Positions 1-64,000 of a DNA stretch of 64,000 bases are shown piece by piece (position 1 is the stretch's first letter; every line of letters begins with the position of its first letter). The notes under the pieces were generated by a model, which did no database searches, had not been told where the DNA came from, and saw nothing but the letters and a program-made list of their open reading frames with translations. Made by a program: the position numbers and the translations under genes. Source of the stretch: Campylobacterales bacterium (GTDB lineage Bacteria > Campylobacterota > Campylobacteria > Campylobacterales > Sulfurimonadaceae); contig JAPLGP010000033.1 of assembly GCA_026390075.1 (NCBI GenBank), positions 47,619-111,618 on the forward strand, given 5' to 3'.

Positions 1-923
1 TAGATATAATGCCAGATGGTACTGGTTTACCTGAAGGTGAAGGTTCAGTTTCAGATGGTGATGAGCTTTACGAAAAGCAGTGTGCTTCTTGTCATGGTGA
101 GTTTGGTGCTGGTGGTCATGGTTATCCAACATTAACAGGCGGAAATCAAGAAAAATTGCCAAATGGAGTGATTAAAACTCTTACTAATCAAAGAATAGAA
201 CCAGGGATGGAAGCTCCAAAAAGAACCATTGGTACATACTGGCCAAAGGCTACTACACTTATTTGGTATATTAGAGATGCTATGCCATATGCACATCCAA
301 AAAGCTTAACAAACAATGATATATATGCCATTACTGCATACTTGCTAGCACAAGATAATATTGTTATTGATGGCAAAAAAATGGATAGTGAGTATGTATT
401 AAATAAAGAAAAATTAATGAAGATAAAAATGCCTAATGAAAATGGCTTTTATCCAAATATAGACGGTCCAGATGGAGTTGAGAATGTAAGAAAATTCTTT
501 TCTGATCGTGCTAAAAATATTGGTGCTGGTACGCGTTGTATGAAAGATTGTAAAGATCTAAGTGCTACGGGAAAAGAACCTACGATAATGAAAATAGACA
601 ATGAAATCACAGATGTTGTACCTCCATACACAACAGTTAGAGATTTGCCACCTGAAGTGGAAAACAAGCTTGTATCAAAAGCTGAAAAAATGTATAATGA
701 CGCATGTAAGCTTTGCCACAGTAGCGATAAAATGGGTGCTCCAGTGATTGGAGATATAGAAGCATGGAACAAAGTTACACAAAAAGGTTTTGACAAGGTT
801 GTGCATAATGCAATCGATGGTGTAGGCGGAATGCCTCCTAAGGGTGGCTTTGAAAACTTTACAAACAGTGAAGTTCAAATGATAGTTGAATTTATGATAG
901 ACTCAAGTAAGAAAAAACATTAA
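1..923 (+). CDS. soxD: SoxD, c-type cytochrome subunit of sulfur dehydrogenase (5' partial)
   Basis: SoxD is the di-haem cytochrome c partner of the molybdoenzyme SoxC. Together they oxidise the SoxYZ-bound sulfane sulfur in the periplasm. Two haem motifs are visible, CASCH near residue 25 and CKLCH near residue 233. The MPDGTGLPEGEGSV stretch and TIGTYWPKATTLIWYIRDAMPY are typical of SoxD. The ORF track starts at an internal Met (position 9), but the frame is open to the window edge and SoxD proteins carry more residues before this motif. The signal peptide and first residues are therefore missing, and soxC is expected just upstream. soxY follows after 16 bases. Confidence 0.85.
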   Translation, partial: DIMPDGTGLPEGEGSVSDGDELYEKQCASCHGEFGAGGHGYPTLTGGNQEKLPNGVIKTLTNQRIEPGMEAPKRTIGTYWPKATTLIWYIRDAMPYAHPKSLTNNDIYAITAYLLAQDNIVIDGKKMDSEYVLNKEKLMKIKMPNENGFYPNIDGPDGVENVRKFFSDRAKNIGAGTRCMKDCKDLSATGKEPTIMKIDNEITDVVPPYTTVRDLPPEVENKLVSKAEKMYNDACKLCHSSDKMGAPVIGDIEAWNKVTQKGFDKVVHNAIDGVGGMPPKGGFENFTNSEVQMIVEFMIDSSKKKH

Positions 924-939
924 ATATAAGGAAAATAAA

Positions 940-1398
940 ATGGATAGAAGAAAATTTATAGGCGTAAGTGTTGCAGCAGTTGCTGCACTTATTGCCCCAG
1001 TAACGGATTTAAAAGCGGTAGACTTTAGAGCTACTACACCAAAAGCATTTGCTGCAGAACATGTTCCTGAAGCAATTAAAGAAATGTTTGGCACAGGTGG
1101 ATTGAAACAGACTGATAAAATCAAATTTACAGCACCAAAACTTGCTGAAAACGGTGGATCAATTCCAGTTACTATTGAGAGTGATTTAGACCTTGAGTCT
1201 ATTGCAATCTTTCAAGATGCAAATCCAAGAAGTACCACAGCGGTATTTACTGTGCCAAGTGGTGCGATTATCAATTATGAGTTTAGAATAAAATTGAGAA
1301 AAACAGCAGTAGTTACAATCGTAGCTAAAGGAAGAGATGGTGTATTATATACAACATCTAAAGAGATAGATGTTTCAATTGGCGGATGTGGTGGTTGA
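940..1398 (+). CDS. soxY: SoxY, sulfur carrier protein subunit
   Basis: SoxY carries sulfur intermediates covalently on the cysteine of its flexible C-terminal arm. The protein ends in SIGGCGG, the diagnostic SoxY swinging arm. The N-terminus MDRRKFIGVSVAAVAALIAP is a twin-arginine-type signal, as expected for export of a folded SoxYZ complex. It has 152 residues, normal for the family. It lies between soxD and soxZ and is presumably co-transcribed with them. A 59-base AT-rich spacer of TAAAA repeats separates it from soxZ. Confidence 0.93.
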   Translation: MDRRKFIGVSVAAVAALIAPVTDLKAVDFRATTPKAFAAEHVPEAIKEMFGTGGLKQTDKIKFTAPKLAENGGSIPVTIESDLDLESIAIFQDANPRSTTAVFTVPSGAIINYEFRIKLRKTAVVTIVAKGRDGVLYTTSKEIDVSIGGCGG

Positions 1399-1457
1399 TT
1401 TATCTCCACCAATAACAATACAAAATAAAAAAATAAAATAAAATAAAAGGTAATAAA

Positions 1458-1757
1458 ATGGCAAACATGAAAATTAAAGCAAAAGAAAAAGATGGCATTG
1501 TAGGCGTAAAAGCAATGTTTACAAGTGTGATGGCAGATAAAGAAGAAGCAGAGAAAAAGAAAATAGTGTCAGAGTACATTGCTCAAATCATTGCAAAAAA
1601 CAATGGAGTTGTGGTGTTTGAAGTAACAGCTAGTGGATTTATGTCTGAAAACCCTCTTTTTAAGTTTTCATATAAAGGCAAAGTAGGCGATACCCTAGAA
1701 ATAACAACAACGGATAACAGTGGAAAAACAGAGACGGGTACAGAAAAAGTTAGTTAA
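1458..1757 (+). CDS. soxZ: SoxZ, sulfur carrier complex partner
   Basis: SoxZ pairs with SoxY to form the sulfur-carrying complex of the thiosulfate oxidation pathway. The 99-residue length and the immunoglobulin-like sequence (MKIKAKEKDGIVGVKAMFTS near the start, NPLFKFSYKGKVGD in the C-terminal half) fit SoxZ. There is no signal peptide. SoxZ is usually co-exported with SoxY through the Tat signal of SoxY. An AAAAGG ribosome site precedes the ATG. The next gene begins 8 bases downstream. Confidence 0.92.
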   Translation: MANMKIKAKEKDGIVGVKAMFTSVMADKEEAEKKKIVSEYIAQIIAKNNGVVVFEVTASGFMSENPLFKFSYKGKVGDTLEITTTDNSGKTETGTEKVS

Positions 1758-1765
1758 GGATATTT

Positions 1766-2806
1766 ATGAAAATTAAATTAATTGTTTTATTCTCAATAGT
1801 GGCATTTGTTTTGTCAATGCCATTTATCTTTAATAAAAGTGTTAAAATTACAGATGCGCATAAACTTGATGCTGATAATAATTTTATACTTTATGAATGG
1901 GTACAGCCACGTGAAAGCATGGCTCCAGATTGGGACTATAACTTAAAGCCAGTAAAAGTGAGTGATAGAGTCTGGTGTTTCTTCGGTGCATTAGAAATGC
2001 CAACAAAAGAAAATGCTGGGGATATGTCGAACAGTTGTTACATTAAAGGTGATGATAGTTGGATAGCTTGGGATAGTGGTCCTTCATATAATTTTGCACA
2101 ACAAGCTTATGCAGCTATGAGTAAAATTGCAAATCTTCCTGTTAAGACAGTTATAGTTAGTCATGAGCATGATGATCACTGGTTAGGAAATAACTATTAT
2201 AAACAAGTTCATGGTGCTGAAATCATAGGGCCAGAATCTGTAAATGTTAACTATCACAAGGGTGATCAAACGAGAATGGTTAAAACTTTGTATCAAGATG
2301 CTATTAGAAAAACAGAACTAGTACCTGTTGATAAGTCATTTAAAGATACAACAAAATTTACTATCTCTGGTGTAAATATGGAATATGTTCGTGTTGGATA
2401 TGCACACTCTGAAGAAGATTGGTTCCTGTATTTGCCAAATGATAAAGTTGTTTTAGTTGCGGATGTAGTTATGAATGGAAGAGTTACTTCAAATAGAGAT
2501 GGTATAGTTATTGGTCAAATTGAAGCACTTAAAGCGATAAAATCTAGAGATTGGAATCACTTAGTACCAGGTCATGGTTTTATTACAGATAAAACAGCTG
2601 CTGATGAATCTATTCAATATTTTGATCTGACTAAAAAAAGAGTTTTACAAGCTGTTGAAGATGGTGTGACAGCAGATGATATTACAAAAACTGTTACTCT
2701 TGAAGAGTTTAGAGAAAAAAGTTTATATTACCTTCTTAGTCCACAAAATGTATTTAGAGCTTATGAAGAGCTGGAAATGTATAACGGCGATGAAGATACC
2801 AAATAA
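1766..2806 (+). CDS. soxH: SoxH-like periplasmic metallo-beta-lactamase-fold hydrolase
   Basis: This 346-residue protein begins with an export signal (MKIKLIVLFSIVAFVLSMPFIF). It contains a metallo-beta-lactamase fold with the metal-binding motif SHEHDDHWLGN, a later GYAHSEEDWFLYLPNDKVVLVAD segment and a VPGHG histidine loop. SoxH proteins of this type accompany sox genes in many sulfur oxidisers, but their substrate is not established. The gene directly follows soxZ, so the assignment rests on fold plus context. A generic MBL-fold hydrolase is the alternative name. Confidence 0.8.
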   Translation: MKIKLIVLFSIVAFVLSMPFIFNKSVKITDAHKLDADNNFILYEWVQPRESMAPDWDYNLKPVKVSDRVWCFFGALEMPTKENAGDMSNSCYIKGDDSWIAWDSGPSYNFAQQAYAAMSKIANLPVKTVIVSHEHDDHWLGNNYYKQVHGAEIIGPESVNVNYHKGDQTRMVKTLYQDAIRKTELVPVDKSFKDTTKFTISGVNMEYVRVGYAHSEEDWFLYLPNDKVVLVADVVMNGRVTSNRDGIVIGQIEALKAIKSRDWNHLVPGHGFITDKTAADESIQYFDLTKKRVLQAVEDGVTADDITKTVTLEEFREKSLYYLLSPQNVFRAYEELEMYNGDEDTK

Positions 2807-2829
2807 AAATCATAATCTTTAAACTTAAG

Positions 2830-3279
2830 ATGATTAAAATTTTTATTTTATTGGTTTTTGTTTTCAGCATTAGTTATGCTGAAAATATTAAAATAGATGC
2901 AATTTTTAGCGAAGCAAAGAAATCTCATAAGCATGTGTTGATTTTTTTGCATAAGCCTAATTGTGGATATTGTGAGAGAATGATTGATTTCACACTTGAA
3001 AATGAAAAAGTATCACTCAAAATAAAAAAAGACTTTATTTTTGTTGATATTAATATCGCAGATGCTGGAAAAGTTAGTTTTAAAAACTTTAAAGGAAGCA
3101 AACGAGACTTTGCAAAATTTTTAGGTTATGATTTTTACCCTAGCACAATATTTATAAGCAGCAATAAAGAAGTAGTATATTCACAGCCAGGATATCAAGA
3201 TGAAGATAAATATTTTAAGATTCTAAGTTATGTAGGCAGTTATTCTTATGAAGAGATGAGTATAGAAGAGTTTAAATAA
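2830..3279 (+). CDS. Periplasmic thioredoxin-fold protein (SoxW-like)
   Basis: The protein has 149 residues with a signal peptide (MIKIFILLVFVFSISYA) and a thioredoxin-like active site, KPNCGYCERM, with CGYC as the redox motif. A cis-Pro equivalent lies in DFYPSTIFI. Within a sox operon such proteins (SoxW, SoxS) are thought to keep the SoxY carrier cysteine or other periplasmic thiols reduced. That role is inferred from context here. It lies between the soxH-like gene and a MOSC-domain gene on the same strand, 23 and 12 bases away. Confidence 0.72.
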   Translation: MIKIFILLVFVFSISYAENIKIDAIFSEAKKSHKHVLIFLHKPNCGYCERMIDFTLENEKVSLKIKKDFIFVDINIADAGKVSFKNFKGSKRDFAKFLGYDFYPSTIFISSNKEVVYSQPGYQDEDKYFKILSYVGSYSYEEMSIEEFK

Positions 3280-3291
3280 GTAAGGGTTTAT

Positions 3292-3726
3292 ATGTTAATA
3301 GTTGGAAAAGTTTTAGAGCTGTTTTATTCTTCAAATGATGGAAGAATAAACACAACAGAATTAGCTCTTGATAATAAGGGTGTTATTAAAGATAAATATT
3401 ACAATAAAAATTTACAAAGATCAGTTTTGATAACTTCTCTGGATAGTTATAATTTGGCTAAGCAACATGGCATAAATGCGCCATACAGCTCATTAGGTGA
3501 AAATATACTAATAGATTACAATCCATATTATTTAAAACCAGGTGCAAAAGTTATGATAGGTGAGCTTGTACTAGAAATTAGTCAAAATTGTACGCTTTGC
3601 GAAAGTCTTGCAAAGGTAGATGAAAAATTACCAAAAATACTTAAAGATGATAGAGGAATTTTTGCAAAGGTAATTAGCGGTGCAACTATTAAGAAAAGTG
3701 ATTCTATTTATCTTTTAAATGAATAG
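3292..3726 (+). CDS. MOSC-domain protein
   Basis: The 144-residue protein resembles the MOSC (molybdenum cofactor sulfurase C-terminal) family. It has a conserved SSLGENILIDYNPYYLKPGAKVMIGELVLEIS segment followed by a cysteine pair, CTLCESL. Related single-domain proteins such as YiiM handle sulfur for, or bind, molybdenum cofactor. Its position beside genes for the molybdoenzyme SoxCD suggests a role in cofactor or sulfur handling, but this is inference. There is no export signal. Confidence 0.68.
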   Translation: MLIVGKVLELFYSSNDGRINTTELALDNKGVIKDKYYNKNLQRSVLITSLDSYNLAKQHGINAPYSSLGENILIDYNPYYLKPGAKVMIGELVLEISQNCTLCESLAKVDEKLPKILKDDRGIFAKVISGATIKKSDSIYLLNE

Positions 3727-3760
3727 TAAAAGTTTTGTAATATCAAAAGAAGGAAAAGAA

Positions 3761-4699
3761 ATGAAGTTAATTATAAAGGGTTTAGTTACGATTTTTTTGC
3801 TTGTGATTGGAGTTGCCGCGAGTGCAGCACAAGATATTCAGATATATACAACTGATAATTCTGCGGGTAAAATTACTGGAGCTACAATAGAAAAAGCTTT
3901 TGCGGATGCAGGGTTTAATATCTCTGGGAACAATGATATGAATAAGGCTTTTGAATCAAAGTTTCAAAAAACAAATCATAAAATGTATCGTCTCTTCACT
4001 CTTTATAAAAAAGACTTAGTTTTAGAATTAGTTAAAATATCTCCAAAAGCTGCACTATTCGCACCTCTAAGTATGTCTATATACATAAATAAAGATTCAA
4101 ATGACATCTCAATTTCATCTCTATCAATAGATGGCATGGCAAAAATCACTGGTATCCCTACTGAAAATAAGCATATGATAGAGTATAGTAAACTTGTTAT
4201 AGATACCCTTGCGAAAGCTCTGCCAAATGGTCACTTTGAAAAAATAACATATAAGCCGTTAGAAGCTAAGGGTGAGTTAGTAACAACTTTCACAACAGAG
4301 ATGAAAGCTCAAGGTGATGCTGTTCAAGATAAAATAGAGGGTATTCAGACTGAGCTAGAGGGTTCACTTGAAACTGTTGGATTTGTTATAGCTGGATATA
4401 ATAAACTTGGAAATGAGTTTAAAGAAGCTGGTTATGAAAAATATGATTTTTTTGATGCCTATTCTATTTGTAAACTTCCAGTTATATTTGAAGTAGCAAA
4501 AAACCATCCCGAAGCTGGTGCATTTGCTCCTTGTACTTTCTATATGTATAAAGAAAAAGGTTCTACAGTTGTAAATATGGCATATCCATCAGTATATAAC
4601 TGGATAAGCTCTTTAGCAATTGAAGATAAGCCATCTATAAAAGTACTCGAAGATGCGCAAGACCTTATGATAAAAGTAGTTAAAGAAGTAACAGAGTAA
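3761..4699 (+). CDS. Exported DUF302 protein (two-lobed)
   Basis: The ORF track begins at 3719, inside the MOSC gene. The Met at 3761 has an AAGGAAAAG ribosome site and starts a good signal peptide (MKLIIKGLVTIFLLVIGVAASAA), so I prefer it. The mature part holds two DUF302-like lobes. Each has a segment of the form (K/R)LFTLYKKDL..KISPKAALFAPLSMSIY or SICKLPVIFEVAKNHPEAGAFAPCTFYMY. DUF302 proteins are frequent next to sulfur-oxidation genes, but their chemistry is unknown to me. A second DUF302 protein lies two genes downstream. Confidence 0.66.
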   Translation: MKLIIKGLVTIFLLVIGVAASAAQDIQIYTTDNSAGKITGATIEKAFADAGFNISGNNDMNKAFESKFQKTNHKMYRLFTLYKKDLVLELVKISPKAALFAPLSMSIYINKDSNDISISSLSIDGMAKITGIPTENKHMIEYSKLVIDTLAKALPNGHFEKITYKPLEAKGELVTTFTTEMKAQGDAVQDKIEGIQTELEGSLETVGFVIAGYNKLGNEFKEAGYEKYDFFDAYSICKLPVIFEVAKNHPEAGAFAPCTFYMYKEKGSTVVNMAYPSVYNWISSLAIEDKPSIKVLEDAQDLMIKVVKEVTE

Positions 4700-4719
4700 T
4701 AAAAAGAGAGGATGTCCAA

Positions 4720-6063
4720 ATGGCTATTTCAAGAAGAAAAGCTTTACAACTTTCAGGTCTATTTGTCGCAACAACTGCAGTGAGTGGATATGGCGAAGAG
4801 GACAAGATAAAGTCAGGTAATGTACCAAAAGCTAAACCAACTAATAGTGCACCGATTGCCAATGCGAAAGGTCCTAGAGTCGTTGTTGTTGGTGGTGGAT
4901 GGTCTGGATTATCAATTGCGAAATATACAAAAATATTTGCTCCAAATGCTGATGTGATTCTGGTTGAGCAAAGGCATGAATTCGTTTCTTGTCCTCTGAG
5001 TAACTTATGGCTAGTAGATAAGATAAAGCTAGAGTATTTAACTCATGATTATCTTCAAGCTGCAAGAGAAAACAACTATACATATTTTCATGCAACTGCC
5101 ATTGGTTTAGATAGAGAGAATCGTCTTTTGCAGACTAGTGATGGTGATATTAGTTTTGACTATCTTGTTTTTGCACCTGGCATTGATTATGACTACTCGC
5201 GTTGGACAAAAGATATAGCTTTTGAGACTAGATTAAGACAAGAGTATCCAGCTGGTTTTATACCTGGCTCTGAACATATTAGTCTAAGAAACAAGGTTCT
5301 AAACTTTAAAGGTGGAAACTTCATATTAACAGTTCCAAGTGGAAACTATAGGTGTCTTCCAGCGCCATATGAGAGAACTTGTCTTATTGCAGATTATTTT
5401 AAACAAAAAGGAATCAAAGCCAAAGTTATATTATTAGATGAAAATAATGCTATAACTATCAAGAAAAAAGGCTTTCAATCTGCTTTTGATGAGCTTTATA
5501 GTGATTATGTTGATTATCGTCCTAATACAGTTATCAAAAGAATTGACTTAGACAAGAAAATAGTAGAAACTGAGTTTGATGAAATTAGCTTCGAAGAAGC
5601 CGCATTTTATCCACATGTTCGAGGGGCTAAAATTTTAGAAAAAGTTGGTATAGCTAAAGATGGGCAAAATAAACTAGAAGGAAATATAAATCCTTTTACA
5701 TATGAAGTAAATGGTGAAAAAGATATATATGTGACTGGAGATTCTAGACCAATGGGCTTTTCTAAGTCAGGGAATACTTCAAACTCTGAAGGACATCATG
5801 TAGCCAAGTTAATAGCACAAAAGATTAATAGAACAGAAGAAATTAAATGGTACCCACCAACAACCACTTGTTTCTCTGCTGTTTCAATAAATCCTGAAAG
5901 GGCAATTTACATCTATACTCAATATGCTTATAACAAAACAGACGATACATTTGATTTTGCATCAACGAGTAGTAGTGAAGACTGGAAAAAAGATGGAATT
6001 GCTAATGCAAATTCTATTTATGCTTGGGCTAATTCCTTGTATTTAGACATGTTTAGTAAATAA
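4720..6063 (+). CDS. FccB/SoxF-type sulfide dehydrogenase flavoprotein
   Basis: This 447-residue flavoprotein begins with a Tat-type signal (MAISRRKALQLSG) and has an FAD-binding Rossmann motif RVVVVGGGWSGLSIAKY. Cysteines in EFVSCPLSN and CLPAPYERTC, plus YVTGDSRPMGFSKSGNTSNSEGHHVAK near the C-terminus, match the flavocytochrome c sulfide dehydrogenase flavin subunit. These enzymes oxidise sulfide in the periplasm and pass electrons to cytochrome c. No separate FccA cytochrome is seen beside it. The flanking genes are DUF302 proteins, so the partner may be one of them or a cytochrome elsewhere. Confidence 0.85.
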   Translation: MAISRRKALQLSGLFVATTAVSGYGEEDKIKSGNVPKAKPTNSAPIANAKGPRVVVVGGGWSGLSIAKYTKIFAPNADVILVEQRHEFVSCPLSNLWLVDKIKLEYLTHDYLQAARENNYTYFHATAIGLDRENRLLQTSDGDISFDYLVFAPGIDYDYSRWTKDIAFETRLRQEYPAGFIPGSEHISLRNKVLNFKGGNFILTVPSGNYRCLPAPYERTCLIADYFKQKGIKAKVILLDENNAITIKKKGFQSAFDELYSDYVDYRPNTVIKRIDLDKKIVETEFDEISFEEAAFYPHVRGAKILEKVGIAKDGQNKLEGNINPFTYEVNGEKDIYVTGDSRPMGFSKSGNTSNSEGHHVAKLIAQKINRTEEIKWYPPTTTCFSAVSINPERAIYIYTQYAYNKTDDTFDFASTSSSEDWKKDGIANANSIYAWANSLYLDMFSK

Positions 6064-6080
6064 AATAAAAAAGGAAAAAA

Positions 6081-6671
6081 ATGAATTTAGTAAAGAACGG
6101 TTTAGCCATTATTGGTGGTATTATTATTGTAGGTCTGCTTTTCATGTTTGTAAAGTTTGACTTAGGTACAAGAATAGGTCAAGCTTCAAAATTAGACCCT
6201 CAGGCGATGGGTGCATATATGAAAATGGCTGATGGTGTTCTTACTACAGGTAACTCCGCAGAAGCTATGATTAGAAAAGTTAAAATTGATCCTAGTGTTT
6301 CTACTGATACAGTTGTAGAAGCAATGAAGAGCATAGCGACTGATGCCAATATGCTTCAAGTTGGAGATTCACATATGGCTGAAGAAAAAGACTATGAAGG
6401 TAAAAGACAAAGATACATTAGAATTCTTCATTACTGTAGTCCTGGTATAGCAAAAACATTTATTGATTATTCGGTAGCATATGGTGCGTTTATGCCTTGT
6501 AGAATTCTTATTGTAGAGGATGATAAAGGAGATAGATGGCTGGTTACAATGGCAATGGAACTTATGCTTTTTGGTGGACACACATTACCACCTGAAATGC
6601 TAGAAAAAGCCAACCATGTTAGATCCACTATGTATAAAATGATGGATTTAGGCGCTAAGGGCGATTTTTAG
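6081..6671 (+). CDS. Membrane-anchored DUF302 protein
   Basis: The 196-residue protein has one N-terminal membrane segment (GLAIIGGIIIVGLLFMFVKF). Its DUF302-like domain contains YIRILHYCSPGIAKTFIDYSVAYGAFMPCRILIVED, with two cysteines placed like those of the other DUF302 protein upstream. It ends the sox-linked run of nine same-strand genes. Tandem stem-loops follow the stop codon. The function is unknown. Co-location with the FccB-like gene suggests periplasmic sulfur or electron-transfer chemistry. Confidence 0.62.
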   Translation: MNLVKNGLAIIGGIIIVGLLFMFVKFDLGTRIGQASKLDPQAMGAYMKMADGVLTTGNSAEAMIRKVKIDPSVSTDTVVEAMKSIATDANMLQVGDSHMAEEKDYEGKRQRYIRILHYCSPGIAKTFIDYSVAYGAFMPCRILIVEDDKGDRWLVTMAMELMLFGGHTLPPEMLEKANHVRSTMYKMMDLGAKGDF

Positions 6672-6684
6672 TGGCTAGAGAGAT

Positions 6685-6735
6685 ATAGTTTTTTGAGAAA
6701 CTATTTCCACATGCCGACTCTTAACATGTGGAAAT
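6685..6735. terminator. Tandem stem-loops between convergent genes, the second containing the CCACATGCC element
   Basis: The first hairpin is ATAGTTT / AAACTAT (6685-6704) with a 6-base loop. The second is ATTTCCACATG / CATGTGGAAAT (6703-6735), an 11-bp stem with an 11-base loop. The 5' arm of the second is a full copy of the dispersed CCACATGCC repeat. The site lies exactly between the convergent DUF302 gene and the 6747-7808 gene, where a bidirectional terminator is expected. Neither side has a long T run, so intrinsic strength is uncertain. Confidence 0.6.
6707..6715 (+). repeat. Copy of the dispersed 9-mer CCACATGCC (all copies listed here)
   Basis: Exact copies I counted start at: 6707, 8786, 11563, 14008, 17087, 19169, 19586, 26243, 32083, 32580, 34007, 34352, 34699, 37589, 45268, 45813, 52962, 55845, 58475, 62015 (as CCACATGCC); and 8815, 14136, 19837, 28203, 28563, 32655, 33968, 37705, 51150, 52590, 57588, 58277, 58953, 59571, 60122, 63575 (as GGCATGTGG). 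34 of 36 have T before and 35 of 36 have a purine after, giving TCCACATGCCR. One-mismatch forms recur, for example near 8728, 11431, 26562, 28542, 31290, 46259, 58447 and 62483. Confidence 0.95.
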
Positions 6736-6746
6736 TATATAAATGA

Positions 6747-7808
6747 TTACTTTTCTTTAGGCTCTATTACATCTTTTGCAGTTTTTAGTGCACTTCCAAG
6801 TGCTGATTTAGCGACGCTCCAAGCTTGTTTTCCCATTCGTTTTGCTTCTTTAGCTGTTTGAGATTGCATAGCTTTTTCTCCTCTTCTTACAGCAGATTTT
6901 GCAAGTGTAGAAAATTTTTCTCTCATTACTTCTGCCGCTTCTTTTGAGATATGTACTAACTCCTCAAGGTCAAAATGCATATTTTTATTAATATCTAAAA
7001 GAAGTTTTTTAATAGTCTCCGAACTCTCACTTGCTTGTGTTTGAATGACTTGAGAAAAGAGAGTATCTGTCTGGTTTAAATCTTCTATAATCGTGTCATA
7101 ATCTTCGATGAGAATGTGTTTGGCTTCAACAGGCATAAAGACAAGTCTCTTCTTAAATCTATCAATAGAACGCACTAGACCGCTTCTCATTCCTTTAAGC
7201 GTAGAACCAAGTATTTCATCTGCTTTTGTTGGTGTTGCTTCTGCTATTTCTATAGCTGAGTGTAAAATCGTTGAAAGTATTTTTCTTACTCTTATCGTGT
7301 TAAGAGAGCCCTCTTTTATTGCTTCATAAGTTATTTCTTTGATTATCTCTTCAACCGTCTCTTTAATATCTCCATCTTGATCTTTTTCAAGTGCTGTGAT
7401 AATTGCAGATTCCGTTATTTCACTCAGTAGGTCAAAAAGGTCAATGGATTGAAGTTTTACTTGGTGTAGTTTGGAGAGTGTTTGCACATCATCAGGATTT
7501 ACCTGTATTTCCATTGCATTAAATACGGTATATTTTAGCTCTTGAAGTGCAGCTGACTTTCTCTCTAAATTTCGTTCAATTTGCTCTTTTTGAGCTAAAA
7601 GTTTTTCAACTTCATCATGTAACGCTTTCGTTTCAATATCAAGTATAGAAGTAGCTAAAGTTTTCATTTCATGTAAACTTATATCATGCGCATCTACATC
7701 CCACTCTTTCACAAGGTGATTTACTATATCCTCTACCCTTTCATTCACACTACTAAGACTTGTGTTATAAGAGAGTTTTAAATCTCTCTGTAATTTTTCT
7801 AAATCCAT
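6747..7808 (-). CDS. Helical/coiled-coil protein of unknown function
   Basis: I do not recognise this 353-residue protein. It is almost entirely helical and charged, with probable coiled coils around residues 45-110 (KALHDEVEKLLAQKEQIERNLERKSAALQELK). The C-terminal third is basic and amphipathic (AVRRGEKAMQSQTAKEAKRMGKQAWSVAKSALGSALKTAKD). There is no signal peptide or clear membrane span. It is 23 bases downstream of the DUF493 gene on the same strand and is probably the last gene of the mobA-moaC run. A role in the cell cannot be read from the sequence. Confidence 0.6.
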   Translation of the reverse strand: MDLEKLQRDLKLSYNTSLSSVNERVEDIVNHLVKEWDVDAHDISLHEMKTLATSILDIETKALHDEVEKLLAQKEQIERNLERKSAALQELKYTVFNAMEIQVNPDDVQTLSKLHQVKLQSIDLFDLLSEITESAIITALEKDQDGDIKETVEEIIKEITYEAIKEGSLNTIRVRKILSTILHSAIEIAEATPTKADEILGSTLKGMRSGLVRSIDRFKKRLVFMPVEAKHILIEDYDTIIEDLNQTDTLFSQVIQTQASESSETIKKLLLDINKNMHFDLEELVHISKEAAEVMREKFSTLAKSAVRRGEKAMQSQTAKEAKRMGKQAWSVAKSALGSALKTAKDVIEPKEK

Positions 7809-7831
7809 TATTGCTCCTTAATTTTATTGGG

Positions 7832-8101
7832 TTAAAGTACCATTTTAATATTTTGATGACTTTTTAGAGCCTCATAAATAAAATTTCTATCATCCTCATT
7901 ATGCACAAGTAAATCAAGGTTCATACTAATATATTTATTTGTTTTACTCACATTAGAGTGATTTAAACTGTGTTCTCTCTCTAAAATAACTTCATGAATC
8001 GCTTTTTGTATCGCTTCTTTTTCATGCCCAATAAGTTTATAGGACCAAGAACATGGATAAGTAAGCTCCAGTTTTACATCTTTATCGTTTATAATCTCCA
8101 C
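7832..8101 (-). CDS. DUF493/YbeD-like small protein
   Basis: The 89-residue protein matches the DUF493 (UPF0250, YbeD) family in length and pattern. It opens with a short strand ([17 protein letters not shown]), then a helix ([12 protein letters not shown]), and ends with [34 protein letters not shown]. These ACT-like small proteins have no firmly known role, although YbeD sits near lipoate genes in E. coli. The start overlaps the end of moaC by 20 bases, so the two are translationally coupled. Confidence 0.75.
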
Positions 8102-8552
8102 TTTTGCCTCCTGCTTTTGTTTCTAGTTGTACATTGCGTATAATCATACCCTTATCTATGGCTTTTACCATATCATAAATTGTTAAAAGACCTATGCTCG
8201 TGCCTGTGAGTGCTTCCATTTCAACACCTGTTTGTCCAGTAAGTTTGGCAGTCAAAGTAAGCTTAAAACCTGGCAATTCTGGCAGTTCTTCTACATCACA
8301 GTTTATACCACTAAGATTAAGTGGATGGCACATAGGAATAAGTTCACTCGTTTTTTTAGCACCCATGATAGCTGCAATAACCGCAGTTTGAAGTACAGGA
8401 CCTTTTTTAGTTGCATTGGTCACAATCGCATTATAAGCATCTTGGCTCATTTCTATGATACCACTAGCAACTGCAACTCTCGTTGTTTGAGTTTTATCAC
8501 TTACATCAACCATTTTTGGTCTTTGATTTTCATCAAGGTGTGTTAAGTTCAT
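8082..8552 (-). CDS. moaC: MoaC, cyclic pyranopterin monophosphate synthase
   Basis: MoaC converts the MoaA product into cyclic pyranopterin monophosphate in molybdenum cofactor synthesis. The 156-residue length and the motifs [65 protein letters not shown] and [10 protein letters not shown] are diagnostic. It lies in a same-strand run with mobA upstream. The cofactor is needed by SoxCD and other molybdoenzymes, which fits the nearby sox cluster and the mod operon at 21-24 kb. Confidence 0.96.
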
Positions 8553-8574
8553 AATCTTCTTCTTTTAGTTAAAT

Positions 8575-9171
8575 TTATTTGTTTATTATAGCATCAACTC
8601 TTGTCAGGGCTTCTTTATATTCATCAGGATTGTTTATATTTAAAAATGATTTTTCATCTTCAAAATATACAAAGTTTGTTTTTGAGTTTTTAAGTAAAAA
8701 TCCAAGTTTATGGTTATCTGTTTGGAGCATGTGGGAAAATTCATTCTCAAGTGAACGGTGGTAGATGCCACACATAGGTTGCATTCCACATGCCAAGATT
8801 GCGATTGTTGCATCGGCATGTGGATTATTTGAATCCTCTTTTAAAAGCTTTAAAATTATCTCTTTATCAACAAAAGGAGTATCAACACTCAGGGCAAAAA
8901 AACTTTCTTCTTTTAACTCTTTAAAAATTGCAACAAATCCAGTGGTTGGAGCAAAAATAGCGTCGCTTGATACATCTTCTATAAAGTTTGCATCAAAGTC
9001 AAATTTACTTTTACTTTTACATGAAATATATACACTTTTGAAAATTTTACTAAGTCGGGAGAGTTGAAATTCTGTGAGAGTTTTGAAATCGCCAAAGGGA
9101 AGAAGAGATTTATCTTCCCCCATTCTACTACTCTTGCCACCTGCAAAGATGACACAAGGAGTGTCTATCAT
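8575..9171 (-). CDS. mobA: MobA, molybdenum cofactor guanylyltransferase
   Basis: MobA attaches GMP to molybdopterin. The nucleotide-binding motif [22 protein letters not shown] is at the N-terminus, and [16 protein letters not shown] supplies the metal-binding Asp. It has 198 residues, normal for MobA. It lies 22 bases upstream of moaC and 7 bases after the OmpA-type gene. The gene holds two copies of the dispersed 9-mer in opposite orientation 20 bases apart, encoding NPHAD and LACGM. Confidence 0.93.
8786..8823. repeat. Inverted pair of the CCACATGCC element inside mobA
   Basis: CCACATGCC at 8786-8794 and GGCATGTGG at 8815-8823 are exact inverse complements separated by 20 bases, so the mRNA could form a 9-bp stem. 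Both copies are in the mobA reading frame. Inverted pairs of uptake sequences are common in Neisseria and Haemophilus, usually as terminators. One inside a coding region is less usual. Confidence 0.85.
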
Positions 9172-9178
9172 AAAACTA

Positions 9179-10147
9179 TTATTTAGTTTCTATTAGTTGT
9201 GCTTCAATTCTTCTGTTTTCTGCACGACCTTCTTTAGTTTTGTTGTTAGCTACAGGCTCTTTTTCACCTTTACCAACAGCGCTTACTCTATCAGCAGCAA
9301 CACCATTTTTAACAATCATATCTTTTACAGCAGTAGCACGGTTTGTAGAAAGTTTATCATTATGAGCATCAGAAGCTGTACTATCTGTATGACCTATAAT
9401 TTGTGCTTTATACTGAGGTGCATTTTTTAAGAAAGTTGAAAATTTTTCTACACGAACAGTTGAATCTTTGTCAACTTTAGCAGAATCAGTTTCAAAGTTA
9501 ATGTGTAAATTTACCTTTTCAGCTTTTACTTCAACTGGTGCTTTCACAACAGGAGCTGGAGCTACAACAGGAGCTTTCACAACAGGAGCTGGAGCAGCTG
9601 CAACTGGCGCAGCTTTTGGCTCAGCGCCACCAAACGCGAAATTTAAACCAGCTAATACAGCTAAGTTGTTATCGTATCTGAAATCATTACATTTCATCAT
9701 ATATACAGCTTCAAGTTTTAGAGCTAATTTGTCTGTGAATGGAACTTTTGCACCAACACCAGCATCTAAAAATCTGCTGTCTTCATTTCCTGAATAATGC
9801 TCACCTGAAGCTTCATAACCAATACCAATTTTAGCTAATGGAATTACCATACCTAATGAACCGTACTCATAAACACCATTTAATGCTACACGGTACATAG
9901 GGTTTTGCTCAACACTAGGAACAATGTTTTGACTATTTGTTCTTGAGTAAAGTATTGAAAGTTCTGGCTTCAAGAAAAAGTCAAAACCATTGTATTGAAG
10001 TTCTGCTCCAAATACAGAGTGGTTTTTTATATCAAGATTTCCCTCAGTATAGTTGTACCCGATAACTGGAGTAAACTCGAAGTCATATTGTTTAGCCATT
10101 GCTAAAGTTCCTACTAAAAGTGCTGGTATTAAGATTAATCTTTTCAT
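9179..10147 (-). CDS. OmpA-family outer membrane porin
   Basis: The protein has 322 residues in three parts. A signal peptide ([18 protein letters not shown]) comes first, then an eight-strand-type beta barrel (to about residue 170), then a Pro/Ala/Val linker with repeated APVVKAPV units. The last part is an OmpA/MotB peptidoglycan-binding domain ([45 protein letters not shown]). Such proteins anchor the outer membrane to the cell wall. A TATAAT box lies upstream. This is a typical epsilonproteobacterial OmpA homologue. Confidence 0.9.
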
Positions 10148-10178
10148 CTTATTTCCTTTTTGTTTTTAAATTTTCGGC

Positions 10179-10184
10179 ATTATA
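10179..10184 (-). promoter_or_regulatory. Probable -10 box of the OmpA gene
   Basis: On the minus strand the sequence GCTATAATGCC lies 32 bases before the ompA-like start codon. An AAAGGAAAT ribosome site lies in between. No good -35 hexamer is seen, which is usual for Campylobacterota vegetative promoters. Confidence 0.55.
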
Positions 10185-10227
10185 GCGAAATAAATCTATA
10201 ATATCATTTAATGTTTATATCTAATAT

Positions 10228-11487
10228 CTATCTTGGGTCTGTAATGTAACCAGTTATCGCAGAAATAGCTGCAACTGCTGAGTTTGCCAAATATACTTTA
10301 GAGCTTCTGCTTCCCATACGACCAACAAAATTACGATTTGTTGTTGAAACGGCTACTTCATTATCACCTAAAATTCCCATGTATCCACCTAAACAAGCAC
10401 CACAAGTAGGATTACTCACAACCCCTCCAGCATCCACAATAATATCGATATATCCAAGTTTATTTGCTTCGCGGAGAATCATTTGCGTTCCAGGAGTTAC
10501 TATGAGACGCACATCTTGATGCACTTTTTTCCCTTTTAAAATCTCAGAAGCAACCTTCAAATCACTTAATCGACCATTTGTACAACTTCCGATAAATGCT
10601 TGGTCGATTTTGATATGATCTTTTTGTGCTTGAACAACACTGTGACCATTGGATGGTAAAAATGGATAAGCAATAACAGGGTCAAGTTTCGCCACATCTA
10701 TCTCTAATAGCATGTCATATTTTGCATCTGTATCTGAGTAATGAATTTTAGGCTCTCTTGCCAAGTTTTTATCACTTAAAAATTCTTGTGTAATTGCATC
10801 ATACGCAACAATTCCACTTTTAGCACCTGCTTCAATCGCCATATTACACATGCTAAATCTGTCATCCATTGTCAAATATTCAATTGTACTTCCGGTAAAC
10901 TCTAAAGTCTTATATAAAGCTCCATCTACCCCTATCATGCGGATAATTTCTAGGATGATATCTTTACCTGTTGTGTAAACGCCAGGTTTTCCACTCAAAA
11001 CGACTTTAATAGATTCAGGAACTTTAAACCAGTTTCCACCACTTATCATGGCAAACGCTAAATCCGTTGAACCCATTCCAGTTGAGAATGCTCCAAGTGC
11101 ACCGTGTGTACAAGTATGGCTGTCTGCACCGATAATCACATCTCCAGGAACTACAAGCCCTTTTTCAGGTAAAAGTGCATGTTCAATCCCCATATCTTTT
11201 TCATCAAAAAAGTTTTTAAGGTTATACTTTTTAGCAAAGTCACGAGAAATTCTAGCTTGATTTGCAGAAGCTATATCTTTTGCAGGGATAAAATGGTCAA
11301 GAACAATAGAAAAACCATCTGGATTTGCAAGTTTAGTCGCACCACTCTCCTCAAATGCATGGATAGAAATAGGAGTCGTGATGTCATTTCCAATAACCAT
11401 GTCGATGTTACAACGGATAATTTCACCCGCATATACTTTTTTTCCCACATGCTCAGAAAATATTTTTTCAGTTATAGTTTGTCCCAT
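10228..11487 (-). CDS. leuC: LeuC, 3-isopropylmalate dehydratase large subunit
   Basis: This aconitase-family enzyme isomerises isopropylmalate in leucine synthesis and needs LeuD as partner. The 419-residue length is the shorter, archaeal/HacA-like LeuC type. The 4Fe-4S ligand motifs are visible as FIGSCTNGR and NPTCGACLGG, with GADSHTCTHGALGAFSTGMGSTDLAFAM upstream. leuD is not in the window beside it. It is transcribed from a separate TATAAT-type promoter, divergent from the rsuA-type gene. Confidence 0.92.
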   Translation of the reverse strand: MGQTITEKIFSEHVGKKVYAGEIIRCNIDMVIGNDITTPISIHAFEESGATKLANPDGFSIVLDHFIPAKDIASANQARISRDFAKKYNLKNFFDEKDMGIEHALLPEKGLVVPGDVIIGADSHTCTHGALGAFSTGMGSTDLAFAMISGGNWFKVPESIKVVLSGKPGVYTTGKDIILEIIRMIGVDGALYKTLEFTGSTIEYLTMDDRFSMCNMAIEAGAKSGIVAYDAITQEFLSDKNLAREPKIHYSDTDAKYDMLLEIDVAKLDPVIAYPFLPSNGHSVVQAQKDHIKIDQAFIGSCTNGRLSDLKVASEILKGKKVHQDVRLIVTPGTQMILREANKLGYIDIIVDAGGVVSNPTCGACLGGYMGILGDNEVAVSTTNRNFVGRMGSRSSKVYLANSAVAAISAITGYITDPR

Positions 11488-11518
11488 GGTAAGCCTTGAT
11501 ATTTAAAATAATTTTGCA

Positions 11519-11524
11519 ATTATA
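11519..11524 (-). promoter_or_regulatory. Probable -10 box of leuC
   Basis: The minus strand reads GGTATAATTGC 32 bases upstream of the leuC start. The spacer to the divergent pseudouridine synthase gene also holds a CCACATGCC copy at 11563-11571. Confidence 0.5.
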
Positions 11525-11562
11525 CCATTCAAGAGTTGAGAGTTCTATAATTTTAAAATATT

Positions 11563-11571
11563 CCACATGCC
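11563..11571 (+). repeat. Intergenic copy of CCACATGCC between leuC and the pseudouridine synthase gene
   Basis: The context is ATATTCCACATGCCAAGACTT, a full match to the extended consensus. It lies in the divergent promoter region, about 47 bases before the rsuA-type start codon. No inverted partner is seen. Confidence 0.9.
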
Positions 11572-11617
11572 AAGACTTAACCAATAAGATGATATATTTT
11601 TCAAAAAAAGAGTGAAT

Positions 11618-12307
11618 ATGCAAAATAGTTACAAAAGAGTGGATGCGCACCTTTCGAGTTTGGGTTATTGTTCAAGAAGTGAAGCTAAAAAATTTTTAAA
11701 CAAGGTTCTGGTTTGTATCAACGGGGTAAGAATTTTTGATACAACTAAAAAAGCGTATCATAATGATATTACAGTAGAAAATGAAGCGTTGGATGCAGAA
11801 TCTTTGGTTATTCTTATGAACAAACCAAGTGGTGTAGTTTGCTCCCATGAAGAGGAAAATGGGGTTCTTATTTATTCATTATTGCCAGAAAGATTTCAAA
11901 AACGAAGCATTAAAATTTCTACTGTTGGCAGATTAGATAAAGATACAACTGGTGCTATTTTACTCACAGATGATGGTGCGCTCAATCATAAACTTACGAG
12001 TCCAAAAAGTGATATTTCAAAAATATATGAAGCTACACTTGCTCAAGCACTTCGAGGTGACGAAGCAGAGATATTTTTGAGTGGTACATTAATGCTTCAT
12101 GGTGAAAAGAAGCCTCTTTTACCAGCAAAAATGGAAATAATTACTCCAACACTCGTAAGATTAGAAATTTGTGAGGGAAGATACCATCAAGTAAAAAGAA
12201 TGTTTGGTGCAGTTTCAAATAAAGTTGTACAACTTCATCGTCTGAATTTTGGAGATTTTAGTGTTGAAGATTTAGAACCGTCTTGTTATAAAATTATAAA
12301 TTTATGA
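11618..12307 (+). CDS. RsuA/RluB-family pseudouridine synthase
   Basis: This enzyme isomerises uridine in rRNA. An N-terminal S4 RNA-binding domain (RVDAHLSSLGYCSRSEAKKFLNK) precedes the catalytic domain with GRLDKDTTGAILLTDDG, whose Asp is the nucleophile, and later EGRYHQVKRMFGA. The track uses GTG at 11612. I prefer the ATG at 11618 because of its spacing from AAAAAGAG, but either is possible. It has about 229 residues. The exact rRNA site cannot be told from sequence. Confidence 0.88.
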   Translation: MQNSYKRVDAHLSSLGYCSRSEAKKFLNKVLVCINGVRIFDTTKKAYHNDITVENEALDAESLVILMNKPSGVVCSHEEENGVLIYSLLPERFQKRSIKISTVGRLDKDTTGAILLTDDGALNHKLTSPKSDISKIYEATLAQALRGDEAEIFLSGTLMLHGEKKPLLPAKMEIITPTLVRLEICEGRYHQVKRMFGAVSNKVVQLHRLNFGDFSVEDLEPSCYKIINL

Positions 12308-12310
12308 GTG

Positions 12311-12330
12311 AGAAGTGAGCTATCACTTCT
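12311..12330. terminator. Bidirectional terminator hairpin
   Basis: AGAAGTGA / TCACTTCT forms a perfect 8-bp stem with a 4-base loop. It sits between the convergent pseudouridine synthase and cheY-like genes and overlaps the cheY stop codon. Confidence 0.6.
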
Positions 12331-12727
12331 AATCATCTATTAAATCATCATCGTCTTGTGCAACTTCTTTATCATAGATTGTAGCTATAGATTTAGCAAG
12401 TTTTTCTTCACTCACTGGCTTTAGAATATACCCTTTTGCCCCAGCTTTAAGAGAAGAAACTATCATTTCCTCTTGCCCATGAGAGGTTACCATGATGATA
12501 TTCACATCTTTATCAAACTCTCTTATGTTTTTCACAGCTGTTATGCCATCCATATCAGGCATAGTAATGTCCATCGTTATCAAATCTGGTTTTAATTTTT
12601 TACAAGCATCTATCGCCTGAGCTCCACTTTGAGCTTCACCTACAACATTGTGTCCCAAACTCGTAATATATTTTCTTATATTCTTTCTTATTATTAAAGA
12701 ATCATCTACAACTAAAATATTTAACAT
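12329..12727 (-). CDS. CheY-like single-domain response regulator
   Basis: The 132-residue receiver has the acidic pair in VVDDS, the phosphoacceptor in PDLITMDITMPDMDGI, a Thr/Ser switch in IIMVTSHG and the lysine in ILKPVSEEKL. No output domain is attached beyond an acidic tail (DDDDLIDD). It is the last gene of a three-gene unit with a CheX-like protein (1-base gap) and a membrane CheA-like kinase. Phosphorylation by that kinase and dephosphorylation by the CheX protein is the likely cycle. Confidence 0.9.
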   Translation of the reverse strand: MLNILVVDDSLIIRKNIRKYITSLGHNVVGEAQSGAQAIDACKKLKPDLITMDITMPDMDGITAVKNIREFDKDVNIIMVTSHGQEEMIVSSLKAGAKGYILKPVSEEKLAKSIATIYDKEVAQDDDDLIDD

Positions 12728-12728
12728 C

Positions 12729-13256
12729 TCATAGTTCCTTAAAGTTTAATGTATCTGCAAAAGACTCTTTAGGTCCAATGACCGTTAAAAGCATATCGCC
12801 AAATTCTGTTTTAATCGTTGCGGTCGCAATTTTAGAGCTTTTATGTTTAAAAAGAGATTTTGCTTCATATATTAAAATAGGAGGTGTTATACTTAGTGTT
12901 GTTCCATCCAATGGATTCGTGAGAGAATTTCCAACGATAGTATTGACGATTTCAGAAGAAACACTCTCTTTTACTTCATCTTTTTCATCTTCAGGAACTT
13001 CTTCGCCTTCCAAAAATGCTTCAACCAATTTATCAAGAAGTTCATCATCATAACTCATTGTGATGATAACTTGTATGCTTCCACCTGTGCCAATCATCGC
13101 AGTATTTTTTTTAAGCTCTACTTGGTTTGGGCAAACAACCTCTAAATTATTGGAAGTTACACTTATGTGCATATCTTCTTTTAAAAAACTTATTGATCTC
13201 TCTAACATTGGTAACAAAATGTTTTCTTCTATTTGCCCAGCTTCGATGTTTTGCAT
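12729..13256 (-). CDS. CheX-like CheY phosphatase
   Basis: The 175-residue protein fits the CheX/CheC/FliY phosphatase fold. The active-site helix reads SSEIVNTIVGNS, matching the E..N..xGN signature that removes phosphate from CheY. The rest is the expected beta-sheet (IGTGGSIQVIITMSYDDELLDKLVEAFLEG). It overlaps the kinase stop/start by one base and precedes the CheY-like gene. It probably resets that regulator. No export signal is present. Confidence 0.8.
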   Translation of the reverse strand: MQNIEAGQIEENILLPMLERSISFLKEDMHISVTSNNLEVVCPNQVELKKNTAMIGTGGSIQVIITMSYDDELLDKLVEAFLEGEEVPEDEKDEVKESVSSEIVNTIVGNSLTNPLDGTTLSITPPILIYEAKSLFKHKSSKIATATIKTEFGDMLLTVIGPKESFADTLNFKEL

Positions 13257-15895
13257 TATATTTCTCCTTCTTGTGTTGGTATTGTAAAAATAAATGTAGT
13301 TCCAAGATTTTTTTGCGTATTTATTTTTATAGTTCCACCAATTTTCTCAAGTTCTGCTTTCACTGCACTCATGCCGACTCCTCGCCCTGATGTTTCAGTG
13401 ATTTCCTCTTTTGTAGAAAATTGTTCACTAAAAATAAAATTATAGATTTCCTCATCACTTAGTGAACTCACTTGCTGTTTTGTTATCATTCCTTCATTGA
13501 AGGCTTTTTCTAAGATTTTTTCTTTATCTATTCCAGAACCATCATCCGAGATAATAATTTCAATAATATTCCCTGTTTCTTTAAAGCTGCATGAGATTGT
13601 TCCCTCTGTATCTTTTTCATTTTCATCTCTTAGCTCAGGCGTTTCGATTCCATGGTCTATAGCATTTCTAAATACATGTATAAGAGATTTTACAAATGGT
13701 TTGATTTTGTCTGAAACTAATACATGGCTATCACCTATAATTTCAAATGAATAGATATGTTTTTCCAATTTTGTAGCTAATTGCTCTACTAAAGAAGGAT
13801 AAGGTTTGAGCATTTGAAGTAAACTTTGATTAGACAAACTTGCTACTTCGGTAATAATTTCTTTTGCTTGTGGCGTTGTAAGATTTGATTGCTCAAAGAG
13901 TTTAAAGATTTTATTTTCTAAAGTTTTAATGACAGATAGATTTATTTTAACAAAACTATGAGCGTTAAAAAACTCATCTCCTAAAATATTTTTGATAATA
14001 TCAAGTTCCACATGCCAAGTAGATTTAAAATCATACTTGTTTAAAAGTGACAATAACTTTTCATTCGTATGCTTCGTTTCTTTTAGCATTGATGACAGTT
14101 CGCTCTCAATTGAGTGTAAAAAAATGACAATGTTAGGCATGTGGAGTTGAGCGAAAGCACCTTTAAAAGTATGGATAGTTCTATAAATTTCATTGATGTT
14201 ATAAAGAGATGTTTTACTCATATCTATCTGATTTTTGTAATTGTCCATAAACAGTTCATACTCTTTTTTTGTCTCAAAATAGATATCGCTTTGCGTTACA
14301 ACTTCAACAATCATTTTTAAAGTTGTTTGTTCTTTTTCCACTTTATTTTCAAGTTTCTTTTGCGCTGAAATATTTGTGATGACTAACATAAGTTTCTCAT
14401 CCCCAAGAAGCTTGTACTCTAGTTTGAGTGCTCTTTTATTTAAAATAATCTCTATTGGTAATAACGAAAGAAGGGAATGTTTAATAATATCATTGTCCAT
14501 CTCGTTAATATCTAAAATCGTAGTTTGAAAGAACTCTTTTTTACTTTCATCTACAAACAATAAATCAGCTATATTTTTACCAGCTATATCTTCGCCTAAA
14601 AATCGTTTACACTCTGCCGAGTATTCATTATCAACTATAAAATCACAGCCAAAAGATAAAAATCCTTGCCCCGCGTTATCTAAAAGCGCACTTATTTTTT
14701 TAGTTTTTTCTTCAACTTTATATTCTAAGTTTGTGTTTAACTCGCTTATCTCTTCATGAAGTTTCGCACTAACTGCTATATTTTCTCTCAAAGAGTCTGC
14801 CATTTTTCCAAACTCATCATCTGTGTATATTGCAATGTCATTTGTATAATCTTTTTTACCTTGTAAAAATAAGAAAAAGCTCGACAACCCATCTTCAAAT
14901 ATTTTTAATGGTTGTGTCACAAGTTTTTTTACAGCTAACATAATGACAAGTGTTATAACTATTGCCATTGTCAAGATTCCAAGAAGAGACAAATAGATTA
15001 AAATATGTGATTTGTCTATAACACTATTTACAGCTAAGAGCGGTTTTGCCAAAATAATGACGCCAAGCTCTTTGTCCTGAAAATCTTTTACTTTTACAAA
15101 AGTATAAAAATATTTTGTGCTTAATACATAGCTATTTTTGAAAAGTTTTTGCATATCAAGATTTTTTGCATCCCCTAAAAAATCTTGATTTATAAACTTT
15201 TGAGAGATAATATAACTTTGAAATTTATCACCCTCAGTAAATAAAACTTTTTCACCCCCACTCATCATGTCGTTGACTTTTCCATCCATTAAAAGCAAAA
15301 AGCCTACACTCGTTTTATCAAAATCTTTTGCAATAGAATCTACACCTTGAATAAACTCCAAAGAACCTAAATGCTCTTCATTGTCGCCTATAATTGGTAT
15401 AACTGACCTTAAATTGAGACCCACTCTTCCCGCTTCAAGGGATGTCACAGGATTAAGTGTTTTATTTACAGCTACAACAGTTGCTCTAAATGAACTTAAA
15501 TCATCTCCATATTTTTCTGCTTCCCAATTTCTTAAAAATGATATATTATTTTTTGTATGAATTTGAACTTTAATATTCTGAAATTCAGTATGCTCTTTCA
15601 TTCTTATTGAAATATCTTTAAGTGATTCTATTGCATATTTTCTTTCATCTGTTTGCAGAGCAGTTTTTATTCTCTTATCATTGGCAATAGAAATAGCGTT
15701 TGTTATTCCTATTCTAACTTTGCAGTCCATCTTATAGTTTGCACTCTCTATAAGCTCTTTACTTGTACTTTGATAAACATCCTGTGTAATTTTTGTCCCA
15801 TACCAAGAAAGCAGAAGAAATGATACAATCAAAGAAGCTAGGGAGATACCAATAATCGCTATATTTAACTTTGTACTGACTAATAATGAACGCAC
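13256..15895 (-). CDS. Membrane CheA-like histidine kinase with Cache-type sensor and Hpt domain
   Basis: The order is a transmembrane segment (IAIIGISLASLIVSFLLLSWYG), a periplasmic double-Cache-like sensor of about 250 residues, a second membrane helix (YLSLLGILTMAIVITLVIMLAV), HAMP and coiled coil, a PAS-like region, an Hpt-type motif TIHTFKGAFAQLHM, and a CheA-type ATPase (HVFRNAIDHGIE, IIISDDGSGIDKEK, TSGRGVGMSAVKAELEKIGG). There is no CheW-like regulatory domain. The track uses TTG at 15901, but GTG at 15895 is better spaced from AAGGGG. With the CheX and CheY genes downstream it forms a self-contained phosphorelay. Two 9-mer copies lie inside. Confidence 0.82.
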   Translation of the reverse strand: MRSLLVSTKLNIAIIGISLASLIVSFLLLSWYGTKITQDVYQSTSKELIESANYKMDCKVRIGITNAISIANDKRIKTALQTDERKYAIESLKDISIRMKEHTEFQNIKVQIHTKNNISFLRNWEAEKYGDDLSSFRATVVAVNKTLNPVTSLEAGRVGLNLRSVIPIIGDNEEHLGSLEFIQGVDSIAKDFDKTSVGFLLLMDGKVNDMMSGGEKVLFTEGDKFQSYIISQKFINQDFLGDAKNLDMQKLFKNSYVLSTKYFYTFVKVKDFQDKELGVIILAKPLLAVNSVIDKSHILIYLSLLGILTMAIVITLVIMLAVKKLVTQPLKIFEDGLSSFFLFLQGKKDYTNDIAIYTDDEFGKMADSLRENIAVSAKLHEEISELNTNLEYKVEEKTKKISALLDNAGQGFLSFGCDFIVDNEYSAECKRFLGEDIAGKNIADLLFVDESKKEFFQTTILDINEMDNDIIKHSLLSLLPIEIILNKRALKLEYKLLGDEKLMLVITNISAQKKLENKVEKEQTTLKMIVEVVTQSDIYFETKKEYELFMDNYKNQIDMSKTSLYNINEIYRTIHTFKGAFAQLHMPNIVIFLHSIESELSSMLKETKHTNEKLLSLLNKYDFKSTWHVELDIIKNILGDEFFNAHSFVKINLSVIKTLENKIFKLFEQSNLTTPQAKEIITEVASLSNQSLLQMLKPYPSLVEQLATKLEKHIYSFEIIGDSHVLVSDKIKPFVKSLIHVFRNAIDHGIETPELRDENEKDTEGTISCSFKETGNIIEIIISDDGSGIDKEKILEKAFNEGMITKQQVSSLSDEEIYNFIFSEQFSTKEEITETSGRGVGMSAVKAELEKIGGTIKINTQKNLGTTFIFTIPTQEGEI

Positions 15896-15967
15896 AGACA
15901 ACCCCTTAAGATAAAAAAATCTAATAATTATACTAAATAAAAATCTCTTTTTTATCTCTTTTTCATT

Positions 15968-16471
15968 TTATATAACGAAATTTAAGGCTTTTTTTGTGAA
16001 GTCAGTAGAACAAAAAAACATTGCAACAAAGACAGGATTTATTTTTACAAAATCATCTTCAATCGTCTCAAATGCTTTAAAACTGAAGCCTCCACCATCC
16101 TTATGATTTTGAGGTGTTACTACAAATTCTATAGGAGCTAAAGTTTTAACCATATTCATAACGATTTTTTTCTTTTTTTCACTTACTTTTTCTAGTATGT
16201 TAAAACTAGGTTCTTCCGCACTTCTATGCCCTACGAGTATCTCTTCTAAAACAGTTACTTTATCTTTAAACACTACTTTATTCCATTTGATGATACTATT
16301 TTCAGAAGCTATTTGTTTACCTGAAAACATAAGTGGATTTGGTTTTTTTGTTTTCATTGCTTCAATGAGAGCAAGAAGAAAATTTGCACCACCAACACTC
16401 TGGGCACACTTTGTCATAAATAGATGAAGAAACTCTTTAGTCTCTTGGCTTTGTTTGTTAAAATTACACAT
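15968..16471 (-). CDS. Protein of unknown function
   Basis: I do not recognise this protein. The track begins at 16507, but the ATG at 16471 has AAAGGAAG just upstream and gives a 167-residue protein starting MCNFNKQSQETKEFLHLFMTKC. It has three to four cysteines, no signal peptide and mixed helix/strand composition (NPVFVAMFFCSTDFTKKALNFVI at the end). It stands alone, 72 bases downstream of the kinase start on the same strand and divergent from nifS. Confidence 0.55.
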   Translation of the reverse strand: MCNFNKQSQETKEFLHLFMTKCAQSVGGANFLLALIEAMKTKKPNPLMFSGKQIASENSIIKWNKVVFKDKVTVLEEILVGHRSAEEPSFNILEKVSEKKKKIVMNMVKTLAPIEFVVTPQNHKDGGGFSFKAFETIEDDFVKINPVFVAMFFCSTDFTKKALNFVI

Positions 16472-16507
16472 GTTTCTTCCTTTAATTTGCACTAATATTG
16501 TTGACAT

Positions 16508-17979
<1,472 letters not shown>

Positions 17980-18046
17980 TTGCTAAAGCTAGTTTCTGTC
18001 GAAATAGAGTATAAAATAAAAATTTAGATAAAAAAGGATATTTAAA

Positions 18047-19021
18047 ATGGCAAAAAATGATTTATTGGGTGCGTCATTATGGGATGCGTACTCTAACAAA
18101 GTAACAACACTTATGAATAACCCGCATCATCAAGGTGAGATTTTTGAAGCAGATGCTGAGGCGCGTGGAAACAAACTTATCGTCGCAGATTTTGGTGCTG
18201 AGAGTTGTGGGGATGCGGTTCGTTTATACTGGGAAATTGACCCAAAAACAGATATCATCGTTAACTCAAAATTTAAGAGTTTTGGATGTGGAACTGCGAT
18301 AGCCTCGTCGGATGTAATGACAGAACTTTGTATTGGCAAAACAGTTGATCAAGCTGTAAAAATTACAAATATCGATGTGGAGTTTGCTCTTCGTGATAGC
18401 CCAGAAATTCCAGCTGTTCCACCTCAAAAAATGCACTGTTCGGTTATGGCATATGATGTTATCAAAAAAGCGGCAGGACTTTATAAAGGTGTGGATGCTT
18501 CAACTTTTGAGACAGAAATCATTGTTTGTGAGTGTGCAAGAGTGAGCTTAGGTACACTCAGAGAAGTTATCAGACTTAATGACCTTAAGACAATCGAACA
18601 AATTACAGACTACACAAAAGCTGGTGGTTTTTGTAAATCTTGTATTAAACCTGGCGGGCATGAAGCAAGAGAGTATTATCTTGTAGATATCTTAGCAGAT
18701 ACGCGTCGTGAAATGGACGAAGAAAAAATGAAAGCTGCGGCGGACGCTGGGGCAACAGGCGATTTTGAGAACATGACTTTAGTGCAACAAATCAAAGCAG
18801 TCGATGCAGTCGTAGATGAAAATGTTCGCCAATTTTTGGTAATGGACGGCGGAAATATGGAAGTTATCGATATCAAAAAAGGGGATGAATACATAGACAT
18901 TTACATCCGCTATTTGGGTGCATGTAACGGCTGTGCTTCCTCTTCAACAGGTACTCTTTACGCGATAGAAGCTACTTTAAAAGAAAAACTTTCTAAAAGA
19001 ATCCGCGTTCTCCCTATTTAA
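18047..19021 (+). CDS. nifU: NifU, Fe-S cluster scaffold
   Basis: This is a three-part NifU of 324 residues. The IscU-like N-domain has cluster ligands in GAESCGD, FGCGTAIASSD and KMHCSVMAYD. A central [2Fe-2S] BFD-like region has VCECARVS and GGFCKSCIKPGG. The C-terminal Nfu domain has YLGACNGCASSSTGT. It assembles clusters with sulfur from NifS. In Campylobacterota this pair serves general Fe-S assembly, not only nitrogen fixation. A terminator hairpin overlaps its stop codon. Confidence 0.96.
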   Translation: MAKNDLLGASLWDAYSNKVTTLMNNPHHQGEIFEADAEARGNKLIVADFGAESCGDAVRLYWEIDPKTDIIVNSKFKSFGCGTAIASSDVMTELCIGKTVDQAVKITNIDVEFALRDSPEIPAVPPQKMHCSVMAYDVIKKAAGLYKGVDASTFETEIIVCECARVSLGTLREVIRLNDLKTIEQITDYTKAGGFCKSCIKPGGHEAREYYLVDILADTRREMDEEKMKAAADAGATGDFENMTLVQQIKAVDAVVDENVRQFLVMDGGNMEVIDIKKGDEYIDIYIRYLGACNGCASSSTGTLYAIEATLKEKLSKRIRVLPI

Positions 19022-19043
19022 TAGCAGAGTTTTCTGCTATTAA
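19018..19043 (+). terminator. Intrinsic terminator after nifU
   Basis: TTAATAGCAGA / TCTGCTATTAA forms an 11-bp stem with a GTTT loop, followed by TACTTTTTAC. The 5' arm includes the nifU stop codon. Confidence 0.75.
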
Positions 19044-19105
19044 TACTTTTTACTCTCAAAACTAAAAAACTTTGCTAGAATTAACTTCCCACAAAAAGGT
19101 AAAAC

Positions 19106-19699
19106 ATGAGCAAAAAGCTATACGAACAAATCACAAACGCACTTGTTGAAGATGGTTACATCATTATTCCACATGCCATACAAAATGAACTCTCCAGTAA
19201 ACTTCTTGATGCAGCAAAACAGATAAACAACTTCAAACGAGCTTCTATTTCACGAGCGAACAATCAACAAATTGACGATGAAAGAAGAAAAGATAAAATC
19301 TCTTGGCTTGACTATGACAACGGCGTTCAAAGTGAGTTTTTACATTTTACGGATGGATTAAAAGAGTATCTCAACAGAGAACTTTTTTTGGGACTAACAT
19401 ACTTTGAAAGTCACTTTGCCATCTATGAAGAAGGTGATTTTTATGAAACCCATCTTGATGCTTTTAAAGATTCTAAAAACCGTGTTGTTACAGTAGTTTA
19501 TTATCTAAATGAAAATTGGGAGGAAGGCGACGGTGGGAAACTTGTGATTTATGATGAAGATGAGAACTACTTAAAAACAGTACTTCCACATGCCGACACG
19601 CTTGTAGTATTTTTAAGTGACAGATTTCCACATGAAGTTTTACAAGCCAATACAATCAGATACTCCATCGCTGGATGGTTTAGAGTAGATAAAAGATAA
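19106..19699 (+). CDS. 2-oxoglutarate/Fe(II) oxygenase, prolyl-4-hydroxylase-like
   Basis: The 197-residue protein has the iron-binding H-x-D in FYETHLDAFKD, the distal His in DRFPHEVLQ and the 2-oxoglutarate-binding Arg in TIRYSIAGWFR. The segment VVTVVYYLNENWEEGDGGKLVIYDEDE is typical of the P4Hc fold. Small bacterial members hydroxylate proteins or other substrates, and the target here is unknown. Two 9-mer copies are in frame as IPHAIQ and LPHADT, the second inside the conserved core. Confidence 0.85.
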   Translation: MSKKLYEQITNALVEDGYIIIPHAIQNELSSKLLDAAKQINNFKRASISRANNQQIDDERRKDKISWLDYDNGVQSEFLHFTDGLKEYLNRELFLGLTYFESHFAIYEEGDFYETHLDAFKDSKNRVVTVVYYLNENWEEGDGGKLVIYDEDENYLKTVLPHADTLVVFLSDRFPHEVLQANTIRYSIAGWFRVDKR

Positions 19700-19740
19700 A
19701 AAAATTGTTCTATCTTAGTTTAAAAATATATAATCAAAAG

Positions 19741-19746
19741 TATAAT
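19741..19746 (+). promoter_or_regulatory. Probable -10 box of the porin gene
   Basis: TATAAT lies 32 bases before the porin ATG, in an AT-rich leader, with AAAAAAGGG as ribosome site. Confidence 0.45.
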
Positions 19747-19777
19747 GTTAAAATTAAAAATATAAAAAAGGGTATTT

Positions 19778-21401
19778 ATGAACAAAAAGATTAGATTTAG
19801 CACTGTTGCAATAGCGACATTGCTTTTTGCAACTATGGCATGTGGAAGTGAGGATATTTCAAAACAAGTATTAGCAAATGACACCAAAAGTGTTGAGGAT
19901 GTTGCTGGTATGTTCAAAGAGGGAAAACTTGATGGGCGAATTCGTTTACAGTACTTCAATACGGATTGGAACACAAACAACTGGGGAACAAAGCCTGATG
20001 GCGATAGCAAAGGTACGGCAATTGGTGGAAGTTTAATCTATAAAACAGCGTCATTGTATGGTATTAGCGCTGGTGCTGGACTTTATACGACGCAAGGAAC
20101 AAACATTTTTACTGATGATAACAACGGCGTAGTAGCTGGATATGCTAAAAATACAACTGCTTCGGATCTTTTTGCTCGTGGACCAGGCGCGGCTACAAAT
20201 TTTGGTGCAGGTTATGCTGTACTTGCTCAATCTTACCTCCAATATGATATTGCAAAGAGTAAAATTAAGGGTGGTCAATTTTTAATGAGTAATCCATGGA
20301 TTTCTCCAAATGATACAAAAATGATTCCATTGGCGGTTGAAGGAGTTCAAGCAATTTCTAATGATATTGCTAATACGACTATCCAACTTGATTTTGCAGA
20401 TAAAGTCAAAGAACGAGGGATGACTTATTTTGGTTCAATGGCAGATACTGGAGATACTCCTGATGCGATTAAAAACTACTACCACACGCATTACACAACT
20501 ACGGGAATTACACAAGCTGCTCCAGCTACAGCGCAAAATACAAGAGATCTTGCAGACCAAGCAAAATTTGGACAAAGAGCTGCACCTGCAGTTGAAGTTT
20601 TATCTGTTAAAAATAAATCAATAGATTCAATTGTTTTTGATGCTGGATATATGCATTGGGCAGATATTATAGATCAAGGACTGTTAGAAGCTAACTACGC
20701 TATCAAAGCAGGAGATGCAACCGTAGTTTTAGGTGCAAGATATATGCAACAATTTGACCATGGGGCTGGCGACATTATTACTCCGATGGATGGTTCATCT
20801 CCTTATGCGACAGGTGCAGTTACAGCAACAGCTCCTACAGGTGCAGCTTCAAAAGTACAATATAAAGGTGATAACGACAACAGTGTTGATACCAATATGT
20901 ATGCTGTGCGTGCTGTAACAACTTATGGAGCATCTAAATTTTTAGTAGCCTATTCACACACAAATAGTGGTGGAGATTTAATCGCTCCATGGCGTGGATT
21001 TCCGACAGACGGATATACTCGTTCTATGACAGTCACAGACTGGAATGCAAATACTTCCGCATACAAAGCACAGTTTGATTATAGCTTTGATGCTTTAGTT
21101 TCTGGACTTAGCGGCTTAGTAAGCTACAGTTACTACGACCGTGACCCATCTAAAGTAGGATATCAAGGTGCAACAAACCGTTACTATAATAATGGCGATA
21201 CAAGACAGTGGAACATTGACGCTAAATATGCTGTTGCAAGTGTAAAAGGCTTGGAATTAAAAGCGCGTTATATGATTCAAAACAATCAAGTACTTGCTGC
21301 AACAGATAATATCAGAGGCAAACAGTGGCGGTGCATCTGAAGGATATGGAAACGATACTTCTAATCATGAGCTTCGTTTAGAAGTGAACTATTTATTTTA
21401 A
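19778..21401 (+). pseudogene. OprD-like outer membrane porin, frameshifted near its 3' end
   Basis: The ORF runs 520 residues from a signal peptide (MNKKIRFSTVAIATLLFATMACG) through alternating barrel strands, as in epsilonproteobacterial OprD-type porins, then stops at 21340 in a tail GKQWRCI. Shifting frame near 21321 (GGCAAACAGTGG) restores SGGASEGYGNDTSNHELRLEVNYLF, ending in the C-terminal Phe needed for barrel assembly, with stop at 21399-21401. A one-base indel, real or a sequencing error, therefore breaks the last strand. It precedes the molybdate operon by 11 bases and may be co-transcribed. Confidence 0.75.
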
Positions 21402-21412
21402 AGGAATAAAAA

Positions 21413-21833
21413 ATGCAGATAAGTGCAAGAAACAAAATAAAAGCAACAATTACGGCAATCAACAAAGGTATGGTAAATACCGTGATTTCACTCGAAGCTC
21501 TGCATGGCACAGAGTTGTCATCGGTTATCTCAAACCATAGCGTTCATGATATGAAGCTCAATGTTGAAGAGAGTGTAATATTTTTTTAAAGCCTCACATG
21601 TGATGATAGCAACGGGAGAAGTACTAAACATCAGTGCGAGAAACAAGCTCAAAGGTGTTATTAAAAGTATCGAAATAGGAGCAGTAAATGCGGAGGTAGA
21701 TGTTGAATTGCTCGGTGGAGACAAAGTTGTAGCTATTATCACGAATGAATCTGCAAAAGAATTGGATTTAAAAGATGGCAAAGAGGTTATTGTAGTTATC
21801 AAATCCTTAGATGTCATGATTGCAAAACAGTAA
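21413..21833 (+). pseudogene. Di-Mop (TOBE) molybdate-binding protein, frameshifted at a T7 run
   Basis: Two Mop domains, each starting with ISARNK(I/L)K, are encoded back to back. The first frame stops at 21587-21589 (...EESVIFF). The second continues in another frame as KASHVMIATGEVLNISARNKLKGVIKSIEIG. Removing one T from TTTTTTT at 21581-21587 joins them into a 140-residue molbindin. These proteins store or sense molybdate. The track reports only the 3' half (21600-21833). A homopolymer sequencing error is as likely as real inactivation. Confidence 0.72.
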
Positions 21834-21852
21834 AGTCAAAAAGGAATACAGA

Positions 21853-22608
21853 ATGAAAAAAATAGCTATCACACTTCTACTTGCGGCTTTTGTTAACTTA
21901 CAAGCAGGGGAAGTTCGTATCACCGCAGCGGCAGATTTGGTTTATGCGTTTAAAGAGATGAAAAGTGTATTTGAGATGGAAAATCCTGAAGATACGGCAA
22001 CAATTGCTTTTGGATCAACTGGCAAAGCTTACACTCAAATACTAAACGGAGCACCATATGATATGTACTTTGCTGCAGATATGGGGTATGTTCAAAAACT
22101 TAAAGATGCAGGATTAATCAATGCAAATCCAAAACCTTACGCTTATGGACGCATAGGACTTTGGACACCTAAAAATAGCGGTATTGATGTAACTAAAGGG
22201 TTTGATGTGCTTTTAGACTCTAAAGTGAAACGCTTAGCCATTGCCGATCCAGCACATGCACCTTATGGAGTGGCTGCAGTCAATGCTCTTCAAAGTCAGA
22301 AATATTATGACAAAGTGAAAGAAAAATTTGTTCTAGGTGAAAATGTATCTCAAGCAGCACAATTTGTTCAAACTGGTGCAGCAGAAGTTGGAATTTTACC
22401 TATCTCTTTAGGATATTCGGAAGTTTTAAAACAAGAAGGAAATTTTTATCTCTTACCAGCAAATTGGCATAATGATATTGTCCAAGGATATGCTCTTTTA
22501 AAACAAGGAGAAAGTAATCCTGTTGCTAAAAAATTTGAAGCTTTCATAGAAACTCCAAAAGCACGAGAAATTTTTAAAAAATATGGATTTGTTTTACCAA
22601 ATGAATAA
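21853..22608 (+). CDS. modA: ModA, periplasmic molybdate-binding protein
   Basis: The ATG at 21853 has AAGGAATAC and starts a signal peptide (MKKIAITLLLAAFVNLQA). The track start at 21820 lies in the preceding gene. The mature protein shows ITAAADLVYAFKEMKSVFE, IAFGSTGKAYTQILNGAPYDMYFAAD and IADPAHAPYGVAAVNAL, hallmarks of ModA oxyanion binders. It delivers molybdate (or tungstate) to ModBC. The operon context with mop, modB and modC supports the call. Confidence 0.95.
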   Translation: MKKIAITLLLAAFVNLQAGEVRITAAADLVYAFKEMKSVFEMENPEDTATIAFGSTGKAYTQILNGAPYDMYFAADMGYVQKLKDAGLINANPKPYAYGRIGLWTPKNSGIDVTKGFDVLLDSKVKRLAIADPAHAPYGVAAVNALQSQKYYDKVKEKFVLGENVSQAAQFVQTGAAEVGILPISLGYSEVLKQEGNFYLLPANWHNDIVQGYALLKQGESNPVAKKFEAFIETPKAREIFKKYGFVLPNE

Positions 22609-23008
22609 AATAAAAGCTTTGATTGATACCATCGAAATACACGATGGTATCACGCGAGTTTTACTTACAAGTGGTATAAATAAACTTACTGCAATAACAC
22701 TCGAACTTCCTAGTTCTTTTAAAATAGGCAGTGAAGCAAATGTTATTTTTAAAGAAACTGAAGTGGGAATTGCTAAAAATCTTAAAGGAGAAATTAGTTT
22801 TTCAAACCTCTTGCAAGGTACCATTCTGTTTGTAAATAAAGGCAAAATACTTTCTAAAGTAAACATTGATGTGGATGGCATAAATATTGGTTCTATTATC
22901 ACTACAAATGCTGTAGAACAATTGACTTTAGGTTTAGGGGATGAAGTAAAAATTTTTATTAAAGCAACCGAAGTTTCATTAGAAGAAGTGTTATGCGTGA
23001 ACTGCTAA
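22601..23008 (+). CDS. Di-Mop (TOBE-TOBE) molbindin-like protein
   Basis: The protein has about 135 residues with two Mop-like halves (KALIDTIEIHDGITRVLLTSGINKLTAITLE and KGEISFSNLLQGTILFVNKGKILSKVNIDVDG). It binds molybdate or senses it; no DNA-binding helix-turn-helix is present. The ATG at 22601 overlaps the modA stop (ATGAATAA), suggesting translational coupling. The track start at 22583 lies further inside modA. The end overlaps modB by 16 bases. Confidence 0.75.
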   Translation: MNKIKALIDTIEIHDGITRVLLTSGINKLTAITLELPSSFKIGSEANVIFKETEVGIAKNLKGEISFSNLLQGTILFVNKGKILSKVNIDVDGINIGSIITTNAVEQLTLGLGDEVKIFIKATEVSLEEVLCVNC

Positions 23009-23688
23009 ACCCTATTTTTTGGGAACCTTTTGGTTTAACAATAAAATTAGCTTTTATCACAACACTTTTTTTATATCTCGTAGGTATTCCGATTGCCTAT
23101 TATCTTGCCTATACAAAATTTCGTTTTCGTGCTGTTTTAGAAGCAATTATTGCAATGCCTTTAGTTCTTCCCCCATCTGTTTTAGGATTTTATTTTTTAC
23201 TTGCCTTTAGCCAAAATGGCTTTTTAGGGGCTTTATGGAAAGATTTGTTTGGGCATCAATTGGCATTTCACTTTGATGGATTGGTTATAGGTTCTATAAT
23301 CTTTAGTTTACCATTTATGGTGCATCCACTTCTTAGCGGATTCAAAGCGATGGATAAATTTCAAATAGAAGCAGCACATACCATGGGTAAAGGTAAGTTT
23401 CAAACACTTTTAAAAGTTATTTTACCAGCTATAAAATCCTCTTTAGCGACAGGGGGTGTTATTTCTTTCGCTCATACAGTAGGTGAATTCGGAGTTGTTT
23501 TGATGATTGGTGGCAATATTGATGGTGAAACAAAAGTTGCTTCTATCGCTATCTACAATGAAGTCGAAGCACTCAATTATAGTATGGCACATAGCTACTC
23601 TTTGATTCTTTTTGCTTTTTCATTTGCGATTTTATGGCTGGTTTATGTCAAACTTGGCAATGAAGTAAAAGGGAGTTTTCATGCTTGA
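22993..23688 (+). CDS. modB: ModB, molybdate ABC transporter permease
   Basis: The 231-residue membrane protein has five to six hydrophobic segments and the permease EAA-type loop EAAHTMGKGKFQTLLKVILPAIKSSL, which contacts ModC. MPLVLPPSVLGFYFLL and FAHTVGEFGVVLMIGGNI are typical of ModB. It overlaps the Mop gene upstream and modC downstream, so the operon is tightly packed. Confidence 0.95.
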   Translation: MRELLNPIFWEPFGLTIKLAFITTLFLYLVGIPIAYYLAYTKFRFRAVLEAIIAMPLVLPPSVLGFYFLLAFSQNGFLGALWKDLFGHQLAFHFDGLVIGSIIFSLPFMVHPLLSGFKAMDKFQIEAAHTMGKGKFQTLLKVILPAIKSSLATGGVISFAHTVGEFGVVLMIGGNIDGETKVASIAIYNEVEALNYSMAHSYSLILFAFSFAILWLVYVKLGNEVKGSFHA

Positions 23689-24550
23689 AATTTCTATCTC
23701 TAAAAAACTACTTGGTGCGACAGGTATAATCGATTTTGAGGTTACATGTACCTTTGAAAAAGGAGAATTTTGGACTATCTTTGGAGAATCAGGGATTGGA
23801 AAAACAACACTCCTTAGAATGATAGCGGGACTTGACACACCAGATAGAGGGAGCATTACAATGGATGGGGAAGTATGGTTTGATAGCAAAAAGAGAATCA
23901 ATCTTATCCCTCAAAAACGAAAAGTAGGATTTGTTTTTCAAAACTATGCTCTTTTTGAGAATATGAGTGTGTTACAAAATCTTCTTTTTGCACAGCCACA
24001 CAAAGACATCTCTAAAGCCGAAGAAATTTTAGAGGCAATGGGATTGTTGGCTTTAAAAGAGAGGTTACCAAATACTCTTTCAGGTGGGCAAAGACAAAGA
24101 GTAGCCTTGGCTCGTTCTATCGCTCAAGAACCAAAAATTTTACTGCTTGATGAACCTCTTTCAGCATTAGATGCTTTGACACGAAGCAGATTGCAAGATG
24201 AACTCAAAAAGACACATGAAATTTTTAAACTTACTAGTTTAATGGTTTCACATGACCGTTCGGAAGTTTTTAAACTATCTGACCAAGTATTATGGCTTAA
24301 AGAGGGAAAAATTTTTCAAATGGGTAAACCAAAAGAGATTTTTTTATCAAAAACCAGTACTAGTAAATTTTCTTTTGAGGGAGAGATACTAAACATTGAA
24401 AAAAAAGATGTTATTTATGTGGTTACTATCGGCATCGATAAGCAAATTGTAGAAGTTGTTGTTGACGAAAGTGAAGTGCAAGAGTTACAAGTGGGCAACA
24501 TAATAAATGTTAGCACAAAAGCATTTGCACCTATTATTAAGATAAAATAA
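23681..24550 (+). CDS. modC: ModC, molybdate ABC transporter ATPase
   Basis: The 289-residue ATPase has Walker A GESGIGKTT, signature LSGGQRQRVALARS, Walker B ILLLDEPLSALD and the switch His in LMVSHDRSE. A C-terminal Mop/TOBE domain (FSFEGEILNIEKKDVIYVV) binds oxyanion for regulation. It powers ModB. The operon supplies molybdenum for enzymes such as SoxCD, linking it to moaC and mobA at 8-9 kb. Confidence 0.95.
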   Translation: MLEISISKKLLGATGIIDFEVTCTFEKGEFWTIFGESGIGKTTLLRMIAGLDTPDRGSITMDGEVWFDSKKRINLIPQKRKVGFVFQNYALFENMSVLQNLLFAQPHKDISKAEEILEAMGLLALKERLPNTLSGGQRQRVALARSIAQEPKILLLDEPLSALDALTRSRLQDELKKTHEIFKLTSLMVSHDRSEVFKLSDQVLWLKEGKIFQMGKPKEIFLSKTSTSKFSFEGEILNIEKKDVIYVVTIGIDKQIVEVVVDESEVQELQVGNIINVSTKAFAPIIKIK

Positions 24551-24612
24551 GTTAGAAGTGACCCTATATCTTGTATAATCTCTCATATAATATTCTCAAA
24601 TAGGATTAGGGC

Positions 24613-25857
24613 GTGGAAAATGTTTATCTAGGCAGACAGCCTATAATTGATATCCGTGGTAAACAATACAGTTATGATATTTTGTATCTCGACGCTAACA
24701 GAGAGAGCCATATAGATAATGACCTCTATGCAAGTGCCTCTGTTGTGAGTAGTATCTTAAATAAGTTTGGTACTAGAAGTTTTTTGAGCGATAATAAAGT
24801 GTTTGTGAAGATTGATGAAAAATTTTTAATGAATGATTTAATCTTCTCTGTTCCAAACAATTTTTTCATTTTTGCACTCTTTGATACGATAGAGATGAGT
24901 GAAAAAGTAATCGAAAGAATACAGCAGCTAAAAGAAAAAAGGTACACTCTTGCAATCAATGACACAACCATTGATGCAAAAAAATTTGCAAAATATCGAC
25001 CTATTTTAAGAGAACTTTCCTATTTTAAAATCAATATCAGCAGTGATGTGACAAATGAGTTAAGAAGTATAGTGAGTGAGCTAAGAGGGAAAGATATTAA
25101 AGTTGTAGCTACAAAAATTGAAAAAGATGCACAGTATGAGGTAGCAAAAAATCTTGGTTGTGAGCTTTTTCAAGGCTATTTTTTTGCTAAACCAAAAATT
25201 TTTGAAAATGCAAAGTATGATGCAACGATGTTTAATGTTTTAAGACTCTATAATCTGCTTATTCAGGATACAAATATAGACGAAATTGTAAGTGAGTTTG
25301 AGATGAATCATGCGCTGACTATTCAACTTTTGCAGTTTATCAATTCAGGCGCTTTTCACTTTAGAGACAAGATATCTTCTATCCATCATATTCTTATTCT
25401 AGTTGGGCGCATTCCACTTGCTCAGTGGCTTATGTTGATGATTTATTCTAAATCTACATCTGCAAAAAATGAAGCCTCTCCCTTGATGCTTATGATAAAA
25501 AATCGTACAGAACTTATGCAAAATCTTTTAAAGGCAATCGAACCTGGCGTAAAAAGCAATGCTTTAGGTGAAGCCTATTTTGTTGGTGTTTTATCTCTGA
25601 TAGATACTGTTTTTGGTGTCAAGCTAGAAAAAATCTTAGACAGTATGAATGTTTCAGATGTCGTTCGCGCTGCTCTATTGCGATATGAAGGTACCCTTGG
25701 AAAAATATATGCTGTGGTTCATGATATAGAGACATTTAATATTGATGCAATAGCCGCGTTTGCTTCGAAATATAAACTTGCAACAGAAGATATTCAAAGG
25801 GTTATTATGGAAAGTATAGAAACTGTTAATAATTTTCAGCGAGAGATGAAAGGCTAG
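24613..25857 (+). CDS. EAL-HDOD signalling protein (YuxH-like)
   Basis: The protein has 414 residues with a GTG start after TAGGATTAGGG. The N-terminal half is an EAL-type fold (VYLGRQPIIDIRGKQYSYDILYL, ELFQGYFFAKP) that lacks the catalytic EAL motif, so it is probably not a c-di-GMP hydrolase. The C-terminal half is an HDOD domain (LTIQLLQFINSGAFHFRDKISSIHHILILVGRIPLAQWLML). Such proteins act as signalling adaptors. A TATAAT box lies at 24574-24579. It stands alone, with a terminator just after. Confidence 0.82.
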   Translation: MENVYLGRQPIIDIRGKQYSYDILYLDANRESHIDNDLYASASVVSSILNKFGTRSFLSDNKVFVKIDEKFLMNDLIFSVPNNFFIFALFDTIEMSEKVIERIQQLKEKRYTLAINDTTIDAKKFAKYRPILRELSYFKINISSDVTNELRSIVSELRGKDIKVVATKIEKDAQYEVAKNLGCELFQGYFFAKPKIFENAKYDATMFNVLRLYNLLIQDTNIDEIVSEFEMNHALTIQLLQFINSGAFHFRDKISSIHHILILVGRIPLAQWLMLMIYSKSTSAKNEASPLMLMIKNRTELMQNLLKAIEPGVKSNALGEAYFVGVLSLIDTVFGVKLEKILDSMNVSDVVRAALLRYEGTLGKIYAVVHDIETFNIDAIAAFASKYKLATEDIQRVIMESIETVNNFQREMKG

Positions 25858-25870
25858 AAGGGTCTGGAGG

Positions 25871-25891
25871 GGGAAGTCTTTACGACTTCCC
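25871..25891. terminator. Bidirectional terminator hairpin
   Basis: GGGAAGTC / GACTTCCC with a TTTAC loop lies between the convergent EAL-HDOD and cytochrome b genes. It overlaps the last codons of the cytochrome gene. Confidence 0.7.
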
Positions 25892-26449
25892 GTTTATCAT
25901 CGTTGAGACTAACCCTTTTTCATCTTTATTTTCTGCGATAATGACTCCAGCAATGTGAAGTGGAACAAAAATCATAATGAAATTGAAAACTGCCTCATGT
26001 GCTTCTGTGATATCATGTGCTGTCTTTTTCGCAAGTCCTAGAAATTCATAAAATTCAATGACTAAACCGCTGACACTCATAAAAACAAGCGTTGCATAAA
26101 AAATATAGTAAAGTGATTTTACACCTTTTTTATGAAGAGTTAAAGAGCTAAAAGCTTCTTTTGTACTTTTGTCAGCCAAAAAGAGACATATTCTGTAAAG
26201 TACCAAAAATACTAAAGCATATCCTAAAATAATATGCCATTCCCACATGCCATCCCGAATGGCTTGAGCTGCAACTTTTGCTTGTTCTTTCGTTATGACA
26301 ACGCCCATTTCTGAGAACTTACTCATCATAATTTGAGCATTGTCTCTCCAGCTAAGAAATGTTTTTCTCAAAAAGACTGTCCCTAACAAACCAAGGATTA
26401 CAAGTGCGCTAAGCCAATGCCACACACGAAAACCTAAAGTATATTTCAT
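25880..26449 (-). CDS. Cytochrome b561-family membrane protein
   Basis: The protein has about 189 residues and four membrane helices with spaced histidines (FRVWHWLSALVILGLLG, GMWEWHIILGYALVFLVLYRICLF, YYIFYATLVFMSVSGLVIEF, HEAVFNFIMIFVPLHIAGVII), as in b-type cytochromes of the b561/hydrogenase type. It would carry electrons between quinone and a periplasmic donor that is not encoded nearby. The track uses a TTG at 26455. The ATG at 26449 with AAGGAA is better. A 9-mer copy encodes GMW. Confidence 0.8.
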   Translation of the reverse strand: MKYTLGFRVWHWLSALVILGLLGTVFLRKTFLSWRDNAQIMMSKFSEMGVVITKEQAKVAAQAIRDGMWEWHIILGYALVFLVLYRICLFLADKSTKEAFSSLTLHKKGVKSLYYIFYATLVFMSVSGLVIEFYEFLGLAKKTAHDITEAHEAVFNFIMIFVPLHIAGVIIAENKDEKGLVSTMINGKS

Positions 26450-26512
26450 GCACAATTCCTTACAAGATAAGATATGCTATTATAACAAAATAAGATATAA
26501 AGGGTTATCACT

Positions 26513-28020
26513 ATGCTTGATTTGAAAAAATTAAAATTGGATGCAGTTGGTTTTTCTGTTTTGCATGTGGAAGATAATGATGCACTCAGAGAAAATGCTT
26601 CTAAATTGTTGCATAAATTTTTTGATACTGTTTATACTGCGGCTGATGGTAAAGAGGGTTTGGAAGCTTTTAAAATGTACAAGCCCTCAATAGTTATAAC
26701 AGATATTAAAATGCCTCATATGAGCGGTATAGAGCTTGCTAAAAATATCAGAAAAATTGCCCCCCCCCAACGAAAATTATTATCATGTCAGCCTTTGATG
26801 ACAAAGAGTATTTGTATCAGGCAATTGAGCTTGGAGCTTTTAGATTTCTCAAAAAACCTGTAAATCTCTCGGAACTTACAGAAATACTTTATGCGGCTGT
26901 AACAGCAATCAAAGAAGAGGAAGATGCGAGAGTTTTTGATGCACATATAAGGAATATTTTTAATTATCAAAGTTCAATGGTTTTGATGATGGTGAAAGAG
27001 AAGCCAATTTTGGCAAATCAAGCTATGTTAAACTTTTTTGAAGTAAAAGATATCGCTGAGGCTATGCAACTGCATGGAGATTTCGGAAACCTATTTTTAG
27101 AGCATGATGGCTTTTTGTATAACCAAGCAGACAAAAATTGGTTTGAAGAGATAAGTAAAAATCCACAAAAACTTTACCACATAAAACTCATAGATAAAAA
27201 TGGAAATTTTCTACATTTTACCTTGAAATATCAAACAATACCAGAGAAAAATGATTACGGAATATTGTCATTTGATGATATTACCGAGCTCAATCTTTTG
27301 AAACTTTTTGATAAGAAGCAGTCAAAATATGATGAAAATATTCAAGATGCCAAGGCTCTCTTTAAACTGCTTGAAGTGCTCCATAGAAATAATGCAAAAG
27401 TGCATCTGCACAACTTTTACAAAGGCTTAAGCATCACAAATGATGCAATCATTACAAATGTTGCAGATGAAAAAGTTACTTTAAAAACAAATTATCTCCA
27501 ACAAAAAGCTGTTCAATTTGAACACAAAAGCTTAATAGTTTCAGATGCCCTTCCCTTTATAATAAGCTGTGAAAAATTAGTAAGAATGAATTTTGAGCAA
27601 CAAAATGTAGAATTTACAAACTTACATTTTATAGCAACCTCACCTACGACTAGAAAAACAGTTCGTGTTATTCCTGAAGAAAATCATACAGTATCGCTTT
27701 TTATAGAAGAGAGAAAATTTCATGGAGATATGAAAATTTTAGACATATCCCTCGATGCTATAAAGGTTGAGTTAAATGCTTTACCAGCGGGTCTTAAAGA
27801 AGAAAGTGAAGTTATCTTAGATATGGTTTTAAGTGTGGATAAACAAAATATTATTATCAACACCAAAGCTATTATGCTTAGAAAAGATGAAAATAAACGC
27901 TCATTTAATGTTGTTTTTGTATTCAAATTTGAAGCCAACAAAAAGAGTAATTTGGTTAAATATATTACTAATAGACAAATGAGTATAATCAGAGAATTTA
28001 AAGGATTGCAAAATGGGTAA
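26513..28020 (+). pseudogene. REC-PAS-like-PilZ regulator interrupted at a C9 tract (possibly phase-variable)
   Basis: Two ORFs (26513-26863 and 26785-28020) form one protein. The receiver part has VEDNDALRENA and SIVITDIKMPHMSG. At 26760-26768 nine C residues shift the frame. With eight, the reading continues as APPTKIIIMSAFDDKEYLYQAIELGAFRFLKKPV, completing the receiver. A central PAS-like region follows, then a PilZ-like c-di-GMP domain (TRKTVRVIPEENHTVSLFIEERKFHGDMKILDISLDAIKVEL). Length variation in poly-C tracts switches genes in Campylobacter and Helicobacter. Here the sequenced state is OFF, or the run was miscalled. It overlaps the next gene by 8 bases. Confidence 0.75.
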
Positions 28021-28771
28021 TAACGAAAAAGTTTTATTTGATGATGGCGTACACAAATGTGTAATGTTTAGTTTTGATGATGAATCTCATGAAGATTCAT
28101 TTCTCTCCGTAAATCAATACCTTATTGTTCAAAATGGAGTAGGTGTCCTCGTTGACCCAGGAAGTGCATCTATTTTTGATGAGCTTTATGAGGCGGTAAG
28201 TCGGCATGTGGAAATCGATAACATCAAGTATATATTTTTCTCTCACCAAGACCCAGATGTTTCAGGCTCAATATCTCAGTGGGCAATAAGCACAAATGCA
28301 AAATTTATACTCTCGAGTTTATGGGTTCGATTTATGAGTCATTATGGATTTATGGATATGAGTAGAATCATGCCCCTTGCTGACCATGGGGCAAAATTAA
28401 AATTTGGGGAGGACTATTTGAAATTTGTTCCTGCTCATTTTTTACACTCTCCAGGAAATTTCTCACTCTATGATTCTCGTTCAAAAATTGTTTTTTCAGG
28501 AGATATTGGTGCGGCGGTTGTTCCTTCGCCTAAAAGTTACAAGCATGTGGAAAACTTTGCACGGCATGTGGAATATTTGCATGGCTTTCACAAAAGATAT
28601 ATGGGTTCGAATAAACTTTGCCGCGCGTGGGCATTACACATAGAAAAATTACAAGTAGATATTATAGCTCCTCAGCACGGACTTATCTTTGAAAAAGAGA
28701 ATGTAAAACTCTTTTTGGATTGGATAAAAGAGCTTCAATGTGGTAGTGATTTTATGGATGAACTTTACTAA
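28013..28771 (+). CDS. ODP-type (FprA-like) diiron metallo-beta-lactamase-fold protein
   Basis: The 252-residue protein has the diiron ligand pattern FFSHQDPDVSGS, FVPAHFLHSPGNFSLYD, IVFSGDIGAAV and IIAPQHGLIF, as in flavodiiron proteins but without a flavodoxin domain. Stand-alone members (ODP domains) are known to bind oxygen and act as sensors in chemotaxis systems. It is flanked by a REC-PilZ gene (8-base overlap) and a PAS kinase, which supports a sensor role. RHVE appears twice, both from 9-mer copies. Confidence 0.78.
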   Translation: MGNNEKVLFDDGVHKCVMFSFDDESHEDSFLSVNQYLIVQNGVGVLVDPGSASIFDELYEAVSRHVEIDNIKYIFFSHQDPDVSGSISQWAISTNAKFILSSLWVRFMSHYGFMDMSRIMPLADHGAKLKFGEDYLKFVPAHFLHSPGNFSLYDSRSKIVFSGDIGAAVVPSPKSYKHVENFARHVEYLHGFHKRYMGSNKLCRAWALHIEKLQVDIIAPQHGLIFEKENVKLFLDWIKELQCGSDFMDELY

Positions 28772-28779
28772 GAAAAATA

Positions 28780-30555
28780 ATGAAACAAATTAAGATAACA
28801 TCACTTAAGAGAAGTGTAATTATTTATATTTCGGTAGCTATGTTCGTTTTAGCAGTTATTATTGCATTCCATACATATTTTATACAAAACAATATCCTTT
28901 ATATGGGAGATATGATACCTCATTCTTATCTTTTGTTTGGAATGGTTTCATCGGCAATTCTTATGTTCTTATTGTTCATCGTGCTGATTTACCGCCGAAT
29001 TTCTCTCTATCAAGAAGAAGTTTACAATATCAGCAGAGAACATATGCAACAAATACATCATACGCATCAGCTCCTTATGGAAACACAGAGCGATCTTAAA
29101 GATATTTTTAACACAGTACCAAACATAATGATTATAACCGATGGGTCACAAATAAAAAAAGCCAATCAAGCAATGCTAGACTTTTTTGGTTATAAAAATG
29201 TAAATTTTTTTATGCAAGAGCATGATTGTGTATGTGACTACTTTTTAAAAGAAAAAGATTGTGTTGTAGCCGATATGAATGGAATAAGCTGGCTAGAATA
29301 TATTTTATTCAACCAAAATAGGATGCATAAAGTTTGTATGTTTCAAGGAACAACAAAACACTATTTTACGGTAAATGCAAAAAAACTCTATAAAGATTTT
29401 ACAAATCATGAAAAATTAGTTATTTTCAATGATATTACTGAGTTAGAAACATTAAAAGAACGCTATGAATACGCTATTGATGGCTCAAATGATGGTCTTT
29501 GGGATTGGAATTTGGAGAGCGGTGCGCTTTATCTTTCACCAAGATGGAAAAAAATGTTAGGGTATGAAGAGTATGAACTTAAAAATTCAATTTCTACATG
29601 GGAATTCCTTGTACATCCTGATGATGTAGATAAAGCTGAAAAAGCATTTACAGAAAATATTGAAGGAAAAACAGACCATTACGAAAATATTCATCGCCTA
29701 AAACATAAAGATGGACATTGGGTTTGGATACTTGACCGTGGTAATACCATCTTCAATGAAGAGTCAAAAGCGATTCGTATGGTCGGTTTCCATACAGATA
29801 TATCACAGACGAAAGAACTAGAACAAGAACTTAGAAAAAAAGATGAAATCATGATAGCACAGTCCCGCCACGCTGCGATGGGTGAGATGATAAGCATGAT
29901 AGCGCATCAATGGAGACAGCCTCTGAGCGTAATTGCCATGGGTGGAAATAATATTTTAGCAGATATAGAGCTTGAAATACTTGATACGCAAACGCTCAAA
30001 GATGGCGTAAAAGATATCTTAAAACAAACACAAGAGCTCTCAGAAACTATCAATGATTTTAGAAACTTTTTTAAATCCGATAAAGAAAAACAAGAAGTAC
30101 TTATAGAAAATGTATTTGTTGAAGCACTTGCAATGATTGGTAAAAGTTTACAAAACAATACCATTGAGGTAGAAAATATTTTTGATTCTACTACAAAAAT
30201 TTCTATCTATGCAAGAGAATTAAAACAGGTTTTTATCAATTTACTCAACAACGCCAAAGAGTCACTTTTAGAAACAAAACAAGAAAACAGAAAAATCACA
30301 AATAAGATTTATGAAATAGATGAGAGCGTCATCGTCGAGATTTGTGATAATGGTGCGGGCTTTAATCAAGAGGTACTGAAGAAAATATTTGAGCCCTATT
30401 TTAGTACAAAAAATGAAAAAAATGGGACAGGATTAGGACTTTATATGAGCAAAATTATCATTGAAGAACATCTCAAAGGAAAATTAGGTGCTAAAAATAG
30501 TACGGATGGAGCGGTTATGACCATACAACTTCCTAAAAGTTTAAATCATGATTAA
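28780..30555 (+). CDS. Membrane PAS-PAC sensor histidine kinase
   Basis: The protein has 591 residues. Two N-terminal membrane helices (VIIYISVAMFVLAVIIAFHTYF, YLLFGMVSSAILMFLLFIVLIY) precede two PAS domains, the second with a PAC-like segment (DGLWDWNLESGALYLSPRWKKMLGYEE, HRLKHKDGHWVWILDRG). The phosphoacceptor region is HAAMGEMISMIAHQWRQPLSVIAM, and the ATPase has NLLNNAKESLL, EICDNGAGF and GTGLGLYMSK. It overlaps the REC-HD-GYP gene by 8 bases, its likely phosphorylation target. Confidence 0.88.
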   Translation: MKQIKITSLKRSVIIYISVAMFVLAVIIAFHTYFIQNNILYMGDMIPHSYLLFGMVSSAILMFLLFIVLIYRRISLYQEEVYNISREHMQQIHHTHQLLMETQSDLKDIFNTVPNIMIITDGSQIKKANQAMLDFFGYKNVNFFMQEHDCVCDYFLKEKDCVVADMNGISWLEYILFNQNRMHKVCMFQGTTKHYFTVNAKKLYKDFTNHEKLVIFNDITELETLKERYEYAIDGSNDGLWDWNLESGALYLSPRWKKMLGYEEYELKNSISTWEFLVHPDDVDKAEKAFTENIEGKTDHYENIHRLKHKDGHWVWILDRGNTIFNEESKAIRMVGFHTDISQTKELEQELRKKDEIMIAQSRHAAMGEMISMIAHQWRQPLSVIAMGGNNILADIELEILDTQTLKDGVKDILKQTQELSETINDFRNFFKSDKEKQEVLIENVFVEALAMIGKSLQNNTIEVENIFDSTTKISIYARELKQVFINLLNNAKESLLETKQENRKITNKIYEIDESVIVEICDNGAGFNQEVLKKIFEPYFSTKNEKNGTGLGLYMSKIIIEEHLKGKLGAKNSTDGAVMTIQLPKSLNHD

Positions 30556-32047
30556 TTTAAAAAAACTCATAGATTTATCTAAAGAACTAAATATTTTATA
30601 TGTAGAAGATGACAGTACTATACGAGCTTCCATGACGCTTTACCTCTTAAAAATATTTTCAAACTTGAGTGTCGCAAATGATGGTGTAGATGGCTTACAA
30701 CTCTATGAAACACAAAAGTTTGATATCGTCATTACAGATTTGTCCATGCCTCGTATGAATGGCTTAGAAATGATAGTAAAAATCAAAGAACTGCATGAAA
30801 ATCAAGCTATTCTGATAACAACCGCACATGCCGAGTCAGAATATATGCTCAAAAGTATAAAACTTGGAATCGATGGCTATATTATTAAACCTTTCGAGTA
30901 TGAACAGCTCAATCATGAACTCTATAAAATAGTCGAAAAATTATCAAAATATGCAGAAAATGAAGAGTACAAAAAAATGCTTTTGGATATGGTTGAAAAA
31001 AAAACATCAGACATAACGCAAATGATGTTGTATCAAAATGATAACTATGAAAAAACGCTTCTCTCCATGGTAGAGATGATAGAAGATAGAGATACTTACA
31101 CAGCAGGACATAGCAAAAGAGTTGCACAATATTGTCAAAAAATCGCGCAACAAATGGGTTATGGCGAGGAAGAGTGTGCAATAATCTATCAAGCAGGAAT
31201 CTTGCACGATATAGGAAAAGTTGCTACTCCAGATGCAGTTTTGCTCAATCCAAAAGGCTTAAATGAGATTGAGTATAAACTCATTCAAGAGCATGTGGAA
31301 GTTGGTTATAAACTTCTGGGTCACATCCCTATGTTTGCTTCCTTAGCAGAGATTGTACACTCCCATCATGAAAGATTTGATGGCAATGGCTATCCAAGAG
31401 GTGTACAAGGCAATGAGATACACCCTCTTTCAAGAATCATGATGGTAGCAGATGCCTTTGATGCAATGACGACAAACAGAATCTATAAAGCTAGAAAAAG
31501 CGTTCAAGAAGCGCTTGATGAGCTTATAGGATTAAAATCTTTACAGTTTCATCCAGAAGTGGTTGATTATGCACTCGTAGCTCTTAAAGATATAACAATT
31601 GATGAAAATATAAGTCAAGTTCCACGAACAAAGTTAGAACAAGAGCGGTTCGCTTACTTTTATAAAGATAGGCTTACAAATGTTTATAATCAAAATTATT
31701 TAGAGATAGTTTTGATGAAAAATAGCTATGAAAAAGAGTTTAAAACTATGGATATTCTTTTCTTAAATCACTTTTCTACATATAATAAACAATCTGGATG
31801 GGACAAGGGCGATACTTTTTTGCATGTTCTTGCTCTGTCTTTAAATGAGTATTTCAAAAACTCTTTGGTTTTTAGAATTTTTGGAGATGATTTTGTTGTG
31901 CTGAGTAAAGAAAAAGTAGATTTAGCGGGTTTAAATAGAGGACTAGACACGCTCATGCAAGATACTTGCATTGAGTATAAATTTAAAAGTGTTGATTTAG
32001 AAACAACCAAAATTGAAACGGTTGCTCAAATCGAACATATCTCCTAA
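30548..32047 (+). CDS. REC-HD-GYP (RpfG-like) c-di-GMP phosphodiesterase with degenerate GGDEF tail
   Basis: The protein has 499 residues. The receiver has the phosphoacceptor in FDIVITDLSMPRMNG. The HD-GYP domain has AGILHDIGKVATPDAVL and HSHHERFDGNGYPRG, with metal and active-site residues intact. The C-terminal 130 residues look like a GGDEF fold (DRLTNVYNQNYLEIVL) whose active loop reads FGDDF, so cyclase activity is doubtful. The PAS kinase upstream probably controls it. Expected activity is c-di-GMP breakdown. Confidence 0.88.
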   Translation: MINLKKLIDLSKELNILYVEDDSTIRASMTLYLLKIFSNLSVANDGVDGLQLYETQKFDIVITDLSMPRMNGLEMIVKIKELHENQAILITTAHAESEYMLKSIKLGIDGYIIKPFEYEQLNHELYKIVEKLSKYAENEEYKKMLLDMVEKKTSDITQMMLYQNDNYEKTLLSMVEMIEDRDTYTAGHSKRVAQYCQKIAQQMGYGEEECAIIYQAGILHDIGKVATPDAVLLNPKGLNEIEYKLIQEHVEVGYKLLGHIPMFASLAEIVHSHHERFDGNGYPRGVQGNEIHPLSRIMMVADAFDAMTTNRIYKARKSVQEALDELIGLKSLQFHPEVVDYALVALKDITIDENISQVPRTKLEQERFAYFYKDRLTNVYNQNYLEIVLMKNSYEKEFKTMDILFLNHFSTYNKQSGWDKGDTFLHVLALSLNEYFKNSLVFRIFGDDFVVLSKEKVDLAGLNRGLDTLMQDTCIEYKFKSVDLETTKIETVAQIEHIS

Positions 32048-32056
32048 CTGAAAATC

Positions 32057-32854
32057 ATGAACCTTATTAAAATAGAAAATATCCACATGCCAGAGTTAGA
32101 GATTTATCACAGTCTAAGAGAAAGTGCTTTTAGGGACGATAAAAGCTTTGTAGCCGATAGTCCAAAAGTGGCAAATATGCTTTTAAAAACTTCTATGGAG
32201 ATTAAAAGTATTTTGGCGACACCTGAGTATTACGATGCGTTTAAAGAGTTAATTACTCACAAAAATATTCCTAAACTTTTTGTGACAGACAAAAAAGAGA
32301 TGCAAAAAATCGTCGGACATAAAATCCACCATAATGTGATGATGCACGGAATCCGCCCAGATGAAAGCTCTTTAGATAAGTTAGGCGATACCATCATCAT
32401 GGTGGACAACATCTCTTCAAGTGAAAATATCGGCTCAATCGCCCGAAGTGCGGCAGCGCTTGGAATAAACTCTTTTGTAGTTCCACAACAAGCCCCACAT
32501 CCTTACAACAGACGCGCACTAAGAGTTTCTATGGGGCATGTGAGTATGCTCAATATTCACATCTATGAAGAAATCATTTCCACATGCCAAGCTCTAAAAA
32601 ATCTAGGCTATAAAATCTTTGCTGCTGAAGTACAAGAAAATTCTACACCATTACGGCATGTGGAAGTTCCACAAAAGTGGGTACTGCTTATGGGAAATGA
32701 AGGAAAAGGACTCTCGCAAGAAATTTTAGATGTCTGCGATGAGGTCGTAACCATTGAGATGTTAGAGGGTGTAAAAAGTTTCAATGTAAGCGTCGCCGCG
32801 TCCATTATGATGTATCAGTTTAAAAATAGGGCTTCATCGAAAATTCTACTATAA
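32057..32854 (+). CDS. SpoU/TrmH-family RNA 2'-O-methyltransferase
   Basis: The 265-residue protein has an N-terminal substrate-binding part and a SPOUT knot with DNISSSENIGSIARSAAALGIN, LLMGNEGKGLSQEILDVCDEVVTIEM and SFNVSVAASIMMYQF. It methylates ribose in tRNA or rRNA using S-adenosylmethionine, and the exact site is not readable. It starts 9 bases after the HD-GYP gene. Three 9-mer copies lie within it (IHMPE, STCQA, RHVEV), an unusually dense set. Confidence 0.88.
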   Translation: MNLIKIENIHMPELEIYHSLRESAFRDDKSFVADSPKVANMLLKTSMEIKSILATPEYYDAFKELITHKNIPKLFVTDKKEMQKIVGHKIHHNVMMHGIRPDESSLDKLGDTIIMVDNISSSENIGSIARSAAALGINSFVVPQQAPHPYNRRALRVSMGHVSMLNIHIYEEIISTCQALKNLGYKIFAAEVQENSTPLRHVEVPQKWVLLMGNEGKGLSQEILDVCDEVVTIEMLEGVKSFNVSVAASIMMYQFKNRASSKILL

Positions 32855-32884
32855 TTGCGGTTATATTTTAAATAAGGCACAAAA

Positions 32885-33076
32885 ATGGGCGGCACAAAAC
32901 GAAGTAACATAAAACACGGCATGAGCGTCGCCATAGTCCTTAAACAAGATCAACAAAGCGGACGCCTCACAGACGGCATAGTTCGCGATATTTTAACTTC
33001 ATCTGCAACACATCATCATGGTATCAAAGTGCGTCTTATGAGCGGCGAGGTTGGACGGGTAAAAGAACTCTATTAA
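32885..33076 (+). CDS. YwbE family small protein (DUF2196)
   Basis: The 63-residue protein fits the YwbE family throughout: GTKRSNIKHGMSVAIVLKQDQQSGRLTDGIVRDILTSS, then HHHGIKVRLMSGEVGRVKEL. The family has no proven function. It lies 30 bases after the methyltransferase. A TATAAT-like box overlaps the end of that gene, so it may have its own promoter. Confidence 0.85.
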   Translation: MGGTKRSNIKHGMSVAIVLKQDQQSGRLTDGIVRDILTSSATHHHGIKVRLMSGEVGRVKELY

Positions 33077-33159
33077 TTTAAACACTACATATTTAAAAAT
33101 ATTTATATGATATACTTTAGCTTTTAAATTGCGTTAAAATAGTCATAAAAGGTGTTTTT

Positions 33160-33603
33160 ATGTGTATTGACATGCTTCTTTTTTCTGTCTCTGATAATAA
33201 CTATGCACTTCCCGTGACTAAAATAGTGCGTGTTTTGTGGGCGCTTGAAATTACTCCTGTTCCAAAATCTCCAAAAATCTTGTATGGTGTTTTTGATTTA
33301 CATGGAAAGATGCTTCCCGTAATCTCCCTCAGAGAACTTCTTTCTTTGCCTAAAAAAGAGATAGCACTTGAAGATTCTTTTATCATTTTAACACTGCACT
33401 CTCACCAAATCGCGCTTTTAGTTGACCATACTGTTGGGGTGTTTGCGCTGGATGAAGAGGATTCAAGCGAGGCGGAAGAGCTTTTTAAAGAACTATCTAC
33501 AACTCATATTGTCAGGTATGAAGAGAGACTGACTCCTGTTTTAGATATTGACGCTCTGCTTGACAGTGAGCTTATTAAAAGAGTAGCAGATGTCGATGAT
33601 TGA
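33160..33603 (+). CDS. CheW-like adaptor (first of two)
   Basis: The 147-residue CheW domain (LLFSVSDNNYALPVTKIVRVLWALEITPVPKSPKILYGVFDLHGKMLPVISLRELL) links receptor to kinase. It overlaps the CheR gene by 14 bases. In Wsp-like arrays two CheW proteins flank the CheR-TPR gene in exactly this way (WspB and WspD), which supports that comparison. Confidence 0.88.
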   Translation: MCIDMLLFSVSDNNYALPVTKIVRVLWALEITPVPKSPKILYGVFDLHGKMLPVISLRELLSLPKKEIALEDSFIILTLHSHQIALLVDHTVGVFALDEEDSSEAEELFKELSTTHIVRYEERLTPVLDIDALLDSELIKRVADVDD

Positions 33604-34798
33604 GCGAGTACAAAAATATTTGTTTCAAAACTTGGGATGGAATATTGATATTCATGAACCAACTTTTGAGGCAAAACTGGGACGGATTTGTAAAAAACTT
33701 GGTTTTGATGTCCTGAAGTTTTGCATAGAATCCCTTAAAAACGAAGAAACAGACACCAAAATTTTACAAGCCTTTGCCCGTGAATATAGTGTGGGTGAGA
33801 GCTATTTTTTCAGAAATCTTCAATTTTACGATTACTTTGAGCACACAATTATCCCCCAACTACTTCAAAAAAATGAGCGTTCTTTATCAGTTTGGTCAGT
33901 TGGATGCAGCAGCGGAGAAGAACTCTACTCTCTAGCAATGATACTGCAAAATACAATTCCAGATATTGGCATGTGGAAGCTCTATCTTTTGGGTACGGAT
34001 GTAAATCCACATGCCATAAGCCAAGCAAATTCTGGAGTATTCACTAAGTTTTCATTCAGACAGACCCCAGAAAAGTATATGAGCTATTTCATAGCAAATG
34101 GCGGAACTTATGAGATTGCACCTGAGATTAAAAAAATGGTACATTTCAGATATCACAATGTTATGGATGAACCCTACATCTGTTTACCTCCAAATGGAGA
34201 GAAATTTGATTTGATTCTTCTTAAAAATGTCCTTATCTATTTTGATATAAAAAAAGCAAAAAAAGTGGCGGACTCTCTTTTTAGTGTTCTCAAAAAGGGT
34301 GGATATCTCGCAACCACGCCCGCAGAGTATGGGATAGGAGTGTTTAACTATCCACATGCCAAGTTTTTACCCGATGCATGTCTGATACAAAAAGATTTTA
34401 AATCGCTAGAAGAGATGATTATTCTCAAAAATGAGCCAGATATAATAGAGTCAGTGATTGAAAATCTGCTAGAAGCTCCAAAAATTAAATCAAAAGAGGA
34501 CAAACGCAGCCACTATTACAATGCCCTAGAGAGGTTAAAAAACAATGACAGTGATGGGGCGAAGCTCTATCTCAGACACGCACTCTATCTTGACAAAGAT
34601 TTTGTCATGGCACATATCCTTCTTGGAAATATTCTCAAAAAAAAGGGAGAGTTGGAGTCTGCTACAAAACATCTCAACAATGCCAAAACGAAACTTTTCC
34701 ACATGCCACCGCAAGAAGTGGTGGAACTTTCAGATGGGATAATGGCAAGTGATTTGCTCTTTATTCTCAATTCCATAAAAGGAGAAGAGTTTGAATAG
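33590..34798 (+). CDS. CheR methyltransferase with C-terminal TPR (WspC-like)
   Basis: The 402-residue protein methylates receptor glutamates. The CheR motifs are VGESYFFRNLQFYDYF, SVWSVGCSSGEELYSLAM, LLGTDVNPHAISQA and FDLILLKNVLIYFD. A tail of about 120 residues contains TPR-like helices (AKLYLRHALYLDKDFVMAHILLGNILKKKGELESATKHLNNAK). CheR fused to TPR is typical of WspC. Four exact 9-mer copies lie in this one gene (GMWKL, NPHAI, YPHAK, FHMPP). Confidence 0.9.
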   Translation: MSMIERVQKYLFQNLGWNIDIHEPTFEAKLGRICKKLGFDVLKFCIESLKNEETDTKILQAFAREYSVGESYFFRNLQFYDYFEHTIIPQLLQKNERSLSVWSVGCSSGEELYSLAMILQNTIPDIGMWKLYLLGTDVNPHAISQANSGVFTKFSFRQTPEKYMSYFIANGGTYEIAPEIKKMVHFRYHNVMDEPYICLPPNGEKFDLILLKNVLIYFDIKKAKKVADSLFSVLKKGGYLATTPAEYGIGVFNYPHAKFLPDACLIQKDFKSLEEMIILKNEPDIIESVIENLLEAPKIKSKEDKRSHYYNALERLKNNDSDGAKLYLRHALYLDKDFVMAHILLGNILKKKGELESATKHLNNAKTKLFHMPPQEVVELSDGIMASDLLFILNSIKGEEFE

Positions 34799-35306
34799 TG
34801 TAGAAAATATACTTAGGCAAAGAGCTATAAAAGCCGCGAAAAAGCTGGATAAAACCGAGATTTCGGATGCTCTTGAGCTCATCTATTTTAAAATAGATGA
34901 CGAAATATATGCCATTGAGGCGAGTGTTGTGAGCGAAATTCATAAATTCAAAGAGCCTATGCCTATTCCTTTTACACCCTCCTATATCTGCGGAGTTTTT
35001 TATCTGCGGGGAAGATTTATTTCGCTTGTAAGCCTCGTAAACTTTTTGGGGATTGGAGAGCAAAAAAGAGACAGTAGCCACTCCATTTTGCTTTTGAGTA
35101 GCGAGAGTATGGAGTTTGGCATCATGGTCGATGAAGTGCTGGAGAAGAAGAAGTTATCAAAGCAGGAGATTCAGGAAATTCCCTCTGGTTTTAATCTTCC
35201 AAGAGCAGATTTAGTAATCGGAGTGACAGAGAGCGGTACGATTGTACTTGATGGTAAGAAGTTTTTGGAAGATTCAAAAATTGTAGCACATGAAGAAGTA
35301 AATTAA
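34791..35306 (+). CDS. CheW-like adaptor (second of two)
   Basis: The 171-residue CheW domain has an N-terminal extension of about 35 residues (IYFKIDDEIYAIEASVVSEIHKFKEPMPIPFTPSYICGVFYLRGRFISLVSLVNFL). The start is TTG at 34791, overlapping the CheR stop, with GGAGAAG spaced 4 bases ahead. No in-frame ATG is near. It would couple the receptor at 35324 to the CheA-REC kinase. Confidence 0.87.
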   Translation: MNSVENILRQRAIKAAKKLDKTEISDALELIYFKIDDEIYAIEASVVSEIHKFKEPMPIPFTPSYICGVFYLRGRFISLVSLVNFLGIGEQKRDSSHSILLLSSESMEFGIMVDEVLEKKKLSKQEIQEIPSGFNLPRADLVIGVTESGTIVLDGKKFLEDSKIVAHEEVN

Positions 35307-35323
35307 TTATGAAAGGAAATAGC

Positions 35324-37090
35324 ATGATAAACGGGTTTAGATTGAAGCATAAAATAATAACAGGAGGATTGTTGCCTCTTATTTTTTTGATGCTAATTAA
35401 TGTAGTGGGTTTTATGAACTTTAATGGTCTGATTGATGGTCTTAAGTGGGTCAATCATACGCATATGGTTATTCAAAATGCAATTTTGATTCAAAAAATA
35501 GCTGTGGATATGGAAACAGGAGAGCGCGGTTTTCTATTGACGGGCAAAGAAGATTTTCTTGAACCTTATAATAAACGGAAAATAGAGTATGACAAGATTA
35601 TGGAACATACAGAGAGTTTAGTCAGTGATAATCCAAAACAGATGGCATTACTGCAGCAAGCCCATACAACACTGAACGCTTGGAAGACAGATATAGCAGA
35701 TAAGTATATTGCTAAACGCAAAGAACTTGATAATGTGAAATCGGCAGATGTATTGAGTATCGTCAGTGAGATTGTCTCAAAAGAAGAAGGAAAAGCGCAG
35801 ATGGATAAGTTTCGCGAACTGATGAGAGCAATTATAGATAATGAAAGAGAGTTGCTAGCAGATCGCACAAAAGTCGCTGATATTTTGACGCAAGACACAA
35901 ATAAAATTATCATTGGAGGAACGATAGCGGCGATTCTTTTCGCGATTTTTATCGTTATTTTCCTGACTAAAGCGATAATTCAGCCAATAGAAAATCTTAA
36001 AGAGTGTTCCATAAAAATTAGTCAAGGTGATTTGGATGCAGACATTAATGTCAATAGCCGCGATGAGCTTGGAGAACTTGCCAACTCATTTAGAGAGATG
36101 ATAACTTATTTCAAACATATCTCACAAATTGCACATAAGATTGGAGAGGGAAATTTGAGTGTTGTTATTGCCAAACGCTCAGAGAACGATATGCTCTCAA
36201 GAGCCCTAGAAAATATGGTCACCAATCTCAATACCATTATGTTTGAGCTCAAGCATAGCGTCCTTTCCCTCAATAGTGCCACAACAGAGATTTTAGCCAC
36301 TACCACGCAGGTGGCTTCGAGTGCTTCACAAACCTCTTCGGCAGTTGCACAAACCTCCGCTTCGATAGAGGAGATAAAGCAGACAGCAAAGGCAAGCTCT
36401 GCAAAAGCTAAACAAACCACAGAGAGTACAAATAAAGCGATGGATATTGCTAAAAGCGGGACTGATAAGCTGATTGAAAATATGCAGGGGCTTAGTCAAA
36501 TCAAAGAGAAAATGGATTTGATTGCTTCAAATATTGTACTTCTAAGCCAGCAGAGCCAGCAGATAGGCGAGATTACAAGCACGGTGGAAGATATAGCGAA
36601 TCAGTCAAATATGCTCGCAGTAAATGCCTCCATCGAGGCGGTAAAAGCAGGTGAACAAGGCAAAGGTTTTTCTGTTGTAGCACTTGAGCTAAAAAACCTC
36701 TCCGAACAGTCAAAACAAGGTGTAAAACAAGTACAAAAAATTCTCACAGATATTCAAAAAGTAACAGGTACTTTGGTAATGGTTGCAGAGCAAGGAGCAA
36801 AAGCTGTTGAGAGCGGTGTAAAACAGGCACTTAGTGCAAAAACATCGATGGATAAGCTAAATGAAACCGTGATGAATGCGGCAAATGCAAACAAACAAAT
36901 CTCAGCTTCGTATGAGCAGGAGCTTGCTGGAATGGATCAGATTTCAGGGGCTATGAGCAGTGTCAAAGAGGCAACTCTGCAAAATCTCAGCAGCATAAAA
37001 CAAGTGGAAGAGTCAGCGCATGATTTGAATGGACTGAGCCAAAAACTGCGAGAGTTGATGGAACACTACATAATCGCTGACACAAAATGA
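35324..37090 (+). CDS. Methyl-accepting receptor with CHASE3 sensor
   Basis: The protein has about 588 residues. A membrane helix (GLLPLIFLMLINVVGFM) is followed by a CHASE3-type periplasmic domain (IQKIAVDMETGERGFLLTGKEDFLEPY), a second helix (IIGGTIAAILFAIFIVIFLT), HAMP and a signalling hairpin whose tip reads VNASIEAVKAGEQGKGFSVVALELKNLSEQSKQ. This tip is like those of Frz/Wsp-type receptors, not flagellar ones. The track starts at 35309. The ATG at 35324 with AAAGGA is preferred. Confidence 0.87.
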   Translation: MINGFRLKHKIITGGLLPLIFLMLINVVGFMNFNGLIDGLKWVNHTHMVIQNAILIQKIAVDMETGERGFLLTGKEDFLEPYNKRKIEYDKIMEHTESLVSDNPKQMALLQQAHTTLNAWKTDIADKYIAKRKELDNVKSADVLSIVSEIVSKEEGKAQMDKFRELMRAIIDNERELLADRTKVADILTQDTNKIIIGGTIAAILFAIFIVIFLTKAIIQPIENLKECSIKISQGDLDADINVNSRDELGELANSFREMITYFKHISQIAHKIGEGNLSVVIAKRSENDMLSRALENMVTNLNTIMFELKHSVLSLNSATTEILATTTQVASSASQTSSAVAQTSASIEEIKQTAKASSAKAKQTTESTNKAMDIAKSGTDKLIENMQGLSQIKEKMDLIASNIVLLSQQSQQIGEITSTVEDIANQSNMLAVNASIEAVKAGEQGKGFSVVALELKNLSEQSKQGVKQVQKILTDIQKVTGTLVMVAEQGAKAVESGVKQALSAKTSMDKLNETVMNAANANKQISASYEQELAGMDQISGAMSSVKEATLQNLSSIKQVEESAHDLNGLSQKLRELMEHYIIADTK

Positions 37091-37094
37091 GCAG

Positions 37095-39257
37095 ATGATG
37101 GATACAAAAAACGAAGCTTTTTTAAAGAGGCTTCTTGAGACTTTTTTCCAAGAGGCAAAAGAGCATATTGACAACCTTTCAGAGGGGCTTTTAAACCTAA
37201 AAAAGAGCCGTGATGCCGAAGCTAATAAAGTGCTCGTGGAGACACTCTTTAGAGAAGCGCATAGCTTTAAGGGTGCGGCTCGTGCTGTAAATATTACAGA
37301 GATTGAAGAGCTTTGTAAAGCTATGGAAGATATCTTCAGCTCCTATAAACAGTCACTTCTAAAAATTCCAAACTCTCTCATAGAAGTGATGCTCGAGTGT
37401 AACGATATGTTGACTCTTCTGAGTGGGGCGAATGAAGATGCAAGAAGAGATTTGAAACCTCTGGTTCAGGAGCATATAGAAGCTCTTCATAAAGGCTTGC
37501 AAGGGGATAACAGTGTAAGAGAAAAAGTCACAGTTGCAGAGCAAATCCCCATAAGAAAGAGCGAAGAAATTAAAGAAGTAGAACAACTCCACATGCCGAC
37601 AGAGGAGATAAAAACTCAGGAGACCATCCGCATCCATGTCAAAAAACTCAGTTCTATTATGCACCAATCCGAAGAGATGCTTTTTGCAAAGATGGTATCA
37701 AGACGGCATGTGGAAGATTTGATAACTATTGAGTCTGAGATAGAGGAGCTTATAACCACGCTTCAAAGCAGTGCGCAAGAGCTGATTTTAAAGAGACTTA
37801 CAACACTCAAAAGTGTAATCAACAAAGCAACCAAGCAGACAAAAGGGGATGCCAGAGAGATAGGCATGATGGTGGATCATTTGATAGGTGATATGAAAGA
37901 AGCCTTGATGCTCCCATTTTCTGCCATGTTTTCTACCCTTCCCAAGATTGTTCACGATATGGCAAAAAGTGTCGGCAAAGATATTAGCCTAAGTGTAATC
38001 GGTGGCGATATGGAGATAGATAGAAGAATTTCAGAGCAGATGCACGACCCGCTCATCCATCTTCTGCGCAACTCGATTGACCACGGAATTGAGAAAAGCG
38101 GAACGATTACTCTCACCCTTACCCAAAAAAGTGCATCCAAAGTGGAGCTCTCGGTCGCCGATGATGGCAGTGGAATCGATAGCAAAAAGATACGCCAAAG
38201 CAGTGTAAAGAAGGGTATTATAACCCAAGTGGAGGCAGATGCCCTCGATGAAGAGAGTGTATTAAACTTGATTTTTAAATCAGGCATCTCCACCGCAAAG
38301 ATAGTTACCGATTTATCTGGGCGTGGGCTTGGTCTTGCCATAGTTTTGGAAAAAGCACAGCAGTTCGGTGGTGAAGTGCATGTGCAAAACAACAAAGAGA
38401 GAGGGTGTACATTTACCATACTTCTGCCCCTTACCATGGCAACATTCAGAGGGGTTGTCACTTTGTTGGGTGAGCAGAAATTTATTTTTGCAAGTGAACG
38501 AATTGTGCGTGTTATGACAATAGAAAAAGAGAACATAAAAATTGTTGAGGGCAAAGAGATGGTTGTGCTTACACATCTCGTCGTACCATTTTATCATCTG
38601 AGCACTCTTTTGGAACTCCCATCATCTCTAAATGAGTCGAATGCGTTGGCGGTGGTGGTCATAAAATACGCCAATGAGATGCTGGCAGTCGGCGTGGACG
38701 CAGTTGAGTATGAAGAGGAGGTGATGGTGAAGAGCCTTGGCAAACAGCTTACTCGTGTGCATGCCATCTCCGGAGCCTCACTTTTGGCTTCTGATGCGCC
38801 CGCACTCATCCTCAATATCTCCGATATTTTCAAATCACTCTCGAGTGTTACAAAGAGAAGCGAGGCACAAAAAAAAGAGAGTATAAAGAAAAAATCAAAG
38901 ATACTTGTGGTCGATGACTCCTCTACCACTCTGGCACTTCTGCAAAATATTTTGGAGATGGTCGGGTATGAGGTTGCGGTCGCCGTGGATGGACTACAAG
39001 CTTTTGAAATGCTCAAAAAAGGGAGTTTTGATTTGGTAGTTTCAGATGTGGATATGCCAAAGATGAACGGTTTTGAGCTTACGGAGGCTATCAGAGCGGA
39101 TTCCCACATTCCAGAGCTACCAGTCATTTTGGTGACATCTTTAGAATCGCGAGAGGACAAAGAGAGAGGGATGCACTCCGGTGCAAATGCTTACCTTATA
39201 AAAAGTACATTTGAGCAGAGCAATCTAATTGAAAATATTCAACAACTAATTGACTAA
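37095..39257 (+). CDS. CheA-REC hybrid kinase (WspE-like)
   Basis: The protein has 720 residues. The Hpt domain carries the phosphoacceptor in REAHSFKGAARAV. A dimer/ATPase core has LIHLLRNSIDHGIE, VADDGSGID and LSGRGLGLAIVLEKAQQFGG. A CheW-like domain follows, then a C-terminal receiver (KILVVDDSSTTLALLQNILEMVG, FDLVVSDVDMPKMNGFE). This architecture is that of WspE/FrzE-like kinases. It sits between the receptor and cheB. Two 9-mer copies encode LHMPT and RRHVED. Confidence 0.92.
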   Translation: MMDTKNEAFLKRLLETFFQEAKEHIDNLSEGLLNLKKSRDAEANKVLVETLFREAHSFKGAARAVNITEIEELCKAMEDIFSSYKQSLLKIPNSLIEVMLECNDMLTLLSGANEDARRDLKPLVQEHIEALHKGLQGDNSVREKVTVAEQIPIRKSEEIKEVEQLHMPTEEIKTQETIRIHVKKLSSIMHQSEEMLFAKMVSRRHVEDLITIESEIEELITTLQSSAQELILKRLTTLKSVINKATKQTKGDAREIGMMVDHLIGDMKEALMLPFSAMFSTLPKIVHDMAKSVGKDISLSVIGGDMEIDRRISEQMHDPLIHLLRNSIDHGIEKSGTITLTLTQKSASKVELSVADDGSGIDSKKIRQSSVKKGIITQVEADALDEESVLNLIFKSGISTAKIVTDLSGRGLGLAIVLEKAQQFGGEVHVQNNKERGCTFTILLPLTMATFRGVVTLLGEQKFIFASERIVRVMTIEKENIKIVEGKEMVVLTHLVVPFYHLSTLLELPSSLNESNALAVVVIKYANEMLAVGVDAVEYEEEVMVKSLGKQLTRVHAISGASLLASDAPALILNISDIFKSLSSVTKRSEAQKKESIKKKSKILVVDDSSTTLALLQNILEMVGYEVAVAVDGLQAFEMLKKGSFDLVVSDVDMPKMNGFELTEAIRADSHIPELPVILVTSLESREDKERGMHSGANAYLIKSTFEQSNLIENIQQLID

Positions 39258-39272
39258 TACGAGGAGTTTAAA

Positions 39273-40316
39273 ATGATACGACTAATGATTGTCGATGATT
39301 CAAATACATCCAGAGAGATGCTGGTTTACTCGCTTGCTTCCGAGCTTGATATAGAAGTTGTCGGCGTTGCGGAAGATGGGCAAGAAGCCGTTGCAATGGT
39401 TAAAAAAATTAAACCTGACATCATTCTTATGGATATTAATATGCCCAATATGGACGGCTATGAAGCTTCTATAATCATTATGGAAAATAACCCGACACCT
39501 ATTTTGCTTATGAGTGCCACTTGGGATATGAATGAGGTAAGTAAAATTTTAGAGAACATGCACATCGGAGTGCTTGGAGTTTATGAAAAACCCTATGGAC
39601 CAGGGCATCCAAAGTATAAGGAGCTTTATGAGAGAATAGTCGCGGATATCAGAGTGATGTCGGATGTGAAAGTTGTTCGCAGATGGAACCACAACCATTT
39701 TGAAAGTAATTTTAAAACCCTGCAAGACAAAAAGTACGCAAAAGAGTGCAAATTTGTCATGATTGGCTCTTCCACAGGCGGACCTCCCATTCTTCACACT
39801 ATTTTGAGGGCACTTCCAGCCGATTATCCTCTACCGATATTGGTTGCACAGCATATGAGCAGAGAATTTATTGATACATTTATAGAGTGGCTGGATGAGC
39901 AGTGTGCCTTGCATGTAAAAAAAGCGGAGGATGGCGAGAAAATCTGTGCTGGACATGTCTATATTGCACCTTCAAATTACCATCTAACTTTGCAAAATAG
40001 CAGAATTACTCTTATTGAAGCAGATAAAAGTGATCTCTATGTTCCCTCTGTTTCAAAACTCTTTTCTTCGGTAACTCAATGGAATGCGGGAGAGGCAGTG
40101 GCTATTTTGCTCTCAGGAATGGGAGATGACGGTGCCGAAGCAATCACTAAACTTAAACTCTACGGCGGGGTTACAATTGCACAAAATGAGGATACATCTG
40201 TAGTTTTTGGAATGGCAAATGAGGCGATAAAAAAGGGTGGAATAGACTTTGTTTTATCTCCAGAAGGAATTGCAGAGTTTTTGCTGAGTATTAAAATTGA
40301 CAAAAAGGAAATATGA
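39273..40316 (+). CDS. cheB: CheB methylesterase response regulator
   Basis: The 347-residue protein has a receiver (MIVDDSNTSREMLVYSL, IILMDINMPNMDGYEA) and a methylesterase domain with the catalytic Ser in IGSSTGGPPIL, His in LVAQHMSREF and Asp in LLSGMGDDGAEA. It removes methyl groups added by the CheR protein to the neighbouring receptor, as WspF does. Its end overlaps the next gene by 4 bases. Confidence 0.93.
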   Translation: MIRLMIVDDSNTSREMLVYSLASELDIEVVGVAEDGQEAVAMVKKIKPDIILMDINMPNMDGYEASIIIMENNPTPILLMSATWDMNEVSKILENMHIGVLGVYEKPYGPGHPKYKELYERIVADIRVMSDVKVVRRWNHNHFESNFKTLQDKKYAKECKFVMIGSSTGGPPILHTILRALPADYPLPILVAQHMSREFIDTFIEWLDEQCALHVKKAEDGEKICAGHVYIAPSNYHLTLQNSRITLIEADKSDLYVPSVSKLFSSVTQWNAGEAVAILLSGMGDDGAEAITKLKLYGGVTIAQNEDTSVVFGMANEAIKKGGIDFVLSPEGIAEFLLSIKIDKKEI

Positions 40317-41641
40317 TGGAAAGCCAAGCATATAAAAAAATAAATGTATCAATTCTTGTCGTTGAAGACAGCCTTACACAGGCAGAAGAAGTTCGCTATT
40401 TTCTTGAAGAGAATGGCTACAATGTGGATGTTTGCAATGATGGAGAAGAAGCGCTAGCATGGCTTTTGAGTGCAAAAAAACTGCCTGATGTTATTGTGAG
40501 CGATATTGTTATGCCAAAGATGAATGGGTATGACCTTTGTAAAGCAATCCGCAAGGACGAGAAGCTAAAGGGTCTCCCTGTGATTCTTCTGACCTCACTC
40601 TCGGAACCCCATGACATCATCAAAAGCATAGAAGCAGGAGCAAATAAGTTTCTCACAAAACCCTTTGACCATAAGCGTCTCCCCGAAGTCATAGATGAAC
40701 TTTACATAAACACCCAGCGAAGAAGCATTGAGAGAATGGAGATGGGAATTCGGCTGATGTTTAGTGGAAGCGATTTTCTTATCACGGCGGACAAGGTGCA
40801 GATACTCGATTTATTACTCTCAAGTTATGAGGAATCCTACTATAAAAACCTTCAGCTTCAAGAGAGTCGAAGTGCGCTTGAGAAGCTCAACGCAGAGCTG
40901 GAACAAAGGGTGCAAGAGCGTACAAAAGAGGTGCAAGAAAAAGACAAAATCATGATGATACAATCCCGCCAAGCCGCAATGGGAGATATGATTGCTATGA
41001 TTGCCCACCAGTGGAGACAGCCACTTTCTATAGTAAGCATGGAGATGAATAATCTTAGATTATCGGTTGAACTCGATGAAGAGATAACAAAAGAGATGTT
41101 GATTCAATATACCGATGATGTCAATCAACAAATTCAGCAACTCTCACAAACTATTGAAGATTTCAGAGGGTATCTCAAACCGACTCAAGATAAAGAAGAG
41201 GTCACAATTGTGGATGTTCTTAAAAAAACGATGAATCTTATGCAAAAAAGTTTGGAAAATAATAATATTACCGTTGAAATAAATAATTCAAGCCAAGCCA
41301 AAATTTCAACTTACCCAAACCAACTGCTGCAGGTCTTTATAAATATTATCAACAATGCCAAAGAGATACTCCTTAACAGAAAAGTTGAAGAGGCAAAAGT
41401 AATAATCACTATCAACGACACAAAAGATTCTATTCTCATCAGTGTCTGTGACAACGGAGGTGGAATTCCAAAAGAGATTATAGGCAGATTGGGCGAGCCT
41501 TACTTTACAACAAAAGAGACAAATGGAACAGGTCTAGGAATCTATATGTCCAAAATGATTGTTTTAAAACATTTAAATGGAAATTTAACTTGGGGAAATA
41601 AAAATGGTGGGGCTTGTTTTACTATTGTTCTAAAAAGATAG
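40313..41641 (+). CDS. REC-histidine kinase hybrid, last gene of the Wsp-like array
   Basis: The 442-residue protein has an N-terminal receiver (ILVVEDSLTQAEEVRYFLEENG, PDVIVSDIVMPKMNGYD), a coiled coil (SALEKLNAELEQRVQERTKEVQEKDK), a HisKA-like region (QAAMGDMIAMIAHQWRQPLSIVSM) and an ATPase (NIINNAKEILLNR, VCDNGGGIP, GTGLGIYMSKM). In Wsp systems this place is taken by the REC-GGDEF protein WspR, so the array's output here is apparently another kinase. Its own target is not in the operon. Confidence 0.88.
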   Translation: MMESQAYKKINVSILVVEDSLTQAEEVRYFLEENGYNVDVCNDGEEALAWLLSAKKLPDVIVSDIVMPKMNGYDLCKAIRKDEKLKGLPVILLTSLSEPHDIIKSIEAGANKFLTKPFDHKRLPEVIDELYINTQRRSIERMEMGIRLMFSGSDFLITADKVQILDLLLSSYEESYYKNLQLQESRSALEKLNAELEQRVQERTKEVQEKDKIMMIQSRQAAMGDMIAMIAHQWRQPLSIVSMEMNNLRLSVELDEEITKEMLIQYTDDVNQQIQQLSQTIEDFRGYLKPTQDKEEVTIVDVLKKTMNLMQKSLENNNITVEINNSSQAKISTYPNQLLQVFINIINNAKEILLNRKVEEAKVIITINDTKDSILISVCDNGGGIPKEIIGRLGEPYFTTKETNGTGLGIYMSKMIVLKHLNGNLTWGNKNGGACFTIVLKR

Positions 41642-41674
41642 GGGCTATAAAAATGCTATAATTTCAAAAAAAGA

Positions 41675-43051
41675 ATGAACATGAACTCTAAAGAATTTTC
41701 AACCCTTCCATTGTCACAAGATATGCTTAGTAACCTAAATGAAATAGGTTATACACAAATGACACCCGTTCAAGCGGAGACACTTCCCTATATTTTGGAA
41801 GGTCGCGATGTCATCGCTCAGGCAAAAACAGGAAGCGGTAAAACAGCTGCTTTTGGTATCGGACTACTTAGTAAACTCGATGTGAAAAAGTTTCGAGTGC
41901 AAACGCTCGTTCTTTGCCCAACAAGAGAACTCGCCGACCAAGTCGCAAAAGAGCTTCGTACACTTGCAAGATTTGCACATAACATTAAAATTTTAACTCT
42001 TTGTGGCGGAGCGGCTTTTGGCCCGCAACTCGGTTCGCTTCGCCATGGTGCTCACATCATTGTTGGAACTCCAGGGCGCATTTTAAAGCATTTAAACAAA
42101 GATACTTTGAGCTTAGAAAACCTAGAAACGCTTGTGCTTGATGAAGCCGACAGAATGCTCGATATGGGTTTCATAGAAGAGATTGACAAAGTTTTAGAGT
42201 ACGCACCCAAAGAGAAGCAGACACTCCTTTTTTCTGCGACTTACACCGATGAGATTATCGACATAAGCAATAAACTTCAAAAAGATGCGATAAGTGTAAA
42301 AACTATCACAACAGAAGTTGCCAACAAAATTACCGAGCGATTTTATGAGGCACATAACAACAATAAACTTGAAACACTCATCAAAATTTTCAGCACCTAC
42401 AAGCCTGAAAATGTTATAGTTTTTACTAACACGAAGTTAGAAGCAAAAGAGTTAGCAGAGAATTTACAAAAAAATAAAATCGATGCACTTGCTATTCACG
42501 GTGATTTAGAGCAGTATGAGCGAAATGATGTGTTAGTACAGTTTGCTAACAAAAGTTGTCCTGTGTTAGTTGCAACCGATGTAGCAGCAAGGGGACTTGA
42601 CATCAAAGAACTTGCCATGGTTGTAAATTATGACATTCCTCATGGCACAGAAACTTATACGCACCGAATAGGCAGAACAGGAAGAGCTGGACAAGAGGGC
42701 ATCGCAATTACACTTTACAATGCCTATGAAGTGCAAAACGCTCTTGAATACAAAAATGAGAATCGCCTTTTTGAAGAGTCAGAAAACCTCAAAAAAGAGA
42801 ATGGTTTTGAAATGAAACCCCAATACATCACACTTGTCATCGAGGGTGGAAAAAAAGAAAAAGTCCGTGCAGGAGATTTACTCGGAGCACTCACAGGCGA
42901 CGCAGGATTATCAGGCGACGACATAGGCAAAATCGACATCTACGAAAGACAAAGTTATGCTGCGATTAAAAGCAAGTTCATAGACCAAGCCCACAAAAAA
43001 CTCCAACATGGAAAGATAAAAGGAAAGAAATTTTCTGTATGGGTGCTTTAG
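41675..43051 (+). CDS. dbpA: DbpA-type DEAD-box RNA helicase
   Basis: DbpA unwinds RNA during large ribosomal subunit assembly and recognises 23S rRNA helix 92. The 458-residue length equals E. coli DbpA. Seen are AKTGSGKTAAFG, PTRELADQV, GTPGR, DEADRMLDMGF, FSATY and HRIGRTGRAGQ. The C-terminal RNA-binding domain reads VRAGDLLGALTGDAGLSGDDIGKIDIYERQSYAAI...LQHGKIKGKKFSVWVL. A TATAAT box lies at 41657-41662, 12 bases before the ATG. Confidence 0.9.
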   Translation: MNMNSKEFSTLPLSQDMLSNLNEIGYTQMTPVQAETLPYILEGRDVIAQAKTGSGKTAAFGIGLLSKLDVKKFRVQTLVLCPTRELADQVAKELRTLARFAHNIKILTLCGGAAFGPQLGSLRHGAHIIVGTPGRILKHLNKDTLSLENLETLVLDEADRMLDMGFIEEIDKVLEYAPKEKQTLLFSATYTDEIIDISNKLQKDAISVKTITTEVANKITERFYEAHNNNKLETLIKIFSTYKPENVIVFTNTKLEAKELAENLQKNKIDALAIHGDLEQYERNDVLVQFANKSCPVLVATDVAARGLDIKELAMVVNYDIPHGTETYTHRIGRTGRAGQEGIAITLYNAYEVQNALEYKNENRLFEESENLKKENGFEMKPQYITLVIEGGKKEKVRAGDLLGALTGDAGLSGDDIGKIDIYERQSYAAIKSKFIDQAHKKLQHGKIKGKKFSVWVL

Positions 43052-43183
43052 AATAAACCTACTTATTTTGCTTATACCATTGAATAGTTTGAGCTAAAAA
43101 TTGATATACTGCACTTATAAAATTTTAAACAGTGTGTTTAATATAGACTTTACTTATCTAAAGCTTAAAATGGAGTTTGAAGA

Positions 43184-43990
43184 ATGAACAATATAATTTT
43201 ACAAAATAGCAATAATGCAATCGAGAAAGTTGCATTTGTTTTTATTTTATCTGCACAGATAAGTGATACTATTATAAAGAATGTCATTACTAATTATCAA
43301 AATACTCCTGAGATGATTACTAAATTACCAAGATGTCAGCCACAAAATATGATTAGTTTTCAAATTGGTGGCATGATAGAACAACCACAACATATACATT
43401 CCCCAATGATGAATGGAGTTATATTTGATACTTTATTACCTGATGGAAGACAAAAATGGTTTGTTAACTTAGCCAATAATTTTTTAACGATTGGGTGTAG
43501 TGATTACACCAGATGGGATGAAGTGTGGGCTACAGTAAAAGAATATTTAGATTTTTTCATGCCTGTATTAGAAGGTAATAATATTCAAGAAATTGGAATA
43601 GAGTATATTGATGAATTTAAAATTTCTGATACTTCAAAAGATTGGAAAAAAGAATTATTTAGAGAAGGAAATGATTTCATTCCGAATCATATATGGTCTA
43701 AAAATGATTTTTGGCATATCCATCAGGGGTATTTTTTAAATAATGAGCATAAAATTTTAAACAATATCAACATGAATTATTTTTTAGATGAAAAAATGAG
43801 TCCAAAAGTCGTTATACAAACACATCATAAAACAACTTGTTCAGATTTAATTCTTATTACTAATAACACATCGGATGTAATAAGTGCAATTGAAACAATA
43901 ATTGAACAAAATCATCTTTTAAATAAAAAGGTAATGTGTAATTTATTATCATCAGAAATTTGTAAAAGAATTCAGTTGGAGTGTAAGTAA
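43184..43990 (+). CDS. TIGR04255-like protein of unknown function
   Basis: The 268-residue protein resembles the TIGR04255 family: an initial strand/helix unit, then WFVNLANNFLTIGCSDYTRWDEVWATVKEYLDFFMPVLEGNNIQEIGIEYIDEFKI. The family function is not known to me. It is the first of three same-strand unknown genes, with an end/start overlap of one base to the next. The unit is AT-rich and has no exact 9-mer copy, so it may be acquired DNA. Confidence 0.55.
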   Translation: MNNIILQNSNNAIEKVAFVFILSAQISDTIIKNVITNYQNTPEMITKLPRCQPQNMISFQIGGMIEQPQHIHSPMMNGVIFDTLLPDGRQKWFVNLANNFLTIGCSDYTRWDEVWATVKEYLDFFMPVLEGNNIQEIGIEYIDEFKISDTSKDWKKELFREGNDFIPNHIWSKNDFWHIHQGYFLNNEHKILNNINMNYFLDEKMSPKVVIQTHHKTTCSDLILITNNTSDVISAIETIIEQNHLLNKKVMCNLLSSEICKRIQLECK

Positions 43991-44526
43991 TGTTTAGTAT
44001 TCCAGTTACAGTAATTTCAACAGTAATGGCTTTATCTACACCAACCACACAAATCAATATGCCTACTTTCCCATCAGTAGGCATCGAAGTACAGGCAAAA
44101 AACACAAGCACATCATTTAAGTCAATATATTCCATATCGAAATCTGAGAACCAAATAATCTTTAGTGGTGAATATATGAATGCAATAAGTACCTTGTATA
44201 GCTATCTATCTTTACAGTATGATTGGGACAGTTACGGTGGAAAAGCACCGACTTTCGATCTTATTAGTGCAGGTGAAAAATTATTGTTACAATGTCAAAA
44301 CTATGCATTTAAAGTGCCAAAATTAATGTTATCTGGTTCAGGAGAAATTGGTTTTTATTGGGAAAATGGAAATGAATATGCTGAAATTACTTGCGATAAT
44401 TCAGAAGCGTACACATTTGTATATATGAAGGACAAAGTTCCTTTTATTGAAGAGGATAAAGCTATTAATGATGCCTTTTCAAGCGATTTAACCACAAGAA
44501 TTTCTAATATTAATAGAAATGTGTAG
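43990..44526 (+). CDS. Unknown protein with WDSYGGKAP motif
   Basis: I do not recognise the family by name. The 178-residue protein has QYDWDSYGGKAPTFDLISAGEKLLLQ followed by PKLMLSGSGEIGFYWENGNEYAEITCD. This alternation (WD-x-YGG-x-AP, then a GxIxxxW strand and an I-C-D strand) looks like a small conserved domain. The first 20 residues are mildly hydrophobic. It starts at the stop of the TIGR04255-like gene and is followed after 11 bases by another unknown gene, probably one transcript. Confidence 0.5.
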   Translation: MFSIPVTVISTVMALSTPTTQINMPTFPSVGIEVQAKNTSTSFKSIYSISKSENQIIFSGEYMNAISTLYSYLSLQYDWDSYGGKAPTFDLISAGEKLLLQCQNYAFKVPKLMLSGSGEIGFYWENGNEYAEITCDNSEAYTFVYMKDKVPFIEEDKAINDAFSSDLTTRISNINRNV

Positions 44527-44537
44527 GGATTTACGCT

Positions 44538-45062
44538 TTGGAATCTGCGAAAGATTTTTTTAATAATCCAGGTTTATCTTCTACAAAATGTCATTACCTG
44601 ACCGAAAATCATGACCAATCATTAGAATGGGAAAAAGAAAGTGTCAGCTTGCATTCTTGCGGTACTGTAAAAGATAATGAAGTATTAGCAAGAAATATTT
44701 TTTCACCTCATCATTATGATCCAAAAACTGGTAACTTAACTACTTTAGCATTTGACGATATACTAAATAAAGGTCTTTCAGTTTTGCGATTTGACTATAC
44801 TACACACGATTCTGTAATCACTATAGGTCAGCTCAAAAAAAAAGATACACATGAATATCATGGTTATATTACTATTCAGGCAAGCTGTATTCGTGGATAT
44901 ATCGTAGATTCAAAAAGAGCTATGGCGATATATGATACTGCAATGATTAAGTTACCAGCTCATGCGGATATTTGCAATATTAGCGTAACAACAAAGAGTA
45001 GTAAAAATTTATTACGAATTTTCTTGCGAGAGGCTTTCTCTAAACTTGTTCCTATTCCATAA
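44538..45062 (+). CDS. Unknown protein, third gene of the cassette
   Basis: I do not recognise this protein. It has 174 residues with a TTG start preceded by TAGGGAT. Notable stretches are SLHSCGTVKDNEVLARNIFSPHHYDPKTGNLTTLAFDDILNKGLSVLRFDYT and KRAMAIYDTAMIKLPAHADICNI, with three Cys and several His residues. No membrane or signal segment is seen. It is the last gene of the 43.2-45.1 kb unit. Confidence 0.45.
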   Translation: MESAKDFFNNPGLSSTKCHYLTENHDQSLEWEKESVSLHSCGTVKDNEVLARNIFSPHHYDPKTGNLTTLAFDDILNKGLSVLRFDYTTHDSVITIGQLKKKDTHEYHGYITIQASCIRGYIVDSKRAMAIYDTAMIKLPAHADICNISVTTKSSKNLLRIFLREAFSKLVPIP

Positions 45063-45349
45063 ACCAGAATACTAAAAAATTATCCCCCCCCTAAAAGTTA
45101 ATCTCCACTTTTTAAAATAAACAAAAACATTGGCATGTAGAACCGATGGAAATGGGAACAAGCTTTAGGCGAACGGATAATTTGAATAATTTCGAGTTTT
45201 GCAAGAAGTCTAATATTTTTCGTTGGATTTTTTCCCACAGCGAGAATGTACACTTAAATTAAAACTTCCACATGCCAAACAAATAGCAAAATAAAAGCCC
45301 CTTATTACATGCTATAATCACATTAAGTTAAACGACAAGGAGGTTTATT
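45063..45349 (+). other. Intergenic region with a C8 tract, one 9-mer copy and possible gene remnant
   Basis: I see no intact gene. A run of eight C lies at 45084-45091 and a CCACATGCC copy at 45268-45276; a near copy (GGCATGTAG) is at 45132. On the minus strand about 50 codons are open, ending near 45100 (..NPTKNIRLLAKLEIIQIIRSPKACSHFHRFYMPMFLF..), which may be a decayed gene end. A TATAAT at 45313-45318 and AAGGAGG serve the next gene. Confidence 0.5.
45268..45276 (+). repeat. Intergenic copy of CCACATGCC upstream of the MntA-like gene
   Basis: Context AACTTCCACATGCCAAAC matches the extended consensus. It ends a stretch of about 7.5 kb (37.7-45.3 kb) without exact copies. Confidence 0.9.
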
Positions 45350-45625
45350 ATGACAAAACATGATGTATTAAACTACTTGAAAGAGCATTATCAAGAATTT
45401 AAAAATCAGTACAATGTTGAAAAAATTGGTCTCTTTGAAAGTTATGCGAGAGATGAAGCAACCCCAGAGAGTGATATCAATATATTTGTAAAAATGAAAC
45501 CCAATATGTTTGATATGATAGCAATAAAAGAGCAGATAGAAGAAGACCTACATGCGAAGGTTGATATTAAAAACATGAAGCCTCTCTTCTTAGAAATGAT
45601 TCATAAAGATTTAATTTATGCTTAG
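45350..45625 (+). CDS. Degenerate MntA-like minimal nucleotidyltransferase (antitoxin type)
   Basis: The 91-residue protein has the MNT fold of HepT/MntA systems: KIGLFESYARDEATPESDINIFVKM...DLHAKVDIKNMKPLF. Active members read G-S-Y-A-R-G and S-D-I-D. Here the first is E-S-Y-A-R-D and the second Asp is Asn, so nucleotidyl transfer is probably lost. A strong AAGGAGG site and a TATAAT box precede it. The partner HEPN gene overlaps its stop but is truncated. Confidence 0.75.
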   Translation: MTKHDVLNYLKEHYQEFKNQYNVEKIGLFESYARDEATPESDINIFVKMKPNMFDMIAIKEQIEEDLHAKVDIKNMKPLFLEMIHKDLIYA

Positions 45626-45701
45626 TGACAAAGAGAGAATGATTTTATCTACTCTTGAAGATATTAAATTTTCATTAGAGTTGATAAGAGATAATAAATA
45701 G
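45618..45701 (+). pseudogene. Truncated HEPN (HepT-like) toxin remnant
   Basis: This ORF is too short for the track: MLSDKERMILSTLEDIKFSLELIRDNK, 27 residues, overlapping the MntA-like stop by 8 bases. The arrangement and the opening helix resemble the start of HepT/HEPN toxins, which normally exceed 100 residues. The RX4-6H active motif is absent. The next gene begins right at its stop, suggesting a deletion fused the neighbours. Confidence 0.5.
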
Positions 45702-46214
45702 ATGAATCAACTCAAATACCTCAACCACTACCACGAACAGACAAAGATACAGGTTCAAAAACTTATAAAAGAAGATAAGCTTAAAACGCATCTTTTAAAT
45801 AAATACAAAGTTCCACATGCCATGAAAAATGATAAGGCACTCTTTTCTTATGTGAATGAGTTAAAAAATGAACATTTAAAAAAGTCGCAACCCCTGAGTA
45901 AAGTTGTCTATGATGGAAAAATAAATGTTATTCACAATGCCCTTGGTACGCATCACTTCATCTCTCGGGTTCAAGGCTCAAAACTCAAAGCCAAGAATGA
46001 GATTAAAATTTCTTCGATGTTTAAGAGTGTTCCTGAGGAGTTTTTAAAGATGATAGTCGTGCATGAACTCGCTCATTTCAAGGAGAAAGAGCATAATAAA
46101 GCATTTTATAAACTTTGTGAATTTATGCAGCCAAACTACCACCAAGTGGAGTTTGATTTACGACTCTATCTTACGCAGATGGATTTAGCTGGAAAAATTG
46201 AAGAGTGGGCGTAA
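45702..46214 (+). CDS. YgjP/WLM-like zinc metalloprotein
   Basis: The 170-residue protein has the metal site IVVHELAHFKEKEHNKAFYKLCEFMQPNY (HExxH with a downstream His), as in the YgjP (DUF45) family. The family is related to SprT/WLM peptidases, and its real substrate is uncertain. There is no signal peptide. A 9-mer copy encodes VPHAM in the N-terminal part. It ends at a shared terminator with the convergent ppsA. Confidence 0.78.
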   Translation: MNQLKYLNHYHEQTKIQVQKLIKEDKLKTHLLNKYKVPHAMKNDKALFSYVNELKNEHLKKSQPLSKVVYDGKINVIHNALGTHHFISRVQGSKLKAKNEIKISSMFKSVPEEFLKMIVVHELAHFKEKEHNKAFYKLCEFMQPNYHQVEFDLRLYLTQMDLAGKIEEWA

Positions 46215-46216
46215 TA

Positions 46217-46240
46217 AGTAAGCTTTTTTTAAAGCTTACT
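46217..46240. terminator. Bidirectional intrinsic terminator
   Basis: AGTAAGCTTT / AAAGCTTACT gives a perfect 10-bp stem with a TTTT loop between the convergent YgjP-like and ppsA genes. It overlaps the last codons of ppsA. Confidence 0.75.
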
Positions 46241-48604
46241 CTCAATTTCATTCACAACCACATGCATTTTATACAAAGAGTCTGGATTCAAAGAGATGGA
46301 ATCTATCTTATTTTCGACTAAAAATTGAGTGATTTCAGGATAGTCTGAAGGCGCTTGACCGCAGATACCGATGTATTTATCCGCTTTTTTACATGCCACT
46401 ATCGCCATTTGCAACATTCTTTTTACCGCCTCATTTCTCTCATCAAAAATGTGTGCTATCTTCGCACTCTCTCTGTCAACCCCGAGTGTGAGCTGTGTTA
46501 AGTCGTTTGAACCTATCGAATATCCATCAAATATCTCTAAAAACTTATCGGCTAAAATTACATTGGAAGGAATTTCGCACATGGCATATATTTCAAGAGA
46601 GTTTTCGCCCTGTACCAAACCTTGGCTTTTCATAATCTCCGCCACTTTTTTTCCCTCTTCTGGCGTTCTTACAAAGGGAATCATGATTTTTATATTTGTA
46701 AGTCCCATGTCATCTCTTACTCTTTTGAGTGCTTCACACTCCCACTCGAACGACTCTCTAGAACTAGCATCATAGTATCTTGAAGCACCTCGAAAGCCAA
46801 TCATTGGGTTTTCCTCCTCCGCCTCATAGACAAATCCGCCGAGCATATTTCTGTACTCATTACTTTTAAAGTCACTTGTTCTTATGATGACTGGTTTTGG
46901 ATAAAAAGCAGCGGCGATTGTACCGACTCCTTCACTTATTTTTTGCAAGACTAACTCTTTCATGTCGCTATATCCCGCAGCAAATGAGAGAATTTCATTC
47001 TCATCTTTTACATGGCGACCTTTGTGTAAATCAACGAGCGCCATCGGGTGCGCATTGATGGAATGGCTCATAATAAACTCCATTCGAGCAAGTCCAACTC
47101 CATCATTTGGCATTTTTGAGAGGTTAAATGCTTCAGCTGGATTTCCTATGTTCATAAAGAGTTTTGTTCTTGTCGGCTTTAAGTCACTCATATTTATGAT
47201 TTTGACAGAGTACGGAACCTCTCCCTCGTAAATATAGCCGTCATCTCCCTCTGCGCAACTCACAGTTACACTCATGCCGTTTTGAAGTATCTCCATTGCA
47301 TTATTGCATCCGACAACTGCTGGAACTCCTATTTCACGAGCTACAATGGCTGCATGGCAAGTACGGCTTCCACGGTTTGTGATGACAGCGGAGGCTTTTT
47401 TCATGATTGGTTCCCAGTCAGGGTTTGTAGTTTCTGCAACCAAAACCTCTCCATTTTCAAATGTGCCAAACTCCGATATGTTATGGATAACTCTTACTTT
47501 CCCGCTTCCTATTTTATCGCCAACTGCTCTTCCTGATGTTAAGAGTTTGGCATGTGCACTCTCTTTCAGTGAATATTTTTCTATACTTATCTCATTATGA
47601 AGTTTACTCTGGACTGTTTCAGGTCGCGCTTGAACGATATAGAGTTTATTATCTCCGCCATCTTTTGCCCACTCGATGTCCATATGACAGCTGTAATGTT
47701 CTTCGATAGTAAGTGCTGCTTTTGCCAAAGCTATTACCTCACTATCATTTATAGAAAAACTATTTTGCTCTTTTTCTGAGGTTTTTATATTTTGTGTTTG
47801 ATTCTTCGCATAAAGCATCTTCTCTTTTTTACTTCCGAGTGCGCGTTTTAGGATGGTGTTTTTACCCTCTTTGAGCGTAGGTTTAAAAACAAAAAACTCA
47901 TCCGCATTCACTCTTCCACTCACTACATTTTCGCCTAAACCCCAAATGGAGTTTATAAGTATCAAATTCTGCGAACCACTCTCCGTATCAACTGTAAACA
48001 TAATTCCGCTGGATGCGAGGTCGCTTCGAACCATCTTCTGAACTCCAACAGAGAGAGCTACTTTAAAATGGTCAAACCCTCGACTCGTTCTGTAGCTAAT
48101 AGCACGGTCAGTAAAGAGCGAAGCAAAGCACTTCAACACGCTTTTTAAAAGTTTTTCACTGCTGTTTATATTTAGAAATGTCTCCTGTTGCCCTGCGAAA
48201 CTTGCGTCTGGCAAATCTTCTGCCGTTCCTGAAGAGCGAACTGCAACATCAATATTTTGTGAGCCATACTCATTGGATAGAAGCTTGTAGGCTTCTTGAA
48301 GTTCTTTTTCTATTATTTGTGGAAGTTTCGATGAGAGGATGAGTTTACGAACTTCTTTTCCTCGTTTTTGAAGATTGGCAGTGTCTGAAATATCAAGACC
48401 CTCCAGAGCACTTTTTATTTTATCTTTTATCTTATTCTCTTCAAGGAGCAGCCAGTACGCATCGCTTGTGGTTGCAAAACCATTGGGCACATTTACACCC
48501 TTTAAAGTGAGATGCTGATACATTTCACCCAAACTGGCATTTTTACCACCTACTTTGGCAACATCATCAATGCCAAGTTGATTAAAAAAACAGATATATT
48601 GCAT
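46229..48604 (-). CDS. ppsA: Phosphoenolpyruvate synthase
   Basis: PpsA makes phosphoenolpyruvate from pyruvate and ATP for gluconeogenesis, needed by an autotroph. It has about 791 residues. Seen are VGGKNASLGEMYQHL, VAVRSSGTAEDLPDASFAGQQETFLN, the phospho-His motif ITNRGSRTCHAAIVAREIGVPAVVG and CGQAPSDYPE near the C-terminus. The track starts at 48622. The ATG at 48604 (MQYICFFNQLG) has GAGGAG at good spacing. Confidence 0.94.
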   Translation of the reverse strand: MQYICFFNQLGIDDVAKVGGKNASLGEMYQHLTLKGVNVPNGFATTSDAYWLLLEENKIKDKIKSALEGLDISDTANLQKRGKEVRKLILSSKLPQIIEKELQEAYKLLSNEYGSQNIDVAVRSSGTAEDLPDASFAGQQETFLNINSSEKLLKSVLKCFASLFTDRAISYRTSRGFDHFKVALSVGVQKMVRSDLASSGIMFTVDTESGSQNLILINSIWGLGENVVSGRVNADEFFVFKPTLKEGKNTILKRALGSKKEKMLYAKNQTQNIKTSEKEQNSFSINDSEVIALAKAALTIEEHYSCHMDIEWAKDGGDNKLYIVQARPETVQSKLHNEISIEKYSLKESAHAKLLTSGRAVGDKIGSGKVRVIHNISEFGTFENGEVLVAETTNPDWEPIMKKASAVITNRGSRTCHAAIVAREIGVPAVVGCNNAMEILQNGMSVTVSCAEGDDGYIYEGEVPYSVKIINMSDLKPTRTKLFMNIGNPAEAFNLSKMPNDGVGLARMEFIMSHSINAHPMALVDLHKGRHVKDENEILSFAAGYSDMKELVLQKISEGVGTIAAAFYPKPVIIRTSDFKSNEYRNMLGGFVYEAEEENPMIGFRGASRYYDASSRESFEWECEALKRVRDDMGLTNIKIMIPFVRTPEEGKKVAEIMKSQGLVQGENSLEIYAMCEIPSNVILADKFLEIFDGYSIGSNDLTQLTLGVDRESAKIAHIFDERNEAVKRMLQMAIVACKKADKYIGICGQAPSDYPEITQFLVENKIDSISLNPDSLYKMHVVVNEIESKL

Positions 48605-48705
48605 TACAAACTCCTCACACAAAATATGTTAATACATAGTAGCATAAGATATATATTTTTATAATAATTTCAATAATTTCAGTTTTAACAATGTAACTTG
48701 TTCGT

Positions 48706-49245
48706 TTAATCCATCCATCTTCTTGGGTCGTACCCATCACTTGGGCGTACAACTTCTTTTATGTGTAATTTCTTTAGCATCGTAAAAACTTCAGAACCAT
48801 CCATCGGACTATTTGCATCCGAGTTTTCTAAAGCAACAAATCCAAACTTCTCATAAAATTTTACTGCTCTAGAATTTTTTAAAACACTCACTGAAATTTG
48901 CTCATACATCGTTCCTGCTTCTAAAAGTAGCTGATCAAGTATAGCAGAACCAATACTCAGTTCTCTAAATTCAGGTTTTAGAGCTATGGTTAAAATAGGC
49001 GTTTTTTCATCCACAAAAGCATTTGCTTCTTCGCCCAATAGTCGAATCCAAGCTGCACCCGCTATTTTATGTTCTTTGAGAGCGTAGATTCCCATGTCTT
49101 TATGAGTAGCGCCATACTCTTTTGTGTATATCTTTAAAGCGGGGAAATCTTCAACGCTTCTTTCTAATACATCAAGACGATAGGCAAAGTGAAGCATGTC
49201 GGATGCGATTTTTTGCTCCGTGGAGCGTAAAAAATAAAGTTCCAT
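48706..49245 (-). CDS. GNAT-family N-acetyltransferase
   Basis: The 179-residue protein has the acetyl-CoA-binding stretch ILTIALKPEFRELSIGSAILDQLLLEA and the closing VSVLKNSRAVKFYEKFGFVALE. The substrate is unknown. It lies 2 bases after the ABC-F gene on the same strand, so it is probably co-transcribed. The C-terminus ends DGYDPRRWMD. Confidence 0.85.
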   Translation of the reverse strand: MELYFLRSTEQKIASDMLHFAYRLDVLERSVEDFPALKIYTKEYGATHKDMGIYALKEHKIAGAAWIRLLGEEANAFVDEKTPILTIALKPEFRELSIGSAILDQLLLEAGTMYEQISVSVLKNSRAVKFYEKFGFVALENSDANSPMDGSEVFTMLKKLHIKEVVRPSDGYDPRRWMD

Positions 49246-49247
49246 TT

Positions 49248-51083
49248 TTATCCTTCCAACGCAGTTAATTTGTCATCATAACTCTTTAAAATATCATCAA
49301 GGGAATTTTGAGCCACTTCTAAAAGTTCAAACTTTTTTTCTATCTCATTTTCTGTTTTAGAGATAAGTTGTGAGACTTCCATGATTTTTGAGTTATCTGA
49401 CTTGTTGGAAGCTTTGATTAAATCTGCATGATAAAGTTCCAGCATCTCTTCACTCTCAACTATAAAATTTTCTAGTTTTTCAACCTCTTTTTTGAGTGAC
49501 GAAGTCGCTTTGCTTCGCTCCTGAATAAGCGTTGCTCTAAGCTTTTTGTTCTCTTGTTTGTTAGTTTTTGGAGCAGTTTTTACTTTCGCAACTGGCTCTT
49601 CATCTTCCCAACCGATTTTTTCTAAAAAGAGTTCATAGCCTCCATCAAAATACTCCGCTCCATCTTTTGCAAAGATGATAAGTCTATCGCAAACTCTTCT
49701 AAGCAACTCTTCGGAGTGCGTTACGATGATAACTGAACCTTGAAAATTTTGAATAGCCACAGTCAGAGCTTCAATAGAGTCCATATCGAGGTGATTTGTT
49801 GGCTCATCCAAAAAGAGTAAGTTCACATTTCTAGCTAAAATCTGCCCCAACATAACACGGCTTTTTTCACCGCCCGAGAGTAGTGAAATTTTCTTTTTAG
49901 CATTCTCTCCGCTAAACATCATTCCACCGCAAATGCTTCTTACATTGGACTCTGAAAGGTTAGGATTGCCTACATAAATCTCATCCATTACTGTATTTTT
50001 AGGGTTAAGATGTGCAATGTTTGTTTGTCCAAAATGGGCATGTGCAGTTGTTGTATGAAACTTTACTTCGCCGCTAAGTGGTTTTAATTCTCCTGCGATA
50101 TTATTTAAAAGAGTCGATTTTCCTTTACCGTTTTTCCCGATAATCCCTAAACACTCCCCTTTTTCAAGTGCAAAAGAGATGTTTTTAAATAAAATATTTT
50201 CTGGCGTATATCCAAAACTCAAATCTTTCACTTCAAGCAAAACTTTTGCAGGTGTATCTTTGAAGTTAAAATCAAATTTCAGAGTCGAATCAAAACCTAA
50301 ATCATCAAGCAAATCCATCTTCTCAAGCTGTTTTACTTTTGACTGAGCCAACGCGGCTGTAGAAGCTCTTGCTTTGTTTCTTGCTATAAAATCTTCAAGC
50401 TCTTTTACTTTTTTATCTTGTGAAATTTTCTGTTTTTCATACAACTCTTCATTTGCTTTTAACTGTGCATAAAACTTATGCGTATCTCCAGCAATGAGGC
50501 TCAAAGATTTGCGGATAATCCCCATAGTGTGGGTTGTGATACTATCCATAAAATCTCTATCGTGGGTAACTAAAATAATCTCGCCAAGAAATGCCTTTAA
50601 AAAAGTTCTCAACCAGCGAAGTGAAACGATATCGAGGTAATTGGTAGGTTCATCCAAAAGAAGCAAGTTTGGTTCGGTTACCAAAAGCTTTGCAAGATTT
50701 ATCCGTATCTGATATCCGCCTGAAAAAGAGAGTGGATTTTTCTCCAAATCTTCTTGTGTAAATCCCAAACCAAAAAGAATCTTCTCAACTTTATAGAGAC
50801 TAAACTTATCATCATCCGCCAAGGCTAAAGCAGCCTCTTCTCTAAGTGTAGGCTCACTAAATTCAAGATGCTGTTTGAGTGCACCGATTTTATACCCTTT
50901 TGGTATCACTATCTCACCACTATCGGGAGTGTCTTCGCCTAAAATAAGTTTAAAAAGTGTTGATTTTCCGCTTCCGTTTCTTCCGACTAAACCTATTTTA
51001 TTACCAGAGTTGAGTTTGAAGTTAAGGTCTGAAAAAAGCTCTTGAGAGGTAAAACTTTTGGAAATATTTATGAGTTGTATCAT
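49248..51083 (-). CDS. ABC-F family ATPase (Uup/YheS-like)
   Basis: The 611-residue protein has two ATPase domains: Walker A GRNGSGKST and GKNGKGKST, signatures LSFSGGYQIRINLAKLL and LSGGEKSRVMLGQIL, Walker B LLLLDEPTNYLD and LLFLDEPTNHLD. The inter-domain linker (KVKELEDFIARNKARASTAALAQSK) and a C-terminal coiled coil are ABC-F features. There are no membrane spans. These proteins act on ribosomes. A TATAAT box lies 33 bases upstream. Confidence 0.9.
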   Translation of the reverse strand: MIQLINISKSFTSQELFSDLNFKLNSGNKIGLVGRNGSGKSTLFKLILGEDTPDSGEIVIPKGYKIGALKQHLEFSEPTLREEAALALADDDKFSLYKVEKILFGLGFTQEDLEKNPLSFSGGYQIRINLAKLLVTEPNLLLLDEPTNYLDIVSLRWLRTFLKAFLGEIILVTHDRDFMDSITTHTMGIIRKSLSLIAGDTHKFYAQLKANEELYEKQKISQDKKVKELEDFIARNKARASTAALAQSKVKQLEKMDLLDDLGFDSTLKFDFNFKDTPAKVLLEVKDLSFGYTPENILFKNISFALEKGECLGIIGKNGKGKSTLLNNIAGELKPLSGEVKFHTTTAHAHFGQTNIAHLNPKNTVMDEIYVGNPNLSESNVRSICGGMMFSGENAKKKISLLSGGEKSRVMLGQILARNVNLLFLDEPTNHLDMDSIEALTVAIQNFQGSVIIVTHSEELLRRVCDRLIIFAKDGAEYFDGGYELFLEKIGWEDEEPVAKVKTAPKTNKQENKKLRATLIQERSKATSSLKKEVEKLENFIVESEEMLELYHADLIKASNKSDNSKIMEVSQLISKTENEIEKKFELLEVAQNSLDDILKSYDDKLTALEG

Positions 51084-51115
51084 GGGAATCTTCTTGTTGG
51101 TTTAATAATTTGCGT

Positions 51116-51121
51116 ATTATA
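51116..51121 (-). promoter_or_regulatory. Probable -10 box of the ABC-F gene
   Basis: The minus strand reads GCTATAATACGC, 33 bases before the ATG. An exact copy of the dispersed 9-mer lies just upstream at 51150-51158. Confidence 0.5.
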
Positions 51122-51149
51122 GCAAGGATTACTCAAGCATGGAATGTAT

Positions 51150-51158
51150 GGCATGTGG
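51150..51158 (-). repeat. Intergenic copy of the 9-mer (GGCATGTGG on +)
   Basis: Context GTATGGCATGTGGGTTTT. It lies between the porin terminator and the ABC-F promoter. It is one of only two copies in which the base before CCACATGCC is C rather than T. Confidence 0.9.
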
Positions 51159-51177
51159 GTTTTGGTATAAAGAGCAA

Positions 51178-51203
51178 ATATAAAGCCTAAAAAGGCTTTA
51201 TAT
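51178..51203 (-). terminator. Terminator after the porin gene
   Basis: ATATAAAGCCT / AGGCTTTATAT is a perfect 11-bp stem with an AAAA loop, 43 bases beyond the porin stop codon. Confidence 0.7.
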
Positions 51204-51245
51204 AAACAGGGGAATGAATGAATTTTTAGAGTTTTTTTGTAAAGA

Positions 51246-52526
51246 TTACCAGCTAACTTGAGCAGTTAACATACCTGCTGTCCAATCTTGAACAACTGTT
51301 CCAGCATAGTTAGCATGGTCTTTAGCTTTAAATGTCTGACCTGTTAAAAGCCATTTGAAATTTTTGTTTTGTTTCCAAGCAGCACCATAGATATAGTTAT
51401 TTGTGCTTAAATCATCAAAACCATCTTTTTTAGCTGTCCAGCCATCTGCACGAGCCAAGATTTCATACTGATAGTTAGCACCCATACGGTATGTTGCATT
51501 TACAGAATAACCATTTCCATTTTTATTATAAGCACTAGTAGTGCTTGCAACAACTCCACCATCTTTGTTGTCATTTTCAGCTTTGATGTATTGCGCTGAT
51601 AATAAAAGTGATGGCATATTATAAACTGTATGTAAGCCATAGATTTTATAGTCTGAAGCTTGTTTATCAGCATTAAGATTTGTAGAGTTTTTAGCATTAT
51701 ATTGACCCCAAAATGATGCGTCAAAATATGTATCTTTTATAGGATTACGGTGAGTTTTACCGTTGCCAAGCATAGCACCTGTTAATCTCCATTCTAAAGA
51801 GTTACCAGTACCTAATTTATCTGTAATACCGTTATGTGAAGCAGCTCCATCTTTACCATGATAACCTTCACCATTAAATAGACCGACTTCAGATGTAAAA
51901 TAATCAGTTTTAGTTTGAAAGTTTACACCTAAATCTGCTGAGTTAGATAAATTTGCTGTTTCATCAGCTTCTGTTAAAACTTTAGAAATTGAGCGGTAGA
52001 ACCAAGCGTTGTGCTCTTCATAATCTATCCATGGGCGGTGTGCTTGACCAAATTCTACACCTGTATATGGTAGAACTTCATTCAAATATAAGTACGCATA
52101 TTTAACAATTACTTCTTGATAATTATTAGCGTCAAGAGTTGCATCAAGAGTTACACGAAAGTAGCTTTTTGGATCATCAAGTACGAATGCTTTTGCTTGA
52201 ACATAGTTACGACGCATCTCAAAGTTACCATTTGTAGTACCAACTTTATCACCTAGAGGAGTAGTAAGACCATGTGCAGTTTCATCTGATTGTTTTAAAT
52301 CACTTGTACTTTTATAAGTGTAACCTAAATAATGCTCACCACTAAATTCTAATTTAGAAGAGTTAGCAAAAACCGAAGTCTCTTTACTCACAACCTCTGT
52401 ACGACCCTCAGCTGGAGTTGTAAAAACTTGACCATTCGCATCTGTGTAGAATTTAACATCACTAGCAGACGCACCAATCGTACCGATAGTTAAAGCAGCT
52501 AATGCTGATAAAACGATTTTATTCAT
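51246..52526 (-). CDS. Outer membrane porin
   Basis: The 426-residue protein has a signal peptide (MNKIVLSALAALTIGTIGASA) and amphipathic barrel strands ending in the aromatic residue of MLTAQVSW, as required for outer membrane insertion. It has FGQAHRPWIDYEEHNAWFYRS, a segment seen in epsilonproteobacterial porins. The transported solute is unknown. It is flanked by a terminator and, 5', by a divergent Sel1 gene. Confidence 0.85.
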   Translation of the reverse strand: MNKIVLSALAALTIGTIGASASDVKFYTDANGQVFTTPAEGRTEVVSKETSVFANSSKLEFSGEHYLGYTYKSTSDLKQSDETAHGLTTPLGDKVGTTNGNFEMRRNYVQAKAFVLDDPKSYFRVTLDATLDANNYQEVIVKYAYLYLNEVLPYTGVEFGQAHRPWIDYEEHNAWFYRSISKVLTEADETANLSNSADLGVNFQTKTDYFTSEVGLFNGEGYHGKDGAASHNGITDKLGTGNSLEWRLTGAMLGNGKTHRNPIKDTYFDASFWGQYNAKNSTNLNADKQASDYKIYGLHTVYNMPSLLLSAQYIKAENDNKDGGVVASTTSAYNKNGNGYSVNATYRMGANYQYEILARADGWTAKKDGFDDLSTNNYIYGAAWKQNKNFKWLLTGQTFKAKDHANYAGTVVQDWTAGMLTAQVSW

Positions 52527-52589
52527 TTTTGATTTCCTTATTTTTTATTGGCGAAAGTATAAAATATTTTGGTTACAGCTAGATTACAT

Positions 52590-52598
52590 GGCATGTGG
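52590..52598 (-). repeat. Intergenic copy of the 9-mer (GGCATGTGG on +)
   Basis: Context TTACATGGCATGTGGAACTT, in the divergent promoter region between the porin and Sel1 genes, about 23 bases upstream of a TATAAT at 52621-52626. Confidence 0.9.
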
Positions 52599-52649
52599 AA
52601 CTTAACCTAAAATGTGTTACTATAATCTAAATTTTTTTAGGGGTGTGTT

Positions 52650-53273
52650 ATGAAAAAATTATTTTTAGTAGTATTGTTTTTGGGTATAAATTTATCTGCT
52701 GATTTAGTCAGTGATGGAGTTATAGAGTATAAAAATAGCAACTATACTCGGGCAATTGAACTATTGACTAGTGCTTGTGATGCTTCGAATATGAGCGGAT
52801 GTTATAATCTTGGGGTAATCTATGTGAATGCAAAGGGCATAAAAAAAGATTACATAAAAGCAAGAGAACTTTATACTTTGGCTTGTGATAATGGATATAC
52901 TGATGCATGTGCGAATCTAGGGGTTTTCTATGAAAATGGATTAGATGTAAAAATTGATTATCCACATGCCAAAGAGTTATATACGAAAGCTTGTGATGCT
53001 GGAAACTTTACTGGATGTCACAATCTAGGAGTAATGTATGAAAAAGCAAACGGCGTGCAAAAAGATTATAGAAAAGCGGGAGAGTTTTATACGCAATCGT
53101 GCAATAATGGAGTGAGTGAAGGATGTTACAATCTTGGAAATTTTTATAGAAGTGGAAAAGGTGTGAGACAAAATGAAAGTACAGCCAAAGAATTTTATGG
53201 AAGGGCGTGTGATTTAGGAAATAGCGATGGATGCAGCCGTTATAAAAGACTTAATGAAGAAGGCGTGAAGTAA
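52650..53273 (+). CDS. Cysteine-rich Sel1-repeat (Hcp-like) secreted protein
   Basis: The 207-residue protein has a signal peptide (MKKLFLVVLFLGINLSA) and five Sel1 repeats of about 36 residues, each with a Cys pair (ACDASNMSGCYNLGVIYVNAKGIKKDYIKARELY, and so on). This is the Helicobacter cysteine-rich protein pattern. A TATAAT box lies at 52621-52626. The 9-mer copy at 52962 encodes YPHAK where the sister repeats have DYIKA or DYRKA, showing the motif has been fitted into one repeat. Confidence 0.88.
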   Translation: MKKLFLVVLFLGINLSADLVSDGVIEYKNSNYTRAIELLTSACDASNMSGCYNLGVIYVNAKGIKKDYIKARELYTLACDNGYTDACANLGVFYENGLDVKIDYPHAKELYTKACDAGNFTGCHNLGVMYEKANGVQKDYRKAGEFYTQSCNNGVSEGCYNLGNFYRSGKGVRQNESTAKEFYGRACDLGNSDGCSRYKRLNEEGVK

Positions 53274-53355
53274 ATAGACTTCATTGAGTCTGATTTGTAA
53301 AATATTTTAACACCGAGTAAAGTCGTGTTATAATACTTTCAAAAAAGGTGAGCCG

Positions 53356-53790
53356 ATGGAAATTACATTACTTTTGCAGTTTGGGTTAGCCTTGATTTTC
53401 GTATTGGGGTTTTTAATCTTCTTGCTTTTATTAGCTAGAAGAAAAAGAGTACCACAAAGTGTAAATGAAGTAAAAGTAGTGAATGAGTCAGTAGTTGACT
53501 TAGAGTCTCTTAAAGCAATCATTGAGCATAAACGAACAACTTCTAAAGAGTTGCAAGAGGCACTTGATTTGGTGTTAAAATATTATGGAGTGATTCCTAA
53601 CAAGATAGGAGTTCTTTACCATCATGACTTTCAAATATATATGGATATACTTTTTAGTATCTGCATCCATCCAAATACAAACAAAAAAATCATTCTTGGT
53701 TTTGATAAAGAGCTTGAGAGATTAAATCCTGAGTATAAAGTAGAAATTAACGAAGCAATTACAAGAGGGCTAAACTCCAGAGAAGTTTAG
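53356..53790 (+). CDS. Small membrane-anchored protein of unknown function
   Basis: The 144-residue protein has one N-terminal membrane helix (LLLQFGLALIFVLGFLIFLLLLARRKR) and a cytoplasmic part of about 110 residues (SKELQEALDLVLKYYGVIPNKIG, FSICIHPNTNKKIILGFDKELERLNPEYK). I do not recognise the family. It has its own TATAAT (53329-53334) and ends at a terminator shared with the convergent receptor gene. Confidence 0.6.
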   Translation: MEITLLLQFGLALIFVLGFLIFLLLLARRKRVPQSVNEVKVVNESVVDLESLKAIIEHKRTTSKELQEALDLVLKYYGVIPNKIGVLYHHDFQIYMDILFSICIHPNTNKKIILGFDKELERLNPEYKVEINEAITRGLNSREV

Positions 53791-53792
53791 CC
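53768..53792. terminator. Bidirectional terminator hairpin
   Basis: GGCTAAACT / AGTTTAGCC with a 7-base loop lies across the stop codon of the 53356 gene and just before the convergent receptor gene end. Confidence 0.65.
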
Positions 53793-53798
53793 TCTGTT

Positions 53799-54914
53799 CT
53801 AGTTGTGTCTAATTCTTCTCTCTTCTTCGAGCATAGCAGTTAAGTTTTCTATACCTTTCTTGCTTGCTTCTTCTGCAGCATTAAAATAAGTCATAACATT
53901 TTTAGCTTCTTGTGTACATGTTCCATTTTTAACACAATCAACAGCTTTTTTGATATTGTCATGAACCTCTTTGTGAGGTGCGGCCATTTTAGAGTAGCTT
54001 GGACATTTACCAAATTTATCTTTTCCAATACCCTCAAAGTACCATTTTCCAAGTCTGCATTCTGTATCGGCTGCAAAGTGACCAGTTGCTTCGCCTCTAA
54101 ATACAGATTTATACCCATTTGCTTTAAACAATAGGTGGTCAAGTTTACTTAAAACCATAAAAATTGCATAAGTAATATCTTTGTTTTCAATAGAAATCAG
54201 CTCTGTGTTGGATGAAAGTTCATGTATTCTTGCTTGAAAAATATCCATTTGCGCATTTGAGCTTTGAGATAACTCTTCCATTGCTCTTGAATGCGTATGA
54301 ACTTCTTGCGTGTTTTGTTTGAGGCTTTGAACTGTGATTTCAACTTCGCTTGTAGCTTTTTGCGTTCTCTCTGCTAGTTTACGAACTTCATCTGCTACAA
54401 CCGCAAATCCTCGTCCATGTTCACCAGCTCTTGCGGCTTCTATTGCAGCATTAAGAGCTAGAAGATTTGTTTGGTTAGAGATATCTTTTATGAGATTTAT
54501 AACATCAGAAATGCTTTCAACATTTTGGTTAAGTGTATTTACTTGCTCATAAGTGCTTGTGATATGTTCAAGCAAAGCATCCATATCGTGTGCTAAGTTA
54601 TTTACATCTTCTAGCGTATTTTGAGTGTATTCACCATTTTGTTTATTTTTATTATCTACATCTTCTAAGTCTTTTAGGTTCGCACCTAAGTCGCCTTGTA
54701 TGATTTTTAAATCTCTTTCACAACCATCTGTGAGACCTTTTGTCAAAGAATGCATAAGTTCATTCATAACTTTTTCACTATCAGCATATCTTGCCGACTT
54801 TTCTAGTTCTAAAACTCTTGCATGTGCATCTTCAAGCTCATTTTTAAGAGAATGAATTTCATGCTCTTGTCTGCTTATAGTCTCTTCTAATTCACGATTA
54901 TTTCCAAAAAACAT
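53799..54914 (-). CDS. Cytoplasmic chemoreceptor with C-terminal CZB zinc-binding domain
   Basis: The 371-residue protein has no membrane helix. A coiled coil ([29 protein letters not shown]) precedes the signalling hairpin tip [39 protein letters not shown]. The last 130 residues form a CZB domain ([55 protein letters not shown]), whose His/Cys set binds zinc. Such receptors sense zinc-linked or oxidant signals. It stands alone with flanking non-coding DNA. Confidence 0.9.
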
Positions 54915-54967
54915 AACTTTCCCTTTGGTTTTAAATTGCCCGATTATATACTAAAAATTATTAAAAA

Positions 54968-56893
54968 CTATAATAATTCAACCATTTCTGTAGCACGACC
55001 TTGAATAACATGAATATCTTTTTGGACAAGTTTACCAAGTGTCTCCATGTCCATAACACCCGTAGCTATGAGTGAAATACCAACGGTATCTGTAATAAGT
55101 CTAAGAGCAGAAAGTGCTTGATCGCTTTGGCTTAAAAAGTAACTTGTTTCACCTTTGATATAAGCAGGTCTCATATCTTGCAGATATTGATAATCTGTAC
55201 TTTCACCGATAAATTCATAAATTCCCATTTCTATATTATATTTTTCAAAGAGAATTTTATACTGTTTAATTTGGTCAGAATTTTTACGAACCAATCTATC
55301 TGGAATTTCCATAATAAGTTTAAATGGAAGATATTTTGCATACTCTTTAAAAAGTAAGCTTAAATCATTGTAAGTTTCTGGCATGTTTAAATACTCAAAA
55401 GACAATCGAAGTGAACATGTTGCATCTTTGAGATTTATATCAGGTGTTTTAAACATCATGTTGATAACATTTTTATAGATTTGTGAACTAAGACCTGCTT
55501 GATTTGCTGGTGCCATAAACTGACCGTAATAATATATTTTGCCATCTTTGTCTTTGAGGTTGAGGCTTAGTGCATTGTGTGCTATTTTTTTAGCTTTTGC
55601 ATCTACTGCTGTCCATGAAACAAAACTAAAACTATTTGTACTTAATGCTTCGTTTATGATGCCTCTCCAAGCTTCTTTCCCCATAACTTCGATGGCACCT
55701 TCCGCTTTTTCAAGGTGAATATTTGTAGCACTAAACTTGGCATGTGCAAGTGCGTTATCTGAGAGTGAAAGAAGTTGCCCGATGTTTTGTCTGTAGTTGT
55801 ATTCATAAAGTCCAAGCGATATAAATGTAGTTTTTATATCAAGTCCACATGCCGAGATAGTTTCTGTCGCTTGAGAATATATAAGCTGTGCAAGTTTTAA
55901 ACCATCTTCATCTGAACAATCTGGAAGCAAAATCGAGAACTCCGTACCATTCATTCTCGATACTATAGAGTGTTCATATCTATCAGTATGATTTTTAAAT
56001 ATATCGCCAAGGGAAATAAAGAGTTTATCAACATCACGATGCCCGATTTTTTCATTTGCTTCTATGACTCCACTCAGTGCTATCATCATGTTGATACCAC
56101 CTTTTGAAGAGGCATCTATTTTAAGGTATTCTGGAAGTTTGTCTATAAGATATTTACGATTTCTTAGTTTTGTTGTAGGGTCGATGTACTCTAACTCTTT
56201 TTGACGCTTGAGTTCTTCATTTCCTTTGTCAAACATTGCTTTTACTTTTGAAACCATGTTATTCATACCAAGAACAACATCTTTAAACTCTTTTGTATTT
56301 GGAATAGTTCCTTGCATAATGAACTCATTGCGTCCAACTGCTTCTGCTTGTCTTTGAACCTCTTTTAAAGGCTGAAGAATTGCAGCAAGAATAAGATTCA
56401 GTATGACAAGTGCTATAAATGCTATGATGCTAAAAGAGATGAGAAGACCTGTTAATATCGCATAGAGTTGTTTATAGGCATAAGTTACATCGCTTTGAAC
56501 ATTGAGAATTCCTACCTGACTCCATCCAGCCGAAACATTTGCAGATGCTACGGGTGCGTGAATGCTAACTGCATTTAAGAACCATCTTGGAACATCGATT
56601 TGTTGGCTTTCTGCTTTTCGCTCATACAAAACCACATTTTCAACATCTACAAGTGAAATATAGAGGTAATTTCCACTATCAAAGTTTGCATTTATCATCG
56701 TTGACATAATGCTTTCATCCCCACCAGCAGTTCCAAGCGAAAGGCTAAGAGAAGTTGCAGTATTTTTTGCATCCTCGTAAAGTCTATCTTGAACAGAAGC
56801 GTTTGCACTTTGAAAATTAAGCGTCAAAACAGTTGTTAAGATGATGAGTAAAAAGAGAGAGAGCATTAAGGCTATCTGCTTGAAGAGGGTCAT
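54968..56893 (-). CDS. lapD: LapD-like c-di-GMP receptor (inactive GGDEF-EAL)
   Basis: The 641-residue protein has a membrane helix, a periplasmic LapD/MoxY N-type domain, a second helix (LYAILTGLLISFSIIAFIALVILNLILAA), HAMP, a GGDEF fold with loop MNGTEF instead of GGDEF, and an EAL fold without the EAL motif. Both enzymes therefore look inactive, as in LapD, which binds c-di-GMP and then sequesters the protease LapG. It overlaps the lapG stop by 4 bases, which is strong context. Confidence 0.88.
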   Translation of the reverse strand: MTLFKQIALMLSLFLLIILTTVLTLNFQSANASVQDRLYEDAKNTATSLSLSLGTAGGDESIMSTMINANFDSGNYLYISLVDVENVVLYERKAESQQIDVPRWFLNAVSIHAPVASANVSAGWSQVGILNVQSDVTYAYKQLYAILTGLLISFSIIAFIALVILNLILAAILQPLKEVQRQAEAVGRNEFIMQGTIPNTKEFKDVVLGMNNMVSKVKAMFDKGNEELKRQKELEYIDPTTKLRNRKYLIDKLPEYLKIDASSKGGINMMIALSGVIEANEKIGHRDVDKLFISLGDIFKNHTDRYEHSIVSRMNGTEFSILLPDCSDEDGLKLAQLIYSQATETISACGLDIKTTFISLGLYEYNYRQNIGQLLSLSDNALAHAKFSATNIHLEKAEGAIEVMGKEAWRGIINEALSTNSFSFVSWTAVDAKAKKIAHNALSLNLKDKDGKIYYYGQFMAPANQAGLSSQIYKNVINMMFKTPDINLKDATCSLRLSFEYLNMPETYNDLSLLFKEYAKYLPFKLIMEIPDRLVRKNSDQIKQYKILFEKYNIEMGIYEFIGESTDYQYLQDMRPAYIKGETSYFLSQSDQALSALRLITDTVGISLIATGVMDMETLGKLVQKDIHVIQGRATEMVELL

Positions 56894-57531
56894 ATTTTTT
56901 TCCTTTGTATGTTGAGGTTGAGTTCATCCCAATTTTTGTGGACTTTTTCATTTTCTACTTTTGCACCTGCTCCATCACCTGAAGCTTTGTAAAGAGAAGT
57001 TCCACTAAAGTTATAAATAGGCGTAAGGTCTGTTCTTTTTGAAGCGGGAAGAACCCTGTGATTGTTGTTATCCATAATAAGCGGTTCAGCTCTTGCAGTA
57101 GCAAAGTAGGTCAAAACCATGTGTGCTTCTTTAAACTGCGTCGAGCGAACATAAGTAAAGAAGAGTTTTTTAGAATCCACTCCAAGATAAATAAGTGCAA
57201 AATACTTAGCGATAACATAATCTTCACAATCGCCCATATCTTTAGCCAAAAATTCCCATGGAGTCGCCCAATAATCGCTCACTCCATACACTTTCATATC
57301 GGGCGCATATTTTACTTCATTGTAAAAAGTATTTACCTCTTCCATTTTTTCCAAATCACTTTTACCAGCAACAGCATCTAAGGTTTGTTGTTGATAAAAA
57401 AATCTTTTTTTAGCAAACTCATTATACTTTTGTCCTATTTGTGCAATCAGAGCAGCATCAGCATAGGGCTGTCCAGCATGAATTACAGTCGTAAAAAATA
57501 AAAAAAGTAGCACTGCTTTAAAAAAGTTCAT
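56890..57531 (-). CDS. lapG: LapG-like periplasmic cysteine protease
   Basis: The 213-residue transglutaminase-like cysteine protease has a signal peptide (MNFFKAVLLFLFFTTVIHA). The catalytic Cys is in DMGDCEDYVIAKYF, His in FKEAHMVLTYF and Asp in EPLIMDNNNH. LapG cuts a large surface adhesin when released by LapD. No large adhesin gene is in the window. Residues 78-162 are identical to the neighbouring chimeric copy, which arose by tandem duplication. Confidence 0.88.
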   Translation of the reverse strand: MNFFKAVLLFLFFTTVIHAGQPYADAALIAQIGQKYNEFAKKRFFYQQQTLDAVAGKSDLEKMEEVNTFYNEVKYAPDMKVYGVSDYWATPWEFLAKDMGDCEDYVIAKYFALIYLGVDSKKLFFTYVRSTQFKEAHMVLTYFATARAEPLIMDNNNHRVLPASKRTDLTPIYNFSGTSLYKASGDGAGAKVENEKVHKNWDELNLNIQRKKI

Positions 57532-58413
57532 AGTTAATTATACATTAATTAAATTTGTCTTTTGTTAAAACCTGCTGTTCCCTCTTTGGCATGTGGAATA
57601 AAGTCCTTAGCATATCCTTTCAAGTAGAGCGGAATAGCTCTTCCTTTTAATCTCATCATAGCTTCAAGCATCTCTTTTGGAACCATTTTGGGAGAAAGAT
57701 TTTTCAATTGTGTGAGGTCTAATCTTTTTGAAGCGGGAAGAACTCTGCGATTGTTGTTATCCATAATAAGCGGTTCAGCTCTTGCAGTAGCAAAGTAGGT
57801 CAAAACCATGTGTGCTTCTTTGAACTGCGTCGAGCGAACATAAGTAAAGAAGAGTTTTTTAGAATCTACTCCAAGATAAATAAGTGCAAAATACTTAGCG
57901 ATAACATAATCTTCACAATCGCCCATATCTTTAGCCAAAAATTCCCATGGAGTCGCCCAATAATCACTTACGCCATATACTTTCATATCAGATGTATACT
58001 TTACTTCATTGTAAAAAGTATTTACCTTTTCCATTTTTTCTAGGTCGCTTTTGCCAACAACGGAATCTAAAATTTGTTGTTGATAAAAAAATCTTTTTTT
58101 AGCAAACTCATCATACTTTTGTCCAACCTGCGCAATCAAAGCTACATCAGCATAAGGCTGCCTTGCCTGAGTTACAGTAGTGAAAAATAAAAAAATAAGC
58201 ACAACTTTAAAAAAGTTCATAGTTAATTATACATTAATTAAATTTGTCTTTTGTTAAAACCTGCTGTTCCCTCTTTGGCATGTGGAATAAAGTTCTTAGC
58301 AAATGGTTTTAAATAGAGCGGGATTGCTCTTCCTCTGAGTTTCATCATATCTTCAAGCATTGCATTTGCAACGATTTGAGGAGAAAGATTTTTAAATTCT
58401 GTGAGATATATAA
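57036..58413 (-). repeat. 689-bp imperfect tandem duplication
   Basis: Two adjacent units, about 57036-57724 and 57725-58413, align at a constant offset of 689 bases (for example AGTTAATTATACATTAATTA at 57530 and 58219, GAGAAAGATT at 57692 and 58381). Each unit holds most of a lapG gene plus the 3' end of the radical SAM gene. The 9-mer copies at 57588 and 58277 are part of the duplication. Confidence 0.88.
57549..58220 (-). CDS. Chimeric gene: LapG protease fused to the C-terminus of a radical SAM protein
   Basis: Residues 1 to about 168 copy LapG, including signal peptide and catalytic Cys, His and Asp. From about residue 170 the sequence (LKNLSPKMVPKEMLEAMMRLKGRAIPLYLK..FIPHAKEGTAGFNKRQI) is instead the C-terminal tail of the radical SAM protein encoded next door. 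The frame is intact for 223 residues, so it is not an obvious pseudogene. It replaces the normal LapG tail after VLPASKR. Whether it is active or controlled by LapD is unknown. Confidence 0.85.
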   Translation of the reverse strand: MNFFKVVLIFLFFTTVTQARQPYADVALIAQVGQKYDEFAKKRFFYQQQILDSVVGKSDLEKMEKVNTFYNEVKYTSDMKVYGVSDYWATPWEFLAKDMGDCEDYVIAKYFALIYLGVDSKKLFFTYVRSTQFKEAHMVLTYFATARAEPLIMDNNNRRVLPASKRLDLTQLKNLSPKMVPKEMLEAMMRLKGRAIPLYLKGYAKDFIPHAKEGTAGFNKRQI

Positions 58414-59740
58414 ACAACAATTCTCCAAGCCTTTGAAGTGATATTTGCCATGTGGAATCGGTTTGTTCATATATCCACATGCCAAACTTATAAAAATTTT
58501 CATATACACTTTCATCTTGCCAAATAAGTGTAACACTTTGTTTAAAATTTCCACTATTGTAAGTCAAATCCCAAAATCGTGCAAATCTTTTCATAATCTG
58601 TATATCGTTAAAACTAAGCTGATTATTTTGCAAAATATCATAAGGAGGTATATCGCTATAAATCATTCCATGCGTAATGTCATGCTGATTTATAAAAGTA
58701 CCAGAGAGTTTTTTAAGGATGCCTATTTGAATTTCACAACTGCTAAGTTTTACTAATTCATCAAGATTTTTGCCAAAACTCTCTAAAGATTCCCCAGGAA
58801 GTCCGACTATCAAATCAAGATGGATGTGCGCTTCTGTTTCATGCTCTAAAAAGCTAATATTTTCTTTGATTTTTTTTAGGTTGAGTTGTCGTGATATAGT
58901 GTTTGCAACTTCAAGATTTAAAGTTTGTATGCCGATTTCTAGCTGGAGTGCGGCATGTGGAAACTTTGCGATTTTTTCTTTTATGGAAGAGGGGAAATGG
59001 TCGGGGATAACTTCAAAGTGAGCAAAATAGGGAGGCTCTTTTGCTAGAAAAAAGTCCAGTATTTTATTAGCTGTTTTCATGTTGATGTTAAAAGTTCTAT
59101 CAACAAACTTGAAATTTCTTGCACCTCTGCTCCATAAAAGTTCAAACTCTGCTAAAACAGCATTCAAATCAAATGCTCGAACTCTCTCGTCCATAGAAGA
59201 GAGACAAAATTGACATTCAAACGGGCAACCTCTTGAAATTTCAACATAAATATAGCGGTTTTTTATATCGTCATCAGAATAGTATTTGTAGGGAAGTTCT
59301 AGCTCTTTGAGTTTGGGTGTGCTTGTTTTTATGATTTTGGATTGAGGAGGATTTTTGTCTATAATATTTCTGCAAAGTTCATAAAAAGCGACATCGCCTT
59401 CGCCCTGTATAATAAAATCAGCCACATCGAAATTGACACGAAATGGCTCATGGCTTACTTCAGGACCACCTAAAATGATGATAATTTTTGGTGCAATTTT
59501 TTTGAGAATGTGAATAAGTTCGTGAACTTCTGTGGCATTCCAAATATAAACACCTATTCCTATAAAGTCTGGCATGTGGATTAAAAGTTTTTCCGCAATA
59601 GTTTGAAGTGCATCATTGATGCTAAATTCTAAGATTTCTGCATGCTCTTGCAACTCTCTTAAATTTGCATACAAATATCTAAGACCAATTGAACTGTGTG
59701 TATATCTTGAATTTAAAGTAGTGAGAATAATTTTTTTCAT
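58238..59740 (-). CDS. B12-binding-domain radical SAM protein (DUF4080 type)
   Basis: The 500-residue protein has a cobalamin-binding-like N-terminal domain (ITTLNSRYTHSSIGLRYLYANL, IIIILGGPEVSHEPF), then a radical SAM core with the cluster motif CPFECQFCLSSMDERV and IGIQTLNLEVANTISR. The C-terminal 150 residues fit DUF4080. The substrate is unknown. Its last 50 codons are repeated in the chimeric LapG gene downstream. Four 9-mer copies lie in it (IHMPD, FPHAA, FGMWI, IPHAK). Confidence 0.88.
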   Translation of the reverse strand: MKKIILTTLNSRYTHSSIGLRYLYANLRELQEHAEILEFSINDALQTIAEKLLIHMPDFIGIGVYIWNATEVHELIHILKKIAPKIIIILGGPEVSHEPFRVNFDVADFIIQGEGDVAFYELCRNIIDKNPPQSKIIKTSTPKLKELELPYKYYSDDDIKNRYIYVEISRGCPFECQFCLSSMDERVRAFDLNAVLAEFELLWSRGARNFKFVDRTFNINMKTANKILDFFLAKEPPYFAHFEVIPDHFPSSIKEKIAKFPHAALQLEIGIQTLNLEVANTISRQLNLKKIKENISFLEHETEAHIHLDLIVGLPGESLESFGKNLDELVKLSSCEIQIGILKKLSGTFINQHDITHGMIYSDIPPYDILQNNQLSFNDIQIMKRFARFWDLTYNSGNFKQSVTLIWQDESVYENFYKFGMWIYEQTDSTWQISLQRLGELLFIYLTEFKNLSPQIVANAMLEDMMKLRGRAIPLYLKPFAKNFIPHAKEGTAGFNKRQI

Positions 59741-59764
59741 AATGAGATTTTAGCATAAAAGTCT

Positions 59765-59792
59765 CAAGCTCTGTAAAGGGGGTAAGAGCTTG
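59765..59792 (-). terminator. Stem-loop in the spacer after the CetA-like gene
   Basis: CAAGCTCT / AGAGCTTG forms a perfect 8-bp stem with a 12-base loop in the 210-base gap 59741-59950. It is placed as a terminator of the upstream receptor gene on the minus strand, though the T run is short. Nothing else is seen in the gap apart from AT-rich DNA that probably holds the radical SAM promoter. Confidence 0.45.
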
Positions 59793-59950
59793 GGAAGGTC
59801 TTGAAAATTTATAGGAGAGTATCTTTATCTCTATATGAAAGGGGAAAACATATTTGAGATGTGTAATTATATGTATTATAAATAAATAGCAAGTTAATTA
59901 TAATAAAGCACTATTTATTTAAGATATTTTTAATAGTTTCTTTTGAAAAA

Positions 59951-61381
59951 CTATTTTGATTGTTCATACTCATCTATCATACTATCAAGCTTAACAAAGA
60001 GTTCAGAAGATGCATTTTCCATGACAGAAAAGTTTTCTACTATATGTTTTGGATTATCAAACTTGAGTGTTGCATGACTTTTTACAAACTCTAAGTTTGT
60101 AAATACTGAGTTATGAACTACGGCATGTGGAATATCCATCTCTATGAAAGCTTTCGTTTTACCAAATCTTTCTTGTCCAATGCCAAGATACCATTTACCC
60201 ACACGACAATTTTTATGATCAGCAAAAACAGCAGATGCATCTGCTCCTAAAACAGCAGAATATGCTTTAGATTTGAAAACAATGTGATCCACTTTGACAA
60301 GTGTTGTAAAGAGACGATTTTGAACTTTAATGGCAGATTGTGATGCATTGTTTGCCAGAGCATTAAGCTCTTTAAATGTATGTTCAAATTCGTGTATAAC
60401 AGTATTTGAACTCTCCGCAATATCTGAAATATTGTCAGAGTTACTTCTCATATCATTTGCTTCTTGTTGGAGCGTTTTTATCGTAATTTCTATCTCGTTC
60501 GTAGCTTTTTGTGTGCGTTCTGCAAGTTTACGAACTTCATCGGCTACAACAGCGAATCCTCGTCCATGTTCTCCTGCACGTGCCGCTTCAATAGCCGCGT
60601 TGAGTGCTAAAAGATTTGTTTGGTCTGCGATATCTTTGATAAGTCCAACAACTTCTGAAATCTCTTTTGAGCGACCTTCTAGGCTTATAATACCGTTGTG
60701 AGATGCTGCTATGAGGTCAACGAGGTTATTAAGTCTTTCACCGATTTCTAAAACTGTCGCTAAGCTTTTTGATGATTCGTGTGCTGTTTTATTTGCAACA
60801 CCAACAATCTCATGCGAGTCTTCAGAACTAAGACTGATATCTTTTTGAATCACAGTAAGACCCGCACTAACACCACCACCTAAGGAACTTAGATTGTGTG
60901 CGAGTTCTCCTCTTATTTTTGTTTCATAACCACTTGCAATAGAAGAAATTGCTTTATTTAAGTTTTTTGCAGTCATGTGGAAAACACCATGAAGACCCTC
61001 TGGATAAGTTCTTCTGTATGTTTTTCCAGCAGAAGCGTTTTCTATAGTTGTTGCAGTATCACGCATAAAAGCTTCAAGTTGGTCAAGAACATCATTCAGA
61101 CTCCATGCAAAAGCTGATTCCGTAGAGTGGTCATCTGGTATATTGGTAACACGGTCTTCTAGCTTCCCATTCGCTGCATTTTGCAATACTCTTTGCATTG
61201 CAATTTGTAGCTCTGAAGTAGTTGTTGAAGCCGTTGGAACAAAAGCAGATAAAATTAAAATGAGAAGTATCACACCGCTCACGATATAACTTGCAGTAGC
61301 AAGTGTAAAAATTGCTAAACCAACAAGTGTTGCAAACAATAAAATAGTCTGATTATTCTTGAATAGAGATGATAAGTTCAT
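59951..61381 (-). CDS. CetA-like membrane chemoreceptor with CZB domain
   Basis: The 476-residue protein has two N-terminal membrane helices ([37 protein letters not shown]) with no real periplasmic domain, then HAMP-like coiled coil and the signalling tip [43 protein letters not shown] domain follows ([52 protein letters not shown]). It overlaps the PAS gene by 29 bases. The pair resembles CetA/CetB of Campylobacter energy taxis, where PAS and receptor are separate proteins. Confidence 0.85.
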
Positions 61382-61838
61382 CGTAGCTCACTCCTTTTTC
61401 ACTTAATATATCTGTTAAAATTTTAGTTGAAGCCTCAACACCGCTTCTTTTTTCCACTTCTAGCATCTTTGCATAGAGAGGTTTTATAATCCCCAAAGCA
61501 CTAGCACTTGGCTTTCGTCTGACTGAGTAGTAACCAACAAGATTATCTTTTTCATCAACTGAAGCGGTAACATTAGCAAATACCCAATAGTCATTGCCAT
61601 TTTTAGTTTTGTTGATGACATAAGCAAATACCTCTTCTTTTTTACTTATTCGTTCCCATAGAAGTTTAAATACTGCTTTTGGCATATCTGGATGACGAAT
61701 AATACTATGCGCCTTCCCTAGTAGTTCAGCTTCCGTATATTCTCCCATTTGCATAAAAATCTTATTCACATAAGTTATGCGACCTTTTAGGTCAGTTTTG
61801 GAGACAATAAAGTCATTTTGTTGCATCTCTTTTAGCAT
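61353..61838 (-). CDS. CetB/Aer-like PAS-domain protein
   Basis: The protein has about 161 residues, one PAS domain of the Aer type: [55 protein letters not shown] and [16 protein letters not shown]. Aer-type PAS domains bind FAD and report redox state. The track uses TTG at 61847, but the ATG at 61838 is better spaced from AAAAGGAG. The next gene, a membrane receptor, lacks a sensor domain, so the two probably act together. Confidence 0.85.
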
Positions 61839-61951
61839 ATAAACCAACTCCTTTTATTAATGTGACTGTTTAATTATAACACATATCAAATTATAACATA
61901 TACCAAAAAGTAAATATCTGATGAGAGTCAATATTTTGATATAATTCACTT

Positions 61952-62476
61952 ATGAGATTTAGAAATATAAAAAAACAATCAAAACTACACAAAGCAGAGC
62001 AACTTATAGTTGTTCCACATGCCATGTTCTTAGACCGTGCAAAGGCTTTTATTACGGATATATTTATGATTGGTTTGCCTGTGGCAATTATTATTATGAT
62101 GCTATTTGGGTATGATGAAACAAAAAGTGCAGGTGCTTTGGATGTCATTGTCCATAATGAAAAGGCAATTACTCATGCCCCCGACCCAATAGCTTCTATC
62201 GTTCAAATAGTACTCATTTTAGGTATTCATGTGATTCTTTGGAGAAAAGATGGTCAAACTCCTGGTAAAAAATTTGCACATATAAAAGTTGTTGATGCTT
62301 CGACGCTGAAAGAGGCTTCTTACTTGAAGCTCATTGTGCGTTTCATAGGCTATTTTGTGTCGATTCTTCCTCTTGGTTTAGGATTTTTTCTAGGATTTTT
62401 GCGAGAAGACAAAAGAACTCTACATGATTTACTCAGTGGAACTGCTGTCATTTACACAAAACACGACATGTATTAA
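61952..62476 (+). CDS. RDD-family membrane protein
   Basis: The 174-residue RDD protein has three membrane helices (FITDIFMIGLPVAIIIMMLFGY, IASIVQIVLILGIHVILWR, LIVRFIGYFVSILPLGLGFFLGF) with conserved LDRAKAF, KDGQTPGKKFAHIKVVD and DKRTLHDLLSGTAVIY. The function is unknown. A TATAAT at 61940-61945 ends only 6 bases before the ATG, so the mRNA may be nearly leaderless. The MFS gene follows. Confidence 0.82.
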   Translation: MRFRNIKKQSKLHKAEQLIVVPHAMFLDRAKAFITDIFMIGLPVAIIIMMLFGYDETKSAGALDVIVHNEKAITHAPDPIASIVQIVLILGIHVILWRKDGQTPGKKFAHIKVVDASTLKEASYLKLIVRFIGYFVSILPLGLGFFLGFLREDKRTLHDLLSGTAVIYTKHDMY

Positions 62477-62486
62477 ACATTTCCAC

Positions 62487-63620
62487 ATGCGCAGTAGGGA
62501 ACGAGGAAGTGCCCTTGGGGTACCGACACTTTTAGGAACTTTTTACTTTTTTTACTTTTCTATCGTTGGTGTTTACATCATTTTTATGCCAAAAGTATTG
62601 GCTATGTCTGGGTATAGTGCCAGTGAAATAGGCATTATTTTCGCAGTTGCTCCACTCGTTCGCTTTTTACTCCCCTTTGCTTTTACTAGAGGCTTAAAAC
62701 TGAATGTAAAAAGTTTTAATGCCGCACTTCTTATTATGATACTGAGTTCCATCGCATTTTATTTTTCACTCGACTCTTTTTATAAACTTTTAGCTTCAAA
62801 TATAGCCCTTGGAATAGGACTTAGTCTCACTCTTCCCTACATCGAACTCATAGCACTGCATACAATTGGTAAAGAGAGATATGGAAAGATTCGACTTTTT
62901 GGCTCTGTTGGTTTTGTTCTAGTTGCACTTGTATTGGTAAAATTTTTAAATGAGCCTATTGTTGCATTCGAATTTTTAGTTGTTCTCACTTTTTTAACTG
63001 CACTTATTGCTTTTGTGATTGCAAGAAAAACAAATAAAACAGAGCAAATAACAGAACATGTGCAAAATGATATAAACATTTTAGGAGATTGGAAACTTTG
63101 GTTGGGTCTCACTCTTATGCAGGTAAGTTTTGGTGCGTACTATAACTTTTTTACTATCTACGAAACCGACCATAGTGTGAGTTTAGATATGACCATCTAT
63201 CTCTGGAGTTTTGGGGTTTTAGCTGAGATAGTTATGCTCTATTTTCAAGGAAAACTGCTTCGAGGAAATCTTCTTTTCATTTTGCAAATCACAACTTTTA
63301 TAACCGCCTTTCGATGGCTTTTACTCTTTTTATTTGCCCAAAATTTACCGATACTTTTTTTCTCGCAAATGCTTCATGCGCTTAGTTTTGCACTTTTTCA
63401 CACCGCTGCCATTAGCTATTTGTTTCATCTTTATAAGCATAAATCTTTAGCACAACAGTTTTTCTCAGGAATAACCTATGGTTTAGGAGGATTTAGTGGA
63501 GCACTGCTCGCTGGATATATTTATGAGTTTTACCCAAAATATCTCTTTTTAAGCTCAGCAATTCTCGCACTCTTGGCATGTGGATTTTTGTATTTGTGGA
63601 GTAAAAAGATTACTTTTTGA
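62487..63620 (+). CDS. MFS transporter (MFS_1-like, LacY/HcaT type)
   Basis: The protein has about 378 residues and some 12 membrane helices, with the GRIRLFGSVGF-like loop (KERYGKIRLFGSVGFVLVALVLV) of the MFS_1-like group and a conserved C-terminal half (HALSFALFHTAAISYLFHLY, FFSGITYGLGGFSGALLAGYIYE). The track start at 62424 lies inside the RDD gene. The ATG at 62487, embedded in a near copy of the 9-mer (CCACATGCG), is a better start but lacks a clear ribosome site. The substrate is unknown. Confidence 0.8.
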   Translation: MRSRERGSALGVPTLLGTFYFFYFSIVGVYIIFMPKVLAMSGYSASEIGIIFAVAPLVRFLLPFAFTRGLKLNVKSFNAALLIMILSSIAFYFSLDSFYKLLASNIALGIGLSLTLPYIELIALHTIGKERYGKIRLFGSVGFVLVALVLVKFLNEPIVAFEFLVVLTFLTALIAFVIARKTNKTEQITEHVQNDINILGDWKLWLGLTLMQVSFGAYYNFFTIYETDHSVSLDMTIYLWSFGVLAEIVMLYFQGKLLRGNLLFILQITTFITAFRWLLLFLFAQNLPILFFSQMLHALSFALFHTAAISYLFHLYKHKSLAQQFFSGITYGLGGFSGALLAGYIYEFYPKYLFLSSAILALLACGFLYLWSKKITF

Positions 63621-63645
63621 CTTTTTTCTTTAGTTGATGTATAAT
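63617..63645 (+). promoter_or_regulatory. Near-consensus sigma-70 promoter of the small RNA
   Basis: TTGACT (63617-63622) and TATAAT (63640-63645) are separated by 17 bases. A -35 this good is rare in this AT-rich genome and suggests a strong, constitutive RNA gene. The -35 overlaps the MFS stop codon. The expected start of transcription is about 63651-63653. Confidence 0.8.
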
Positions 63646-63650
63646 TTTTC

Positions 63651-63734
63651 GTCACAAACAACTTATGTGTTTTATGGAGCGGTAAAAAGCTTTTAAAGGT
63701 TAGGGGAAGTCATGAGCCTCTAACCTTTTTTTTT
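63651..63734 (+). ncRNA. Small RNA of about 84 nt with intrinsic terminator
   Basis: From the predicted start the sequence runs to a 12-pair stem (AAAGGTTAGGGG / CCTCTAACCTTT, one G-U pair) followed by nine T. It holds no useful ORF. Its first bases, TCACAAACAACTTA (63652-63665), are complementary at 13 of 14 positions to TAAGCTGTTTGTGA (63769-63782) in the small peptide gene downstream. It could be an antisense regulator of that peptide or the attenuated leader of the same transcript. It is no RNA family I know. Confidence 0.65.
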
Positions 63735-63763
63735 GCCCTCCTAAAACATATAAGGGAGATTTT

Positions 63764-63823
63764 ATGAGTAAGCTGTTTGTGATAATTCTGCTTATGTGCA
63801 TTTTTGCACCTATGTTACATTAA
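63764..63823 (+). CDS. 19-residue hydrophobic peptide (toxin-like)
   Basis: The ORF is too short for the track: MSKLFVIILLMCIFAPMLH. AAGGGAG lies 5 bases before the ATG, a strong ribosome site. CTCC just upstream (63738-63741) could pair with it, and TCTCCCT at 63850-63856 is complementary to AGGGAGA. Two hairpins (GTGCA/TGCAC at 63796-63809, CTATGTTA/TAACATAG at 63810-63828) cover the end of the ORF. Length and composition recall membrane-acting type I toxins such as Ibs. There is no homology proof. Confidence 0.5.
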   Translation: MSKLFVIILLMCIFAPMLH

Positions 63824-63829
63824 CATAGT

Positions 63830-63849
63830 CAAGGGATTTATTTCCCTTG
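63830..63849 (+). terminator. Stem-loop after the small peptide gene
   Basis: CAAGGGA / TCCCTTG with a 6-base loop follows the peptide stop by 6 bases. No T run follows, so it may be a stabilising 3' hairpin rather than an intrinsic terminator. From here to the tRNA (63850-63972) I see nothing further except AT-rich DNA. Confidence 0.45.
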
Positions 63850-63972
63850 TCTCCCTAATAATCCTTAAAAAAACATCAACAGCTTCTTGAGCTATAAATT
63901 CTTATTAATTTAGATATCTTTGTGTGTGGTTCTTTAAATGATTTTGAAGTTAATGGATGATATATGAATGGG

Positions 63973-64000
63973 TGGTGGCTAATCTCGGAATCGAACCAAG
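63973..64000 (-). tRNA. 3' end of a tRNA gene (cut by the window edge)
   Basis: On the minus strand the sequence reads CTTGG-TTCGATT-CCGAG (T stem and loop), then ATTAGCC, A73 and an encoded CCA. The anticodon lies beyond the window, so the amino acid cannot be told. The 5' acceptor strand should read GGCTAAT. Confidence 0.88.

Follow-up and report, generated by a model that had tools for sequence, protein, structure and literature searches.

A conserved, RNA-regulated hydrophobic-peptide module in Campylobacterota, probably resembling type I toxin-antitoxin systems

The 64,000-nucleotide stretch of Campylobacterales DNA analysed here (hereafter the window) carries close to its end what is almost certainly a real and conserved module, in which a hydrophobic 19-residue peptide is regulated by RNA. 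It is probable that this module acts as a type I-like toxin-antitoxin system with a terminated leader as its antitoxin, a reading in which we infer the short RNA, its action in trans and the toxicity of the peptide. Whether it goes further, and represents a new class of toxin module spread over several Campylobacterota families, is a question that we regard as evenly balanced; in such a class, one promoter would yield both the antitoxin (a terminated antisense leader) and the toxin mRNA, termination would set their ratio, and the 5' end would silence the toxin in cis and in trans.

Anatomy of the window copy and its distribution

Every feature that a first-pass annotation had claimed for 63617-63856 is present at correct coordinates, and all of those described here lie on the forward strand. 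The promoter (63617-63645) is near-consensus as proposed, with TTGACT at 63617-63622, a 17-nt spacer and TATAAT at 63640-63645 (11 of 12 consensus positions), and its -35 box overlaps the stop codon of an upstream transporter-like ORF. The predicted short RNA and proposed antitoxin (63652-63736, about 80 nt) is placed so that pairing starts at the predicted +1, and lies, as originally annotated, upstream of the ORF on the same strand. Its extreme 5' end (63652-63665, TCACAAACAACTTA) is complementary at 13 of 14 positions to 63769-63782, i.e., late codon 2 to early codon 7 of the ORF, a match reached by none of 5000 shuffles of this 5' end. The intrinsic terminator (63698-63734) was likewise found, as a stem (63698-63706/63717-63725) followed by nine T (63726-63734); its 10-nt loop exceeds the 8-nt loop limit of our first terminator scan, and the stem was recovered by folding. 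The Shine-Dalgarno (SD) sequence AAGGGAGA (63752-63759) precedes the 19-aa ORF (63764-63823), which encodes MSKLFVIILLMCIFAPMLH, the proposed membrane-active toxin.

These elements are embedded in further predicted structure. Helix P1 joins 63664-63674 to 63742-63752, and inside it a near-invariant GGAG-Y-GGYAA/TTGYCCTCC helix (63676-63741) surrounds the terminator hairpin. The ORF contains a GTGCA/TGCAC hairpin (63796-63809), a second hairpin covers the stop codon (63810-63828), and a 3' hairpin (CAAGGGA/TCCCTTG, 63830-63849), with no T-tract after it, leads to a 3'-terminal anti-SD element (TCTCCCT, 63850-63856), at which similarity between copies stops. No intrinsic terminator marks the 3' end of the mRNA. 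The predicted fold of the whole RNA (63652-63860) has an energy of -79.7 kcal/mol (z = -8.5; none of 200 shuffles is as stable) and comprises a long hairpin (63664-63752) enclosing the terminator and a second domain pairing the SD with the 3'-terminal TCTCCCT.

Two other regions of the window deserve mention for their own sake. On the reverse strand, 56890-58220 and 58238-59740 hold adjacent small cysteine-protease-like paralogues of 213 and 223 aa, with nearly identical N-terminal parts and different C-termini. In the second copy, the final ~40 residues (...PHAKEGTAGFNKRQI) are matched by the C-terminus of a 500-aa, radical-SAM-like neighbour, as would result from a duplication that became fused onto its 3' end. 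The contig ends inside an apparent tRNA gene (63965-64000, reverse strand; reverse complement CTTGGTTCGATTCCGAGATTAGCCACCA), for which ARAGORN reported no tRNA, presumably because it is cut by the contig end.

The source genome holds exactly four copies of the module, including that of the window. A search of named genomes for the pattern ATGGAG...nine T...CTCC retrieved 60 stretches, all from Campylobacterota and mostly from Sulfurimonas and Sulfuricurvum, and among 228 genomes of the family the module is present in 54, often in several copies. We parsed 66 distinct copies from Sulfurimonas, Sulfuricurvum and relatives, sulfur oxidisers related to Helicobacter and Campylobacter, 63 of them with an intact ORF start, and these form the basis of the comparisons below. 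Plasmid, phage and viral collections gave no match to the module, and no mobile vehicle was found in them. In Rfam, the window has no match at the gathering threshold, and a permissive threshold returned only sub-threshold miRNA noise. No earlier description of the module emerged from our searches of open-licence papers on type I systems of Sulfurimonas or Campylobacterota and on type I pairs that share a promoter or work by attenuation.

A covariance model built from the parsed copies reaches other families, where the nucleotide sequence is almost unrelated and the order of the parts is the same. Divergent members encode peptides such as MWRLLLIILLLCLLTKKLY, MRWVFLVIFLLCLLTVRAY, MGNLIVIIVLLMLIITKLY and MAKILLIMLLLAIIITRLH, each accompanied by its own matching 5' end and SD lock; in one further divergent member (L123) the 5'-end match is only 5 bp and no pairing is clear. 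Some hits of the model fall on the wrong strand (L121, L125, L126, L128, L133) because the module is partly palindromic, and weak hits that look coding or unrelated and lack the module anatomy were discarded (family f11; L129-L132, L135-L137, L139). At two loci (L142, L067), tandem copies are separated by a few hundred bases and differ in their antisense and ORF sequences, which suggests that the module was duplicated locally and that its pairing segment then diverged.

One promoter, a terminator and covarying helices

Across copies, the -10 box keeps at least five of six consensus positions in 63/63 cases. In the same 63 copies, neither the opposite strand nor the interval from terminator to ORF has a conserved promoter; opposite-strand -10-like sites occur in 25 of them, at scattered positions. 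The terminator stem covaries, and its T-tract is exactly nine long in 62 of 63 copies. This length is held also in copies with few A on the opposite strand, and the tract is thus kept for termination rather than pairing. By this comparison, and as far as sequence can tell, a single promoter and a terminator are established parts of the module, and the nine-T terminator predicts a separate short RNA, which would measure 71-91 nt across copies. No repeats are visible within this RNA.

The pairing noticed in the window is general. Each of the 63 copies whose ORF start is intact shows it: the initial ~17 nt of the transcript form a duplex (helix H1) with codons ~2-8 of the same-strand ORF, and in 45 copies the paired segment opens 6-7 nt downstream of the -10, at the predicted +1. 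The mean duplex energy is -18.1 kcal/mol for cognate vs. -8.7 kcal/mol for non-cognate combinations (63 copies), the own ORF being the best partner for 48 of the 63 5' ends and among the top three for every one. Each of the nine H1 pairs scored in an alignment of 59 sequences covaries, with two-sided changes in up to 38 sequences at a single pair, and eight of the nine are essentially never broken. Conservation in relatives, one of the three points by which the initial proposal was to be judged, thus speaks in its favour and lends it partial support: the peptide is kept, and the complementary segment is kept by compensatory change in every copy.

The remaining helices behave similarly. All seven scored pairs of P1 covary; the helix around the terminator is paired in 100% of cells, with seven of nine pairs invariant and two compensated; the hairpin within the ORF appears as a compensated GUGUA/UACAC in some copies; and the hairpin over the stop codon, at which many changes are two-sided, belongs to the RNAalifold consensus. 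Taken together, the named helices score 0.381 for covariation vs. 0.170 when shuffled (0/500). If the partners are slid, this score is at most 0.151, and the paired fraction, 91% in register, does not exceed 53%. RNAalifold, unprompted, predicts the same helices. The comparison establishes these predicted helices and their copy-specific pairing.

The SD had been proposed to be masked by two CU-rich elements, and one of these holds up. The downstream TCTCCCT locks the SD by pairing of 63850-63856 with 63753-63759, and the SD and the extreme 3' end change together between copies (AAGGGAGCC/GGCTCCCTT, AAGGGGATC/GATCCCC). The upstream CTCC (63738-63741) mainly pairs elsewhere: its partner in 59/59 aligned copies is the GGAG of the 5' arm (63676-63679), with which it encloses the terminator.

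Folding of nascent transcripts, up to the stop codon, produced H1 in 59-60 of 61 cases, and in full-length RNAs about half of the copies switch from H1 to the 3' SD lock; the nested folding used here makes the two mutually exclusive, and in reality they may coexist as a pseudoknot. These models suggest that both of the routes first envisaged, action in trans and action within one read-through transcript, may operate. There is also a rather unlikely alternative, in which regulation would occur in cis only, the 5' and 3' ends being two locks of one small-membrane-peptide mRNA, the terminator doing no more than lowering its dose and the short RNA being a by-product. Such a riboregulator would be consistent with the presence of H1 in nearly all nascent folds and its competition with the 3' lock, with H1 being an intramolecular pair in every copy, and with the lack of detectable within-genome selection for orthogonality: the degree of orthogonality between paralogues of one genome does not exceed that between copies of different genomes (p = 0.24). 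Against it, a terminator of exactly nine T in 62/63 copies implies that a short RNA with an unpaired 17-nt antisense end should dominate, and RNA halves outlast the loss of the ORF at several loci, as described below. We retain the type I-like reading, with the short RNA as antitoxin, as the more probable one.

The peptide and the fate of its gene

Among copies with an intact start, 61 of 63 encode exactly 19 aa, with TAA, TAG and TGA all used as codon 20. The pN/pS ratio of the whole ORF is 0.46, falling to 0.29 over codons 9-18, and throughout the hydrophobic core T is nearly invariant at second codon positions, although third positions vary. Purifying selection, three different stop codons at the same position and conserved hydrophobicity show, at the level of sequence comparison, that the ORF is translated.

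This selection also bears on the suggestion that the module is a functionless dispersed palindromic repeat (MITE- or REP-like). Although the copies are multiple, partly palindromic and intergenic, such an element would account neither for codon-level purifying selection and the three stop codons, nor for copy-specific covariation in several separate long-range and local helices, nor for retention of the promoter. We consider its probability close to negligible, and as the sole explanation it is refuted by the codon-level selection together with the covariation.

The first-pass annotation had also offered an attenuator, that is, a leader peptide controlling a downstream gene. The module does have the short ORF, terminator and alternative hairpins of such a device, but the terminator lies before the ORF, similarity between copies stops at the 3' anti-SD, and the copies examined stand alone, with downstream genes that differ from locus to locus and are often on the opposite strand. 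This alternative is not supported, and we regard it as very improbable.

Loss of the two halves is asymmetric. All 92 intact ORFs in the 228 family genomes, matched by coordinates, lie within full-length modules, and at about ten loci the half with promoter and terminator persists where the ORF has been lost to deletion, interruption or frameshift (L042, L060, L067, L098, L200, L201, L203, L208, L209, L211, L215). At L209 (1-501), the ORF has been cleanly removed, so that the 3' hairpin follows immediately on the Shine-Dalgarno, and the promoter-side RNA and terminator are kept. At L042 (1-700), the promoter and terminator half is likewise kept and the ORF deleted, in a genome that also has an intact copy with an unrelated 5' end. 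This pattern fits a toxin, but is only suggestive, because an orphan ORF would also fall silent by losing its promoter half.

A regulated small membrane protein or signal that uses the same RNA circuit without being toxic would be compatible with copies that are chromosomal, numerous and conserved, and that occur in none of the plasmid, phage or viral collections. We nonetheless judge this rather improbable, since a toxin better fits the very tight, multi-layered silencing, the dispersed and multicopy distribution with absence from most family genomes (present in 54/228) and the frequent loss of the ORF only, and since a grand average of hydropathy (GRAVY) of 2.05 for MSKLFVIILLMCIFAPMLH, at 19 aa, is in line with type I toxins.

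Proposed mechanism and comparison with known systems

We propose the following sequence of events for a toxin-antitoxin module, in which termination efficiency, processing, trans action and toxicity are presumed. From one promoter on one strand, RNA polymerase would start just upstream of the antisense segment, and most transcription would stop at the built-in terminator to give a ~80-nt RNA whose unpaired 5' end is antisense to the beginning of the toxin ORF; this RNA is the expected main product because a strong terminator separates promoter and ORF in every copy. Occasional read-through would produce the toxin mRNA, which could silence itself since both RNAs carry the same 5' end: during transcription this end would capture the ORF start in cis. 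In the finished mRNA, the 3'-terminal anti-SD would pair with the SD and render it inert, as in aapA and hok mRNAs. Processing of the long hairpin or of the 3' end might then yield a translatable mRNA, which the abundant short RNA would have to silence in trans, and the 19-aa membrane peptide would be made once the short RNA is exhausted.

Among known systems, Ibs/Sib, TisB/IstR-1 and other enterobacterial type I pairs resemble the module in combining a small hydrophobic peptide with an RNA antitoxin. Their peptides are about 19-29 aa long (~19 aa for Ibs); Sib is an antisense RNA, and IstR-1 is divergent with its own promoter. More generally, type I systems are recognized by an RNA complementary to the toxin mRNA and by a small, hydrophobic, translated protein; the module displays the former as covarying pairing in 63/63 copies and, judging from codon-level comparison, the latter.

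AapA/IsoA of Helicobacter pylori (eLife 2019, PMC6733600) shares with the module its phylum, a small hydrophobic peptide, a highly folded mRNA and several copies per genome. The aapA mRNAs form transient hairpins during transcription and are then held by a 3' anti-SD until 3' trimming (PMC6733600), a succession of co-transcriptional silencing and 5'-3' long-distance lock on the SD that is mirrored here by covarying pairs of SD and 3' end. The systems differ in that IsoA is a separate, opposite-strand antisense RNA, whereas the complementary RNA of the module is the same-strand leader of the mRNA. We also take the AapA peptide to differ in sequence from that of the module. Sok, too, is transcribed from the opposite strand, and Hok is larger than the module peptide. 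The likeness to hok/Sok lies in the hok mRNA, which is inert by folding, its 3' part sequestering the translation start (PMC6733600).

Type I antitoxin genes may be divergent, convergent or parallel and adjacent (reviewed in PMC8167048), and our searches of the open-licence literature turned up no antitoxin formed by the terminated 5' leader of the same transcript that encodes the toxin. This layout is instead that of type III systems, where the antitoxin RNA lies upstream under a shared promoter and an intrinsic terminator between the genes sets the RNA:mRNA ratio by read-through (PMC8167048). As in ToxIN and AbiQ/AntiQ, the RNA of the module is upstream of the ORF, on the same strand and promoter, with a terminator between them; in type III, however, an endoribonuclease is bound by an antitoxin RNA made of repeats, whereas the module has neither repeats nor a nuclease, but a 19-aa ORF and an antisense RNA.

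The module would thus join a type III layout (one promoter, RNA first, dose control by a terminator) to a type I antisense mechanism. Since 19-codon genes are too short for usual annotation and match no Rfam family here, such modules probably go unnoticed in sulfur-oxidising bacteria of environmental importance, and perhaps beyond them. The dozens of natural variants offer a test set for co-transcriptional silencing of a toxic mRNA and, as copies pair best with their own or closely matching ORFs, a possible source of orthogonal RNA switches.
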